Notes under the pieces: model-generated
Databases searched by the model: none
Told to the model about the DNA's origin: nothing
The model's input: only the letters and a program-made list of their open reading frames with translations
Made by a program: the position numbers and the translations under genes
In this document: in pieces, positions 1 to 53,560 of the stretch
Numbering within the stretch: position 1 is the first letter of the stretch
Layout: each line of letters opens with the position of its first letter
Origin: Erysipelotrichaceae bacterium
Lineage (GTDB): Bacteria > Bacillota_I > Bacilli_A > Erysipelotrichales > Erysipelotrichaceae
DNA length: 53,560 nucleotides
NCBI GenBank assembly: GCA_022780745.1
Contig: JALEVB010000084.1
Span: forward strand, 1-53,560
Reading direction: 5' to 3'

Positions 1-1
1 T

Positions 2-91
2 CTAAATGATAAACAAAGACAGATATATATCGAGCAATTGGATGATGATAGTAAAGAAATGATTATAAAGATGTTAGATAACAGTATATAA
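2..91 (+). CDS. 3' end of an upstream gene (…LNDKQRQIYIEQLDDDSKEMIIKMLDNSI*), family not assigned
   Basis: Open frame from the window edge to TAA at 89-91; no start visible. Confidence 0.5.
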   Translation, partial: LNDKQRQIYIEQLDDDSKEMIIKMLDNSI

Positions 92-126
92 CAGTTGACA
101 GCTGTTATATACTGTTATATACTGTT
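80..126 (+). promoter_or_regulatory. GntR operon promoter with operator repeats
   Basis: TTGACA (95-100)-N17-TATACT (118-123); perfect 15-bp inverted repeat AACAGTATATAACAG (80-94) / CTGTTATATACTGTT (102-116) plus a further ATATACTGTT (117-126). Confidence 0.75.
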
Positions 127-144
127 TACACAAGGAGGTAATAT

Positions 145-516
145 ATGAAGATCATTATTAACAATACATCTATGACACCTATCTATGAACAAATTATTGA
201 TCAGATAAAGAAGATGATCGTAAAAGGTGAATTGAAAGAGAATGATAGTCTACCTTCAGTAAGATCTTTATCGAATGAATTAAAAATTAGTGCATTAACA
301 GTTAAAAAGGCGTACGACTTTTTAGAAAATGAAGGATATATCCAAACAGTTCATGGTAAAGGTAGCTATATTAAAAGTATTAATCACGATATCTTGAGTG
401 AAAATATCAAGCTGGAGTTTCAACAAACATTGGAACAAGCTATTTCAAAAGCGAAGAGTGAAGGATTAAGCATTGAAGAAATCAAAGAGCTATTTATGCT
501 TGTATTGGAGGATTAA
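145..516 (+). CDS. GntR family (YtrA-like) transcriptional regulator
   Basis: N-terminal winged HTH 'PIYEQIIDQIKKMIVKGELKENDSLPSVRSLSNELKISALTVKKAYDFLENEGYI'; short C-terminus; SD aaggagg. Confidence 0.93.
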   Translation: MKIIINNTSMTPIYEQIIDQIKKMIVKGELKENDSLPSVRSLSNELKISALTVKKAYDFLENEGYIQTVHGKGSYIKSINHDILSENIKLEFQQTLEQAISKAKSEGLSIEEIKELFMLVLED

Positions 517-1362
517 ATGATTCAGATAAAAAATATTAAAAAAAGTTATCAGGACTTTTTATTAGATTGTAGTTTAACAATTGAAAAAGGAAGTGTTACT
601 GGTATTATTGGTAAAAATGGAGCAGGTAAAAGTACTTTATATAAAGCAATCTTAAATCTTATTAATATCGATAGTGGTAATATTTTAGTATTCAATAAAG
701 ATATTAAAGAACTAGATGTTAAGGATAAAGCTGATATTGGGGTAGTATTAGCTGATTCGTTCTTTAGTTCATATCTCAATATCAAAGATATTAGAAAAAT
801 CATGATGGATTCATATGAAACATTTGATGTTACATTTTTTGATAAGAAAGTAAATGAATTTGAATTACCAGTAAATAAAGCCATTAAGAGTTTTTCTTTT
901 GGGATGAAAGCCAAATTAAAAATGTTATGTGCGTTAAGTCATAATGCAAAAATATTACTGCTGGATGAACCAACACTAGGATTAGATGTCATAGCCCGTG
1001 ATGAAATATTGGAATTATTGAGAGAATATATGGCAAAAGCTAGTGATAATACTATTATGATAAGTTCACATATTGCATCTGATCTAGAAAGTCTATGTGA
1101 TGATATTTATATGATCGATGATGGCAAGATCATCTTACACGAAGATACAGATGTATTATTATCTAATTATGCGATATTAAAAGTTGATGATCAAACCTAT
1201 GAAAGTATTGATAAAAATTATATTTATAAGGTTAAAAAAGAGGATTATGGTTATGCATTATTGACTAATCAGAAACAATTTTATTATGAAAACTATCCAA
1301 AGATCGTTATTCAAAATTGCAGTATTGATGATGTTATTTATATGATGATCAAAGGAAAATAG
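517..1362 (+). CDS. ABC transporter ATP-binding protein
   Basis: Walker A GKNGAGKST, signature-like SFGMKAKLKM, Walker B ILLLDEPTLGLD. Confidence 0.93.
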   Translation: MIQIKNIKKSYQDFLLDCSLTIEKGSVTGIIGKNGAGKSTLYKAILNLINIDSGNILVFNKDIKELDVKDKADIGVVLADSFFSSYLNIKDIRKIMMDSYETFDVTFFDKKVNEFELPVNKAIKSFSFGMKAKLKMLCALSHNAKILLLDEPTLGLDVIARDEILELLREYMAKASDNTIMISSHIASDLESLCDDIYMIDDGKIILHEDTDVLLSNYAILKVDDQTYESIDKNYIYKVKKEDYGYALLTNQKQFYYENYPKIVIQNCSIDDVIYMMIKGK

Positions 1363-1372
1363 GAGATTAAAT

Positions 1373-1981
1373 ATGAAAGGACTATTAACAAAAGATCTTA
1401 GAATAATATTATTACAGAAAAATACTTTCTTTATTATGATCATTGCATCATTATGCATGATCAATGTTTCATTGCATACGATGGTGATGTTTGTATGTTA
1501 TATGTTATGTGGGTTAGCTATTGGTACATTAAGTTATGATGATTTTGATAATGGAATGCCTTATATCTTATGTTTGCCAATTACTAAGAAAAAATATATT
1601 GATGAAAAATTCTTATTGGTATTTTTTACTACTTTATTAGGCTTTATTTTAGCTCAAATGATTGGGTATATATATCTATTTATTAATAATAATTTCAATA
1701 TTGAATTCTTTATTGAGAGTTTAGTATTATTGCCATTGATGTATCTGATCATAACGATTCAAATACCAATAAGACTTAAATTTGGACAAGAAAAAAGTCG
1801 AATCATCAATATCTTTAGTATGATCATCATTGTTGTAACAGGTACTTTGATCATTGAAGCTTTTGCAAAAATTGAAGTTTTAGCTCGATCTATTGAAATT
1901 ATATATTTTATATTATTATTAATTGCGATATTTATTATTTATAAAATCAGTATTAAAATTATATCCTCTAAACAATTTTAG
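1373..1981 (+). CDS. ABC-2 type transporter permease (integral membrane)
   Basis: Multiple hydrophobic segments, operon position after the ATPase. Confidence 0.8.
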   Translation: MKGLLTKDLRIILLQKNTFFIMIIASLCMINVSLHTMVMFVCYMLCGLAIGTLSYDDFDNGMPYILCLPITKKKYIDEKFLLVFFTTLLGFILAQMIGYIYLFINNNFNIEFFIESLVLLPLMYLIITIQIPIRLKFGQEKSRIINIFSMIIIVVTGTLIIEAFAKIEVLARSIEIIYFILLLIAIFIIYKISIKIISSKQF

Positions 1982-1990
1982 GAGGTTAAG

Positions 1991-2500
1991 ATGATTTTAG
2001 AAACTAGTAGACTATATTTAAGAGAATTAAATGATGATGATTTTGACGCTTTATGTAAGATCATGCAGGATGAAAAAACGATGTATGCCTATGAAGGAGC
2101 TTTTAGTGATGATGAAGTACAGCAATGGCTTGAAAGACAATATATGCGTTATGATAAATATGGTTTTGGATTATGGGCGGTAGTACTAAAAGAAAATAAT
2201 GAAGTAATAGGACAATGTGGACTTACTATGCAGCCATGGAAAGATCAAGAAGTACTAGAAGTAGGATATCTATTTAATAGAAATTATTGGCATCATGGCT
2301 ATGCTAGTGAAGCAGCTAAAGCTTGTATGGAATATGCTTTTGAAAAACTGCATGCCAATGAGGTTTGTTCAATTATTCGAGATACTAATATTGCCAGTCA
2401 GAATGTAGCACTTAGAAATGGTATGAAGATTCATGATCAATGGGTCAAACATTATCGTAATGTTGATATGTTGCATTATCGATATGTGGCTTATAAATAG
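1991..2500 (+). CDS. GNAT family N-acetyltransferase
   Basis: RimJ/RimL-like pattern 'LETSRLYLRELNDDDFDAL…EVGYLFNRNYWHHGYASEA…SQNVALRNGM'. Confidence 0.92.
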   Translation: MILETSRLYLRELNDDDFDALCKIMQDEKTMYAYEGAFSDDEVQQWLERQYMRYDKYGFGLWAVVLKENNEVIGQCGLTMQPWKDQEVLEVGYLFNRNYWHHGYASEAAKACMEYAFEKLHANEVCSIIRDTNIASQNVALRNGMKIHDQWVKHYRNVDMLHYRYVAYK

Positions 2501-2606
2501 TTCTACTAATAGTAGAGATGAATTCCACAACCAGTTGTGAGCTTCAACTGTCATTATCTTCATAAATGATCATTAGTTACTTATCATTATGCATGAGGTG
2601 ATAAGA

Positions 2607-2696
2607 ATGTATTATTACAAAGAAGAGTATGATCATGATAGATTGATTGAAGAGTATTATATTTGCATGTTGAGAAGTTTAGAAAGAAGGGACTAA
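2607..2696 (+). CDS. Small ORF, 29 aa (MYYYKEEYDHDRLIEEYYICMLRSLERRD), not in the supplied ORF track
   Basis: Good SD (GAGGTGAT) and ATG; stop 1 nt before the ATG of the XRE gene. Confidence 0.55.
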   Translation: MYYYKEEYDHDRLIEEYYICMLRSLERRD

Positions 2697-2697
2697 T

Positions 2698-3192
2698 ATG
2701 AAGACAATAGGACAAAAAATAGCTGAAAAAAGAAAACAAATGCATCTAACACAAGAAGAATTAGCATTTAAGCTTAATGTTAGTCCTCAAGCTGTTAGCA
2801 AGTGGGAGAATGATCTTAGTATTCCAGATGTTACTTTATTAATTGCTTTATCTGATCTGTTTAATATTTCTTTAGATGAATTGATTAGAGAAAAACAGAA
2901 TCTACCTGTTACAACTTTAGTTGAACAAGAAAATAAGAAACCGCTGGAAAAGATGTTATTAAAGATCATTGTTAATTCTAAAGATGGAGATAAGGTTAAA
3001 GTCAATCTGCCTGTTCAGTTAATTAAACTAGGTATCAATATCAGCAAATGTATGCCCGAGATCAATGGCAATGATGCACTAAAGGATATTGACTTTGATC
3101 AGATATTTAATATGATTGAAAATGGTGTTATTGGTAAAATAGTAGAAGTTGAAAGTAGTGATGGTGATATTGTTGAGATCTATGTCGAATGA
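2698..3192 (+). CDS. XRE family HTH regulator with C-terminal YvlB/SHOCT-like domain
   Basis: HTH 'MHLTQEELAFKLNVSPQAVSKWENDLSIPDVTLLIALSDLF'; C-terminus 'VEVESSDGDIVEIYVE'. Confidence 0.88.
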   Translation: MKTIGQKIAEKRKQMHLTQEELAFKLNVSPQAVSKWENDLSIPDVTLLIALSDLFNISLDELIREKQNLPVTTLVEQENKKPLEKMLLKIIVNSKDGDKVKVNLPVQLIKLGINISKCMPEINGNDALKDIDFDQIFNMIENGVIGKIVEVESSDGDIVEIYVE

Positions 3193-3440
3193 GAATACAA
3201 ATCTTTGAGCATGATAGTAATCGTATGATTGATCTTACTATTCCTAATTTCCTATTATTTTCAAAATTAGGAAAAGTGATCATGTACAAGATGCTTACTA
3301 GTAATAGTAATGTTGACTATCCTATGGTTCAATTCAATACTTTATGCTGCTATTTAGATCAGGTAAAAAATGATTTTAAAGGATTAAAACTTGTTGAAAT
3401 AGATACCCATGATAATGATCATATCTGTATTACACTATAA
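3189..3440 (+). CDS. Stand-alone YvlB-like small protein, paralogous to the C-terminus of the preceding gene
   Basis: Overlaps previous stop by 4 nt (ATGA); pattern similar to the 2698..3192 C-terminus. Confidence 0.65.
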   Translation: MRIQIFEHDSNRMIDLTIPNFLLFSKLGKVIMYKMLTSNSNVDYPMVQFNTLCCYLDQVKNDFKGLKLVEIDTHDNDHICITL

Positions 3441-3461
3441 AGCCATTATTTGGCTTTTTTT
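3439..3461 (+). terminator. Rho-independent terminator
   Basis: AAAGCC-loop-GGCTTT followed by T run. Confidence 0.75.
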
Positions 3462-3510
3462 ATTGCAATAATTTTTATAATATCTTATTGTTGAAATCAG
3501 AGGTGATGAT

Positions 3511-4248
3511 ATGGATGAATTATTGTATCAAATGATATTTAAGCGTAAATCTTTTCATATTATGAAAAGCGATTTATTAATAACTAATGATGAAATCAAT
3601 GAAATTTACCAGATATATGAAGAACTTATACCTTTATATGATGATATCAGAACCAGGATAAAAATCGTTGAGATAGAAAAAACCAATTGTCCTAGAGGAC
3701 AGTATTGTATCTTATTTTATAGTGAAGTTAAAGAAGGTTATGAAGCTAATATCGGCTATTTAGGACAACAGATAGATCTATATTTAGCATCTAAAAATAT
3801 TGGAACATGCTGGTATGGGATTGGTAGAACAAATATGATGTTGGAAGATATGGTATTTGTAATCATGATGACTATGCAAAAACAGCAGGAAAAGATGTTT
3901 AGAAAGGATATGTTTAAAAGTAAAAGAAAAGATATCAAAGATATCTGGCAAAATGATCATTATTTGGATATCGCTAATATTGTCAGATTTGCTCCAAGTT
4001 CTTGTAATACTCAGCCTTGGTTTGTTGAAGCCAAAAGCAATAATTTACTAGTATTTCGTACTAAAGGAAAAAAAGGAATAATTCCTAAAGATAAGCTATC
4101 ATATTATAATCGTATTGATATGGGCATATTTCTTTTGATACTGGAATTATGTTTGAAACATGGAAATTATCAGTATATTCGTACTTTATATCTAGATAAT
4201 GATGACGATGTTAAGCTAAGGTTTGCTAATTATGAAATATTGAATTAA
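3511..4248 (+). CDS. Nitroreductase family protein (TM1586-like)
   Basis: 'FAPSSCNTQPWFVEAKSNNLLVFR…DMGIFLLILELCLKHG'. Confidence 0.75.
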   Translation: MDELLYQMIFKRKSFHIMKSDLLITNDEINEIYQIYEELIPLYDDIRTRIKIVEIEKTNCPRGQYCILFYSEVKEGYEANIGYLGQQIDLYLASKNIGTCWYGIGRTNMMLEDMVFVIMMTMQKQQEKMFRKDMFKSKRKDIKDIWQNDHYLDIANIVRFAPSSCNTQPWFVEAKSNNLLVFRTKGKKGIIPKDKLSYYNRIDMGIFLLILELCLKHGNYQYIRTLYLDNDDDVKLRFANYEILN

Positions 4249-4299
4249 AAAATAATTGATGATAAAATGGCATTGTAGTTTTAAAAATGGGGTAGTAAT

Positions 4300-4917
4300 G
4301 TGAGCAGTATTAAGTTAATATCCTTAGACCTGGATTTTGCAAGGTCAAACAACAAACAGATAGGCATTTTAGTAGGAAATGATACTATTGATAATGTGCT
4401 ATCTATCTTGCCAGATAATGATAATATTAGATATATCATCCTTTCTAATGGAACTTTGATCTATGATATTAGAAAAGATCAGGTAGTATATGATATAGCT
4501 ATTGGTAATGATGAGGTCTTAAATTATCTTGAATTAGTAAAAAAAGAGGAAGTACTAGTTCAAGCAATTACTTACAATGAAATCATCCAGGAAAGAAAAG
4601 ATGATATAGATTATTTTAATATGCCTGAAAAGAGCATTAATAAAAAGATCAGATATATAGATGATATTATTGCATATTTAGAACGTAATGGTGATGTGGT
4701 TTATCAGATCAATATATATCATCATACGATCATTGGATGTAAGCGTAATCGTCAGCGCTTAACATCACTAGGTTTAAATGTAATATCTAGTGATAAAACT
4801 ACTATTGAATGTACTAAAAAAACACTTGGTTATAAAAAAATATGTAAAATGTTGAAGGTTGATCCTGAAGATATCTTTGTTATTAGTGATGAAGCTTTAG
4901 TGAACAACAATAGTTAA
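4300..4917 (+). CDS. Divergent, shortened Cof-type HAD-like protein
   Basis: GTG start; 'LISLDLDFARSN' at motif I, 'IILSNGTLIYD' at motif II, weak motif IV 'FVISDEALVNNNS'. Confidence 0.6.
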   Translation: MSSIKLISLDLDFARSNNKQIGILVGNDTIDNVLSILPDNDNIRYIILSNGTLIYDIRKDQVVYDIAIGNDEVLNYLELVKKEEVLVQAITYNEIIQERKDDIDYFNMPEKSINKKIRYIDDIIAYLERNGDVVYQINIYHHTIIGCKRNRQRLTSLGLNVISSDKTTIECTKKTLGYKKICKMLKVDPEDIFVISDEALVNNNS

Positions 4918-4923
4918 AGTATA

Positions 4924-4955
4924 AAATCCTATTTTGTAACAAATAGGATTTTTTA
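4924..4955 (+). terminator. Rho-independent terminator
   Basis: AAATCCTATTT-gtaac-AAATAGGATTTTTT. Confidence 0.8.
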
Positions 4956-4962
4956 ACAATGT

Positions 4963-4991
4963 TTGACTAGTGTTATTTAACAATTTATAAT
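4963..4991 (+). promoter_or_regulatory. Promoter of the adenosine deaminase gene
   Basis: TTGACT-N17-TATAAT. Confidence 0.7.
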
Positions 4992-5022
4992 TTATATGTT
5001 GAAAAGAATTAGGGGAGGATAA

Positions 5023-6009
5023 TTGATGAACAGCGCTAAAGTTGATTTACACTTACATTTAGATGGATCTTTATATATGCCTTGGGCATATAAAAAAGCT
5101 TTGGAAAGAAAAGTAATTAGTGAAGATTGTACTTTTGAAGAGTATTACTGGAGTTATTTTAGTACAGAGTATAAAACTAGAGAAGAAGGATTCAAACGTT
5201 TTGAAATTCCTATTTCAATTTTGCAGCATTATGAAGATCTAAGTGATGCTACATATACATTGATCGAATTATTAGCTAAACAGGGATTAATATATGCTGA
5301 AATCAGATTTGCTCCAAGTCAACACTGTAAAGCTGGATTGACACAAAAAGAAGCTGTAGAAGCTGTTATGGATGGTGTAAAAAGAGCTAAGAAAGTATTT
5401 GATATTGAAATTGGTATCATCAACTGTTTAATGCATAAAGGTGAAAATGCCTTATTCAATATGGATGACAATATGGAAACAGTTATGGTTACCAAAGAAT
5501 TATTAGGTGATATTGTTGTTGGATTAGATTTAGCTGGATATGAAAACAATGGTGAATTTACTTTATATGAGCCATTATTTAAAAAAGCACATGAACTAAA
5601 TATTCCATATACGATCCATGCTGGTGAAATGGGAGAAGGAAAACATGTTCATGATGCAATTATGATGAAAGCTTCACGTATTGGCCATGGTGTTAACTGT
5701 GTTCAGGATGAGAAATGGTTAAAAGAAGTTGTAGATACTCAAATTCCATTAGAAGTTTGCTTATCTAGTAATGTAAAAAAAGATCATAATTATGCTGCTC
5801 ATCCAATTCGTCAATTATTGGCTGCAAATGCAAAGGTAACTATTAATACTGATAATCTGATCTTTGCTCAAACTAATCTGCAAAATGAACATAATCAGTT
5901 AATGGCATTAGGTGTTAGTGAAGAGCAGTTGTTACAGTGTACTAAAAATGCAATTGATGCAGCTTTCTGTTCACAAGAAGTAAAAGAAAAGCTTTATAAA
6001 AAATTATAA
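5023..6009 (+). CDS. add: Adenosine deaminase
   Basis: 'KVDLHLHLDGSL', 'HAGE', 'RIGHGVNC', 'LEVCLSSNV', 'INTDN' motifs. Confidence 0.95.
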   Translation: MMNSAKVDLHLHLDGSLYMPWAYKKALERKVISEDCTFEEYYWSYFSTEYKTREEGFKRFEIPISILQHYEDLSDATYTLIELLAKQGLIYAEIRFAPSQHCKAGLTQKEAVEAVMDGVKRAKKVFDIEIGIINCLMHKGENALFNMDDNMETVMVTKELLGDIVVGLDLAGYENNGEFTLYEPLFKKAHELNIPYTIHAGEMGEGKHVHDAIMMKASRIGHGVNCVQDEKWLKEVVDTQIPLEVCLSSNVKKDHNYAAHPIRQLLAANAKVTINTDNLIFAQTNLQNEHNQLMALGVSEEQLLQCTKNAIDAAFCSQEVKEKLYKKL

Positions 6010-6038
6010 TTGGAATTAAAAACTCCAATTATTTTTTA
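6008..6038 (+). terminator. Rho-independent terminator after add
   Basis: AATTGGA-loop-TCCAATT then T-rich tract. Confidence 0.7.
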
Positions 6039-6044
6039 TATAAA

Positions 6045-6079
6045 ATAAAAACCCCATTTGATAATGGGGATATTTTTTA
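6045..6079 (-). terminator. Terminator for tRNA-His (probably bidirectional)
   Basis: CCCCATT/AATGGGG stem with T tracts on both sides. Confidence 0.7.
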
Positions 6080-6082
6080 AAA

Positions 6083-6160
6083 TGGGGCGATTGACGAGAC
6101 TCGAACTCGCGAATGCTAGAGCCACAATCTAGTGTGTTAACCAACTTCACCACAACCGCC
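6083..6160 (-). tRNA. tRNA-His (GTG), G-1 and CCA encoded
   Basis: Reverse complement GGCGGTTGTGG…CTAGA-TTGTGGC-TCTAG…GAGTTCGAGTCTC-GTCAATCGCCCCA; acceptor GCGGTTG/CAATCGC, C73 opposite encoded G-1. Confidence 0.97.
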
Positions 6161-6350
6161 ATAGCCCTATCATATTACCATGTTAATGGAAAAAAGTAAA
6201 CACTTTATTAACAAAAAATTTTTGAGAAATTTTTAAGGATTTTTGAAATCATCTGCATATTTAGATTATGAACAAGGAATTGTATAAAGATTTTGTGATA
6301 GTAGAAAGGAGAATCAATTCCCCTTCATGATGAAGGAATCTTGAGAAAAA

Positions 6351-8174
6351 ATGAAGATATTAGAGAAAATTGTATTAGTTTGTTTGATCATGTGTAGTTT
6401 TTTAGTTAAGCCTTTTGCAATGCAAATTGATAATAGTATCATTGATCAAAGTAATAAAGGTAGTATTACGATTTATAAGTATGCTAGTAAAGATGGTCAT
6501 TTTATTGATGGAACACTTAGTGAACAATATGTTGATGATATTACTAATGGACCATGTAAAGATGTTGAATTTAAGTATTTAAAAATTGGTGATTTAAAAC
6601 AGATATTTGATAATAATGATGATGCTAGTGGACTTTATTATGAACTATCTGAGGTATTTATCAATAAGATCAATACTATGCAGCTAACTATTTCTAAAAC
6701 TGTTATCAATGGTAAAGATTATTATACTAGTGAGGCGGTAAATAGTTTGATGAAAAGCATTAATAAATTAGGTAATGCTTATGATAATAACAATAATGGT
6801 GCTACTAGTGGTAATGAAATAATTAATGATTGGGTAAATAGTTTGGGTATTGCTATGCCTTTAACTGATGAAAATGGAATGACAAAGGTTGAAAATCTTG
6901 ATTTAGGTTTATATTTGTTAGCTCAAACAAATAGTCCTCAAGCTTTAAGTGATGGTACAAGTTTAGCTGTTGCGAAAGCATCTTCACCTTTCTTAGTTAG
7001 TTTACCTACAACTAATATAACAATGATCAATTCAGAGGTTGCTGGTAGTATGTGGCAATATGATGTTGTTGCTTACCCTAAAAATGAAATGATAAGTGTT
7101 AGAAAAGATATTATTGCTAGTGGGAATGATGTTGAAGATGTTAATGATCTCTTAACTGTAACAACCGATAAAAGTGTAGGAGAATATGTTAATTTCTTAT
7201 TAACATTGGATGTTCCATGTTTACTTCCTATTACTAGTGATACACCTAATAAGAATCGTAAGTATATCATTGTTGATACTTTAAGTTCTGGTTTAACGAT
7301 CGATGATCTTAGTGCTAATAATTTTAAATTAACATATGGTAATAATGCTTATGATAGTACTGCTAATCGACAATTGATCATTGATGAGGATTACCTTGTT
7401 GATTTTACTGATCAGATCTTAACAATTACTTTGACTAGTGATGGTTTATCTAAGTTTGATAGTATTACAATGGATTGTAATTTATATGTTAATTATCAGG
7501 CTAGACTTAATTACTTAGCTGCTAAGAATACTAATATGATCAAAGAAGAGAGTAATAGTTTTAAACTTATTTATGGCACTTTTAATAGTGCTGATAGAGA
7601 GTTTATATCTAATCAGGATGTTAAGGTATATACTTATGAAATTGACATTACAAAGAGTTTTTCAGCGGCCATTGATGATATTAGCGATGTTCAGTTCTCA
7701 CTTGATTTAGAGGATGAAGCTCTTTATTTCGTCAAAGAAAGTGACGGTATTTATCATTTATATGATGGTAAAGAAACAGCTGAAAAAGTAAACTATGTGA
7801 ATGTTAGTTCTCAAGGTAAATTAATAATTAAAGGACTAGATGCTAAAAGCTATGTGCTAACAGAAAGAAAAACGATGCCAGGATATAATCTGATGAGAGA
7901 TAATATCACTATTAATTTATATCAGGATAATCAAGAGAATGGTACTTTATCAGGTGCTACTATTCAATCAGATAATGATAAATTAATTGATATTGTGAAT
8001 GGTTTAGAACAAGGACAAGTAAATATTGCAATTAAGAATAATGAAACCATTACCTCATTACATACAGGTGGACAGGGGTTGAACTATGGTGAACTGATAA
8101 TTGGTTTAACAATGTTATTAGCTTCTTTAGTAGGATTTGGTTATGTAAGATTTAGTCATAAATATCATGGCTAA
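6351..8174 (+). CDS. Major backbone pilin, fimbrial isopeptide-forming / SpaA-like
   Basis: Signal peptide; pilin motif 'WQYDVVAYPKN'; E-box-like 'YVLTERKTMPGY'; C-terminal 'SLHTGGQG' + TM + basic tail. Confidence 0.88.
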   Translation: MKILEKIVLVCLIMCSFLVKPFAMQIDNSIIDQSNKGSITIYKYASKDGHFIDGTLSEQYVDDITNGPCKDVEFKYLKIGDLKQIFDNNDDASGLYYELSEVFINKINTMQLTISKTVINGKDYYTSEAVNSLMKSINKLGNAYDNNNNGATSGNEIINDWVNSLGIAMPLTDENGMTKVENLDLGLYLLAQTNSPQALSDGTSLAVAKASSPFLVSLPTTNITMINSEVAGSMWQYDVVAYPKNEMISVRKDIIASGNDVEDVNDLLTVTTDKSVGEYVNFLLTLDVPCLLPITSDTPNKNRKYIIVDTLSSGLTIDDLSANNFKLTYGNNAYDSTANRQLIIDEDYLVDFTDQILTITLTSDGLSKFDSITMDCNLYVNYQARLNYLAAKNTNMIKEESNSFKLIYGTFNSADREFISNQDVKVYTYEIDITKSFSAAIDDISDVQFSLDLEDEALYFVKESDGIYHLYDGKETAEKVNYVNVSSQGKLIIKGLDAKSYVLTERKTMPGYNLMRDNITINLYQDNQENGTLSGATIQSDNDKLIDIVNGLEQGQVNIAIKNNETITSLHTGGQGLNYGELIIGLTMLLASLVGFGYVRFSHKYHG

Positions 8175-9021
8175 AAGAAGACGTTTGAAGAAGAAGGTAT
8201 TAAAATTAGCAATTAGTATTATTTTTATTACAGGATATAGTTTATCTATCTTGCCATTTTTTCGCTATACATATGATCATATCATTCAAAGCACATATAT
8301 AAGCTCTTATGCGAAAGAAGTAGATAGTATTAATAGTGATAGAATAGAAAAGATAAAAAATGATATTGTTTCATATAATGAAACCATTAGCAGTTATCAT
8401 CTTAATAATTTCTACCGCTATAGTGCAACTTTAAAATATGATGATACATATCTTAGTTTACCTTTGAATACAACTAATGAGATATGTACGATCATCATTC
8501 CAAAGATCAATATTAATATGATGGTAGGACATGGTACAAGTGATGAGTTATTACAAAAGGAAGCTGGTCATTTATATGGGACCAGTCTTCCTTTACCTAG
8601 TGGCAGTACGCATAGTGTTATTGCAGCTCATAGTGGTTTAAGAAGTGCTGAAATGTTTAGCAGACTTGATGAACTTAAGTTAGGTGACAAAATATATGTT
8701 TCTATTTTAAATGAGACTTATGTATATGAGGTCGTAGACATTAATATTGTATTACCTGATGAATGTGATCAGTACTTGCAAGTTGAAAAAGATAAAGATC
8801 TTCTTACTTTATATACTTGTACACCTTATGGGGTGAATTCTCATCGCTTGCTGGTAAAGACTTCATTTTTATCACAAATTAACAATAGTGAGGATACTAG
8901 TGAAGCAGATTTTATTAAAAGTTATAATACTAAAAATATCATAATACTTATTGTTATGTTGTTAGTGCCTTTGATCGTTTTATTTATGATTAATGGTGAA
9001 AAACATGAAAAGAATATTTAG
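8167..9021 (+). CDS. Class C (pilin) sortase
   Basis: 'STHSVIAAHSGL', 'LLTLYTCTPYGVNSHRLLV' (catalytic His, Cys, Arg), C-terminal TM. Confidence 0.92.
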   Translation: MAKRRRLKKKVLKLAISIIFITGYSLSILPFFRYTYDHIIQSTYISSYAKEVDSINSDRIEKIKNDIVSYNETISSYHLNNFYRYSATLKYDDTYLSLPLNTTNEICTIIIPKININMMVGHGTSDELLQKEAGHLYGTSLPLPSGSTHSVIAAHSGLRSAEMFSRLDELKLGDKIYVSILNETYVYEVVDINIVLPDECDQYLQVEKDKDLLTLYTCTPYGVNSHRLLVKTSFLSQINNSEDTSEADFIKSYNTKNIIILIVMLLVPLIVLFMINGEKHEKNI

Positions 9022-9931
9022 TTTTTTATTTGTATTGTTATTTTGCTTCATTATTAATGTTAAAGCAGATTCTAATTATGGGATCATCATTGATTATTAT
9101 GATGATGAAGGGAAAATTGCAGGGGCAGATTTTAGGGTTTTTAAAATAGCTGAAATTGTTAATGATTATGAAAATGATGAATATAATGCCTTAAAAACTA
9201 TTAGTTTATTAGATGGTTTAACGATTGATAATAGTACGAAAATAGATGATATTTTAGCATATTTTGATTATGAAGTGCTAAGTGAATCAAGAATCATCAT
9301 TGAAAATGATGAATTGATTTCTTTTCAGGCAACTACTGATAAAGAAGGAAAAGCATATTTTTATGGGTTAGATCGAGGTATCTATTTAGTGATAGAACAA
9401 AAAGCTAGTGATGATCATTTGCTCAGCTTACCAGCTATTATTTCTTTGCCATATACTTTTAATGATCTTTCATATGACCATAAGGTCATTGAACCTAAAA
9501 GTATATTGGCTGGTGATATCTCGATCACCAAAAAACTTTATGGCAATAATGTAGATGAAAATAAATCGTGGCATATTAAAATTGATCTGCCATTAGGTAA
9601 ATATGCATATAGCATTTCAAATGGACAAAAGGGATATATAGAAAGTGGTGATATTTTAGCTATCAAAGCCAATGAAGTTATATCTATCGATAATGTTTTA
9701 GCTAATTATGAATATACTATTGAAGAAATAGAAGCAAATACTGATGGCTATCGTACCTTCTATGAAAACAAACAGGCAACTATCAAAGCTAAAAGTTTGA
9801 ATAATAGTGTTATATATAACGAAAGATATCATATACCTAATACTAAAGATGATAGTAATGATTTTAATAGTTATTGGCTAATAATGATTCTTATTGTAAT
9901 AATGCTTGTTTATAAGAAGGTGAAGCAATGA
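9005..9931 (+). CDS. Ancillary pilin / SpaA-type surface protein
   Basis: Signal peptide 'MKRIFSFLFVLLFCFIINVKA' (start refined from 8993); SpaA-like 'GADFRVFKIAEI'; E-box-like 'YTIEEIEANTDGY'; C-terminal 'IPNTKDDS'+TM+basic tail. Confidence 0.82.
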   Translation: MKRIFSFLFVLLFCFIINVKADSNYGIIIDYYDDEGKIAGADFRVFKIAEIVNDYENDEYNALKTISLLDGLTIDNSTKIDDILAYFDYEVLSESRIIIENDELISFQATTDKEGKAYFYGLDRGIYLVIEQKASDDHLLSLPAIISLPYTFNDLSYDHKVIEPKSILAGDISITKKLYGNNVDENKSWHIKIDLPLGKYAYSISNGQKGYIESGDILAIKANEVISIDNVLANYEYTIEEIEANTDGYRTFYENKQATIKAKSLNNSVIYNERYHIPNTKDDSNDFNSYWLIMILIVIMLVYKKVKQ

Positions 9932-12900
9932 AAAAGATTTGTAGCAAAATTCTAATGATATTATTAATTGGTTTTTGTTTACTGGTCAATGTTAAAGCAA
10001 ATACTGATTATTTTGAAGAAATAGATATTGAAATACTAAATGAGATAATTGAAATGGAAAACAGCCTTGTTGTTTTTGTGGGTAACGATAATGATCAAGA
10101 ATATCAGGCTTATCTGGAAGCTTATCATATCTTATATGATAAACAGGATGAAACTATACAAAGTCATTTTGTAAAGCTCAATAAAGATAATTTACAAAAT
10201 GATAGCATTGAACAGTTATTAAGTTATGCCTATAAACAGGAAGATAGAGATACTGTTATTTTAGGTATCAATGATATGTTAAATGATACAACAGGAAATT
10301 CCTGTATTGTTTATATATATAATAAGACGATAACTAACGCTATTAAAAACAGTTTAGATTTTTATGAAGACTATGATATTAAATATGTAGTTGATCATGA
10401 TTTTTATAGTAATTATCGTCATAGTGATATTAATAATAATACTTATGCATTACAGGTAAATGAGGATGATAGATGGGTATATAATGCTTCAGCTAGATTG
10501 CAGACATTTACAGCACCGATATCAGGCACTTATCATATTAAATTATGGGGTGCTACTGGAGATTCAGATATTGGATTAAAGGTTGAAAGTGGACCTAATA
10601 CCGGTAAATGGTCACATGGATATGGTGGAGGATCTGGTTTTAGTTATGCTGATATCGAACTTAAGGAAGGACAAACGATTTATTTAGCTTTAGGTTTTCG
10701 TAATAACTTCTCATTAGCAAGATCTTATAATGGCGGTGGAGCAGGAGCTCCTGGCTATCTTGGTTATCGAGCTGGTGGGGGTGGAGCAGGCAGTATTTAT
10801 TTAAGCGAAAAAGGAAATGGAAGCTTAAGTGATTATGAACAATATCAGGACGAAATAATCATGGTTGCAGCAGGTGGAGGCGGAGCAGAAGACTATTATC
10901 ATGCAACATGGGCATATAATCCATATCCTTGTTCATATGAATACTGTATTAGTACAAGTGGTGGAAATGGTGGAGCATCTCCTAGTGGTGGTATATCACA
11001 AGGAAATGTAGCTGAAACAAGTGGCTATATGTTTGGACAGGGACAGGATTATAACTCTTACGAGAATGCTTCTTCTGGAGCTGGAGGTGGAGGACTAATA
11101 GGTGGATTATCAGCAGATGGTAATTCTATTGTTCTAAAAGGTGGTAGTGGAGCTGGAGGTTTATCATATATCAATGAAAAACTTACAACTAATGGTGTTA
11201 TGAAAAATGGTCTAAATGTTACTATTAGCTGTATTGGTGATAGCTGTTTTGAAGATACCACTATTGATATAGATAGCATTGATGAAAATAGTACTTATGC
11301 TCATGATGCTGGTGCCATTATTAGCCTAAAAGAAATTAAAAAGCATCTTTTAACTATCAATTATCTTGATATTTATGATAACCATCAGTTAACAGCTTCT
11401 TATAAAGAATATGTTAAGTATCAGGATGATTATGAAGTGATATCGCCTGATATAGCTGGATATAGTGTTTATGACATAAAAGATCAGATCATCAAAGGAA
11501 CAATGGGTGATGAAGATATAACCATTGATGTTTATTATGGATATCCTGGTTTATTTATCTATTATCAGGATTATGATACTAAAGAAACACTTGCTGATAC
11601 ATATACTGATCATCTTAAAATAGATAGCTATTATCAGGTTGATTCTTATGATATTGATGGTTATGTTAGAGTAGATGATGAACATGATGTGATCAGTGGT
11701 TTAAAGAAAGATAAAGCAGAAGAATTCTATGTTTATTATGTACCAAAAGTTCAACCAGTTAAGTATATTTCAAGTATTAATGGTCAAAGTGTTAATAATC
11801 ATGTGCAATTAAAAAATGGAGACATTGTTACTTATTGTATTGAAATCGATAATAGGCGTCTTGTTGACCAGATGATCAGTTTTGAGGAACATCTGCCTTC
11901 TTCATTAAGATACCTTAATAGCAGCATAGAACCAGTTAGTGTGATTAACGATGTCTTATCATATCAGATAAATGCCAAAGCTAGGAAAAAGACATATATT
12001 TACTTAGATTGCGAGGTAATATGTGATGATGTGAATACGAAATATATTCATAATGAACTATGGCAAAATGATCAAAAGGTATTTGAAACAGATGATCCTT
12101 TTATTAGTTATGAAATAATTAAGACAAGTGATCCTATCGATCAAAGCAAAGTAGGGTATGGTCAGGAAATCACTTATAATTTATCAGTTATTAATAATGG
12201 TAAAAATGAAGTGAATAATATTTTAGTTATCGATAAAATACCTGAAAATACCAGCTTTAGTTACATCGATAGAAGTTATAATGGCATGATGCATGATGAT
12301 AATTATGTTTCCTTTGTGATTGATTCTTTGTTAGCGAATAGTAAGATAACTTTAAGTTATAAAGTAAAAGTTACAAAGAAGATCGAAGATAATACGCAAG
12401 CTACTATCAATAATATTGCTTATTATGATAATCTTAGTGAACAGGTAGTAGATATTGATGATTTATACAATAGCATAATTGAAAATGGCAAGAAAACAAA
12501 TGAAGTAATTCATTACATTACTGGACCTAAACTTAGTGTTGTTAAGACAAGTGATCCTATCAGCAATAGTACTGTTGGTTTAAATGATATTATTGATTAT
12601 CATATTACCGTAACCAATGAATCAGGTGTTAGTGCTAATTATCTACGTATTTTTGATAAGATACCAAAGGGTACAGTCTATGTAGAGGATTCACTAGAAC
12701 TAGAAGCCTCAACTGATGCAAAAGAAAAATATGCCTATGTTCATGGTGATAATTTTGATATTCATTATGATTTTGCAAATCAGAATTTTTATCTTGATAA
12801 TATAGGTACTATTCAAACTGTTAATAATAATCCAATCAAAGCCTTACAGATCTATTATCCTAGTGGTTTGACTATTAGCAATGAAGTAATACCTGATAAA

Positions 12901-15174
12901 TGGGTAAAATATGATTTAGCTATGAACACGATATATTTTAATATTGAGAATAATAACGCACAAAGTGTTATACATGATTATTTGAAATCATTAAGATTTT
13001 CAGGAACATATGGTATCAAGGGTGAGATTCGAATTGACGCTTTTGATACAGCTATGATAGCTAGATTTGATGAAAATGGTATCATTCATTTCTATAAATT
13101 TGTTAGTAGTAATAATATATCCTTTACTAATGCCAAAGCTCAGGCTGCAACTCAGTTTTTTGGAGGTTTGCAAGGATATTTAGCAACCATTACTTCACAA
13201 GAAGAACAAGATTTTTTGGCTAATTCTGTCGCGACCAATAGTGGATGGCTAGGAGGAAGCAGGATCAATGCTTATGGTAGTGTTTCAGGTAATTGGGAAT
13301 GGATAAATGGTCCTGAAAAAGGACAGCAGTTTTATACAGCTGCTACAGCATTAAATGGTGGTCATGCTTTAAATGGCATGTATACCAATTTTAATACTGG
13401 AGAACCTAATGCATCAAGTCATGGTGATACATATACTGAAGGATGTTTACAGGCATTCTATCAAAATGGCAAATGGAATGATCTAACTAATGAAAAACAT
13501 GGGGCAGTATTATTGGGATATTATCTGGAATTTAGTGATGGTTATAATGGCTATTATTTATCACGTTCAAAATATATAACCAGTTTACCAACCAATAGTG
13601 ATAATGCAGGGTGTAAATATATCAGCAATGCGAGTGAACCATATGTTGAATGTATAACTAATGATCTTGAACAAGATGAAAGTGTTACCATGCACTTTAG
13701 TGTTTTAGTTAATGATATCAGTAATATTGAGCATATTGATAATATAGCTTATTATGATAATTATTTTGATGATCCAGGGTCAGCAGGTACATTAAATGAT
13801 ATTCCTGGTCAAAGATCAAATATGACTATTCATTTTCTAAATGATAAAGATCCTGGTGTTGAGATGATCAAAACATGCGAACCTGCAAATGGTACAATGG
13901 TTAATATTAATGATGAGATAACTTATAAATTAAATATAACTAACAATGGTGATATTAGTATTAAGTATCTCAAAGTAAAGGATGAAATACCTAATAACAG
14001 TATTTATAAACTATTTAGTATTAATCAGAATGGATATTTTGATGGTAATAGCGTTAATTGGATCGTTGAAGATCTTGATGTCAATGAGAGTATAGAATTG
14101 TATTTTAGTGTTATTGTAACCAAAATGGATGATACCAATACCATTACTAATCAGGCTTTATATGATATGTTTTATGAATATCCTAAAGATGATGAACAGC
14201 TTAATTTTAAAAGCAATATAGTTGAACATTTTATCTATGATGTCAAAGATGAAAATGATAAACTGATAATTGAAGTAAATAAAGATAGTATTCCTGTTAA
14301 TAATTCATATATAAATAGAAATAGTGAAATCGAGTATCAGATCAAGCTAACTAATAATAGTGAAAATGCAAATGCGAATTATGTTATCGTCAAGGATGAA
14401 ATTCCTTTAGGTACCAGCTTTATTGAAGTGTTAAATGATGATATAGAATATCTGTTCAAAGATAATATACTTTATTATTTGATAGATGTTATTAAGCCAA
14501 AAGAAAGCGTATTGTTAAAGTTTAAAGTATTAGTTGATAAAGAAACAACACTAAAACAAATAGATAATAGAGCTGCTTACGATATTTTAAATACTAAAGT
14601 TGATCTAGATGAATTTGAACATGACAACTATAAAAGTACCAATGTTGTTAGTCATTATCTAAATGATCCAGTGATTGAGCTAACTAAAGATAGTGATCCT
14701 GTTAGCAATAGTTTAATAGGAAAGCAAAGATATATCAGCTATAGTCTACTGCTTGAGAATACTAGTGAAACTTTAGCAAATTATGTTTATGTTAAGGATG
14801 TTATTGATGAAAGGCTAGAGCTAAATAGTTATAGTGTAAAATCTAGTGATCCTAATGATGAAATCACCATAATAGATAATGAGATCAGATGGAAAGTATA
14901 TGATCTAGAAAGTAATGGTATACATGTATTAACTTATCAGGCTAAAGTAAAAAATAATGTTAGAAATGGAGAAAAAATCAATAATGTAGCGTATTATGAA
15001 ACATCAATAAAAGACAAAGACTCAGATCCTTTAAATCCAAGTAATGTTGTGAGTCATTATGTTGAAACTGGTGTTGATGTTATTCAAACAGGTGGTAATG
15101 GATATAATATGAAATATCATTATTTAATGTTATGTTTATGTCTTATCATCATTTATCGTAATAAAAAATGTTAA
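9928..15174 (+). CDS. Large multi-domain surface adhesin: Gly-rich domain, MucBP-like region, five DUF11-like repeats, C-type-lectin-like domain
   Basis: Signal peptide; Gly-rich 10480-11200; repeats beginning 'xxKTSDPxxxSxVG'; lectin-like 13070-13550 ('AKAQAATQFFGGLQGYLATITSQEEQDFL…WEWINGPEKGQ…GEPN…ECLQ-like…GKWNDL'); C-term 'VIQTGGNG'+TM+'RNKKC'. Confidence 0.88.
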   Translation: MKKICSKILMILLIGFCLLVNVKANTDYFEEIDIEILNEIIEMENSLVVFVGNDNDQEYQAYLEAYHILYDKQDETIQSHFVKLNKDNLQNDSIEQLLSYAYKQEDRDTVILGINDMLNDTTGNSCIVYIYNKTITNAIKNSLDFYEDYDIKYVVDHDFYSNYRHSDINNNTYALQVNEDDRWVYNASARLQTFTAPISGTYHIKLWGATGDSDIGLKVESGPNTGKWSHGYGGGSGFSYADIELKEGQTIYLALGFRNNFSLARSYNGGGAGAPGYLGYRAGGGGAGSIYLSEKGNGSLSDYEQYQDEIIMVAAGGGGAEDYYHATWAYNPYPCSYEYCISTSGGNGGASPSGGISQGNVAETSGYMFGQGQDYNSYENASSGAGGGGLIGGLSADGNSIVLKGGSGAGGLSYINEKLTTNGVMKNGLNVTISCIGDSCFEDTTIDIDSIDENSTYAHDAGAIISLKEIKKHLLTINYLDIYDNHQLTASYKEYVKYQDDYEVISPDIAGYSVYDIKDQIIKGTMGDEDITIDVYYGYPGLFIYYQDYDTKETLADTYTDHLKIDSYYQVDSYDIDGYVRVDDEHDVISGLKKDKAEEFYVYYVPKVQPVKYISSINGQSVNNHVQLKNGDIVTYCIEIDNRRLVDQMISFEEHLPSSLRYLNSSIEPVSVINDVLSYQINAKARKKTYIYLDCEVICDDVNTKYIHNELWQNDQKVFETDDPFISYEIIKTSDPIDQSKVGYGQEITYNLSVINNGKNEVNNILVIDKIPENTSFSYIDRSYNGMMHDDNYVSFVIDSLLANSKITLSYKVKVTKKIEDNTQATINNIAYYDNLSEQVVDIDDLYNSIIENGKKTNEVIHYITGPKLSVVKTSDPISNSTVGLNDIIDYHITVTNESGVSANYLRIFDKIPKGTVYVEDSLELEASTDAKEKYAYVHGDNFDIHYDFANQNFYLDNIGTIQTVNNNPIKALQIYYPSGLTISNEVIPDKWVKYDLAMNTIYFNIENNNAQSVIHDYLKSLRFSGTYGIKGEIRIDAFDTAMIARFDENGIIHFYKFVSSNNISFTNAKAQAATQFFGGLQGYLATITSQEEQDFLANSVATNSGWLGGSRINAYGSVSGNWEWINGPEKGQQFYTAATALNGGHALNGMYTNFNTGEPNASSHGDTYTEGCLQAFYQNGKWNDLTNEKHGAVLLGYYLEFSDGYNGYYLSRSKYITSLPTNSDNAGCKYISNASEPYVECITNDLEQDESVTMHFSVLVNDISNIEHIDNIAYYDNYFDDPGSAGTLNDIPGQRSNMTIHFLNDKDPGVEMIKTCEPANGTMVNINDEITYKLNITNNGDISIKYLKVKDEIPNNSIYKLFSINQNGYFDGNSVNWIVEDLDVNESIELYFSVIVTKMDDTNTITNQALYDMFYEYPKDDEQLNFKSNIVEHFIYDVKDENDKLIIEVNKDSIPVNNSYINRNSEIEYQIKLTNNSENANANYVIVKDEIPLGTSFIEVLNDDIEYLFKDNILYYLIDVIKPKESVLLKFKVLVDKETTLKQIDNRAAYDILNTKVDLDEFEHDNYKSTNVVSHYLNDPVIELTKDSDPVSNSLIGKQRYISYSLLLENTSETLANYVYVKDVIDERLELNSYSVKSSDPNDEITIIDNEIRWKVYDLESNGIHVLTYQAKVKNNVRNGEKINNVAYYETSIKDKDSDPLNPSNVVSHYVETGVDVIQTGGNGYNMKYHYLMLCLCLIIIYRNKKC

Positions 15175-15254
15175 TATAAGACCTTAACATGGTTATAATG
15201 ACTACATAGCTTTTATTTTGCTGTAATGTTATAATTCTTACCGAGGTAGAAAAA

Positions 15255-16091
15255 ATGACAAAAAAAATAGCAATCATGGTTGATTCAAGTGCAGATATTA
15301 CACGAGATGAAGCTAAAGAAATGGGTGTTTATGTTATTAGAATGCCTATCATGGTAGATGGTAGACAATACATAGAAGAATTAGAAATAAATGATTTAGA
15401 GATAGCTAAGATGATGCGTAATGGAGCTGTTGTGAAAACCGCGCAGCCTTTATTGGGAGATATTGTTTCAATGTGGAACAAACTATTGGAAAAATATGAT
15501 CAGATCGTATATATTCCTTTATCTAGTCAGTTAAGTGGAACATATCAGACATCTTATATAGCAAGCAAGGAATTTGAGAATAGAGTCTTTGTGGTTGATG
15601 CTAGATTTGCCTGTGCTCCATTTAAAGTATTGATCAAGTATGTTAAAGAAATGATCAAAGCTGGATATGATGGTCAAATGATCAAAGACAAGGTCGAGAA
15701 AGAAGCCAGTATGTTTGCAATCATTGTTCCTGAAAATCTTACTTACCTAAAAAGAGGAGGAAGAATTTCGCCAGCTGCTGCAGCTTTAGGAAATATGCTG
15801 AAGATCGTTCCTGTTCTTAAGGTAGAAAATGGAGCTATCGATGTTGAAACTAAAGTTAGAACTACCAAAAAAGCATATCAGGTTGCGATGGAACATGTAG
15901 CTAATGTTGAAAATAAAGATGATTATGAATGGATGATGTTATCTGTTGATAATGATATTAGCGAATATAAGAAAGAATTTGAAGCTATGGTTCAAAAAGA
16001 AGTAATAGTCGATTCATTAAAAGCAGTAATCATGTGCCATGTTGGACCTGGTACTTTCGCACTAGGAAGAATCAAGAAAATTAAAGTTTAA
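15255..16091 (+). CDS. DegV family protein (fatty-acid binding)
   Basis: 'KIAIMVDSSADITRDEA', 'YIPLSSQLSGTYQTS', 'LKRGGRISPAAAALGNMLKIVPVL'. Confidence 0.95.
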   Translation: MTKKIAIMVDSSADITRDEAKEMGVYVIRMPIMVDGRQYIEELEINDLEIAKMMRNGAVVKTAQPLLGDIVSMWNKLLEKYDQIVYIPLSSQLSGTYQTSYIASKEFENRVFVVDARFACAPFKVLIKYVKEMIKAGYDGQMIKDKVEKEASMFAIIVPENLTYLKRGGRISPAAAALGNMLKIVPVLKVENGAIDVETKVRTTKKAYQVAMEHVANVENKDDYEWMMLSVDNDISEYKKEFEAMVQKEVIVDSLKAVIMCHVGPGTFALGRIKKIKV

Positions 16092-16115
16092 ACTTCACGA
16101 AAGTGAAGTTTTCTT
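16091..16115 (+). terminator. Rho-independent terminator after degV
   Basis: AACTTCAC-GAAA-GTGAAGTTTTCTT. Confidence 0.7.
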
Positions 16116-16128
16116 ATATCATAAAAAT

Positions 16129-16788
16129 ATGAAAAAAGTAATAAATGGGATTATTTTTGATGTCATAATCAATAGAAAAAAGATTAAGAATATCTACTTA
16201 AGATTAGATAAAAATACTATTTATGTTAACTGTAATAATCTTGCAACAATGGATAGAATTGAAAAGGTTATTAATGAACATGAAAAATGGATAATTGAGC
16301 ATTATCAAAAGATGATAACTAATATTAATTATCGTGATATTACAAATGGATATATTTATATCTTGAAGCATAAATATAAGTCACATATCTATCTTGCAAA
16401 AAAAGATGATGTTATTATTCATGATGACATAATTGATATTTATATTAAGAAAAATGATATTAAGTATATAGAAAAAGTGTTTTATCAGCATATGGATAAT
16501 TATTTATATGCCATTGTTGATAAATTGAATAAGCACTGGAAAGAAGTTTTTAATAAAGATCCTAAGATCTACATTAAGAAGCTAAAGAGCAAATGGGGTG
16601 CCTGTTATCCTAAAGAGAATAAGATCGTTCTTAGTTCTTATCTGATACATTATTCAAAGGATGCGATCAATAGTGTATTGTTGCATGAATATGTGCATTT
16701 TAAGGTTTTTAATCACTCAAAACAGTTTTATGATACTATTAACATATATATGAGTGATTATAAGAAAATTGCAAAGGAGTTAAAATAA
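16129..16788 (+). CDS. YgjP-like M48-type metallopeptidase domain protein (DUF45)
   Basis: 'KLKSKWGACYPKENKIVLSSYLI…VLLHEYVHFKVFNHSKQFY' (HExxH). Confidence 0.88.
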   Translation: MKKVINGIIFDVIINRKKIKNIYLRLDKNTIYVNCNNLATMDRIEKVINEHEKWIIEHYQKMITNINYRDITNGYIYILKHKYKSHIYLAKKDDVIIHDDIIDIYIKKNDIKYIEKVFYQHMDNYLYAIVDKLNKHWKEVFNKDPKIYIKKLKSKWGACYPKENKIVLSSYLIHYSKDAINSVLLHEYVHFKVFNHSKQFYDTINIYMSDYKKIAKELK

Positions 16789-16791
16789 AAG

Positions 16792-17652
16792 ATGTTAGAT
16801 TTTTTATTTAAGGAATCAGAAATATTTAAAAATGGATTCATTACTGTTATCATTTTGATCGTTGTTTCATACATTATTTGTAAAATAATAAACAAGATGG
16901 TTCATAAATTAATAGTAAAGACTATTGAGAAAAAAGGCGATAAATATACTGGCTTATATTTTGTTGAAAAAGTGATTAGGGTAACATTGCTGCTAATTGC
17001 ATTGGTTATTATAATATCAGAGGTCAAACCATTGAGTACCTTGAGCAAGACAATGTTAGGAGCGTCTAGCATTATTGCGGCTATTGCTGGTTTAGCAGCT
17101 CAGGAATCATTAGGTAATGTCGTTAGTGGTTTTTTCCTTGCTTTATTTCAGCCTTTTGTTGTAAATGATCTGATTACGATCAAAGATAAGAACATTACTG
17201 GTACAGTTGTAGAAATAGGACTAAGACATACAGTTGTAAAAACCTACGAAAATACTAGGATCGTAATTCCTAATAGTATTATGAATACAGCAATAATTGA
17301 GAATAAAGACAATAGTGCTGATGAAACATATAATAATTTCTTGTATTTGAATATTAGTTATGATGCTGATATTGAAAAGGCAAAAGAGATCATTATCAAA
17401 CAATGTAGTGAACATAAAGCAGTATTAGATGTTAGAAGTGCAAAAGAAAAGAAAGAAGGAGTACCAATTGTAAAAGTATTGGTAACCAACTTTCTTGATT
17501 ATTCCATTGAGTTAAGAGTAACAATAGTTACAAAAGATGTTGCTAGTGGTTTTGTCTGCTTAAGCGATCTTAGACAAAGCATTAAGAAAGCATTTGATGA
17601 GAATGGTATTAATATACCATTCCCAACAACTACGATCATTAATGACCAATAA
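16792..17652 (+). CDS. MscS family mechanosensitive ion channel
   Basis: 'LGASSIIAAIAGLAAQESLGNVVSGFFLALFQPFVVNDLITI…VIPNSIM'. Confidence 0.95.
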   Translation: MLDFLFKESEIFKNGFITVIILIVVSYIICKIINKMVHKLIVKTIEKKGDKYTGLYFVEKVIRVTLLLIALVIIISEVKPLSTLSKTMLGASSIIAAIAGLAAQESLGNVVSGFFLALFQPFVVNDLITIKDKNITGTVVEIGLRHTVVKTYENTRIVIPNSIMNTAIIENKDNSADETYNNFLYLNISYDADIEKAKEIIIKQCSEHKAVLDVRSAKEKKEGVPIVKVLVTNFLDYSIELRVTIVTKDVASGFVCLSDLRQSIKKAFDENGINIPFPTTTIINDQ

Positions 17653-19222
17653 ATTCTCTTAGAATAGAATTATCTGGTACTAGACTTTCATCAGCTTCAT
17701 TGACATATTCTAGTATATGTTTGATACGATTAGCTAATAAATATTCATCAAGATCTTTATCGACCTCTAATAATAGCGGCATAAGGATCTTTTTAAATAT
17801 TGCTAATTCATATTCTAAAGATGTATTTAAGATACTGTCAGCTTCTTCCTGATAAGGATAGATATATTTGTTCTCACCATCCTTGACTTTTGGCCATTGT
17901 TTGATCGTATCTGTGACACTTTGGCCTCTAAATTTATAGTCTCTGGTCATTCTTCTGATCAGACGATAATCACTGGTTGAAATATAATTATGTTTATCAA
18001 AATTTAAATGAGTTAAGGCATTGATATAAATCTTATATTTATATTTATCAGCAATATTTTGAGTGGTTAATGGATTTAATGCATGTAATCCTTCAATGAT
18101 CAAGATCTGATCATTAGTAAGATATGTAGCTTCTTTACTAAATATTTTTTTACCATCAATAAAATCAAAGGTAGGCAGATAACATCCTTTATTATTGATC
18201 AGATCATTCATACATTTATTAAATAAAGATAGATCGATACAATCAATATTTTCATAATCATAGCTGCCATCTTGTAATCTGGGACTATCTTGTCTTTCTT
18301 TGAAAAAATCATCTAGTGATAAGCATAAACAGTTTAAGCCGCAGGCACTTAACATTTTTTCTAATATTTTGGAAAAGGTAGTTTTTCCTGAACTAGAAGG
18401 GCCAGATATAAGAATTAATTTAATGTTGGGATCTGTAATAATATTGTTTGTGATAAGACGTATATCATCATTAAATCGCTTTTCTGCAATAGATATCATC
18501 TTCTTTTGATCGATAGAAATATTATTATTAAGATCATTGATACAGCTTAGATCGTTTTTAAGTCCATTTTTTTCAAAACGGTTAAAGATTTCAAATAGTT
18601 TAGGCTGATCAACGAATGGTATATCTTCACTAGCTAACCATATACCATCATGGACTTTAGCAATGCTAAATTTATCAATGTATGAACAGCTAGGTAACAT
18701 CACACCATAAAAATAATCATATATATCATCTAACTGATAAATACTACATAAATTACTATTACGATTATTTAGCAATTGAGCACAATCAAGCTTATTATGC
18801 TGATCAAAGAAGGCTACTGCTTCTTGTTTAGTAACAACTTTTCTAATAATTGGAAGATCTTGTTTAATGACATTCAACATATAGTTTTTTACTGATTCAA
18901 TATCAATTTTATCAATATCAATATTTTCAACTCTAATATACTGTCCTTTAGCAAATGAATGACTAAAATAAACATCGGCATTATATAGCTTGTGCATAGC
19001 ATAAATAAAGATAAAATCTAGGGTTCTTCTATATATCAGCTGACCATCTTCATCTTGTTTATAGATGAATTTTATCTTGCCACTCTTTTTGATTATATAG
19101 TTAAGATCATGAACTTTATTGTCTAGACAAATAGCGAGAATATTGGAATCATTTACCAGTTTTATGGCTTTGATAGGGTCTTTAAATTCTTTTTCGATAT
19201 TATTTATTATTAATTTAAACAT
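17639..19222 (-). CDS. TGS-domain nucleoside (uridine) kinase-like protein
   Basis: P-loop 'ISGPSSSGKTTFSK'; 'LSLDDFF'; 'IIEGLHALNP'; ThrRS-like N-terminal half. Confidence 0.9.
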   Translation of the reverse strand: MFKLIINNIEKEFKDPIKAIKLVNDSNILAICLDNKVHDLNYIIKKSGKIKFIYKQDEDGQLIYRRTLDFIFIYAMHKLYNADVYFSHSFAKGQYIRVENIDIDKIDIESVKNYMLNVIKQDLPIIRKVVTKQEAVAFFDQHNKLDCAQLLNNRNSNLCSIYQLDDIYDYFYGVMLPSCSYIDKFSIAKVHDGIWLASEDIPFVDQPKLFEIFNRFEKNGLKNDLSCINDLNNNISIDQKKMISIAEKRFNDDIRLITNNIITDPNIKLILISGPSSSGKTTFSKILEKMLSACGLNCLCLSLDDFFKERQDSPRLQDGSYDYENIDCIDLSLFNKCMNDLINNKGCYLPTFDFIDGKKIFSKEATYLTNDQILIIEGLHALNPLTTQNIADKYKYKIYINALTHLNFDKHNYISTSDYRLIRRMTRDYKFRGQSVTDTIKQWPKVKDGENKYIYPYQEEADSILNTSLEYELAIFKKILMPLLLEVDKDLDEYLLANRIKHILEYVNEADESLVPDNSILREFIGH

Positions 19223-19346
19223 ATGTGGATACCTCTGATATTATTTTACACTAAATTTATAATTTGCATGAATTTTACATATTATTTAACTTAAATATTT
19301 GAAAATATTTTCATTGGTAAAAATGAAAAAAGTTGTTGCATTTAAT

Positions 19347-19375
19347 TTGGAAACGGTTACAATAAAGGTATAAAT
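19347..19375 (+). promoter_or_regulatory. Promoter overlapping a CcpA cre-like site (cre 19348-19361)
   Basis: TGGAAACGGTTACA vs cre TGWAANCGNTNWCA, one mismatch; TTGGAA-N17-TATAAA, or alternatively TTGCAT-N16-TACAAT. Confidence 0.6.
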
Positions 19376-19399
19376 AATGTGAAAGAAGAGGACAGCATC

Positions 19400-19483
19400 A
19401 TGAATAGAGTAGATATCTTAAATGGGATAAGTGCCGATAATGCTTTAAAAAATGTTGTTTTCAACAAGGTTTCGCATACATAA
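19400..19483 (+). CDS. Small ORF, 27 aa (MNRVDILNGISADNALKNVVFNKVSHT)
   Basis: AGAGG SD 9 nt upstream; followed directly by a terminator; not in the supplied ORF track. Confidence 0.45.
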   Translation: MNRVDILNGISADNALKNVVFNKVSHT

Positions 19484-19496
19484 TGGGTATATTTTT

Positions 19497-19526
19497 AAGA
19501 TGGATAAAATTGTCTATCTTTTTTAT
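19497..19526 (+). terminator. Rho-independent terminator after the 27-aa ORF
   Basis: AAGATGGA-taaaattg-TCTATCTT + T run. Confidence 0.7.
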
Positions 19527-19562
19527 TACTCATCAGTTTGATTCAAAAAGGAGGAAAATATT

Positions 19563-20231
19563 ATGGACCAAACTAATAAAGAATTTTTCGATGCAGCTGC
19601 TAGAGGAGATTTCGCTAAAGTTTGCTCAACAGTTGCTAAAGGTGCAAATGTAAATATCGCTAATGGCGATGGCAGAACAGCACTAATGCGTAGTTCAAAA
19701 CGTGGATATGAAGATATCGTTAGATTTTTATTAGATAACGGTGCAGATCCTAGAGCACGCGATAAGAATAATAAAACAGCATTGATGACTGCTGCTAAAA
19801 AAGGTCATTTAAATATTTGTCGTTTATTGGTACATGCAGGAGCAGATGTAAATTCTCATGATAATAAAGGTAGAACTGCTTTAATGCGTGCTGCTTTCTT
19901 AGGTGAAAAAGAAGTAGTTGAATACTTGATCGGTAAGGGCGCAAATATTAATGCTGCTGATAGTGAAGGTAGAACAGCTTTAATGGAAGCTGTTAATGCA
20001 TATAAAGTTGAAATAATAATGTATTTAATTGATAATGGAGCAAATATTAATGCTATTGATAATAAGGGATGTACAGCATTAATGCGTGCTGCATATGGTG
20101 GATATCGTGATTTAGTTAATTACCTTTTAGAAAAAGGTGCTGATAAAGAAATCACAGATAATGAAGGAAGCAAAGCAATTCATTATGTAAGAAAAGAATG
20201 CTTTGAAGATTTAAAGGACTTACTAAAGTAA
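19563..20231 (+). CDS. Ankyrin repeat protein (about six repeats)
   Basis: Repeated 'DxxGRTALMRAAxxGxxxxVxxLLxxGAdxNaxD'. Confidence 0.95.
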   Translation: MDQTNKEFFDAAARGDFAKVCSTVAKGANVNIANGDGRTALMRSSKRGYEDIVRFLLDNGADPRARDKNNKTALMTAAKKGHLNICRLLVHAGADVNSHDNKGRTALMRAAFLGEKEVVEYLIGKGANINAADSEGRTALMEAVNAYKVEIIMYLIDNGANINAIDNKGCTALMRAAYGGYRDLVNYLLEKGADKEITDNEGSKAIHYVRKECFEDLKDLLK

Positions 20232-20243
20232 TAGGTACTAACT

Positions 20244-22316
20244 ATGAGAGATTATTTAGCAAATGAAGTAAGAAATATCGTATTATTAGGACATAGTGGA
20301 GCAGGAAAAACATCTGTTGTTGAATCATGTTTATATTTTACTAAAGTTACTGATCGCTTTGGACGTACAGTAGATGGCACTAGTACTTTAGACTATGATC
20401 AGGATGAAATTAAAAGAGGTGTATCTTGTTATACTGGTTTAGCTCCAATTGAATGGAAAAACTGTAAGATCAATTTCATCGATACTCCAGGTTATTTGGA
20501 TTATGAAGGAGAAATGGAAGCAGGTTTATCAGTTGGTGATAGTGCTTTGATCGTTGTTGGCGCTAAAGATGGTGTTCAATCTGGTACAGAAAAAGCATGG
20601 AAGAATATAACTAAACATAAACTTCCTACTATTTTCTTTATCAATAAAATTGATGAAGATCATGCATCTTTTGAAAAAACATATAATCAGTTGCGTGATT
20701 CTTTTGGTAAAACTGTTATTCCATTTGAAGTTCCAATCATGGAAAATGGTACAGTTATTGGCTCAGTAAATGTATTAAGAAAGAAAGCCTGGTACTATAA
20801 TGATCGTGAAAATGCTAAAGATGTTCCAGAAGATATGAAAGATCTAGTTGATGATTATTATATGCAGATTGCTGAAGCTATCGCTATGACTGATGATGAA
20901 CTAATGGAAAAATTCTTTAGTGGTGAAGAATTTGATATGCATGAAGTATCAAAAGGTTTAAGAATTGGTGTTAGAAATGGTGAGATCAGACCTGTATATT
21001 GTGGCAGTGCTATTAAACAAACAGGTATTGAAAGATTAATGGATCTAATTACTGAATACTTCCCAAGCTATGCTGAAAAAGGTCGTATCAAGGCTGAAAA
21101 TGAACGTGGCGACATCATTGATATGGAAACTAATGAAAATGAAGCTATGAGTGCTCAGGTATTTAAGACTGTTGTTGACCCATTTGTTGGACGTATCAAT
21201 TATATAAAAGTATTAACAGGTGTATTATCTGCTGATTCTACAGTATATAATGCTAATAAGGAAGTAAGTGAAAAAGTCAATCAGATCTTCGTTATTCGTG
21301 GCAAATATCAGATGGCTGTTGGTAAATTATTTACTGGTGATATTGGTGCTGTTGTTAAATTACAGCAAACTACTACTAATGATACTTTATGTACTAAAGA
21401 AAAAGTGGTTAAGTATGAACCTGTGGAATTTATTAAACCAATGTTAGGTGTTGCAGTATGGCCAAAAACTAAAGCCGATGAAGATAAGATGAGCTTTGGT
21501 TTTGCTAAGATCTGTGAAGAAGATCCAACTTGTAAATTAGTTAAGAATACAGAAACTAATGAACAGATCCTATATGGTGTTGGAGATCAGCATATTGATC
21601 TAGTATTAAGTAAATTAAAATCTAAATATAAAGTAGAAGTAACAACTAGTGAACCTACGATCCAATATCGTGAAACTATTAGAGGAACAGCATTGGCAGA
21701 AGGTAAACATAAGAAACAATCTGGTGGTGCTGGACAATATGGTCATGTTAAGATACGTTTTGAACCTTGTGATTCTGAAGAAATGGTATTCGAAGAAGAA
21801 GTATTTGGTGGAGCAGTTCCACGTCAATACTTCCCAGCTGTTGAGCAAGGTTTAAGAGAATGTATGAATTCTGGTGTTTTAGCTGGCTATAAAGTAGTTG
21901 GTGTTAAAGCTATATTGTATGATGGATCATATCATGAAGTAGACTCTAAGGAAATTGCCTTTAAAGCAGCTGCTAGACTTGCTTATAAAGATGGTATGCC
22001 TAAAGCTAAACCAATTATCCTAGAACCAATTGGTAAAGTAGAAGTAATTGCTCCAGAAGAATTTACTGGTACGATCATCGGTGATTTCAATAAGCGTCGT
22101 GGAATTATCATGGGTATGGAAATGGTTGATGAAAAAGATCAGAAAGTATCTGCTGAAGTACCAATGGCTGAGATGAGTAAATATGCTACTGAACTTAGAA
22201 GTATGACTAGTGGTCGTGGAAGCTATGTTATTGAGTTTGATCGTTATGAACCAGCTCCAAATAATATTGCTGAAAAAGTAATTAAACAGGCTCAAGCTAA
22301 GAAGGAACAAAATTAA
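20244..22316 (+). CDS. EF-G-like translational GTPase (non-canonical, EF-G2 type)
   Basis: 'NIVLLGHSGAGKTSVVE', 'FIDTPGYLDY', 'NKID', EF-G domain IV/V motifs 'GGAGQYGHVKIRFEP', 'LEPIGKVEV', 'MTSGRGSYVIEF'. Confidence 0.92.
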   Translation: MRDYLANEVRNIVLLGHSGAGKTSVVESCLYFTKVTDRFGRTVDGTSTLDYDQDEIKRGVSCYTGLAPIEWKNCKINFIDTPGYLDYEGEMEAGLSVGDSALIVVGAKDGVQSGTEKAWKNITKHKLPTIFFINKIDEDHASFEKTYNQLRDSFGKTVIPFEVPIMENGTVIGSVNVLRKKAWYYNDRENAKDVPEDMKDLVDDYYMQIAEAIAMTDDELMEKFFSGEEFDMHEVSKGLRIGVRNGEIRPVYCGSAIKQTGIERLMDLITEYFPSYAEKGRIKAENERGDIIDMETNENEAMSAQVFKTVVDPFVGRINYIKVLTGVLSADSTVYNANKEVSEKVNQIFVIRGKYQMAVGKLFTGDIGAVVKLQQTTTNDTLCTKEKVVKYEPVEFIKPMLGVAVWPKTKADEDKMSFGFAKICEEDPTCKLVKNTETNEQILYGVGDQHIDLVLSKLKSKYKVEVTTSEPTIQYRETIRGTALAEGKHKKQSGGAGQYGHVKIRFEPCDSEEMVFEEEVFGGAVPRQYFPAVEQGLRECMNSGVLAGYKVVGVKAILYDGSYHEVDSKEIAFKAAARLAYKDGMPKAKPIILEPIGKVEVIAPEEFTGTIIGDFNKRRGIIMGMEMVDEKDQKVSAEVPMAEMSKYATELRSMTSGRGSYVIEFDRYEPAPNNIAEKVIKQAQAKKEQN

Positions 22317-22326
22317 TAATTTAATT

Positions 22327-22372
22327 GCCCCTTAAATTGTGATAAGATATTTATCGTTTAAGGGGCTTTTTT
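22327..22372 (+). terminator. Strong terminator abutting the MATE gene start codon
   Basis: GCCCCTTAAA (22327-36) / TTTAAGGGGC (22357-66) + TTTTTT, then ATG at 22373. Confidence 0.8.
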
Positions 22373-23725
22373 ATGTTTAGAACTTCACAGAATGAAATCT
22401 TAAATGGTTCAATAGTTAAAGCAATATTGTTTTTCTTTTTTCCCATTTTGATAGGAAGTTTCTTTCAGCAGATATATAGTACAGTAGATGCAATCATCGT
22501 AGGACAATTTGTTGGAGTTGATGCATTGGCTGCGGTTGGGGGAACACCTGCGGTATTATCTAATCTGTTTATTCAGTTTGCATTAGGAATAGCCAGTGGT
22601 GCTAGTGTAGTTATCAGTAATGCCTATGGTGAAAACAATCATGATAAAATGTCTAAAGCTATTCATAGCGGTATGACATTAAGTATTATTTTAGGTATTG
22701 GTATTTCTGGTATTACGATTATTTTTGCTAAAGATATTTTAATGCTGCTAAAAGTAAATGATGAATTAATGAAGGTTTCATTACAATATTTTCAAATCAT
22801 AATGGCAGGTTTTACTTTTACATTGATATACAATATGGCTACAGGAGTATTAAGAGCTGTTGGTGATACTAAAAGACCTTTATATTTTCTGATCATAAGC
22901 TGTATTTTGAATATTATTCTGGATATCATCTTTGTGCTGGTATTTAAATTAGCTATCGTAGGAGTTGCAGTTGCTACGATTATTTCGCAAGCTATCAGTG
23001 CGATATTGACGATATATTGTTTAACTAATAGTAATACGATGTATCATTTAGATCTTAGAAAATTACGACTTGATAAGCATATTACATTAAGTATTATCAA
23101 AATAGGATTGCCTGCTGGTTTACAGTCAGTAATGTATTCATTAAGTAATCTGATCATTCAAAGAAGTATTAATCTGCTTGGTACTAATTATGTGGCTGCA
23201 TGGAGTGCTTATAGTAAGATCGATCCAATATTCTGGAATATGATGGGTGCTTTTGGTGTTTCAATGACTACGTTCTCCGCTCAAAACTATGGTGCCAAAA
23301 ATTATCAGCGAATCAAAAAAGGTGTAACGATAACGATGATCATTACTGCTATTAGTTCAATTATATTATCGGTATGTATGTATCAGTTTGCTAGCTATAT
23401 TTATCTATTATTTACTACTGATGTTAATGTTATTTTGATTGGTGTTGATATTTTGAAGTTTTTAGTACCATTCTATATAGTCTTTATTCCCATTGAAATT
23501 CTGGCAGCAGCTTTAAGAGGGGTTAATGATGCTATTGTTCCGGTTGTAATAACAGGAGTAGGAGTATGCTTATTAAGAGTTGTATGGATATTGGCTGTTG
23601 CCAATAAAATAGGTGATATGAAAAGCATCTTGATGTGCTATCCTATCACCTGGATCACGACTTCGATATTATTTTTTATCTATTATTATATTTATAAAGC
23701 AATGGATAAAAGAATTACTGATTGA
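22373..23725 (+). CDS. MATE family efflux transporter
   Basis: 'FPILIGSFFQQIYSTVDAIIVGQFVGVDALAAVGGT', 12-TM pattern. Confidence 0.95.
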   Translation: MFRTSQNEILNGSIVKAILFFFFPILIGSFFQQIYSTVDAIIVGQFVGVDALAAVGGTPAVLSNLFIQFALGIASGASVVISNAYGENNHDKMSKAIHSGMTLSIILGIGISGITIIFAKDILMLLKVNDELMKVSLQYFQIIMAGFTFTLIYNMATGVLRAVGDTKRPLYFLIISCILNIILDIIFVLVFKLAIVGVAVATIISQAISAILTIYCLTNSNTMYHLDLRKLRLDKHITLSIIKIGLPAGLQSVMYSLSNLIIQRSINLLGTNYVAAWSAYSKIDPIFWNMMGAFGVSMTTFSAQNYGAKNYQRIKKGVTITMIITAISSIILSVCMYQFASYIYLLFTTDVNVILIGVDILKFLVPFYIVFIPIEILAAALRGVNDAIVPVVITGVGVCLLRVVWILAVANKIGDMKSILMCYPITWITTSILFFIYYYIYKAMDKRITD

Positions 23726-25259
23726 TTTTTTCTATAATACTATTAGCTATCCGTATACCATCAACACCACTAGAAACAATACCGCCAGCATATCCAGCAC
23801 CTTCACCACATGGAAACAGATTGCTGATAGATATGCTTTCATATTGCTCATTTCTTGTCATACGGATAGGGCAGCTGCTTCTTGTTTCAGCTGCTATCAT
23901 TATTCCTTGGTTTATGAAACCAGGGATTTTTTTATCAAAATCATAGAAGGCTTCTTCTAATGCCATATTAATATCATCATTAAAGATATCATGGATATCA
24001 TGGAGTATATAGCCATTAGTGAAGGAAGTATCTATCACTAAAGGATCTAGTTTATTAGTTAGATAGTCTTTGATATTCATGACACAAGCTTTGTAACTTG
24101 AGCTAATGCTATATGCTTTTTCTTCAATGCGTTTTTGATATTCAAAACCAGCTAATGGATGATCAGATCCATAGTCACTTCTCTTTACTTGCACAAGGAT
24201 AGCACTATTGGCATTATTCATGGCTCGATCACTATAGCTCATACCATTAGTTACAATAGTATTTGCAATAGCGCTGCTATTGACAACGATACCACCAGGA
24301 CACATGCAGAATGAGTAAACACCACGATCATTGCTGGCATGATAGGTTAGACGATAAGATGCATTTGGTAGTTTTTGATAGTGTTGTTTATTCTGATTTT
24401 TGTTTATTAAGATCTGAGGGTGTTCAACACGTACTCCAACAGCATAATCTTTTTGTTCAAAAAAGACATTTTTGGCATATAGTTTTTGCATAGTATCATA
24501 GGCACTGTGCCCAATACATAGGGCAACATAGTCAAAATCATAATAGTTATCTTTGGTATATAATCCTACGATCTTATTGTTAATGATCTTAAAATCAGTT
24601 ACAGTTGTATCAAACATAAATGTACCACCTAATTTGATGATATATTCCCTGATATTTATTACGATATTTCTTAATTTGTCAGTACCTATATGAGGTAAAT
24701 TCTGATATTTTATTTTGGGATCTGCTCCAAATGTAACAAAGGTATCTAGTATTACTTTGACTCTTTTATCTTTGATACGACATGTTAGTTTGCCATCAGA
24801 GAAAGTACCGGCTCCACCTTCACCAAACTGAACATTGCTATTGGTATCTAGAATATTATTTTTCCAGAATGTTTCAACATCTTTTACTCTTTTGTCTACT
24901 TTTGATCCTCTTTCAAAGATAACTGGTTTTAGACCGCTTTTAGCTAATTCTAGAGCACAAAACATACCGCTAGGACCAAAGCCTACTACTGCCACTTTTG
25001 CTTGTTTATTGGCTTTTATTGTCTTGATATCAATAGGTTCATATAAGCTGACATCTTTATTCTTAAGATATTTATTTTCATTTTTAACATTAACAATAAC
25101 ATTATAAATATAATAAATATCATCATGTCTGGCATCAAGAGCTTCTCTTTCGATTTCATAACTAAAAATATCATTGCTATGACAATGGATCTTCTTTGCT
25201 ATCATATCTTTATTAATTTTTTCATCGATTTTACATTTAATATTATTAACTTTGATCAT
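23715..25259 (-). CDS. FAD-dependent oxidoreductase (large uncharacterised NAD(P)/FAD family)
   Basis: 'VAVVGFGPSGMFCALELAKSGLKPVIFERG', 'QFGEGGAGTFSDGKL', 'FPCGEGAGYAGGIVSSGVDGIRIA'. Confidence 0.92.
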   Translation of the reverse strand: MIKVNNIKCKIDEKINKDMIAKKIHCHSNDIFSYEIEREALDARHDDIYYIYNVIVNVKNENKYLKNKDVSLYEPIDIKTIKANKQAKVAVVGFGPSGMFCALELAKSGLKPVIFERGSKVDKRVKDVETFWKNNILDTNSNVQFGEGGAGTFSDGKLTCRIKDKRVKVILDTFVTFGADPKIKYQNLPHIGTDKLRNIVINIREYIIKLGGTFMFDTTVTDFKIINNKIVGLYTKDNYYDFDYVALCIGHSAYDTMQKLYAKNVFFEQKDYAVGVRVEHPQILINKNQNKQHYQKLPNASYRLTYHASNDRGVYSFCMCPGGIVVNSSAIANTIVTNGMSYSDRAMNNANSAILVQVKRSDYGSDHPLAGFEYQKRIEEKAYSISSSYKACVMNIKDYLTNKLDPLVIDTSFTNGYILHDIHDIFNDDINMALEEAFYDFDKKIPGFINQGIMIAAETRSSCPIRMTRNEQYESISISNLFPCGEGAGYAGGIVSSGVDGIRIANSIIEKINQ

Positions 25260-25271
25260 GGGTATATTATA
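25260..25271 (-). promoter_or_regulatory. Likely leaderless promoter -10 for the FAD oxidoreductase gene
   Basis: Minus strand reads TATAAT-ATACCC-ATG; no SD. Confidence 0.5.
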
Positions 25272-25408
25272 ACTATAAAATTAATGATTAATAAAGATTA
25301 AATTAATTATCTTTCATTAAATTGTTATATATTATGCTATAATATAAAAAAATTAAAAAAAAATTCAGGTATATTACATACCTTTTTATATACAAGGAGA
25401 ATCATTAA

Positions 25409-26344
25409 GTGAGTCAAAAAAATAACCAGATTACTTACCAGGAAGCTAAAGCTCAAATCAATACTCTTGGTATTTCAATGTTTATGTATATCATTGTATT
25501 GATTGCCATAAGATATGGACTTATATTTATTAACTTAATAGTAGACACTAGTCAATATCCTGTGATGATCGTTTCTTTTGCTGCTATGGGTCTTTATATT
25601 TTATCATATTTTCTAGTAAGCTTTATTCCCTTTAAGGCTAGTGCCATTATCCTGGAATTGGATACTAAGGATTATAATAAAAAAAGAAAAATAAGTATTA
25701 CTAAATTATTAGCATTTATTTGTATTGGTATTGGAATAGAACTAATTGCAACTAGTGTAATTAGTATTTTTGGTTTGAAAAGTTTATCTATTCCAATATT
25801 AAATACTGCATTAATGGATTATCGTACTTATGATCGTATAGCATATAATATTTTATATATTATTTTTATCTTAATTATTAAGCCATATATAGATGAATAT
25901 GTATTCCGTGGTATCATTCAAAGACAGTTAGGACATTATTCACGTAGTTTTGGAGTAGTTGCCAGTGCTTTGTTATATGCCTTGGCACAGCCAACTATTA
26001 ATGAAGCTGTACCTTGTTTTTTCCTAGGTTTTTATCTTTCGTTGATATCAATTAAGTATCATTCAATTAAACCGACGATAGCTATTGTGCGAGGAATAGT
26101 ATTATTTTATTTAGTTAGTATTTTCATTCCAAAAGATTTCTTCTTTGTTATCATAGCTTTAGTAATAATTGTATATATTGTATCAGCATTATCGTTGTTT
26201 AATAATGTTTTAAGAATACCATTTATTACGATCAAAGCCTTTAATGCCCAACTTTGGACAATGTTTCTAAGTAGTTCATCAATTATTATTTGTATCATAA
26301 TACAAATTGTTAATTTTATTATTTATGAATTGTTGAGGATATGA
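25409..26344 (+). CDS. CPBP (CAAX protease/bacteriocin-processing) family membrane protein with degenerate motifs
   Basis: GTG start with SD; multiple TMs; 'KPYIDEYVFRGIIQRQL', 'ASALLYALAQP'. Confidence 0.8.
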   Translation: MSQKNNQITYQEAKAQINTLGISMFMYIIVLIAIRYGLIFINLIVDTSQYPVMIVSFAAMGLYILSYFLVSFIPFKASAIILELDTKDYNKKRKISITKLLAFICIGIGIELIATSVISIFGLKSLSIPILNTALMDYRTYDRIAYNILYIIFILIIKPYIDEYVFRGIIQRQLGHYSRSFGVVASALLYALAQPTINEAVPCFFLGFYLSLISIKYHSIKPTIAIVRGIVLFYLVSIFIPKDFFFVIIALVIIVYIVSALSLFNNVLRIPFITIKAFNAQLWTMFLSSSSIIICIIIQIVNFIIYELLRI

Positions 26345-27675
26345 TCATGAGAATGATGTTAATAATAATTATATGTAAGATCGTTTATCATTTGAGTAAA
26401 TTAGCAGGTAAACAGGGTGTTACTTTAGCAGGACTTATCGCTTTAAAATTAGATAGAAATATTTTATCAAAACTGAGTAAACAGGTAAGAAAGAAGATTA
26501 TTATGGTATGTGGTACTAATGGTAAAACTACTACTAATAATTTATGTGCCTTAGCACTTAGAGCTAATGGGTATAAAGTAATTTATAATCAGACAGGTTC
26601 TAATATGCTAAATGGTATTGTTGCCTGTTTTGTTTTAAATTGTAATATCTTTGGAAAATTAGATCATGATTATGCATGTTTAGAAGTTGATGAAGCTAGT
26701 CTTAGAAGAATTATGCCTTCATGTAAAGCTGATATTATGATTCTAACTAATTTATTTCGTGATCAGCTTGATCGTTATGGTGAAATTGATATTACTATGG
26801 ATCTGTTAAAAGAGGGTTTATCATATAGTCCAGATTGTGAGCTTATCATTAACGCAGATGATGTTTTATCAAAATATTTTGCATATAATACTTCTTTGTC
26901 ATATATGACATTTGGTATAAAGGATAAAGTAGTTGATAGTATAGATAATGATATGAAGGAAGGAAGATTCTGTAAGGTATGTAATCATAAGATGGTATAT
27001 CGTTTCTATCATTATTCACAGCTAGGTGATTATTATTGTCCTAATTGTGGATTTGAAAGAGGTAAGATCGATGTTAATGGCTATGATATCTTGTATAAAG
27101 ATCATTGTGAAGTTAGTGTTGATAATGTTCGTTTAGTTACTAATTATAAGGGTTTTTATAATATTTATAATATTTTGGCTGCTAGCTGCTTGTTAATAAA
27201 AGAAAATTGTTCACTTGAAAAGTTTAATAGTGTTTTAAATCATTTTGAGCCAGAAAATGGAAGACTAGAGATCTTTCATATCAATGGAGTTAAAGTTACC
27301 TTGAATCTGGCTAAAAATCCTGCAGGTTTTAATCAGAATATTGCTTTATGTACTAATGATGATACTAATAAGGATATCGTAATTGTTATCAATGATAATG
27401 CTCAGGATGGTATAGATGTATCATGGCTTTGGGACGTTGATTTTGATAGGTTTAAAATGGATAAGGTAGACCATTTTATAACTTCAGGCACCAGATTTAA
27501 GGATATGCAGCTAAGATTGAAATATGTTGATATTGATAGTAAAGCTATCGAGGATTTTGAGGAAGCATTTACATATGCGATCAAAAATTGTCATAATAAA
27601 AATCTATATATATTAGTTAATTATACAGCACTATATCCAGCTCATGTCTTCTTAAAAAAATTAGAAAGAAGGTAG
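26341..27675 (+). CDS. murT: Lipid II isoglutaminyl synthase, MurT subunit
   Basis: Mur ligase P-loop 'VCGTNGKTTTNNL'; Zn ribbon CKVC…CPNC; 'NPAGFNQ'; followed by gatD. Confidence 0.95.
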   Translation: MIMRMMLIIIICKIVYHLSKLAGKQGVTLAGLIALKLDRNILSKLSKQVRKKIIMVCGTNGKTTTNNLCALALRANGYKVIYNQTGSNMLNGIVACFVLNCNIFGKLDHDYACLEVDEASLRRIMPSCKADIMILTNLFRDQLDRYGEIDITMDLLKEGLSYSPDCELIINADDVLSKYFAYNTSLSYMTFGIKDKVVDSIDNDMKEGRFCKVCNHKMVYRFYHYSQLGDYYCPNCGFERGKIDVNGYDILYKDHCEVSVDNVRLVTNYKGFYNIYNILAASCLLIKENCSLEKFNSVLNHFEPENGRLEIFHINGVKVTLNLAKNPAGFNQNIALCTNDDTNKDIVIVINDNAQDGIDVSWLWDVDFDRFKMDKVDHFITSGTRFKDMQLRLKYVDIDSKAIEDFEEAFTYAIKNCHNKNLYILVNYTALYPAHVFLKKLERR

Positions 27676-27681
27676 ATCGAT

Positions 27682-28401
27682 ATGCGTACATTTAAAATAT
27701 ATCATTTATTTTATGATCTTTTAAATCTATATGGAGATCGAGGAAATATCGCCTGTATTGAAAAAAGACTAGCATGGCGCAATATTCCTTATGAAACGCA
27801 TTTGGTCACTATTGATGATGAATTTGATCTAAACGATGCTGATTTTGTTTTATTAGGCGGAGGATCAGATCGTGAACAGGCAATAGTATGTGATCGTTTA
27901 AAAGAAGTTAAAGATATTTTAGAAAAATATATTGAGTCAGATGGTGTTTTACTAGCAATCTGTGGCGGATATCAGTTATTAGGTACAAGTTATATTCTAA
28001 ATGGAGAAACCATCGAAGGATTAGGAATCTTAGATTTTAAAACGGTAAAAGGAGATACCAGGTTAATAGGTAATGTCGTAATTAATAGCAAGTGGTGTAA
28101 TAGTAAGGTAGTAGGCTTTGAAAATCATAGCGGACGTACGCTTATTAATGATTATGATAGTTTTGGTGATGTAATAGTAGGTTATGGCAATGATGGTAAA
28201 AAGCAAAAAGAGGGATTGGTATATAAGAATGTTATTGGTACTTATCTTCATGGTCCTTTGTTACCAAAAAATCCTGAAGTTGTTGATAAACTGATTTCAT
28301 TAGCTTTAAAAAGAAGAAATATCAATATTGAGTTAAAAGCTCTTGATGATAAACAAGAAATGGAAGCTAAAAATATCATGATCAATAGACTAAAAGGTTG
28401 A
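27682..28401 (+). CDS. gatD: Lipid II isoglutaminyl synthase, GatD glutamine amidotransferase subunit
   Basis: 'LYGDRGNIACIEKRLAWR', nucleophile 'LAICGGYQLLG', 'GTYLHGPLLPKNP'. Confidence 0.95.
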   Translation: MRTFKIYHLFYDLLNLYGDRGNIACIEKRLAWRNIPYETHLVTIDDEFDLNDADFVLLGGGSDREQAIVCDRLKEVKDILEKYIESDGVLLAICGGYQLLGTSYILNGETIEGLGILDFKTVKGDTRLIGNVVINSKWCNSKVVGFENHSGRTLINDYDSFGDVIVGYGNDGKKQKEGLVYKNVIGTYLHGPLLPKNPEVVDKLISLALKRRNINIELKALDDKQEMEAKNIMINRLKG

Positions 28402-28434
28402 TTATGTGAAGTAATGTGAAAAATAGTAATTCTA

Positions 28435-28881
28435 TTGCCTATTTTTCAACAAAGTTTTAAAATGAAGATGGTGATGAATGTGAATAAGATCAAATATAAC
28501 ATAGCAAGATTTATGCAGGGTAGATATGGTTATGATCAGTTTAACAATTTCATTATTTTACTGTCTTTATTTTTTGCTTTTTTAAATATGTTTATTCACC
28601 ATGATATTATGGTTGTTATTTCTTACTGTTTATTATTCTATGCTGTTTTTAGAATGTTATCTAAGAATATATGGGATAGACAGAAGGAAAATTTTGCATA
28701 TTTGGATTATACTAAAGGAATTAGACAACATGGAAATGTTTTTAAACGTAATTTGAAGGATAAAGAATATAAATATTTTTTATGTCCTAATTGTAAACAA
28801 ATGGTTAGAGTTCCTAGAGGAAAGGGTAATATTGAAATCAAATGTCCAAAATGCCAACATAAGTTTGATAGAAAGAGTTGA
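28435..28881 (+). CDS. Membrane protein with C-terminal zinc ribbon
   Basis: TM segments, 'FLCPNCKQMVRVPRGKGNIEIKCPKCQHKF'; true start may be an internal ATG/GTG. Confidence 0.75.
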   Translation: MPIFQQSFKMKMVMNVNKIKYNIARFMQGRYGYDQFNNFIILLSLFFAFLNMFIHHDIMVVISYCLLFYAVFRMLSKNIWDRQKENFAYLDYTKGIRQHGNVFKRNLKDKEYKYFLCPNCKQMVRVPRGKGNIEIKCPKCQHKFDRKS

Positions 28882-28884
28882 TTT

Positions 28885-29160
28885 ATGAGAACATTTATTT
28901 GGTTTTTTATTATTTTTGTTATTCTAGATTTGTTTTTGAGTTTTATTTTTAAAAATCCATTCTTATTTTTATTAATAATAGTAGCAATAGTTGCATATGG
29001 TGCATATAAGAATTATCAAAGACAAAAACAAATCGAACAGTTTCAGGAAGATATCAAACAACAGTTTGAGCAGGCAAATAATTATTATGAAAATAATAAT
29101 AGCTCAGCTGATCCTGATATTATCGATGTTGAATATACAGAAAAGGAAATTGAAAAATAG
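28885..29160 (+). CDS. Small membrane protein, unknown function
   Basis: N-terminal TMs, acidic C-terminus 'DPDIIDVEYTEKEIEK'; immediately after the zinc-ribbon gene. Confidence 0.65.
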   Translation: MRTFIWFFIIFVILDLFLSFIFKNPFLFLLIIVAIVAYGAYKNYQRQKQIEQFQEDIKQQFEQANNYYENNNSSADPDIIDVEYTEKEIEK

Positions 29161-29197
29161 CTATGTAAATTGATATACATAGCTATTTTCTTTTTAT
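29154..29197. terminator. Bidirectional terminator between convergent genes
   Basis: AAAATAGCTATGTA…TACATAGCTATTTT inverted repeat with T tracts. Confidence 0.8.
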
Positions 29198-30988
29198 TGA
29201 AGACTTTGGCTTGCTCATTTGAGCCATAGCATCTTTATGATTTAAGATAACCGGAATTACGATAGGATTACGATTAGTCTTTTGATATAAATATGGTTCT
29301 AAAGCTGCTCTTATGCAGTTCTTTAATTCGCCAAAGGTCGTTTTTTGCTGCATCTTGATTTTTAAAGCATCATAAACGATTCTTTCAGCTTCTTTTAATA
29401 AAGTCTGTGATTCTTTGATAAAGACAAAACCACGAGAAACAATATTAGGTAAACATAAGATCTTATTGTAGCGAGAATCAATAGTAACGATAACAGCTAC
29501 TAAACCATTATCAGCCAATAACTGACGATCTTTAATTACTGAAGTTGATAATCCTGATATGTCATTACCATCAACATAGATATCATCGGTTTGTATCCTT
29601 TCACTAGCTCTAAAGCATACTTCATCTCTTAATACTACCGCATCACCGTTAGCACAAATAAAACAGTTTTCTGCTGGAATACCAGTTTCTACAGCAGTAA
29701 GCATATGTTGTTTTAACATCTTATATTCACCATGCATAGGCATAAAATACTTTGGTTTGATCAATTGTAACATTAGTTTCTGTTCTTCTTGTGAAGCATG
29801 TCCAGTAGTATGTAAAGATGTTAAAGGTGAATTAACGATTACATTGGCACCAACTCTGGTCAACTGATTAACAACAGCAGAAACACTGGTACCATTGCCT
29901 GGAATAGGATTGCTTGAGAAAATTACTGTATCACCAGGAATGATCTTAATAAATCGATGAGTACCATTAGCAATTCTGCTTAAGGCAGCAAGCGGTTCAC
30001 CTTGAGATCCTGTACATAAGATACAAATCTTATTGGCAGGCAGAGTATTTAATTCGCTGGCACTAATAAAACTAGATTCAGGAATATTAATAACTTTAAG
30101 TCTTTTGGCAATATCGACAACATTTTCCATGCTTCGACCAAATACTGCAACTTTTCTTCCACAAATAACAGCTGATTCTAATATCTGTGATAATCTGGTC
30201 ACATTAGAAGCAAATGTTGATACAATTAATCTTCCTGGTGTTTTTCTTATCTGTTCTAGAATACTTTGTGCAACCTTCTTTTCTGAAATTGAGAATCCGC
30301 TAACAGAAGAATTAGTTGAATCACTTAATAATAGGGTAACACCAATTTGTCCAATATAAGCCATTTTCTGATAATCAGAATTCATTTGACCAATAGGTGT
30401 TAGATCGAATTTGAAGTCTCCTGTTTCAACAATACGACCATTAGGAGTATTGATCAATACGCCCAAAGAATCTGGTATAGAGTGAATAGTATCAAAAAAA
30501 CCAATATTAAAATATTTAGTTTCTATTCTTGATTCACCATTAATTTCTACTAACTTTACAGATTTAGTTAGTTTTCTTTCTTCTAGTTTTTTTGTGATCA
30601 AAGCACAAGCAAAACGAGGAGCATAAATGGTTTTTATTTTAATTGTTTGTAATAGAAATGGTATAGCTCCAATATGATCTTCATGACCATGAGTAATGAT
30701 AACTGCTTTGATTTTATGCTGATTTTTTACTAAATATGAAAAATCAGGTATTACATAATCTACACCAAGAAGGCTGTCTTCGGGAAATAAAACACCGACA
30801 TCGATGACGATGATCTCATCATCATGTTCGATACAATACATATTTTTACCTACTTCACCTAGTCCTCCTAGAGCGAATACTAAGGTATCATGTTTTAAGT
30901 CGTATGAATTATCGTTTTTATTTCTTGTGAATCTTGGTGGTTTTATTGAATTTTCTTTCATTTTGACCTCTTTTCTATAAATCACCAA
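29183..30988 (-). CDS. rnj: Ribonuclease J
   Basis: 'ITHGHEDHIGAIPFLL', 'LLSDSTNSSVSGFS', 'STFASNVTRLSQI', 'PMHGEYKML'; start probably at the internal MKENS Met. Confidence 0.95.
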   Translation of the reverse strand: MVIYRKEVKMKENSIKPPRFTRNKNDNSYDLKHDTLVFALGGLGEVGKNMYCIEHDDEIIVIDVGVLFPEDSLLGVDYVIPDFSYLVKNQHKIKAVIITHGHEDHIGAIPFLLQTIKIKTIYAPRFACALITKKLEERKLTKSVKLVEINGESRIETKYFNIGFFDTIHSIPDSLGVLINTPNGRIVETGDFKFDLTPIGQMNSDYQKMAYIGQIGVTLLLSDSTNSSVSGFSISEKKVAQSILEQIRKTPGRLIVSTFASNVTRLSQILESAVICGRKVAVFGRSMENVVDIAKRLKVINIPESSFISASELNTLPANKICILCTGSQGEPLAALSRIANGTHRFIKIIPGDTVIFSSNPIPGNGTSVSAVVNQLTRVGANVIVNSPLTSLHTTGHASQEEQKLMLQLIKPKYFMPMHGEYKMLKQHMLTAVETGIPAENCFICANGDAVVLRDEVCFRASERIQTDDIYVDGNDISGLSTSVIKDRQLLADNGLVAVIVTIDSRYNKILCLPNIVSRGFVFIKESQTLLKEAERIVYDALKIKMQQKTTFGELKNCIRAALEPYLYQKTNRNPIVIPVILNHKDAMAQMSKPKSSIKRK

Positions 30989-31010
30989 TTACTATTAAAA
31001 GTATATCATA

Positions 31011-31577
31011 TTAAATTTCGATTGCATTATCTAATTTAATAAATGGATCTTCAGAATTAATATGATCGTAGAATAAAGTACCACTAAAATGATCTATTTC
31101 ATGCTGTAAGACAATAGCTAAATAACCATGTGCTCTAATTGTTACTTCTTTTTTTGTTAAATAATCATAAGCTTTGACTTTAATACGAGCACTACGATAA
31201 ATGTATCCTTCATGTTCAGCTTCTACTGATAGACATCCTTCACCGCTCTTTAAGTAACTTTGTTCAATTGAACTAGAAACGATCTTAGGATTAACTAAAC
31301 AGTATTCATATGTTACTTCATTATCATATTTGTCAATATCGCTACATATAATAGCTGTCATTTGTTTAGGTATTCCAACCTGAATGGCACTGATACCTAC
31401 AGCTGGTCTTAAGTTCTTTTTTTCTGCTAATTCAGGATCAGTACTTTCTTTGACATAATTATACATATCGATCATTAATTGTTCATCTTCCTTTGACAAT
31501 GGTAATTGAACAGGTAATGATTTTGTTCTTATTATTGGGTCATTATCTTTGATAATGGTATCATTATTGATTATCAT
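31011..31577 (-). CDS. def: Peptide deformylase
   Basis: 'VGISAIQVGIPKQ' (motif I), 'EGCLSVE' (II), 'QHEIDHFSG' (III). Confidence 0.95.
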   Translation of the reverse strand: MIINNDTIIKDNDPIIRTKSLPVQLPLSKEDEQLMIDMYNYVKESTDPELAEKKNLRPAVGISAIQVGIPKQMTAIICSDIDKYDNEVTYEYCLVNPKIVSSSIEQSYLKSGEGCLSVEAEHEGYIYRSARIKVKAYDYLTKKEVTIRAHGYLAIVLQHEIDHFSGTLFYDHINSEDPFIKLDNAIEI

Positions 31578-31675
31578 TTTTTATTATTCCTTTCGAGTTA
31601 TAATATCTTATATATAATATCAAATATTTTTAAAATTGTACAAAAAAATACATCACATATGATAAAATAAAAAAC

Positions 31676-32866
31676 ATGAAGAAGATTATTAATTTATTTA
31701 AAATGCCTAGCAAATCAGATTTTATCTTGCATGTAGCTATCATTGGATTAGCTGTTTTTGGCTTTGTTATGGTTATTTCGGCTAGTATGGGCTTGTCAAT
31801 TGGTGATAATAGATATCTGGTTTTTACAGGTGCTAAATTGGCTATATTTACCTTTATAGGTTATATGGGAATGGTTTTTTGTGCTAAACATTTCACTTTT
31901 GAAAAAGTGGCTAAAAATAGTATGATTCTGATGTTTGGAACCATAATAGCACTAATGGCTTGTTTATTATTTGCAGGCTCTGGTGGAGCCAAGGCTTGGA
32001 TAAGACTGCCAATTCCCGGCAGAGAAGTAACGATACAGCCTTCAGAATTTGCTAAGATCATATTCATGATCATTTTAGCAACATATCTTGGTGATGATAG
32101 AAAGAAATATGATAGCTGGTGGGAATTTGTTAAAATTCCTGTTTGTTTTGTTTTAATTTGTGTATGTATTGTCTGGTTTTTACAATCAGACTTTGGTAGT
32201 GCGGTGGTATTGTTTTTGATAGCTGTCTTTTGTTATCTGATACCACGTAAACCAATATTAAGAATTAGTCAGTATTTACTGGTAATGCTTGGTATTATTG
32301 GCATTATAGGTGTAGTTTTGATGCTATATACTAAAACAGGTGAGAATATTATTTATAGTCTTCCTTTTCAGCAATATCAGATCAATCGTATCTTATCTTC
32401 TATTAATCCTTTTATTGATGAATATAATACTGGTTATCAGCTGATCAATGGTTTAGTTGCCTTTGCTACGGGTGGTTTATTTGGAAAGGGTTTTGGTAAT
32501 TCAGTAAGAAAATATACTGATTTTCCAGCATCTAATACAGACTTTATCTTAGCTATCGTTGTTGAGGAATTAGGTTTTGTTGGTTTTTTAGTTATCGCTA
32601 TAGGCTATTTAACAATCATATTTGTTTTATTTAAATATGCTTTTAGAATAAGAAGTGAGAAAGCTAAGATCGTCCTTGTTGGTGTTGCAATGTATATGTT
32701 TATTCATTTTTTATTTAATGTTGGAGGGGTTACGGGATTTATTCCTTTAACAGGGGTACCGTTATTAATGATTTCAGCTGGTGGTTCTAGTACAACAAGT
32801 TTAATGATGGCTATTGGAATTGCTCAAGCTATCATCTCTCAATATCGAAAGGGGCTTATCATATGA
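31676..32866 (+). CDS. ftsW: FtsW/RodA/SpoVE family glycosyltransferase
   Basis: 'IPGREVTIQPSEFAKI', 'QSDFGSAVV', 'NTDFILAIVVEELGFVG', 'GVTGFIPLTGVPLLMISAGGSS'. Confidence 0.92.
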   Translation: MKKIINLFKMPSKSDFILHVAIIGLAVFGFVMVISASMGLSIGDNRYLVFTGAKLAIFTFIGYMGMVFCAKHFTFEKVAKNSMILMFGTIIALMACLLFAGSGGAKAWIRLPIPGREVTIQPSEFAKIIFMIILATYLGDDRKKYDSWWEFVKIPVCFVLICVCIVWFLQSDFGSAVVLFLIAVFCYLIPRKPILRISQYLLVMLGIIGIIGVVLMLYTKTGENIIYSLPFQQYQINRILSSINPFIDEYNTGYQLINGLVAFATGGLFGKGFGNSVRKYTDFPASNTDFILAIVVEELGFVGFLVIAIGYLTIIFVLFKYAFRIRSEKAKIVLVGVAMYMFIHFLFNVGGVTGFIPLTGVPLLMISAGGSSTTSLMMAIGIAQAIISQYRKGLII

Positions 32867-33405
32867 GAATAATAGCTGGAAAATATCGTTCTAGAAATCT
32901 TAAGACTTTAAAAAGTAATGCTACAAGGCCTACTTTAGATAAAGTAAAAGAAGCTGTTTTTTCTAAATTAGGTACTTATTTTGATGGAGGAGTTTGTTTA
33001 GATCTGTTTAGTGGTTCTGGAGCTATTGGTTTAGAGGCTTTATCTCGAGGAATGGATAAGGCTATCTTAGTTGATAAAAGTTATGAAGCTATAAATATTA
33101 TCAAGGAAAATGTTAAAGCATTAGAGGCTGATGCTACAGTATTTAAAATGGATTATAAAGCAGCTTTAAATAAATTTCAGAATGAACAGTTTGATCTGAT
33201 ATATATTGATCCACCATATCATCTTCATGTTTATAATGATATTCTAAAGTTTATTGATGAACATCAAATGCTAAAAGAATATGGCTATATCGTATGTGAA
33301 AGCCTGAATGAAGAAGAGATCAATAAGGAATATCAAGAATTAGTATTTGAAAAAGAAGTGAGCTATGGAATCATGAAAGTTATATATATAAGGAGAAAAA
33401 AATAA
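32863..33405 (+). CDS. rsmD: 16S rRNA (guanine966-N2)-methyltransferase
   Basis: 'MRIIAGKYRSRNLKT…TRPTLDKVKEAVFSKL', 'DLFSGSGAIGLEALSRG', 'IDPPY'. Confidence 0.95.
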   Translation: MRIIAGKYRSRNLKTLKSNATRPTLDKVKEAVFSKLGTYFDGGVCLDLFSGSGAIGLEALSRGMDKAILVDKSYEAINIIKENVKALEADATVFKMDYKAALNKFQNEQFDLIYIDPPYHLHVYNDILKFIDEHQMLKEYGYIVCESLNEEEINKEYQELVFEKEVSYGIMKVIYIRRKK

Positions 33406-33881
33406 TGAAAACGGCTATCTATCCAGGAAGTTTTGATCCTATTACCATTGGACATTTAGATATAATAAGAAGAAGTGCAAGAATATTTGATAAAGTAGTA
33501 ATTGCTATTTTAGTTAATACAAGGAAGATTCCTTGTTTTGATAATGAAAAAAGAAAAGAAATGATTGAAAAGTGTATAAGTGATCTAGATAATGTTGAAG
33601 TTGTGATCAAGAGTGGTCTAACTATTGATGTTGCGAAAGAATATGATGCCAAAGTCTTAATTAGGGGTATAAGAGCGGTTGCTGATTATGAATATGAATT
33701 GCAGCAGGCAACGGCTAATATGACATTAGCAAATGATATTGAAACCTTATTTATGGTTGCTAAGCCAGAATATTCTTTTTTAAGTTCTAGTGTGGTAAAG
33801 GAGATGGCATATTATCATGCTGATCTTTCAAAAGTATTGCCAAAAGAGATAATTGATGAAGTACAGGATAAGTTCAAATAG
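33405..33881 (+). CDS. coaD: Phosphopantetheine adenylyltransferase
   Basis: 'AIYPGSFDPITIGHLDIIRRSA', 'RGIRAVADYEYELQQA', 'SSSVVKE'. Confidence 0.97.
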   Translation: MKTAIYPGSFDPITIGHLDIIRRSARIFDKVVIAILVNTRKIPCFDNEKRKEMIEKCISDLDNVEVVIKSGLTIDVAKEYDAKVLIRGIRAVADYEYELQQATANMTLANDIETLFMVAKPEYSFLSSSVVKEMAYYHADLSKVLPKEIIDEVQDKFK

Positions 33882-33901
33882 GTCAAAGGACCTATTTTTT
33901 T
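33878..33901 (+). terminator. Rho-independent terminator after coaD
   Basis: ATAGGTC-aaag-GACCTAT + T run. Confidence 0.75.
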
Positions 33902-33939
33902 ACAAATGGGGACAGATGTATGAAAACATGTGAAAAAAA

Positions 33940-33966
33940 TTAGCACTTATTTCTTGACAGTGCTAA
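33940..33966 (+). promoter_or_regulatory. CIRCE element 1 (HrcA operator) overlapping the -35 box
   Basis: TTAGCACTT-N9-CAGTGCTAA; promoter TTGACA (33954)-N17-TATATT (33977). Confidence 0.92.
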
Positions 33967-33983
33967 TCAATTGTTGTATATTA

Positions 33984-34010
33984 TTAGCAGTCAAAGAAGA
34001 CTAGTGCTAA
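33984..34010 (+). promoter_or_regulatory. CIRCE element 2, degenerate
   Basis: TTAGCAGTC-N9-TAGTGCTAA, same 9-9-9 geometry. Confidence 0.75.
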
Positions 34011-34025
34011 AAAAAGGAGGTAAAG

Positions 34026-35048
34026 ATGCTTACAAATAGAAGAATTCAAATTTTGAAAGCTATCGTTGATGAATTTATTCAGACGGCTGAGCCTGTTGGA
34101 TCAAAGACATTGATGGAGAAGTATAATTTACCTTATTCTAGTGCTACTATTCGTAATGATATGCAGTATTTGGAAGAATATGGGTATTTAGAGAAGACAC
34201 ATACTTCTAGTGGTCGTATTCCTAGTACAGAAGGTTATAAATTTTATTGTGAATATCTGCTTGAAAACAAAACTAATCCTAAAATGGAAGTAGCTTTGCA
34301 AAAAATCTATAACAATGATGCATTAGGAATTGAAGATGTTATTCAGGCAAGCTGTGATGTTTTATCAGAGATGACCAATCTTACTACTGGAGTGCTTGGA
34401 CCAGATGCCAGAAAACAGCGTTTGGAACATGTTAAATTATTTCCTGTTAGTGATCGTAGTGCAGTTTGTGTATTTATTACAGATACTGGACATACAGAGA
34501 CAAAAAACTTTAAGTTTGATCAGGAAATAAGTGTTGATGATATTCAGAACTGCTGTAATATCTTAAATGACCGTTTAAAAGGAACATATATAGAAAATCT
34601 TGCAGATAAGATGGAATCAATAAGACCTGTGCTTGCGGCTCATGTTGTTAGACATGATTTGTTATTTAAAGCATTTGTTCAGGCCTTTGCAAAATTTGCG
34701 AATGATAACGTTTATTTTAGCGGTCAATCGAAAATGTTATATCAGCCTGAATTTTCAGATATTGAGAAATTAAGGAATTTTATGAATATGCTTGATAATT
34801 CTTCAATATGGCGAACACTTACTGGTGAAAATAATACCAGACTGATGTTGCCTAATGAGGGATTTGATATTACGTGGGTCGATGATGTAGCAGTTGTTAA
34901 ACAGAGTTTTAGAATAAACGATGATGAACAAGGACAACTGATGATCGTTGGACCAGCTCGAATGGATTATGAAAAGATCGTATCGATGCTTGATAGTACG
35001 ACAAAGATGATAGAACATATCTATGGAGGAAATAATGGAAGAAAATAA
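34026..35048 (+). CDS. hrcA: Heat-inducible transcription repressor HrcA
   Basis: 'MLTNRRIQILKAIVDEFIQTAEPVGSKTLMEKYNLPYSSATIRNDM', CIRCE upstream. Confidence 0.97.
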   Translation: MLTNRRIQILKAIVDEFIQTAEPVGSKTLMEKYNLPYSSATIRNDMQYLEEYGYLEKTHTSSGRIPSTEGYKFYCEYLLENKTNPKMEVALQKIYNNDALGIEDVIQASCDVLSEMTNLTTGVLGPDARKQRLEHVKLFPVSDRSAVCVFITDTGHTETKNFKFDQEISVDDIQNCCNILNDRLKGTYIENLADKMESIRPVLAAHVVRHDLLFKAFVQAFAKFANDNVYFSGQSKMLYQPEFSDIEKLRNFMNMLDNSSIWRTLTGENNTRLMLPNEGFDITWVDDVAVVKQSFRINDDEQGQLMIVGPARMDYEKIVSMLDSTTKMIEHIYGGNNGRK

Positions 35049-35619
35049 GGAAAAAGTTGAAGATACTGCTAGTGAAAAAGATGAAGTTAAACAAGATGAT
35101 GTTGTTGTTGAGGAAAAGGAAGTTGAAATCAATGATGATGAAATCGAAGTTGAAAAAGAAGATGAATTGCAGTCTTTGAATGAGCATATAGCTAAGTTAG
35201 AGAGTGAAATTGCTGGTTTAAAAAATGATTATGCTAGAGCTTATGCTGATACTGAAAACATGCGTAGACGTCTTCAAAATGAGTATGAGATGCTAAAGAA
35301 ATATCGTATACAGGACTTTGCTTTAGATATTCTTCCAGTTATTGATAACTGTGAAAGAGCTCTTGCTCAAGAAACATCTGATGAAAAGTATCGTAAAGGT
35401 GTAGAGATGATTTATAATCAGCTGATCAATGCTTTGAAAAAAGAAGGTGTTGAAGAGATTGATTGCTTGAATAAAACATTTGATGCTAATTTCGAACAGG
35501 CTATCATGATGGAAAAAGTTGATGGTGTTGAAAGTGGTATCGTTGTTCAGGTACTTCAAAAAGGTTATAAATTAAAAGATCGTATATTACGTGCCGCAAT
35601 GGTAAAAGTTAGTGAATAA
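35035..35619 (+). CDS. grpE: Nucleotide exchange factor GrpE
   Basis: 'YARAYADTENMRRRLQNEYEMLKKYRIQDFALDILPVIDNCERAL'; start refined from 35023 to the ATG after GGAGG. Confidence 0.95.
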   Translation: MEENKEKVEDTASEKDEVKQDDVVVEEKEVEINDDEIEVEKEDELQSLNEHIAKLESEIAGLKNDYARAYADTENMRRRLQNEYEMLKKYRIQDFALDILPVIDNCERALAQETSDEKYRKGVEMIYNQLINALKKEGVEEIDCLNKTFDANFEQAIMMEKVDGVESGIVVQVLQKGYKLKDRILRAAMVKVSE

Positions 35620-35625
35620 ATTTAG

Positions 35626-37443
<1,818 letters not shown>

Positions 37444-37445
37444 TT

Positions 37446-37476
37446 CAAAAGCCCTAGGTTAATATCCTAGGCTTTT
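37446..37476 (+). other. Strong hairpin between dnaK and dnaJ with no extended U tract
   Basis: CAAAAGCCCTAGG-ttaatat-CCTAGGCTTTTG. Confidence 0.7.
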
Positions 37477-37506
37477 GCATAAGTCTTAAAAAGAGGTGTT
37501 AAGAAA

Positions 37507-38649
37507 ATGAGTGAAAAAAGAGATTATTATGAAGTGCTTGGCATCTCTAAAGATGCATCAGAACAAGAAATAAAAAAAGCATATCGATCTTTGGCTAAAA
37601 AATATCATCCTGATATGAACAAGAGTCCAGATGCTGAAGAAAAATTTAAAGAGATCAATGAAGCATATGAAGTATTAAGTGATCCTGATAAGAAAGCTAA
37701 ATATGATCAGTTTGGTTTTGCAGGAGTTGATCCAAATGCCGCTTCAGGATTTGGTGGTTTCTCAAGTGGAAGCTTTGATGATCTAAATGATATCTTTGGT
37801 TCAATGTTTGGTGGTGGTGGTTTCTCAGGATTCTCTGGGTTTGGAGGATCTACAAGCAGAAATAGCACAGCACCAAGAAAAGGCCAAGATCGTTATATGC
37901 AGATGAATGTTAGTTTCATGGATGCTATATTTGGTAAAAATGAAACAATTAATTTAAGTGTTGATGAAAAATGTAGCCAATGTAATGGTAGTGGGGCAGC
38001 AAGTTCTTCTGATATAATTACATGTTCAAGATGTAATGGTTCAGGAAGAGTTGTTACACAACAAAGAACAGCATTTGGAGTCTTCCAGTCACAAAGTGTT
38101 TGTCCAGATTGTAATGGTACTGGTAAGAAAATCAAAAAAGTGTGTCCTAAATGTCATGGAGAAGGCTATGAACATAAAAGAGTTAGTGTTGATCTAAAGA
38201 TTCCTAGTGGTATTCAAACAGGTCAGCAATTAAGAGTTCAAGGAAAAGGTGAACGTGGTATCAATGGAGGACCTAATGGTGATTTATATATCGAAATTAG
38301 AGTTGCCAGCCATGAATATTTCAAACGTGAAGGAAAGAATATTTATATCACTATTCCTATTAGTAATGTCGATGCAACTTTAGGATGTACTGTTGATGTT
38401 CCAACGGTACATGGAGATGTAGAGCTAACTATTCCAGCTGGTACTCAAAATGGAGCACAATTAAGAATTAGAGAAAAGGGTGTTCCTGATATTAGAGGTG
38501 GTAAAGCTGGTGATGAGATAGTTGAGATCAAGGTTGAAATTCCTAAGAAATTATCTCGTGAAGAAAAAGAACTTTATCAGAAACTATATAATATCCAGCA
38601 TAAGGGTAATGAGAGTGTTTTTGATAAGTTTAAGAAGGCTTTTAAATAA
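37507..38649 (+). CDS. dnaJ: Chaperone DnaJ
   Basis: J domain '[32 protein letters not shown]', four CxxCxGxG repeats. Confidence 0.97.
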
Positions 38650-38669
38650 AGGTACGATTTGTACCTTTT
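38648..38669 (+). terminator. Short terminator after dnaJ
   Basis: AAAGGTAC-gattt-GTACCTTTT. Confidence 0.6.
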
Positions 38670-38683
38670 CTAAAACATTGAAA

Positions 38684-38710
38684 TTAGCACTCTATTAAAT
38701 TAAGTGCTAA
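38684..38710 (+). promoter_or_regulatory. CIRCE element upstream of clpB
   Basis: TTAGCACTC-N9-AAGTGCTAA. Confidence 0.92.
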
Positions 38711-38723
38711 AAGGAGGTATTTT

Positions 38724-41273
38724 ATGAATGTTGAACAAATGACAAATCGTTTACAGGAAATTATGCAAAGAGCCATCATGATTGCTAATAGTAATCATAA
38801 TCCTCAATTATGTGTTGAACATGTTTTAAAAGCTTTAAATAGTGATGATGGCATAATTGCCTTGTGGAATAAGTTAAATGTTGATTATGGTAAAATTGAT
38901 GTCATAATTGATAAATATTTAGCTAAACTTAATAGAGTAGACAATACTAATATTACTTTGAATAGAGAAGTTGAAAATGCTTATAATGAGGCTTTAAACT
39001 GGTCGAAGAAGCATGAGGAAACTTATATGAGTTCTGTTAGTATGCTGATTGCTTTATTGTTTGGTAAAACAGAAGTAGCTAAAGAAATAGTTAATGCTTT
39101 AAATTTAAAGCAGAAAGATATTGAAAAAGCAGAAATGGAAAGAAGGCATAATATGAAGATGGATAGTGCTGAAAGCGAAAATCAAGTAGATGCTTTAAGT
39201 AAATATGGTCGTGATCTTGTTCAGGATGTTAAGGATGGTAAGATCGATCCAGTTATTGGCAGAGATGATGAAATAAGAAGAGTTATTGAGATCTTATCAA
39301 GAAAAACAAAGAATAATCCGATATTGATAGGTGAACCAGGTGTTGGTAAAACAGCAATCGTTGAAGGATTAGCATGGCGTATCATGAAGCAGGATGTACC
39401 ATTTGGCTTAAAGGATAAGAAATTGATTGAGCTTGATATGGGTTCATTAATTGCTGGTGCTAAATATCGTGGTGAATTTGAGGAAAGATTAAAAGCGGTA
39501 TTGAATGAAGTTAAGCAGGCTGATGGAAATATCATCTTATTCATTGATGAAATTCATAATCTGGTAGGTGCTGGTAAGACTGAGGGTTCAATGGATGCAG
39601 CTAACTTATTAAAGCCAATGCTAGCTCGTGGAGAATTAAAGTGTATAGGTGCTACTACTTTTGATGAATATCGTCAATATATTGAAAAAGATGCTGCTTT
39701 AGAAAGAAGATTCCAGAAGATACAGGTAGAAGAACCAAGTGTAGAAGAAACGATTTCTATTCTAAGAGGATTAAAAGATCGTTTTGAATCTCACCATGGT
39801 GTACAGATCAAAGATGAAGCAATTATTGCTGCTTCTACTTTATCACATAGATATATTACTGATCGTTTCTTACCAGATAAGGCTATTGACTTAATAGATG
39901 AAGCTTGCGCCTGTGTTCGTGTAGAAATGGATTCTATGCCATCAGAACTTGATGAATTATTTAGAAAGATCATGCAGCTGGAAATTGAAGAGACAGCTTT
40001 AAAGAAAGAAAATGATGAAAAAACTAAAGAAAGATTACAAGATATTCAAAAGGAATTAGCTACACTTAAAGAAGAAAAGAATATTAAATATGATAAATGG
40101 CAGCAGGAAAAGAAGAAACTGGATGAAGCTAAACAATATAAGGAACAATTAGAAAAAGCTAAATTAGATATGCAGCAGGCTCAAAATGATGCAAAATATG
40201 AAGTAGCAGCAAAACTTCAATATGAAACTATACCTAATTTAGAAAAGAAGATAAAAGAAGCTAATAATAGCAGTGAAAATCGTGTTATTCAAGAAATCGT
40301 TGATGAAGAACTTATAGCGAAGATCGTTTCAAGATGGACACATATTGAGGTAAGCAAGTTACTAGAAACTCAAAGACAAAAGATCTTAAATCTCGATAAG
40401 ATCTTACAGGAAAGAGTAATGGGTCAGGATGAAGCATTACAGCTAGTACAGGAAGCAATTATTAGAAGTAAAGCTCAGATCCAGGATGAAAACAGACCAA
40501 TTGGCTCATTCTTATTCCTTGGCCCTACAGGTGTAGGTAAAACCGAGGTTGCTAAGGCTTTAGCTCAGCAATTATTTGATGATGAATCAAAGATCATAAG
40601 AATAGATATGTCCGAATATATGGAGAAACATAGTGTTTCTAGATTGGTAGGAGCTCCTCCAGGATATGTAGGTTATGAAGAAGGAGGACAGTTAACAGAA
40701 AGTGTTAGAAGAAATCCTTATTCTATTGTCTTATTTGATGAAGTAGAGAAAGCACATCCTGATGTCTTTAATATCTTATTACAAATATTAGATGATGGTA
40801 GAATTACTGATTCTAAAGGTGTAACTGTTGATTTTAAGAATACTTTGATCATTATGACTAGTAATCTAGGTTCTAGATTTGCCTTTGAAGAAGATAAGCA
40901 GGAAAGAAATAAACATTATATGGATGAAGTACATAAATTCTTCAAACCTGAATTTGTAAATCGTATTGATGAAATTATCGTCTTTAATGCTCTAGATGAT
41001 AAAGTATTGCCATTAATAGCTAATAAGTTTATTAAACAGCTTGAACAAAGATTACATGATAAAGATATCACTTTAAAAGTAAGTGATAATGCAATGAAGA
41101 GGATCATTAGTTTAGGTGTTGATCCTGTCTTTGGTGCTAGACCAATGAAACGACATATTCAAAGAGAAATCGAGACCAAAGTAGCTCGCTGTATTCTTGA
41201 AAATGTTGATATTGAGGGTAAGACAATACTTGTTGATGCCGATGAAAATGGTTATTTTACCTTGGTAGAATAA
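38724..41273 (+). CDS. clpB: ATP-dependent disaggregase ClpB
   Basis: Two AAA+ modules '[15 protein letters not shown]' and '[14 protein letters not shown]', long coiled-coil middle domain, '[14 protein letters not shown]'. Confidence 0.97.
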
Positions 41274-41286
41274 AAATATAGGTTAT

Positions 41287-41322
41287 AAAAGTATTTAGGT
41301 TATATTCCTAAATACTTTTTTT
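41287..41322 (+). terminator. Strong terminator after clpB
   Basis: AAAAGTATTTAGG-loop-CCTAAATACTTTTTTT. Confidence 0.85.
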
Positions 41323-41382
41323 GGTGGATAGAAGTTTAATATCCTGTAAACATTTTTATATTTTTGTGTTATATTATTATAG

Positions 41383-41445
41383 CCGATTAGGCCAAGCAGT
41401 TCTAATCTGATATCCTGCTTGTAAAATATTAAAACCAAAGGAGAA
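41383..41445 (+). promoter_or_regulatory. Structured 5' leader with H-type pseudoknot, candidate riboswitch
   Basis: P1 GATTAG (41385-90)/CTAATC (41402-07); pseudoknot CAAGCAG (41393-99)/CTGCTTG (41415-21); SD AAAGGAG downstream; upstream TATTATTATAG -10-like. Confidence 0.5.
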
Positions 41446-41449
41446 AACA

Positions 41450-42175
41450 ATGAAAAATTTAAAATCTTATTTGGAGGAAACAAATATCCTCTTTCGTAAC
41501 ATTCCAGGAATGGTAATGTCCTTTTTCTTTCTAAGCGTAGTATTGATGAATCTTTTAGCTAATAAAGAATTGATTTCTACTACATATTTAGCTTTAGATT
41601 GTGGATTTATGCTAAGCTGGATTTCTTTTTTATGCTTAGATATTGTAACTAAATATTTTGGTGCCAAAGCTGCAAGCAGATTGTCAATTACAGCATTATT
41701 ATTTAATCTATTAGTATGTTTGATCTTTAAAATTGCTTCTATGACACCAGGTATGTGGGCTGCATATTATGATAGTGGTTCTATGGCTGTCAATGATGCT
41801 TTAAATACTACATTTGGTGGTACATGGTATGTACTTTTAGGAAGTAGCATCGCAATGTTAGTTTCATTTTTATTTAATGGCTGGTTAAATGAATTTATTG
41901 GTAAACGTCTACAGAATAATTCATTTAAAGATTTTGCATTAAGATCATATATATCTACAGCACTTGCACAATTTGTTGATAATTTTATCTTTGCAATGCT
42001 GGTTTCATATGTTTTTTTTGGATGGACAATGGTTCAGGTTATCATATGCTCATTAACTGGTGCATTCTTTGAATTATTATGTGAGGTTATCTTAAGCCCT
42101 GTTGGATATCGTATCGTTACAAGATGGGAAAAAGAAAAAGTTGGTAAAGAATATTTAGATCTAATAAGAGGTTAA
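41450..42175 (+). CDS. VUT family queuosine-precursor transporter (YhhQ-like)
   Basis: 'LLANKELIST…DCGFMLSWISFLCLDIVTKYFGAKAASRLS…ALAQFVDNFIFAMLVSYVF…SPVGYRIV'. Confidence 0.85.
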   Translation: MKNLKSYLEETNILFRNIPGMVMSFFFLSVVLMNLLANKELISTTYLALDCGFMLSWISFLCLDIVTKYFGAKAASRLSITALLFNLLVCLIFKIASMTPGMWAAYYDSGSMAVNDALNTTFGGTWYVLLGSSIAMLVSFLFNGWLNEFIGKRLQNNSFKDFALRSYISTALAQFVDNFIFAMLVSYVFFGWTMVQVIICSLTGAFFELLCEVILSPVGYRIVTRWEKEKVGKEYLDLIRG

Positions 42176-42176
42176 T

Positions 42177-42839
42177 ATGTTAATATTAATAACAGGAACA
42201 AGTAGAGGAATAGGAAAAGCTATTGCATTAAGGTTTTTACAAGAAAAACATGACGTTATTGGTTTTGATATTGAAGAAAAAACCATAGATCATGTTAATT
42301 ATGTTCATCATATTGTTGATGTATCATGTCCTAGTGACTTTATTGATAATGTCTATCCTGATATTGTTGTCAATAACGCTGGAGTACAGGATAGTGGCAA
42401 AGATATTGATATTAACCTAAAAGGAGTAATCAATATTACGGAAAAATATGCTTTTGACAACCCTAACATTAAAGCTGTAACGATCATTGGTTCAGCTAGT
42501 GGTCATACTGGTTCTGAATTCTATGAATATGCAGCTAGTAAAGGTGGTTTATTAGCATACACTAAAAATGTTGCTAATAGATTAGCTCCTAAGGCTATTT
42601 GTAATAGTATCGATCCAGGTGGTGTTATTACTGAGCTTAATAAACCAGTAATGGATGATGAAAAGCTATTTGCCAAGATCATGGAATTAACACCTTTAAA
42701 AAGATGGGCAACATGTGAAGAAATAGCTGATTGGGTATACTTTGTTTCGGTTATTAATAAATTTATGACTGGTCAGAATTTACTGATTGATGGTGGAGAA
42801 GCTGGATATAATCAGTTTATTTGGCCTGAAGATTTGTAG
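42177..42839 (+). CDS. SDR family oxidoreductase
   Basis: 'ITGTSRGIGKAIA', 'VVNNAGVQ', 'YAASKGGLLAYTKN'. Confidence 0.93.
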   Translation: MLILITGTSRGIGKAIALRFLQEKHDVIGFDIEEKTIDHVNYVHHIVDVSCPSDFIDNVYPDIVVNNAGVQDSGKDIDINLKGVINITEKYAFDNPNIKAVTIIGSASGHTGSEFYEYAASKGGLLAYTKNVANRLAPKAICNSIDPGGVITELNKPVMDDEKLFAKIMELTPLKRWATCEEIADWVYFVSVINKFMTGQNLLIDGGEAGYNQFIWPEDL

Positions 42840-42848
42840 GTGATAAGT

Positions 42849-43562
42849 ATGGTCAAGAAAAGGAAGAGATTAAAAAAAGGCGTTAAAATAGGATTATTAG
42901 CGATCTTAGTCATTATTGTTGCAATCTTAACTTTTGATATATATAAACAGTTAAATAAGCAGGAAAATAGTGTTAATAGTGAAAAAATAACTGTTGAAAC
43001 AACTTCAGAAGTAGTAATACCTGAAGCAAAAGCTGATAATAATAGCGATTATCGCGGTATTATCAAAGTTGGTACTTTAGTAGATGAAAAGGTTGTACAA
43101 AGCGAAGATAATGAGTATTATCTAAATTATAATGCTGATAATGAGAAAGATACTCAAGGTGCGATCTTTATGGATTATCGTAATACTTTAGATGATCAAA
43201 ATATTATCCTATATGGTCATTATGTATATTATGATGAAAATGCCAAGTTTACTCCATTAACTAAACTAACTGAACAAGCTAATTATGAAGATAATAAATA
43301 TATAACTTTTGAAATGATGGATGAAACAAGAACCTATGAGATAGCTTATGTTTATCATTATGAGATGAATAATATGAATATGCGCTATTATTTAACTAAT
43401 TATGGCGATGAATTTGATAGTTATATCGATTATATTTCACAAAAAGCTTTCTATGATACTGGTATTAACATAAGTGCTAGTGATCATATACTTACTTTAC
43501 AAACCTGTGTTAGAAATCGTGAAGATCTAAGATTAATTATCGTTGCTAAACAGATATACTAG
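42849..43562 (+). CDS. srtB: Class B sortase
   Basis: 'IILYGHYVYYDENAKFTPLTKL', 'HILTLQTCVRNREDLRLIIVAKQI'; start refined from 42840. Confidence 0.88.
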   Translation: MVKKRKRLKKGVKIGLLAILVIIVAILTFDIYKQLNKQENSVNSEKITVETTSEVVIPEAKADNNSDYRGIIKVGTLVDEKVVQSEDNEYYLNYNADNEKDTQGAIFMDYRNTLDDQNIILYGHYVYYDENAKFTPLTKLTEQANYEDNKYITFEMMDETRTYEIAYVYHYEMNNMNMRYYLTNYGDEFDSYIDYISQKAFYDTGINISASDHILTLQTCVRNREDLRLIIVAKQIY

Positions 43563-43583
43563 TCAATACTAGTATATTTTTTT
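43556..43583 (+). terminator. Rho-independent terminator overlapping the sortase B stop codon
   Basis: ATACTAGT-caat-ACTAGTAT-ATTTTTTT. Confidence 0.75.
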
Positions 43584-43634
43584 ATCTATGCTATAATCTA
43601 TTTGTCTTATTTTAAAAGAGGGAGAGAATTTAAA

Positions 43635-44177
43635 ATGAAGAAGTTTTTTTTATGTACGCTAATTTTAGCGATGTTGTGTGGATGTACTAAAAGTACAGAA
43701 GAAAAAGTTGAAGATAAAGCTTTGACTGATGCAGTATATCAGGATTTTTTACAAGAATATTTTGCTGATGAGAATCATAAAAGTGATTATACATCTACCA
43801 GTAATCCTTATACATTTAATGATGGTAAAGAAGCTGATATTACTTTAATTACTAAACAATTAGGTTGTGAAGCAATTAATGAGGATCTAATTGATGAAAT
43901 AAATGATATTCATCAAGAAGATGTTAATGAATTTAAAACATTATTGCAGTCATTTCAACCAGTATTAGATGAATCGATATCTTTTAACAATAATAATGTT
44001 ATTATTATGCTAAAAAGTGGTACTAACATTTTATATATCGCTAATGATAATACTATTAAATTAGTATATAACGATAATAGATGCACAATGAAGATCAATG
44101 ATCAAGAATTGGAATCATTTATTACATTCTTACAGGATAATTTAGATAGTTATACTGATTTAGGTTTGTGTAAATAA
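43635..44177 (+). CDS. Putative lipoprotein, unknown function
   Basis: Lipobox 'MKKFFLCTLILAMLCGC'; start refined from 43602 (TTG) to ATG after GGGAGAG. Confidence 0.8.
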   Translation: MKKFFLCTLILAMLCGCTKSTEEKVEDKALTDAVYQDFLQEYFADENHKSDYTSTSNPYTFNDGKEADITLITKQLGCEAINEDLIDEINDIHQEDVNEFKTLLQSFQPVLDESISFNNNNVIIMLKSGTNILYIANDNTIKLVYNDNRCTMKINDQELESFITFLQDNLDSYTDLGLCK

Positions 44178-44217
44178 CCGTTAATGTTTTTACCAGATGA
44201 CAATTTAGATGACAATT

Positions 44218-44251
44218 AAATGTAAGCGATTGAAAATGCTTACATTTTTTT
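44218..44251 (+). terminator. Rho-independent terminator
   Basis: AAATGTAAGC-loop-GCTTACATTTTTTT. Confidence 0.8.
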
Positions 44252-44276
44252 ATACCATATTATTTGAGGAATATAT

Positions 44277-46772
44277 ATGCAAAACAAATTAATTAGACAC
44301 AGCATCAGTACTATTATTGTCGTCTTAGGAATAATATGGCTTTTTTATGGTTTCTCAGTATCCAACCAGGAAAGAATTATTAAGCAAAATGAAATGTATT
44401 TAAAAAGTATTGCAGTTCATTCAGCTAATCAACTAGATAATTCTTTAGAAGCTGCATTGATTGAAATTAAAGCATATGCTAATTTTTACAGCAAAATGAT
44501 CGATGGTGAAAGCATTAAAAGCGAAGATTTATTAACAGTTGAAAAGGATTCGCATTTTGATTATATTCGTTTTACTAATGCACAAGGTTTAAATATAACC
44601 AGCAATAATGAAACTAGTGATGCTAGAGATAGAGATTACTATCTAGAAGCAATGAAAGGAAACAGTGGTATATCAATCATTGACAAATCACGTATAACTA
44701 ATGAAACATTGGTAAACTTTTATACTCCAGTAATTAAAAATGATGAAATCATAGGCGTATTAAGAGGTGTGTATTTAACAGATAGCCAAATGAAGAATTT
44801 ACTAGATACTACTTATTTTAATAAAAAAATAAGTACTATAGTTATTGATGATAAAGGAATGATTATTGCAGCTAATATTGAAGATAATATTATTAGTGTT
44901 AATATTGGTAGTCAATTAATTAGTAACCAGATATTTGATGACAAAGCATTAGCTATCATAAATGATTGTATCAGCAATAATAAATCAGCAAATTTTTCTT
45001 TTATTGCTGATGGACAAAAGACTTTAGGATATATTGCAAAAATGGAAACTAATAATTGGTATTTGGTACAGATCTTTCCTACTGAAATAACAAATAATAT
45101 GTATAAAGAAGTAATTTCCTTAGGATTTAAGTTAGAAGTATCATTGATCATTATATTTATTATTTATCTTCTATATCAACAATATGTATATCATATGACT
45201 AAAAAAAGATTGCTTGAAGAAAATAGAGATATGAATTATATTATCAAAGGTACTCCCAAACTATATGATAGTATTATTCTAGTTGATCTAGTAGAAAAAA
45301 ATTATCGATATCTGATTGCAAGCAATGATAAATTAAGTGATAAAGGTGATTATGCACTCTTAATAGAATATATTGCCAATAGTGCAGCATTGGATACTAT
45401 TAGTAAACAATTGAGCGTTAAGCTAAATGTTGAATATATTAAGCAGCATCTTAATGATTCCATTCTTGAATTTGAAATAGTGTATCAAATAAAAAATAAA
45501 GAAAACTGGAATCGTCTAAATATTATACCTATTGAAAAGAATAATAGTGAAATAACTAAGGTCATTATTGCTCAAAGAGATATAACGGATATTAAAAATC
45601 AGGAAATAAAGAAGAATTCATTGCTGCAAGAAGCAATTAAAAAAGCTAATATTGCTAATCGTTCAAAGAATACTTTTTTATTCAATATGTCTCATGATAT
45701 TAGAACTCCTATTAATGCAATCATGGGCTTTACACATTTGATCAAAGAACATATTAACGACAAAGAATTAGTGCTAAATTATCTTGAAAAAATAGAAAAA
45801 TCTAGTGATGTTCTATGTCATATTATCGATGATATTTTAGATTTAGCAAAAATAGAAAATGGTCAGACTCAGCTAGATGTAAAGAATACTAATCTATATG
45901 AAGTAAGCAATATGATCAAAGAAATGTTTGATGATAGTATGAAATTAAAAAATATTAATTTTGAAACAAACTTTGATTTTAGAGATCCATATGTTATTGT
46001 CGATGTTAACAAATTAAATCAAATTATTATTAATTTATTAAGCAATGCTCAAAAATTTACTTTAGAAAATGGAGAGATATATTTTAGCTTTAAGCAAGTA
46101 TCTGATGTTATCGATAATCAGGTAATGTATGAGTTATATATCAAAGATAATGGTATTGGCATAAGTGAAGAATTTCTTCCGAAGATTTTTAATGCATTTG
46201 AAAGAGAAAGAAATACTACATCATCAAAGATACAAGGTACAGGACTTGGATTAAGTATAGTAAAACATTTTGTTGATATAATGAATGGACAAATAAGCGT
46301 TAAAAGTACAGTTGGTAAAGGAACTGAGTTTACAGTTAATTTTATCTTTGATATTATTAAATCCTTTAAGAAAGATGAGATTTCAATAGATGAGGATTTT
46401 CTTGTAGGAAAAAGAATTCTAGTAGCTGAAGATAATGAACTCAATCAAGAAATAGTATTAGACATATTGACTAATAAAGGATGTATAGTAGAATTAGCTA
46501 ATGATGGATTACAGGCATATGAAATGGTCAAAAATGCTTCTAAAGATTATTATGATTTTATTTTAATGGATATTCAAATGCCTAATTTAAATGGATATGA
46601 AGCAACTTCTAAAATAAGAACGCTAGATAAAGATATCATCATTATTGCAATGAGTGCCAATGCTTTTGTGGAAGATAAAGATAAAGCATATCAGTTTGGA
46701 ATGAATGGATTTATTTCTAAACCTATTAATGTTAAAGAGATGTTACTAATGTTTGAAGAATTAAGAAAATAA
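44277..46772 (+). CDS. Hybrid sensor histidine kinase (dCache-like sensor, HisKA, HATPase, REC)
   Basis: 'FLFNMSHDIRTPINAIMGF', 'GTGLGLSIVKHFVDIMNG', REC 'FILMDIQMPNLNGYEA'. Confidence 0.95.
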   Translation: MQNKLIRHSISTIIVVLGIIWLFYGFSVSNQERIIKQNEMYLKSIAVHSANQLDNSLEAALIEIKAYANFYSKMIDGESIKSEDLLTVEKDSHFDYIRFTNAQGLNITSNNETSDARDRDYYLEAMKGNSGISIIDKSRITNETLVNFYTPVIKNDEIIGVLRGVYLTDSQMKNLLDTTYFNKKISTIVIDDKGMIIAANIEDNIISVNIGSQLISNQIFDDKALAIINDCISNNKSANFSFIADGQKTLGYIAKMETNNWYLVQIFPTEITNNMYKEVISLGFKLEVSLIIIFIIYLLYQQYVYHMTKKRLLEENRDMNYIIKGTPKLYDSIILVDLVEKNYRYLIASNDKLSDKGDYALLIEYIANSAALDTISKQLSVKLNVEYIKQHLNDSILEFEIVYQIKNKENWNRLNIIPIEKNNSEITKVIIAQRDITDIKNQEIKKNSLLQEAIKKANIANRSKNTFLFNMSHDIRTPINAIMGFTHLIKEHINDKELVLNYLEKIEKSSDVLCHIIDDILDLAKIENGQTQLDVKNTNLYEVSNMIKEMFDDSMKLKNINFETNFDFRDPYVIVDVNKLNQIIINLLSNAQKFTLENGEIYFSFKQVSDVIDNQVMYELYIKDNGIGISEEFLPKIFNAFERERNTTSSKIQGTGLGLSIVKHFVDIMNGQISVKSTVGKGTEFTVNFIFDIIKSFKKDEISIDEDFLVGKRILVAEDNELNQEIVLDILTNKGCIVELANDGLQAYEMVKNASKDYYDFILMDIQMPNLNGYEATSKIRTLDKDIIIIAMSANAFVEDKDKAYQFGMNGFISKPINVKEMLLMFEELRK

Positions 46773-46787
46773 AGGAGCTTTATTCAA

Positions 46788-47840
46788 GTGAAAAATAAGA
46801 TTTTAATTGTAGATGATTCAAATTTTAATCGTGAATTATTACATGATATATTAAGTGATGATTATGAAATTTTAATGGCAGAAGATGGAATAATAGCAAA
46901 ACAGATCATCGAAGAAAAACAGAGTGAAATAAAAGTAATATTATTAGATCTTATGATGCCAAGAATGAATGGTATAGAGCTTTTGCAGTACTTAAAACAA
47001 TATAGCTGGTTTAATAAAATAGGGATTATCATTATTTCAAGCGAAGATACGGTTTCTATAGAAGTTCAGTGTTTTGAATTAGGTGTAACTGATTTCATTC
47101 ATCGTCCTTTTAATGATCGTTTAGTTAAAAAAAGAGTAGATAATGTTTGTTCATTGTTTGATATACAAAATAACTTGGAAAATACAGTGAGAATTCAAAC
47201 ACAGGATTTAATAGAAAAAAATGCTCAATTAGCAAGAAGTAAAGAAAATGTAATTGATATCCTAGGTACAATGGTAGAATATCGTAATTTTGAAAGTGGA
47301 GAACATGTAAAAAGAGTTAAGAAATATACTAAGATCCTAGCTGATAGTATGATGAAGCATTATCCAGAATATCATTTGGATGATCATAAAGTTGAAATGA
47401 TCGTTTCTGCTAGTGCATTGCACGACATTGGAAAAATTGCTATTTCAGATGCTATATTGCTAAAACCAGGTAAGTTAACTGATGAAGAATTTGAAATCAT
47501 GAAGACACATACTACTAAAGGTACAGAGATTATAAATAACATTAATGATGTATGGGAAGATGATTATGGTCAAATTGCAAAACAAATATGCGAATATCAT
47601 CATGAGAGATATGATGGAAATGGTTATCCTGAAAAACTTGTTGGTGATATGATCCCTATCAGTGCTCAAATAGTTGCATTAGCAGATGTTTATGATTCAT
47701 TGACGCATGAAAGAATATATAAAAAGGCGATTGATAAAAATAAGGCATTTGAGATGATTATGAATGATGAATGTGGTGTTTTTTCAGATAAGGTCAAATT
47801 TTGCCTGATAAAAATTAGAGAGGAATTTGAAAAGATATAA
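46788..47840 (+). CDS. Response regulator with HD-GYP domain (c-di-GMP phosphodiesterase type)
   Basis: REC 'VILLDLMMPRMNG'; 'HDIGKIA', 'HHERYDGNGYPE'. Confidence 0.95.
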   Translation: MKNKILIVDDSNFNRELLHDILSDDYEILMAEDGIIAKQIIEEKQSEIKVILLDLMMPRMNGIELLQYLKQYSWFNKIGIIIISSEDTVSIEVQCFELGVTDFIHRPFNDRLVKKRVDNVCSLFDIQNNLENTVRIQTQDLIEKNAQLARSKENVIDILGTMVEYRNFESGEHVKRVKKYTKILADSMMKHYPEYHLDDHKVEMIVSASALHDIGKIAISDAILLKPGKLTDEEFEIMKTHTTKGTEIINNINDVWEDDYGQIAKQICEYHHERYDGNGYPEKLVGDMIPISAQIVALADVYDSLTHERIYKKAIDKNKAFEMIMNDECGVFSDKVKFCLIKIREEFEKI

Positions 47841-48193
47841 TGACAATAGAACAGTTATATAATGAAATAGGTAGTAATTATCAAGATATATTATTAAGAA
47901 TGAGCTCACAAAAAATAGTTATTAAGTTTGTGAAAAAGTTTATTGAAGATAATACTTTTAATGAATTAACTGTTGGGATTAGTAAAGGTGATCTTGAACA
48001 AACATATCGTTCTGTTCATACATTAAAAGGTATATGCTTGAACCTTAGCTTTGATGCCTTAGCCAATTATTGTTCAATGTTAACTGAATATTTAAGAACG
48101 ATTAATAAATTGGATGATAATGTGTATATGATGTATGAGAATATCAAAGAGGAATACCAAAAAGTATTTATCAAAATAAAGGAGCTTAATTAA
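47840..48193 (+). CDS. HPt domain phosphotransfer protein
   Basis: 'YRSVHTLKGICLNLSFDALANYCSMLTEYLR'; TAATG overlap with the preceding stop. Confidence 0.88.
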   Translation: MTIEQLYNEIGSNYQDILLRMSSQKIVIKFVKKFIEDNTFNELTVGISKGDLEQTYRSVHTLKGICLNLSFDALANYCSMLTEYLRTINKLDDNVYMMYENIKEEYQKVFIKIKELN

Positions 48194-48207
48194 GTTTGTA
48201 GTATAAG

Positions 48208-48237
48208 AAAAGAGTTGAATCAGTTTCAACTCTTTTT
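48208..48237 (+). terminator. Rho-independent terminator
   Basis: AAAAGAGTTGA-loop-TCAACTCTTTTT. Confidence 0.8.
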
Positions 48238-48380
48238 AGACTTATATATTTGGACGAATTCTACAAAGAAGGGAGGAATGATCATTCCTGATTATAATTT
48301 TATCATGACTATTCTTAATTTAAATCATAAAGTTTAGGTCTAATCGATAAATACCACACACACGTTGTTTTAGAGGTATT

Positions 48381-49910
48381 TTATTCTGCTGATTTTTGTT
48401 TATGATGATTTAATGCTTTTTCTGCTCTATCAATTTGTTCTTGAATGTAGAGAATATTACGAGTTTTAGCAAAACCATTATACTTATATTGATCAGCAAT
48501 TTTTAATAATTCTTCTCGACATGCCTCAAATAATTCATTTTTTATAATTTTTATTAGTATTGGATCGTGATTGTTGGAAATTAAGTTGGCTATACCATTA
48601 TCATTAATGAACATATTATAGTTAGTTTGCATACTTTTAGGTAATATTGAAATATAATAATTATCATATTTTTTTAACATGTTAAGCATACTTTTTAGGT
48701 GCATTATATATGTTGTTAAATCATATCTTAGATCAACATCTTCAGGCATTAATGATGATAATATCATCGCTTTGCCATCTATTACTTCCTGACAAGTAGG
48801 CAAATAGAATAAATCAATTAAGCGATTTTTATTAAGATGTTTATTTGTTTCATTGATCATCTTTTTAAAATATTCTGCATTGATATTGTATTTATCTAAA
48901 CCTTTTTTACAAACAATTTCTGCTAATTCATAAGTGAATGAGTTGATCGAGATACAATTGGTAAATTGGATGACATCGCAATTGTTATTATATATTTCTT
49001 CAAAATAATCCATAAAACGATAAATTTGTTTTTCAAATTGAAATGCAGGGCGACATAATGATAAATAATCTTCATATTGACGAGCATATGTATCAACTAA
49101 TTTTAGATCAGTTGTTAGTAATGTAGCATAATTACGATTAATACTAGAAATGTTAGTGGTTACTAGAGCAGCATGGTTAGGTACTACTATAATCGATCTT
49201 TTTACCAAATTATCTCTTATACGAGGATAATAGTATACCATAGATTGACCACTTGCATATATTGGCATCCAAAACCTTAAGGATTCAATTAATCGGTTAA
49301 TATTAGTTAATGATGGAAGAATTTGATGAATTTGAAAGCCTCTTGATAAAGTTTTAAATATTCTTTGTTGGATATTTTTGGAAAATTGATAATCTTCAAG
49401 CAGCCATTCTAGTTCACTTTCAGTTATAATTAAAAGCGTAGATTTTTCATCAATTCTATTGATTATATTTGATAGTAAATTAATAGCTTCTTTCCTGCCT
49501 TGGTCCTCAAAGAAAAATAGAGAACTATTTTCAGGTATGATTTCATCGTTGCTATTATCTTCTTCGATAGTGATAGGATTATTGATAGACTCAACTATTT
49601 GTGAAATAATATCATCTTTACTTTGTAGCCAGGAAGTTATATGTTTAGCTAATAATTCCTTTGGTAGATCTTTTTTTACTGCTGAAATGTTCATAGCTTC
49701 AGCTAAAGCTGTCCTTTGGTATTGATGAGTAAGTTTTTTTACAAAAAAATTAGCCATATTGATTATATGGATATTATTCTGTGGGGGTTTTCTTTTTCCT
49801 GAACGTAATAATGATACTAATGATGGATCAACAGCTATTGCTTTGGAAAGCTCCTTATTGGAAACTTGGGTAATTTTCATTAAAAAGTTAAGTTTGTCTT
49901 TAAATTCCAT
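48381..49910 (-). CDS. XRE-type HTH protein with a large uncharacterised C-terminal region (509 aa)
   Basis: N-terminal HTH 'VSNKELSKAIAVDPSLVSLLRSGKRKPP'; SD AAGGAG on minus strand. Confidence 0.8.
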   Translation of the reverse strand: MEFKDKLNFLMKITQVSNKELSKAIAVDPSLVSLLRSGKRKPPQNNIHIINMANFFVKKLTHQYQRTALAEAMNISAVKKDLPKELLAKHITSWLQSKDDIISQIVESINNPITIEEDNSNDEIIPENSSLFFFEDQGRKEAINLLSNIINRIDEKSTLLIITESELEWLLEDYQFSKNIQQRIFKTLSRGFQIHQILPSLTNINRLIESLRFWMPIYASGQSMVYYYPRIRDNLVKRSIIVVPNHAALVTTNISSINRNYATLLTTDLKLVDTYARQYEDYLSLCRPAFQFEKQIYRFMDYFEEIYNNNCDVIQFTNCISINSFTYELAEIVCKKGLDKYNINAEYFKKMINETNKHLNKNRLIDLFYLPTCQEVIDGKAMILSSLMPEDVDLRYDLTTYIMHLKSMLNMLKKYDNYYISILPKSMQTNYNMFINDNGIANLISNNHDPILIKIIKNELFEACREELLKIADQYKYNGFAKTRNILYIQEQIDRAEKALNHHKQKSAE

Positions 49911-50002
49911 GATAATTGTATTGCTCCTTTTGATATAAAACGGTAGTATTAGTCAAAATAATTATAATTTATTATAGAAAAAAAGTCATAAAAGTAGATA
50001 AA

Positions 50003-50021
50003 TTGTCATTATAATTGACAA
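50003..50021. promoter_or_regulatory. Palindrome in divergent promoter region, candidate operator
   Basis: TTGTCA-TTATAAT-TGACAA between divergent XRE and GGDEF genes; overlaps TTGACA-N17-TACAAA on the + strand. Confidence 0.5.
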
Positions 50022-50114
50022 AATTCATGCTATTTATTACAAAAAAATCATAAATCAAAAAAAATTTGTGAAAAAAATAAGTTATAATAAAAATGGCTTA
50101 TTGAGGTAAGGGAT

Positions 50115-51758
50115 ATGGTTAAACTGGATGTTAAAAAATATCAGAAGCTGGAGATGATATGTATTATCGCTAGTATTTTTATATGCATGATGCTCATCTT
50201 TGTTAATATTCCAGAAAATATTAATAATAGTAAGAATGATTATTCCAAGTATCATTGGTATTATTTTGAAAATGGTGAAAAAATAGATATTCAACTTCCT
50301 GCCACTATTCAAAGCGATGATGAAGTATTAACGATATATTGTGATGATCTGACTAAAGAAGATGAAGGTTTGATGCTTAGCACTAAGTCTGCGATATATG
50401 ATGTCAAAGTATCATATAACGATCAATATATCTATGAATATGATGATAGCTTATTTCCTCGCAATTATCAGATGAAAAATAAATATAATTGTCTTATTGA
50501 TCTTCCGAAGGATATAAGGGATGCTAGATTAAGTATTGAGCTTTTTAATGATGGAAGTAATAAATATGTTATCGATACTATTATCATTGATCGTGGCGAT
50601 ATTGTTATGAATAGCTATTATAGTAGTGTTTTTGTTCCAATGTCGATTGCCGTTTTTATGTTTGTGCTTGGATTATTTACTATTTTGGCATATGGTTATT
50701 TGAAATTTTTAAATATTAAAGATGAGCGTTTATTAATGATTGCGACATTTATTATTATGTGTTCTATCTGGTGTATAACTGATTCATCAATAGCGCAATA
50801 TAATAATCCTTATTATCATATCAATTATTTAGTTTCTTTTTATATGTTTATGTTATTTGCGATTCCTATGCTTCATTTATTAAAGCGTTATATTAATAAT
50901 AATATCATTCATATTCTAATAAGTTTGTTTTATGCCAATGCAATAATTCAGGGTATATTAAATTATTTAGGATATTTTGAATTTATTGATATGCTTTTTA
51001 TTACTCACATATTACTTGTTGTAGCAATCATCGTTTGTATATGGCAGTTACATAATTGTAATAAAGAGAATAATCAGTTAGATATTCAGGTAATATTACT
51101 GGCTTTTATAGTATTAACTTTCTTTGGCTTATTGGCTATTGTTTTGTATTGGATCTTAAATATTAAGTATTATGATCTGATATTTGAGGTTGGTATATTG
51201 ATTTTTATTATCTTGTTATTGGGTGGTTTGTTGATCAGTATTAGTCAAAATCTCAAATATAAAACAGAATTGATCATTTATCGTAAACTTGCAAAAGAGG
51301 ACAAGCTTACTGGTATTGGCAATCGTCGTTCTTTTGATGAATATATTGATAGTATCTATAATATGGGTGATAGTTTAGATAATGCGATCTTATTCTTTAT
51401 TGATGTTGATTATTTGAAAAGTATTAATGATAATTATGGTCATAATGCAGGTGATGAGATCATTGTTGCTACAGCTAGATGTATGAAAGAAACATTTAAG
51501 AATCATGTTTGTTATCGTATTGGTGGCGATGAATTCTGTGGTATCGTCATTAATAGTAAATATGATGCTGATCATTATTTAAATATATTGGATGAGCAGG
51601 TAAACATATTTAATAAACAGTCTACACGTTTGAAACTATCATTATCTAAAGGATATAGTATTTTGAAAAATGATGATGGCAGTTATAAAACGATCAGTGA
51701 TTGGAAACAGAATGCTGATATGAATATGTATAAAGATAAGGCAGGTAAGATCAGATGA
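50115..51758 (+). CDS. Membrane diguanylate cyclase (extracytoplasmic sensor, multi-TM, GGDEF)
   Basis: 'DKLTGIGNRRSFDEYI', 'CYRIGGDEFCGIV'. Confidence 0.94.
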   Translation: MVKLDVKKYQKLEMICIIASIFICMMLIFVNIPENINNSKNDYSKYHWYYFENGEKIDIQLPATIQSDDEVLTIYCDDLTKEDEGLMLSTKSAIYDVKVSYNDQYIYEYDDSLFPRNYQMKNKYNCLIDLPKDIRDARLSIELFNDGSNKYVIDTIIIDRGDIVMNSYYSSVFVPMSIAVFMFVLGLFTILAYGYLKFLNIKDERLLMIATFIIMCSIWCITDSSIAQYNNPYYHINYLVSFYMFMLFAIPMLHLLKRYINNNIIHILISLFYANAIIQGILNYLGYFEFIDMLFITHILLVVAIIVCIWQLHNCNKENNQLDIQVILLAFIVLTFFGLLAIVLYWILNIKYYDLIFEVGILIFIILLLGGLLISISQNLKYKTELIIYRKLAKEDKLTGIGNRRSFDEYIDSIYNMGDSLDNAILFFIDVDYLKSINDNYGHNAGDEIIVATARCMKETFKNHVCYRIGGDEFCGIVINSKYDADHYLNILDEQVNIFNKQSTRLKLSLSKGYSILKNDDGSYKTISDWKQNADMNMYKDKAGKIR

Positions 51759-53560
51759 GTTATAATTATGATTTTGCAATTGCTGGATTAGTAATTCTTT
51801 GCTTCATTATTTACCATTTTAATCGTTTTAAGCATTTAGATAATGTACATACAAATATCTTTAAGTTCTTATTAACAATTAGTGTTTTTGATGTCATATT
51901 GGATATTATTTCTAGTATGATCATGGAATTAGGTGATAGTTCCTTTGTTAATTTAAATACCTTTTTTCTTACGATATTTTATATTTTGCAAGTATTATTT
52001 CCATTTACCTTTTTGTGTTATATTCAAACACTTAAATCCTCGAATAATAAGAATCTTGTTAATATCATAAAAAGATGGGTATTTTTACCAATAATCATGA
52101 TCATCTTGATTTTCATTAATACTGGTAAAGGATTCTTGTTCTATTTTGATATTAATGGTAATTATATTAGAGGTGAATGGTATCTTTTAATGTATTTTTT
52201 CACTTTGCAACTGGTTATTATTACTATTTTTGATACGATCATTAATTTTAAAGAATTTGGCTGGAAGAAGTTTGCTAATATTTATGAATATCTGTTATTA
52301 GCTACGATATGCGTTGTTCTTCAGGCAGTATATAATAATATCCTAATGACTTCTTTTGGGGTTGGTATGGGCATGTTTATTCTTTATATGACTATTTCTA
52401 ATCCTAATGAAAATTTAGATAGCTTAACTAGTGCTTTTAATAATTCATATTTTATTGACTGGGTAAATGAATTATTTATCAATAGCTTTGAATTTCATGT
52501 TATTACTGTTGAAATATGTAATTTAAGAAAGATCAATCAGGTTTTTGGTAATAATATTGGCAATAGTTTTTTAGTTGCATTTTCGCAGAAGTTACATAAC
52601 TTAACCAATGAGAAGGGCTATTTGTTTAGAACTAATGGTAAAAGATTTATTATTGTTACTAAATCTTTAGCATCTTATGAACAGCTTAAGAATGATATTT
52701 ATCATTTTGCTAAAGAGGGTATGGAGATCAATGGTCAAAGTTTTAAAACTAAGATCGTTGTTTGTGGCATCTTTTTTGCAAATGAATTATCTAATGTTGA
52801 TAATTTAGTTGCTTATACAGATTATCTTGTTTCTTTGGCAGATAATGAGGATGATACAATATTGATTCAAAAAGATGAGAAGACAATGCATGGCTTAATG
52901 ATAAATCGTAAGATTGAAACTTATTTAAAGTCAGCTATTGAAAATAATAAAGTAGAAGTATATTATCAGCCGGTATATTCATTAAAAGAACATAAATATG
53001 TTTCTTTAGAATCATTAAGTCGTTTATATCACCCATCTTTAGGTAATATTCCTTGTGATGTCTTTATTGATATGGCAGAAAAGAATGGTATGATACTTGA
53101 TCTAGGGGTTGCGCAGTTACATAATATCTGTAGATTTGTAAAAGAAAATAGTGATATTTTATCGATGGTCGATAATATTAAAATTAATTTTTCGCCTTTA
53201 CAGTTAATGAAATTAGATTATTGTCAAAAGATGATCCAAATAATAAAGAGTTATGATCTTCCCTGTAGCTTTTTCCAGATTGAGATAACAGAAACGGTTG
53301 CTACTGAATATAATGCCAGTTTGCATCAGGTGATCAAAGAGTTTAATAATGCGAATATTAAGATATGTCTAGATGACTTTGGCAGCGGATATGCCAATTT
53401 TAATACAGTGCTAAAAGTGCCATTTAGTACGATCAAGTTAGATCGGAGCTTATTGTTTGATATTTGTGATGATCCAAAGGTTGCTTCATTCTATCGTAAT
53501 ATTTCTAATAGTTTGATCGATATGGGTTATAAAGTAGTAGCTGAAGGAGTAGAAACGAAA
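51755..53560 (+). CDS. Membrane protein with degenerate GGDEF and EAL domain; runs off the window
   Basis: ATGA overlap with the preceding gene; 'RTNGKRFIIV' at GGDEF position; EAL motifs 'SLESLSRL', 'FFQIEITET', 'CLDDFGSGYANF', 'IKLDRSLL', 'VVAEGVET'; open to 53560. Confidence 0.9.
   Translation, partial: MSYNYDFAIAGLVILCFIIYHFNRFKHLDNVHTNIFKFLLTISVFDVILDIISSMIMELGDSSFVNLNTFFLTIFYILQVLFPFTFLCYIQTLKSSNNKNLVNIIKRWVFLPIIMIILIFINTGKGFLFYFDINGNYIRGEWYLLMYFFTLQLVIITIFDTIINFKEFGWKKFANIYEYLLLATICVVLQAVYNNILMTSFGVGMGMFILYMTISNPNENLDSLTSAFNNSYFIDWVNELFINSFEFHVITVEICNLRKINQVFGNNIGNSFLVAFSQKLHNLTNEKGYLFRTNGKRFIIVTKSLASYEQLKNDIYHFAKEGMEINGQSFKTKIVVCGIFFANELSNVDNLVAYTDYLVSLADNEDDTILIQKDEKTMHGLMINRKIETYLKSAIENNKVEVYYQPVYSLKEHKYVSLESLSRLYHPSLGNIPCDVFIDMAEKNGMILDLGVAQLHNICRFVKENSDILSMVDNIKINFSPLQLMKLDYCQKMIQIIKSYDLPCSFFQIEITETVATEYNASLHQVIKEFNNANIKICLDDFGSGYANFNTVLKVPFSTIKLDRSLLFDICDDPKVASFYRNISNSLIDMGYKVVAEGVETK

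Follow-up and report, generated by a model that had tools for sequence, protein, structure and literature searches.

The leader of a putative queuosine-precursor transporter gene in an Erysipelotrichaceae bacterium is probably a preQ1-sensing translational off-switch, a type I preQ1-I riboswitch variant whose loop is enlarged and whose stem bears an added 5' hairpin (P0). It was analysed within a 53,560-nucleotide stretch of contig JALEVB010000084.1, hereafter the window. At the sequence level, comparison of homologous leaders showed P0, the main stem P1, a helix between an anti-Shine-Dalgarno (anti-SD) strand and the Shine-Dalgarno (SD) sequence, the association with transporter genes, the queuosine pathway content of the hosts and the resemblance to type I. 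That the ligand is preQ1, where it would bind and in which direction it would act are suggested by analogy with preQ1-I and by gene content.

The features of the leader and its operon are listed in Table 1. The regulated gene product matched PF02592 in Pfam (91.8 bits) and scored slightly below the cut-off of NCBIfam model TIGR00697 (queuosine precursor transporter; 45.7 for a cut-off of 50.95 bits), a model matched by all eight orthologues in alignment A1; the original prediction of a structured leader before a likely queuosine-precursor transporter was upheld. The short-chain dehydrogenase (SDR) gene of the operon is followed by a class B sortase gene. Among the loci examined, at least 45 had an SDR (xLITGTSxGIGxA) 3' of the transporter, including L048, L064, L091 and L113; they range from Bacteroidales and Fibrobacter to Coriobacteriia. 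In eight Lachnospiraceae-like loci, the SDR is replaced by an amidase (PF01425). Neither enzyme is known to act in queuosine salvage. The leader itself reads TATAGCCGATTAGGC-CAAGCAG-TTCTAATCTGATATC-CTGCTTG-TAAAATATTAAAACCAAA-GGAG-AAAACA-ATG, and the SD predicted behind the linker was recovered (AAAGGAG, 41437-41443, followed by the ATG at 41450). The -10-like element claimed before the knot was not distinguishable from chance, with one match in the consensus scan and 1.2 expected. If the candidate promoter is genuine, it could put the RNA 5' end near P0.

Table 1. Coordinates of the transporter leader and operon in the window
Feature	Position	Strand	Remarks
Possible promoter, TAAACA - 17 nt - TATATT with TG	41347..41375	+	consensus scan only
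P0 5' hairpin, GCC-GATTA-GGC	41382..41392	+	directly abuts P1
P1 5' strand, CAAGCAG	41393..41399	+	partner 41415-41421; covariation
15-nt loop, TTCTAATCTGATATC	41400..41414	+	group A consensus TTCGGGTCCGATATC
P2 5' strand (anti-SD), UCU	41406..41408	+	partner 41440-41442
P1 3' strand, CTGCTTG	41415..41421	+	covariation with 41393-41399
A-rich third loop, TAAAATATTAAAACCAAA	41422..41439	+	contains AAAACC 41431-41436
Shine-Dalgarno, GGAG	41440..41443	+	GGA = P2 3' strand; covariation
VUT/YhhQ-family Q-precursor transporter, 241 aa	41450..42175	+	regulated gene; PF02592
Short-chain dehydrogenase (SDR), transporter operon	42177..42839	+	Pfam adh_short_C2; start 1 nt past transporter stop

Relatives of the transporter were collected from related genomes and from a genome collection (548 relatives, 80 of which were kept). 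A stem-and-tail scan detected an element composed of P1, a loop, the second P1 strand and an A-rich tail in 85 of 106 transporter leaders, falling into three groups. Group A, to which the window belongs, is a 51-nt element with a 7-bp P1, the loop TTCGGGTCCGATATC and an A-rich tail ending in AAAACCAAAGGAG. It precedes orthologous VUT transporters among Lachnospiraceae, Collinsella and other Coriobacteriia, Mogibacterium, Solobacterium, Erysipelotrichaceae-like genomes and others. In group B, found among more distant relatives from the window's own class, the loop is either TTCGTGACCATC, whose 12 nt follow the layout of type I preQ1-I, or a 15-nt form, while group C has the loop TTCCTTGCCAAAC and the tail CAAGGAG.

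Other leader forms were also encountered. Eight Olsenella-like loci (L047, L071, L072, L079, L082, L086, L209 and L210) carry a shorter-looped form, CAAGCAG-TCCCAGGTAAAAC-CTGCTTG with the tail CCGGGAG, in which the loop TCCC could pair with the SD GGGA in another anti-SD register. A relative with a 16-nt loop (TTCTAGCTCTGTCATC) precedes the same transporter in a Spirochaetales genome (L104:2425-2477; rough E-value of 1.7e-8 with the group A covariance model R1, see below). Nine Fibrobacter loci (L088, L091-L096, L099 and L103) have the leader GGAAG-TCTTTGTCTAAC-CTTCC-TTAAAAAACAAA-ATG immediately 5' of the start codon, for which no Rfam match was found; it looks like a preQ1-I knot devoid of an SD, and its TTTGT may pair with the AUG-adjacent ACAAA so that the start codon would be hidden instead. 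Finally, Holdemanella biformis (L120, genome G495) has a group C leader, TTTTGCTTCCCAAC, and tgt was present in this genome but queA and queH were not over threshold, contrasting with most other carriers; this leader may serve another salvage route, for instance that of queuine.

Secondary structure was evaluated on alignment A3, comprising 33 distinct group A sequences, for P1 and the anti-SD:SD helix (P2; columns 14-16 with 48-50). Overall, 99.7% of the cells were paired, with both-side changes at seven pairs in 42 cells; the sequences being kin, these compensatory cells do not amount to independent events. The covariation score was 0.405 versus 0.133 in shuffles, none of 500 shuffles matched either the paired percentage or the score, and slid versions of the pairing dropped to about 51% paired or below. 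P1 was paired in 100% of cells, with compensatory changes at five of its seven pairs. This stem corresponds to a helix that the original prediction had located correctly and that covariation supported, but it had been labelled as the pseudoknot when it is in fact the main stem. P2 displayed compensatory changes at two of its three pairs (four sequences with UA replaced by CG and three with CG replaced by UA), which trace to no fewer than two lineages, namely L089 (SD GGGG) and L139/L143/L156, in which loop and SD shift register together. It is this covariation that implicates the SD in the helix. The loop had been described as not pairing with the SD and the third loop as not A-rich. Both statements turned out to be wrong because the knot had been misassigned, since 41406-41408 pair with 41440-41442, with compensation in homologues, and the true third loop (TAAAATATTAAAACCAAA) is A-rich. 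Another version of P2, GG(U)/(A)CC (GGU/ACC), was discarded, as compensatory changes were absent, 14 cells were broken and it failed in the window, L207 and L208. Outside the helices, the first T, T, C and the last C of the A3 loop were invariant, the T preceding the last C reached at least 90%, and A39-A42, C43 and C44 of the tail were invariant (AAAACC in the window).

A hairpin of ever-changing sequence, P0, lies directly 5' of P1. A stem ending at most 2 nt from P1 was present in 72% of group A leaders versus 29% of dinucleotide shuffles; by the same measure it was present in 13% of canonical type I and 9% of group B leaders. Among 60 leaders that differ from one another within P1, the loop, the tail or the 12 nt upstream, 5-bp complementarity between the 5' and 3' halves of their own P0 was found in 18, versus 3.3 when halves were permuted. 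In the window, P0 has only 3 bp (-3.5 kcal/mol).

The Rfam comparison proposed with the original prediction placed no family over threshold in the window leader, the best, weak match being preQ1-II; preQ1-III (RF02680) gave no match up to an E-value of 10. The preQ1-I model RF00522 stayed below its gathering threshold (39 bits) for every group A member tried. This threshold is strict, since canonical type I queT leaders from Lachnospiraceae (L157-L178) also miss it, with about 24-27 bits, and Rfam seems to under-annotate type I preQ1-I in this family. Covariance models, whose E-values are rough, were built from group A (R1) and from type I only (R2). R1 scored 71 bits on the window, which belongs to its training set, and detected canonical type I queT leaders across Lachnospiraceae (E 1.5e-5 to 6e-5). 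R2 detected 10 of 22 related loci, all correctly placed (E up to about 0.02; group A leaders at 0.001-0.02), and the window itself only with an E-value of 0.44. Each model thus detects the other's group, and by profile group A is related to type I preQ1-I, from which it very probably descends. The element was filed as a variant and not as a plain member because the RF00522 threshold was missed and the CUA mark of the tail was only partly kept. The earlier suggestion of a divergent preQ1 sensor is very probably right, with Rfam failing to recognise it, but an undescribed class exceeds the evidence and an undescribed variant fits better.

Type I preQ1-I riboswitches are marked by a UU atop P1, a UC before the P1 3' strand, a conserved tail C (within CUA) and an A-rich third loop (PMC11625349, PMC8752633). 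The leader had been judged unlike preQ1-I, but once the correct stem is assigned, it displays G-UU atop P1, UC, an A-rich third loop and the tail AAAAC. With type I (RF00522; Can, Hin, Ngo), group A shares the H-type pseudoknot, these loop and stem signatures, the conserved tail AC, an SD within P2 and the control of queT/yhhQ-type transporters. In the window, TTC (41400-41402) and TC (41413-41414) match type I positions U6 U7 C8 and U16 C17. The tail C is invariant in A3, and the following base is C instead of U in all 33 sequences, giving CCA where type I has CUA. Group A further differs from type I by its loop of 15 instead of 12 nt, a 7-bp P1, a conserved A-W-A in the second loop, the added P0, a full Watson-Crick anti-SD:SD helix and the lack of any Rfam match over threshold. 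C8-A12-U32 form the pocket ceiling of the Can structure, in which a pairing of G34 with C10 is assumed. Relative to P2 of Can, the anti-SD helix of group A is displaced further down the tail by a few nucleotides, and the pocket, or at least its ceiling, must consequently differ. A relation A10-U32/G10-C32 linking type I and group A was abandoned, as it fits Lachnospiraceae only.

The other preQ1-I types were more distant. Type II (B. subtilis, T. tengcongensis) shares the overall knot and the A-rich loop, but has AC before the P1 3' strand where group A has UC, except in L073 and the shorter-looped Olsenella form. Type III (E. coli yhhQ), which is almost confined to Pseudomonadota, also precedes a yhhQ-family transporter and its loop anti-SD pairs with the SD core, but that loop is shorter and pyrimidine-rich, and AC stands before the P1 3' strand. 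In a neighbouring family, canonical preQ1-I leaders (L024-L043) have TGGCTTCTAACTGT about 50-70 nt downstream, partly complementary to ACTGGTTCGAGAGCCA of the aptamer; these segments are likely to represent the alternative pairing of the switch.

Regulated genes and riboswitch types were found to be exchanged. The group A RNA precedes queT (PF06177) at one locus (L155), whereas at the remaining Lachnospiraceae loci read, queT has the loop TTCGAGACCTTC and the tail AAAACTAAAGGAG, i.e. a type I preQ1-I, sub-threshold with RF00522. Conversely, window-transporter orthologues L127, L134 and L144 have type I leaders (RF00522 22-28 bits, sub-threshold), and the RF00522 match of L126 is sub-threshold as well. 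Among 27 carrier genomes, tgt was detected in 26, queA in 24 and queH in 25. At the profile cut-offs, queC and queG were detected in none of the 27 and queF in one, marginally; these absences do not reflect model failure, because each model exceeds its cut-off in some control genomes. In the window's genome, queH, queA and tgt are adjacent on contig C30. Judged by gene content, a carrier cell could convert imported preQ1 to queuosine but not make preQ1. The gene exchange, the pathway content, the type I sequence marks and the model matches together point to preQ1 as ligand.

We propose that, when preQ1 is plentiful, it would be held on top of P1, beside the UUC and UC nucleotides of the loop and the AAAAC tail. 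Its binding would close the H-type pseudoknot, in which the anti-SD UCC (UCU in the window) pairs with the SD GGA; with the SD core paired, the preQ1 transporter operon would remain untranslated. When preQ1 is scarce, the knot would open and the importer would be made.

A separate preQ1 class, without common descent with preQ1-I and based on a P0-P1-(anti-SD:SD) stack resembling preQ1-II (RF01054) minus P4, is unlikely. P0 is specific to group A, and the loop pairs with the entire SD core, a feature shared with preQ1-II. The latter likewise has a 5' hairpin beside the main stem and an SD buried within the pseudoknot helix; its P1, P2 and P3 form a coaxial stack, and binding does not require P4. 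The best Rfam match of the window was also preQ1-II, but its 22.1 bits (E 0.12) are far under the gathering threshold of 47 bits and it was not repeated in L048. P4 and the preQ1-II consensus loop are lacking as well, and membership of preQ1-II was rejected. Loop and tail bear the signatures of type I, R1 and R2 connect both groups, and the same genes have type I elsewhere. A ligand other than preQ1 is very unlikely, be it preQ0, queuine or another ligand of the transporter/SDR operon. YhhQ relatives are thought to differ in their preference for preQ0, preQ1 or queuine (PMC5372724), and altered loops are able to shift specificity. No role is assigned to the SDR or amidase that is co-transcribed. 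However, QueF, needed to use preQ0, is missing, the presence of QueA and QueH implies that preQ1, not queuine, enters tRNA, and canonical preQ1-I replaces the element before the same genes.

The two remaining alternatives concern the window copy. The P1 originally proposed, GATTAG/CTAATC (41385-41390/41402-41407), does exist as six perfect pairs in the window, but that it forms the correct knot there, as a window-specific fold, is hardly credible. It is complete in one of the 60 distinct leaders, most others having one to four of its six pairs, is absent in L207 and L208 despite their UAAUC/UACUC loops, and gained no support from covariation. The window minimum free energy fold, which cannot show pseudoknots, leaves it unused, and GATTAG partly represents the P0 hairpin loop, given P0 as GCC-GATTA-GGC. 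Decay of the window copy into a non-functional riboswitch seems rather unlikely. Five of the 51 nucleotides of this copy deviate from the most frequent group A sequence, and all five lie in GGGTCC (TAATCT in the window), so that the loop GGG is lost and P2 is left with two Watson-Crick pairs and one wobble. On the other hand, two Coriobacteriia have comparable loops in elements that are otherwise intact (L207, TAATCC; L208, TACTCC), for which reason a template switch or an assembly error was also dropped as the origin of TAATCT. P1, UC, AAAACC and the SD positions are all kept, and the transporter frame is intact. The divergent window copy presumably still works.

A 2024 review lists five preQ1 motifs, none of which describes the group A element (PMC11625349). 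The literature searched gave no description of it either, although the type I set of the 2014 study that introduced the three preQ1-I subtypes may already contain some of these sequences. It is possible, although we advance it only tentatively, that group A constitutes a sixth preQ1 motif, widespread and found mainly in preQ1-importing gut anaerobes, in which P0, P1 and P2 (anti-SD:SD) would stack, the loop is enlarged and preQ1 would be held in a distinct manner. As a type I variant, it would add a coherent unannotated subtype, spanning two bacterial phyla common in animal guts, to one of the smallest riboswitch families. The ordinary type I leaders of the same transporters in sister lineages raise the question of how a small aptamer evolves while keeping its ligand, through loop enlargement, gain of a stacking hairpin and a tighter grip on the Shine-Dalgarno sequence. 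Such a switch would also place preQ1 import under regulation in organisms unable to make preQ1.
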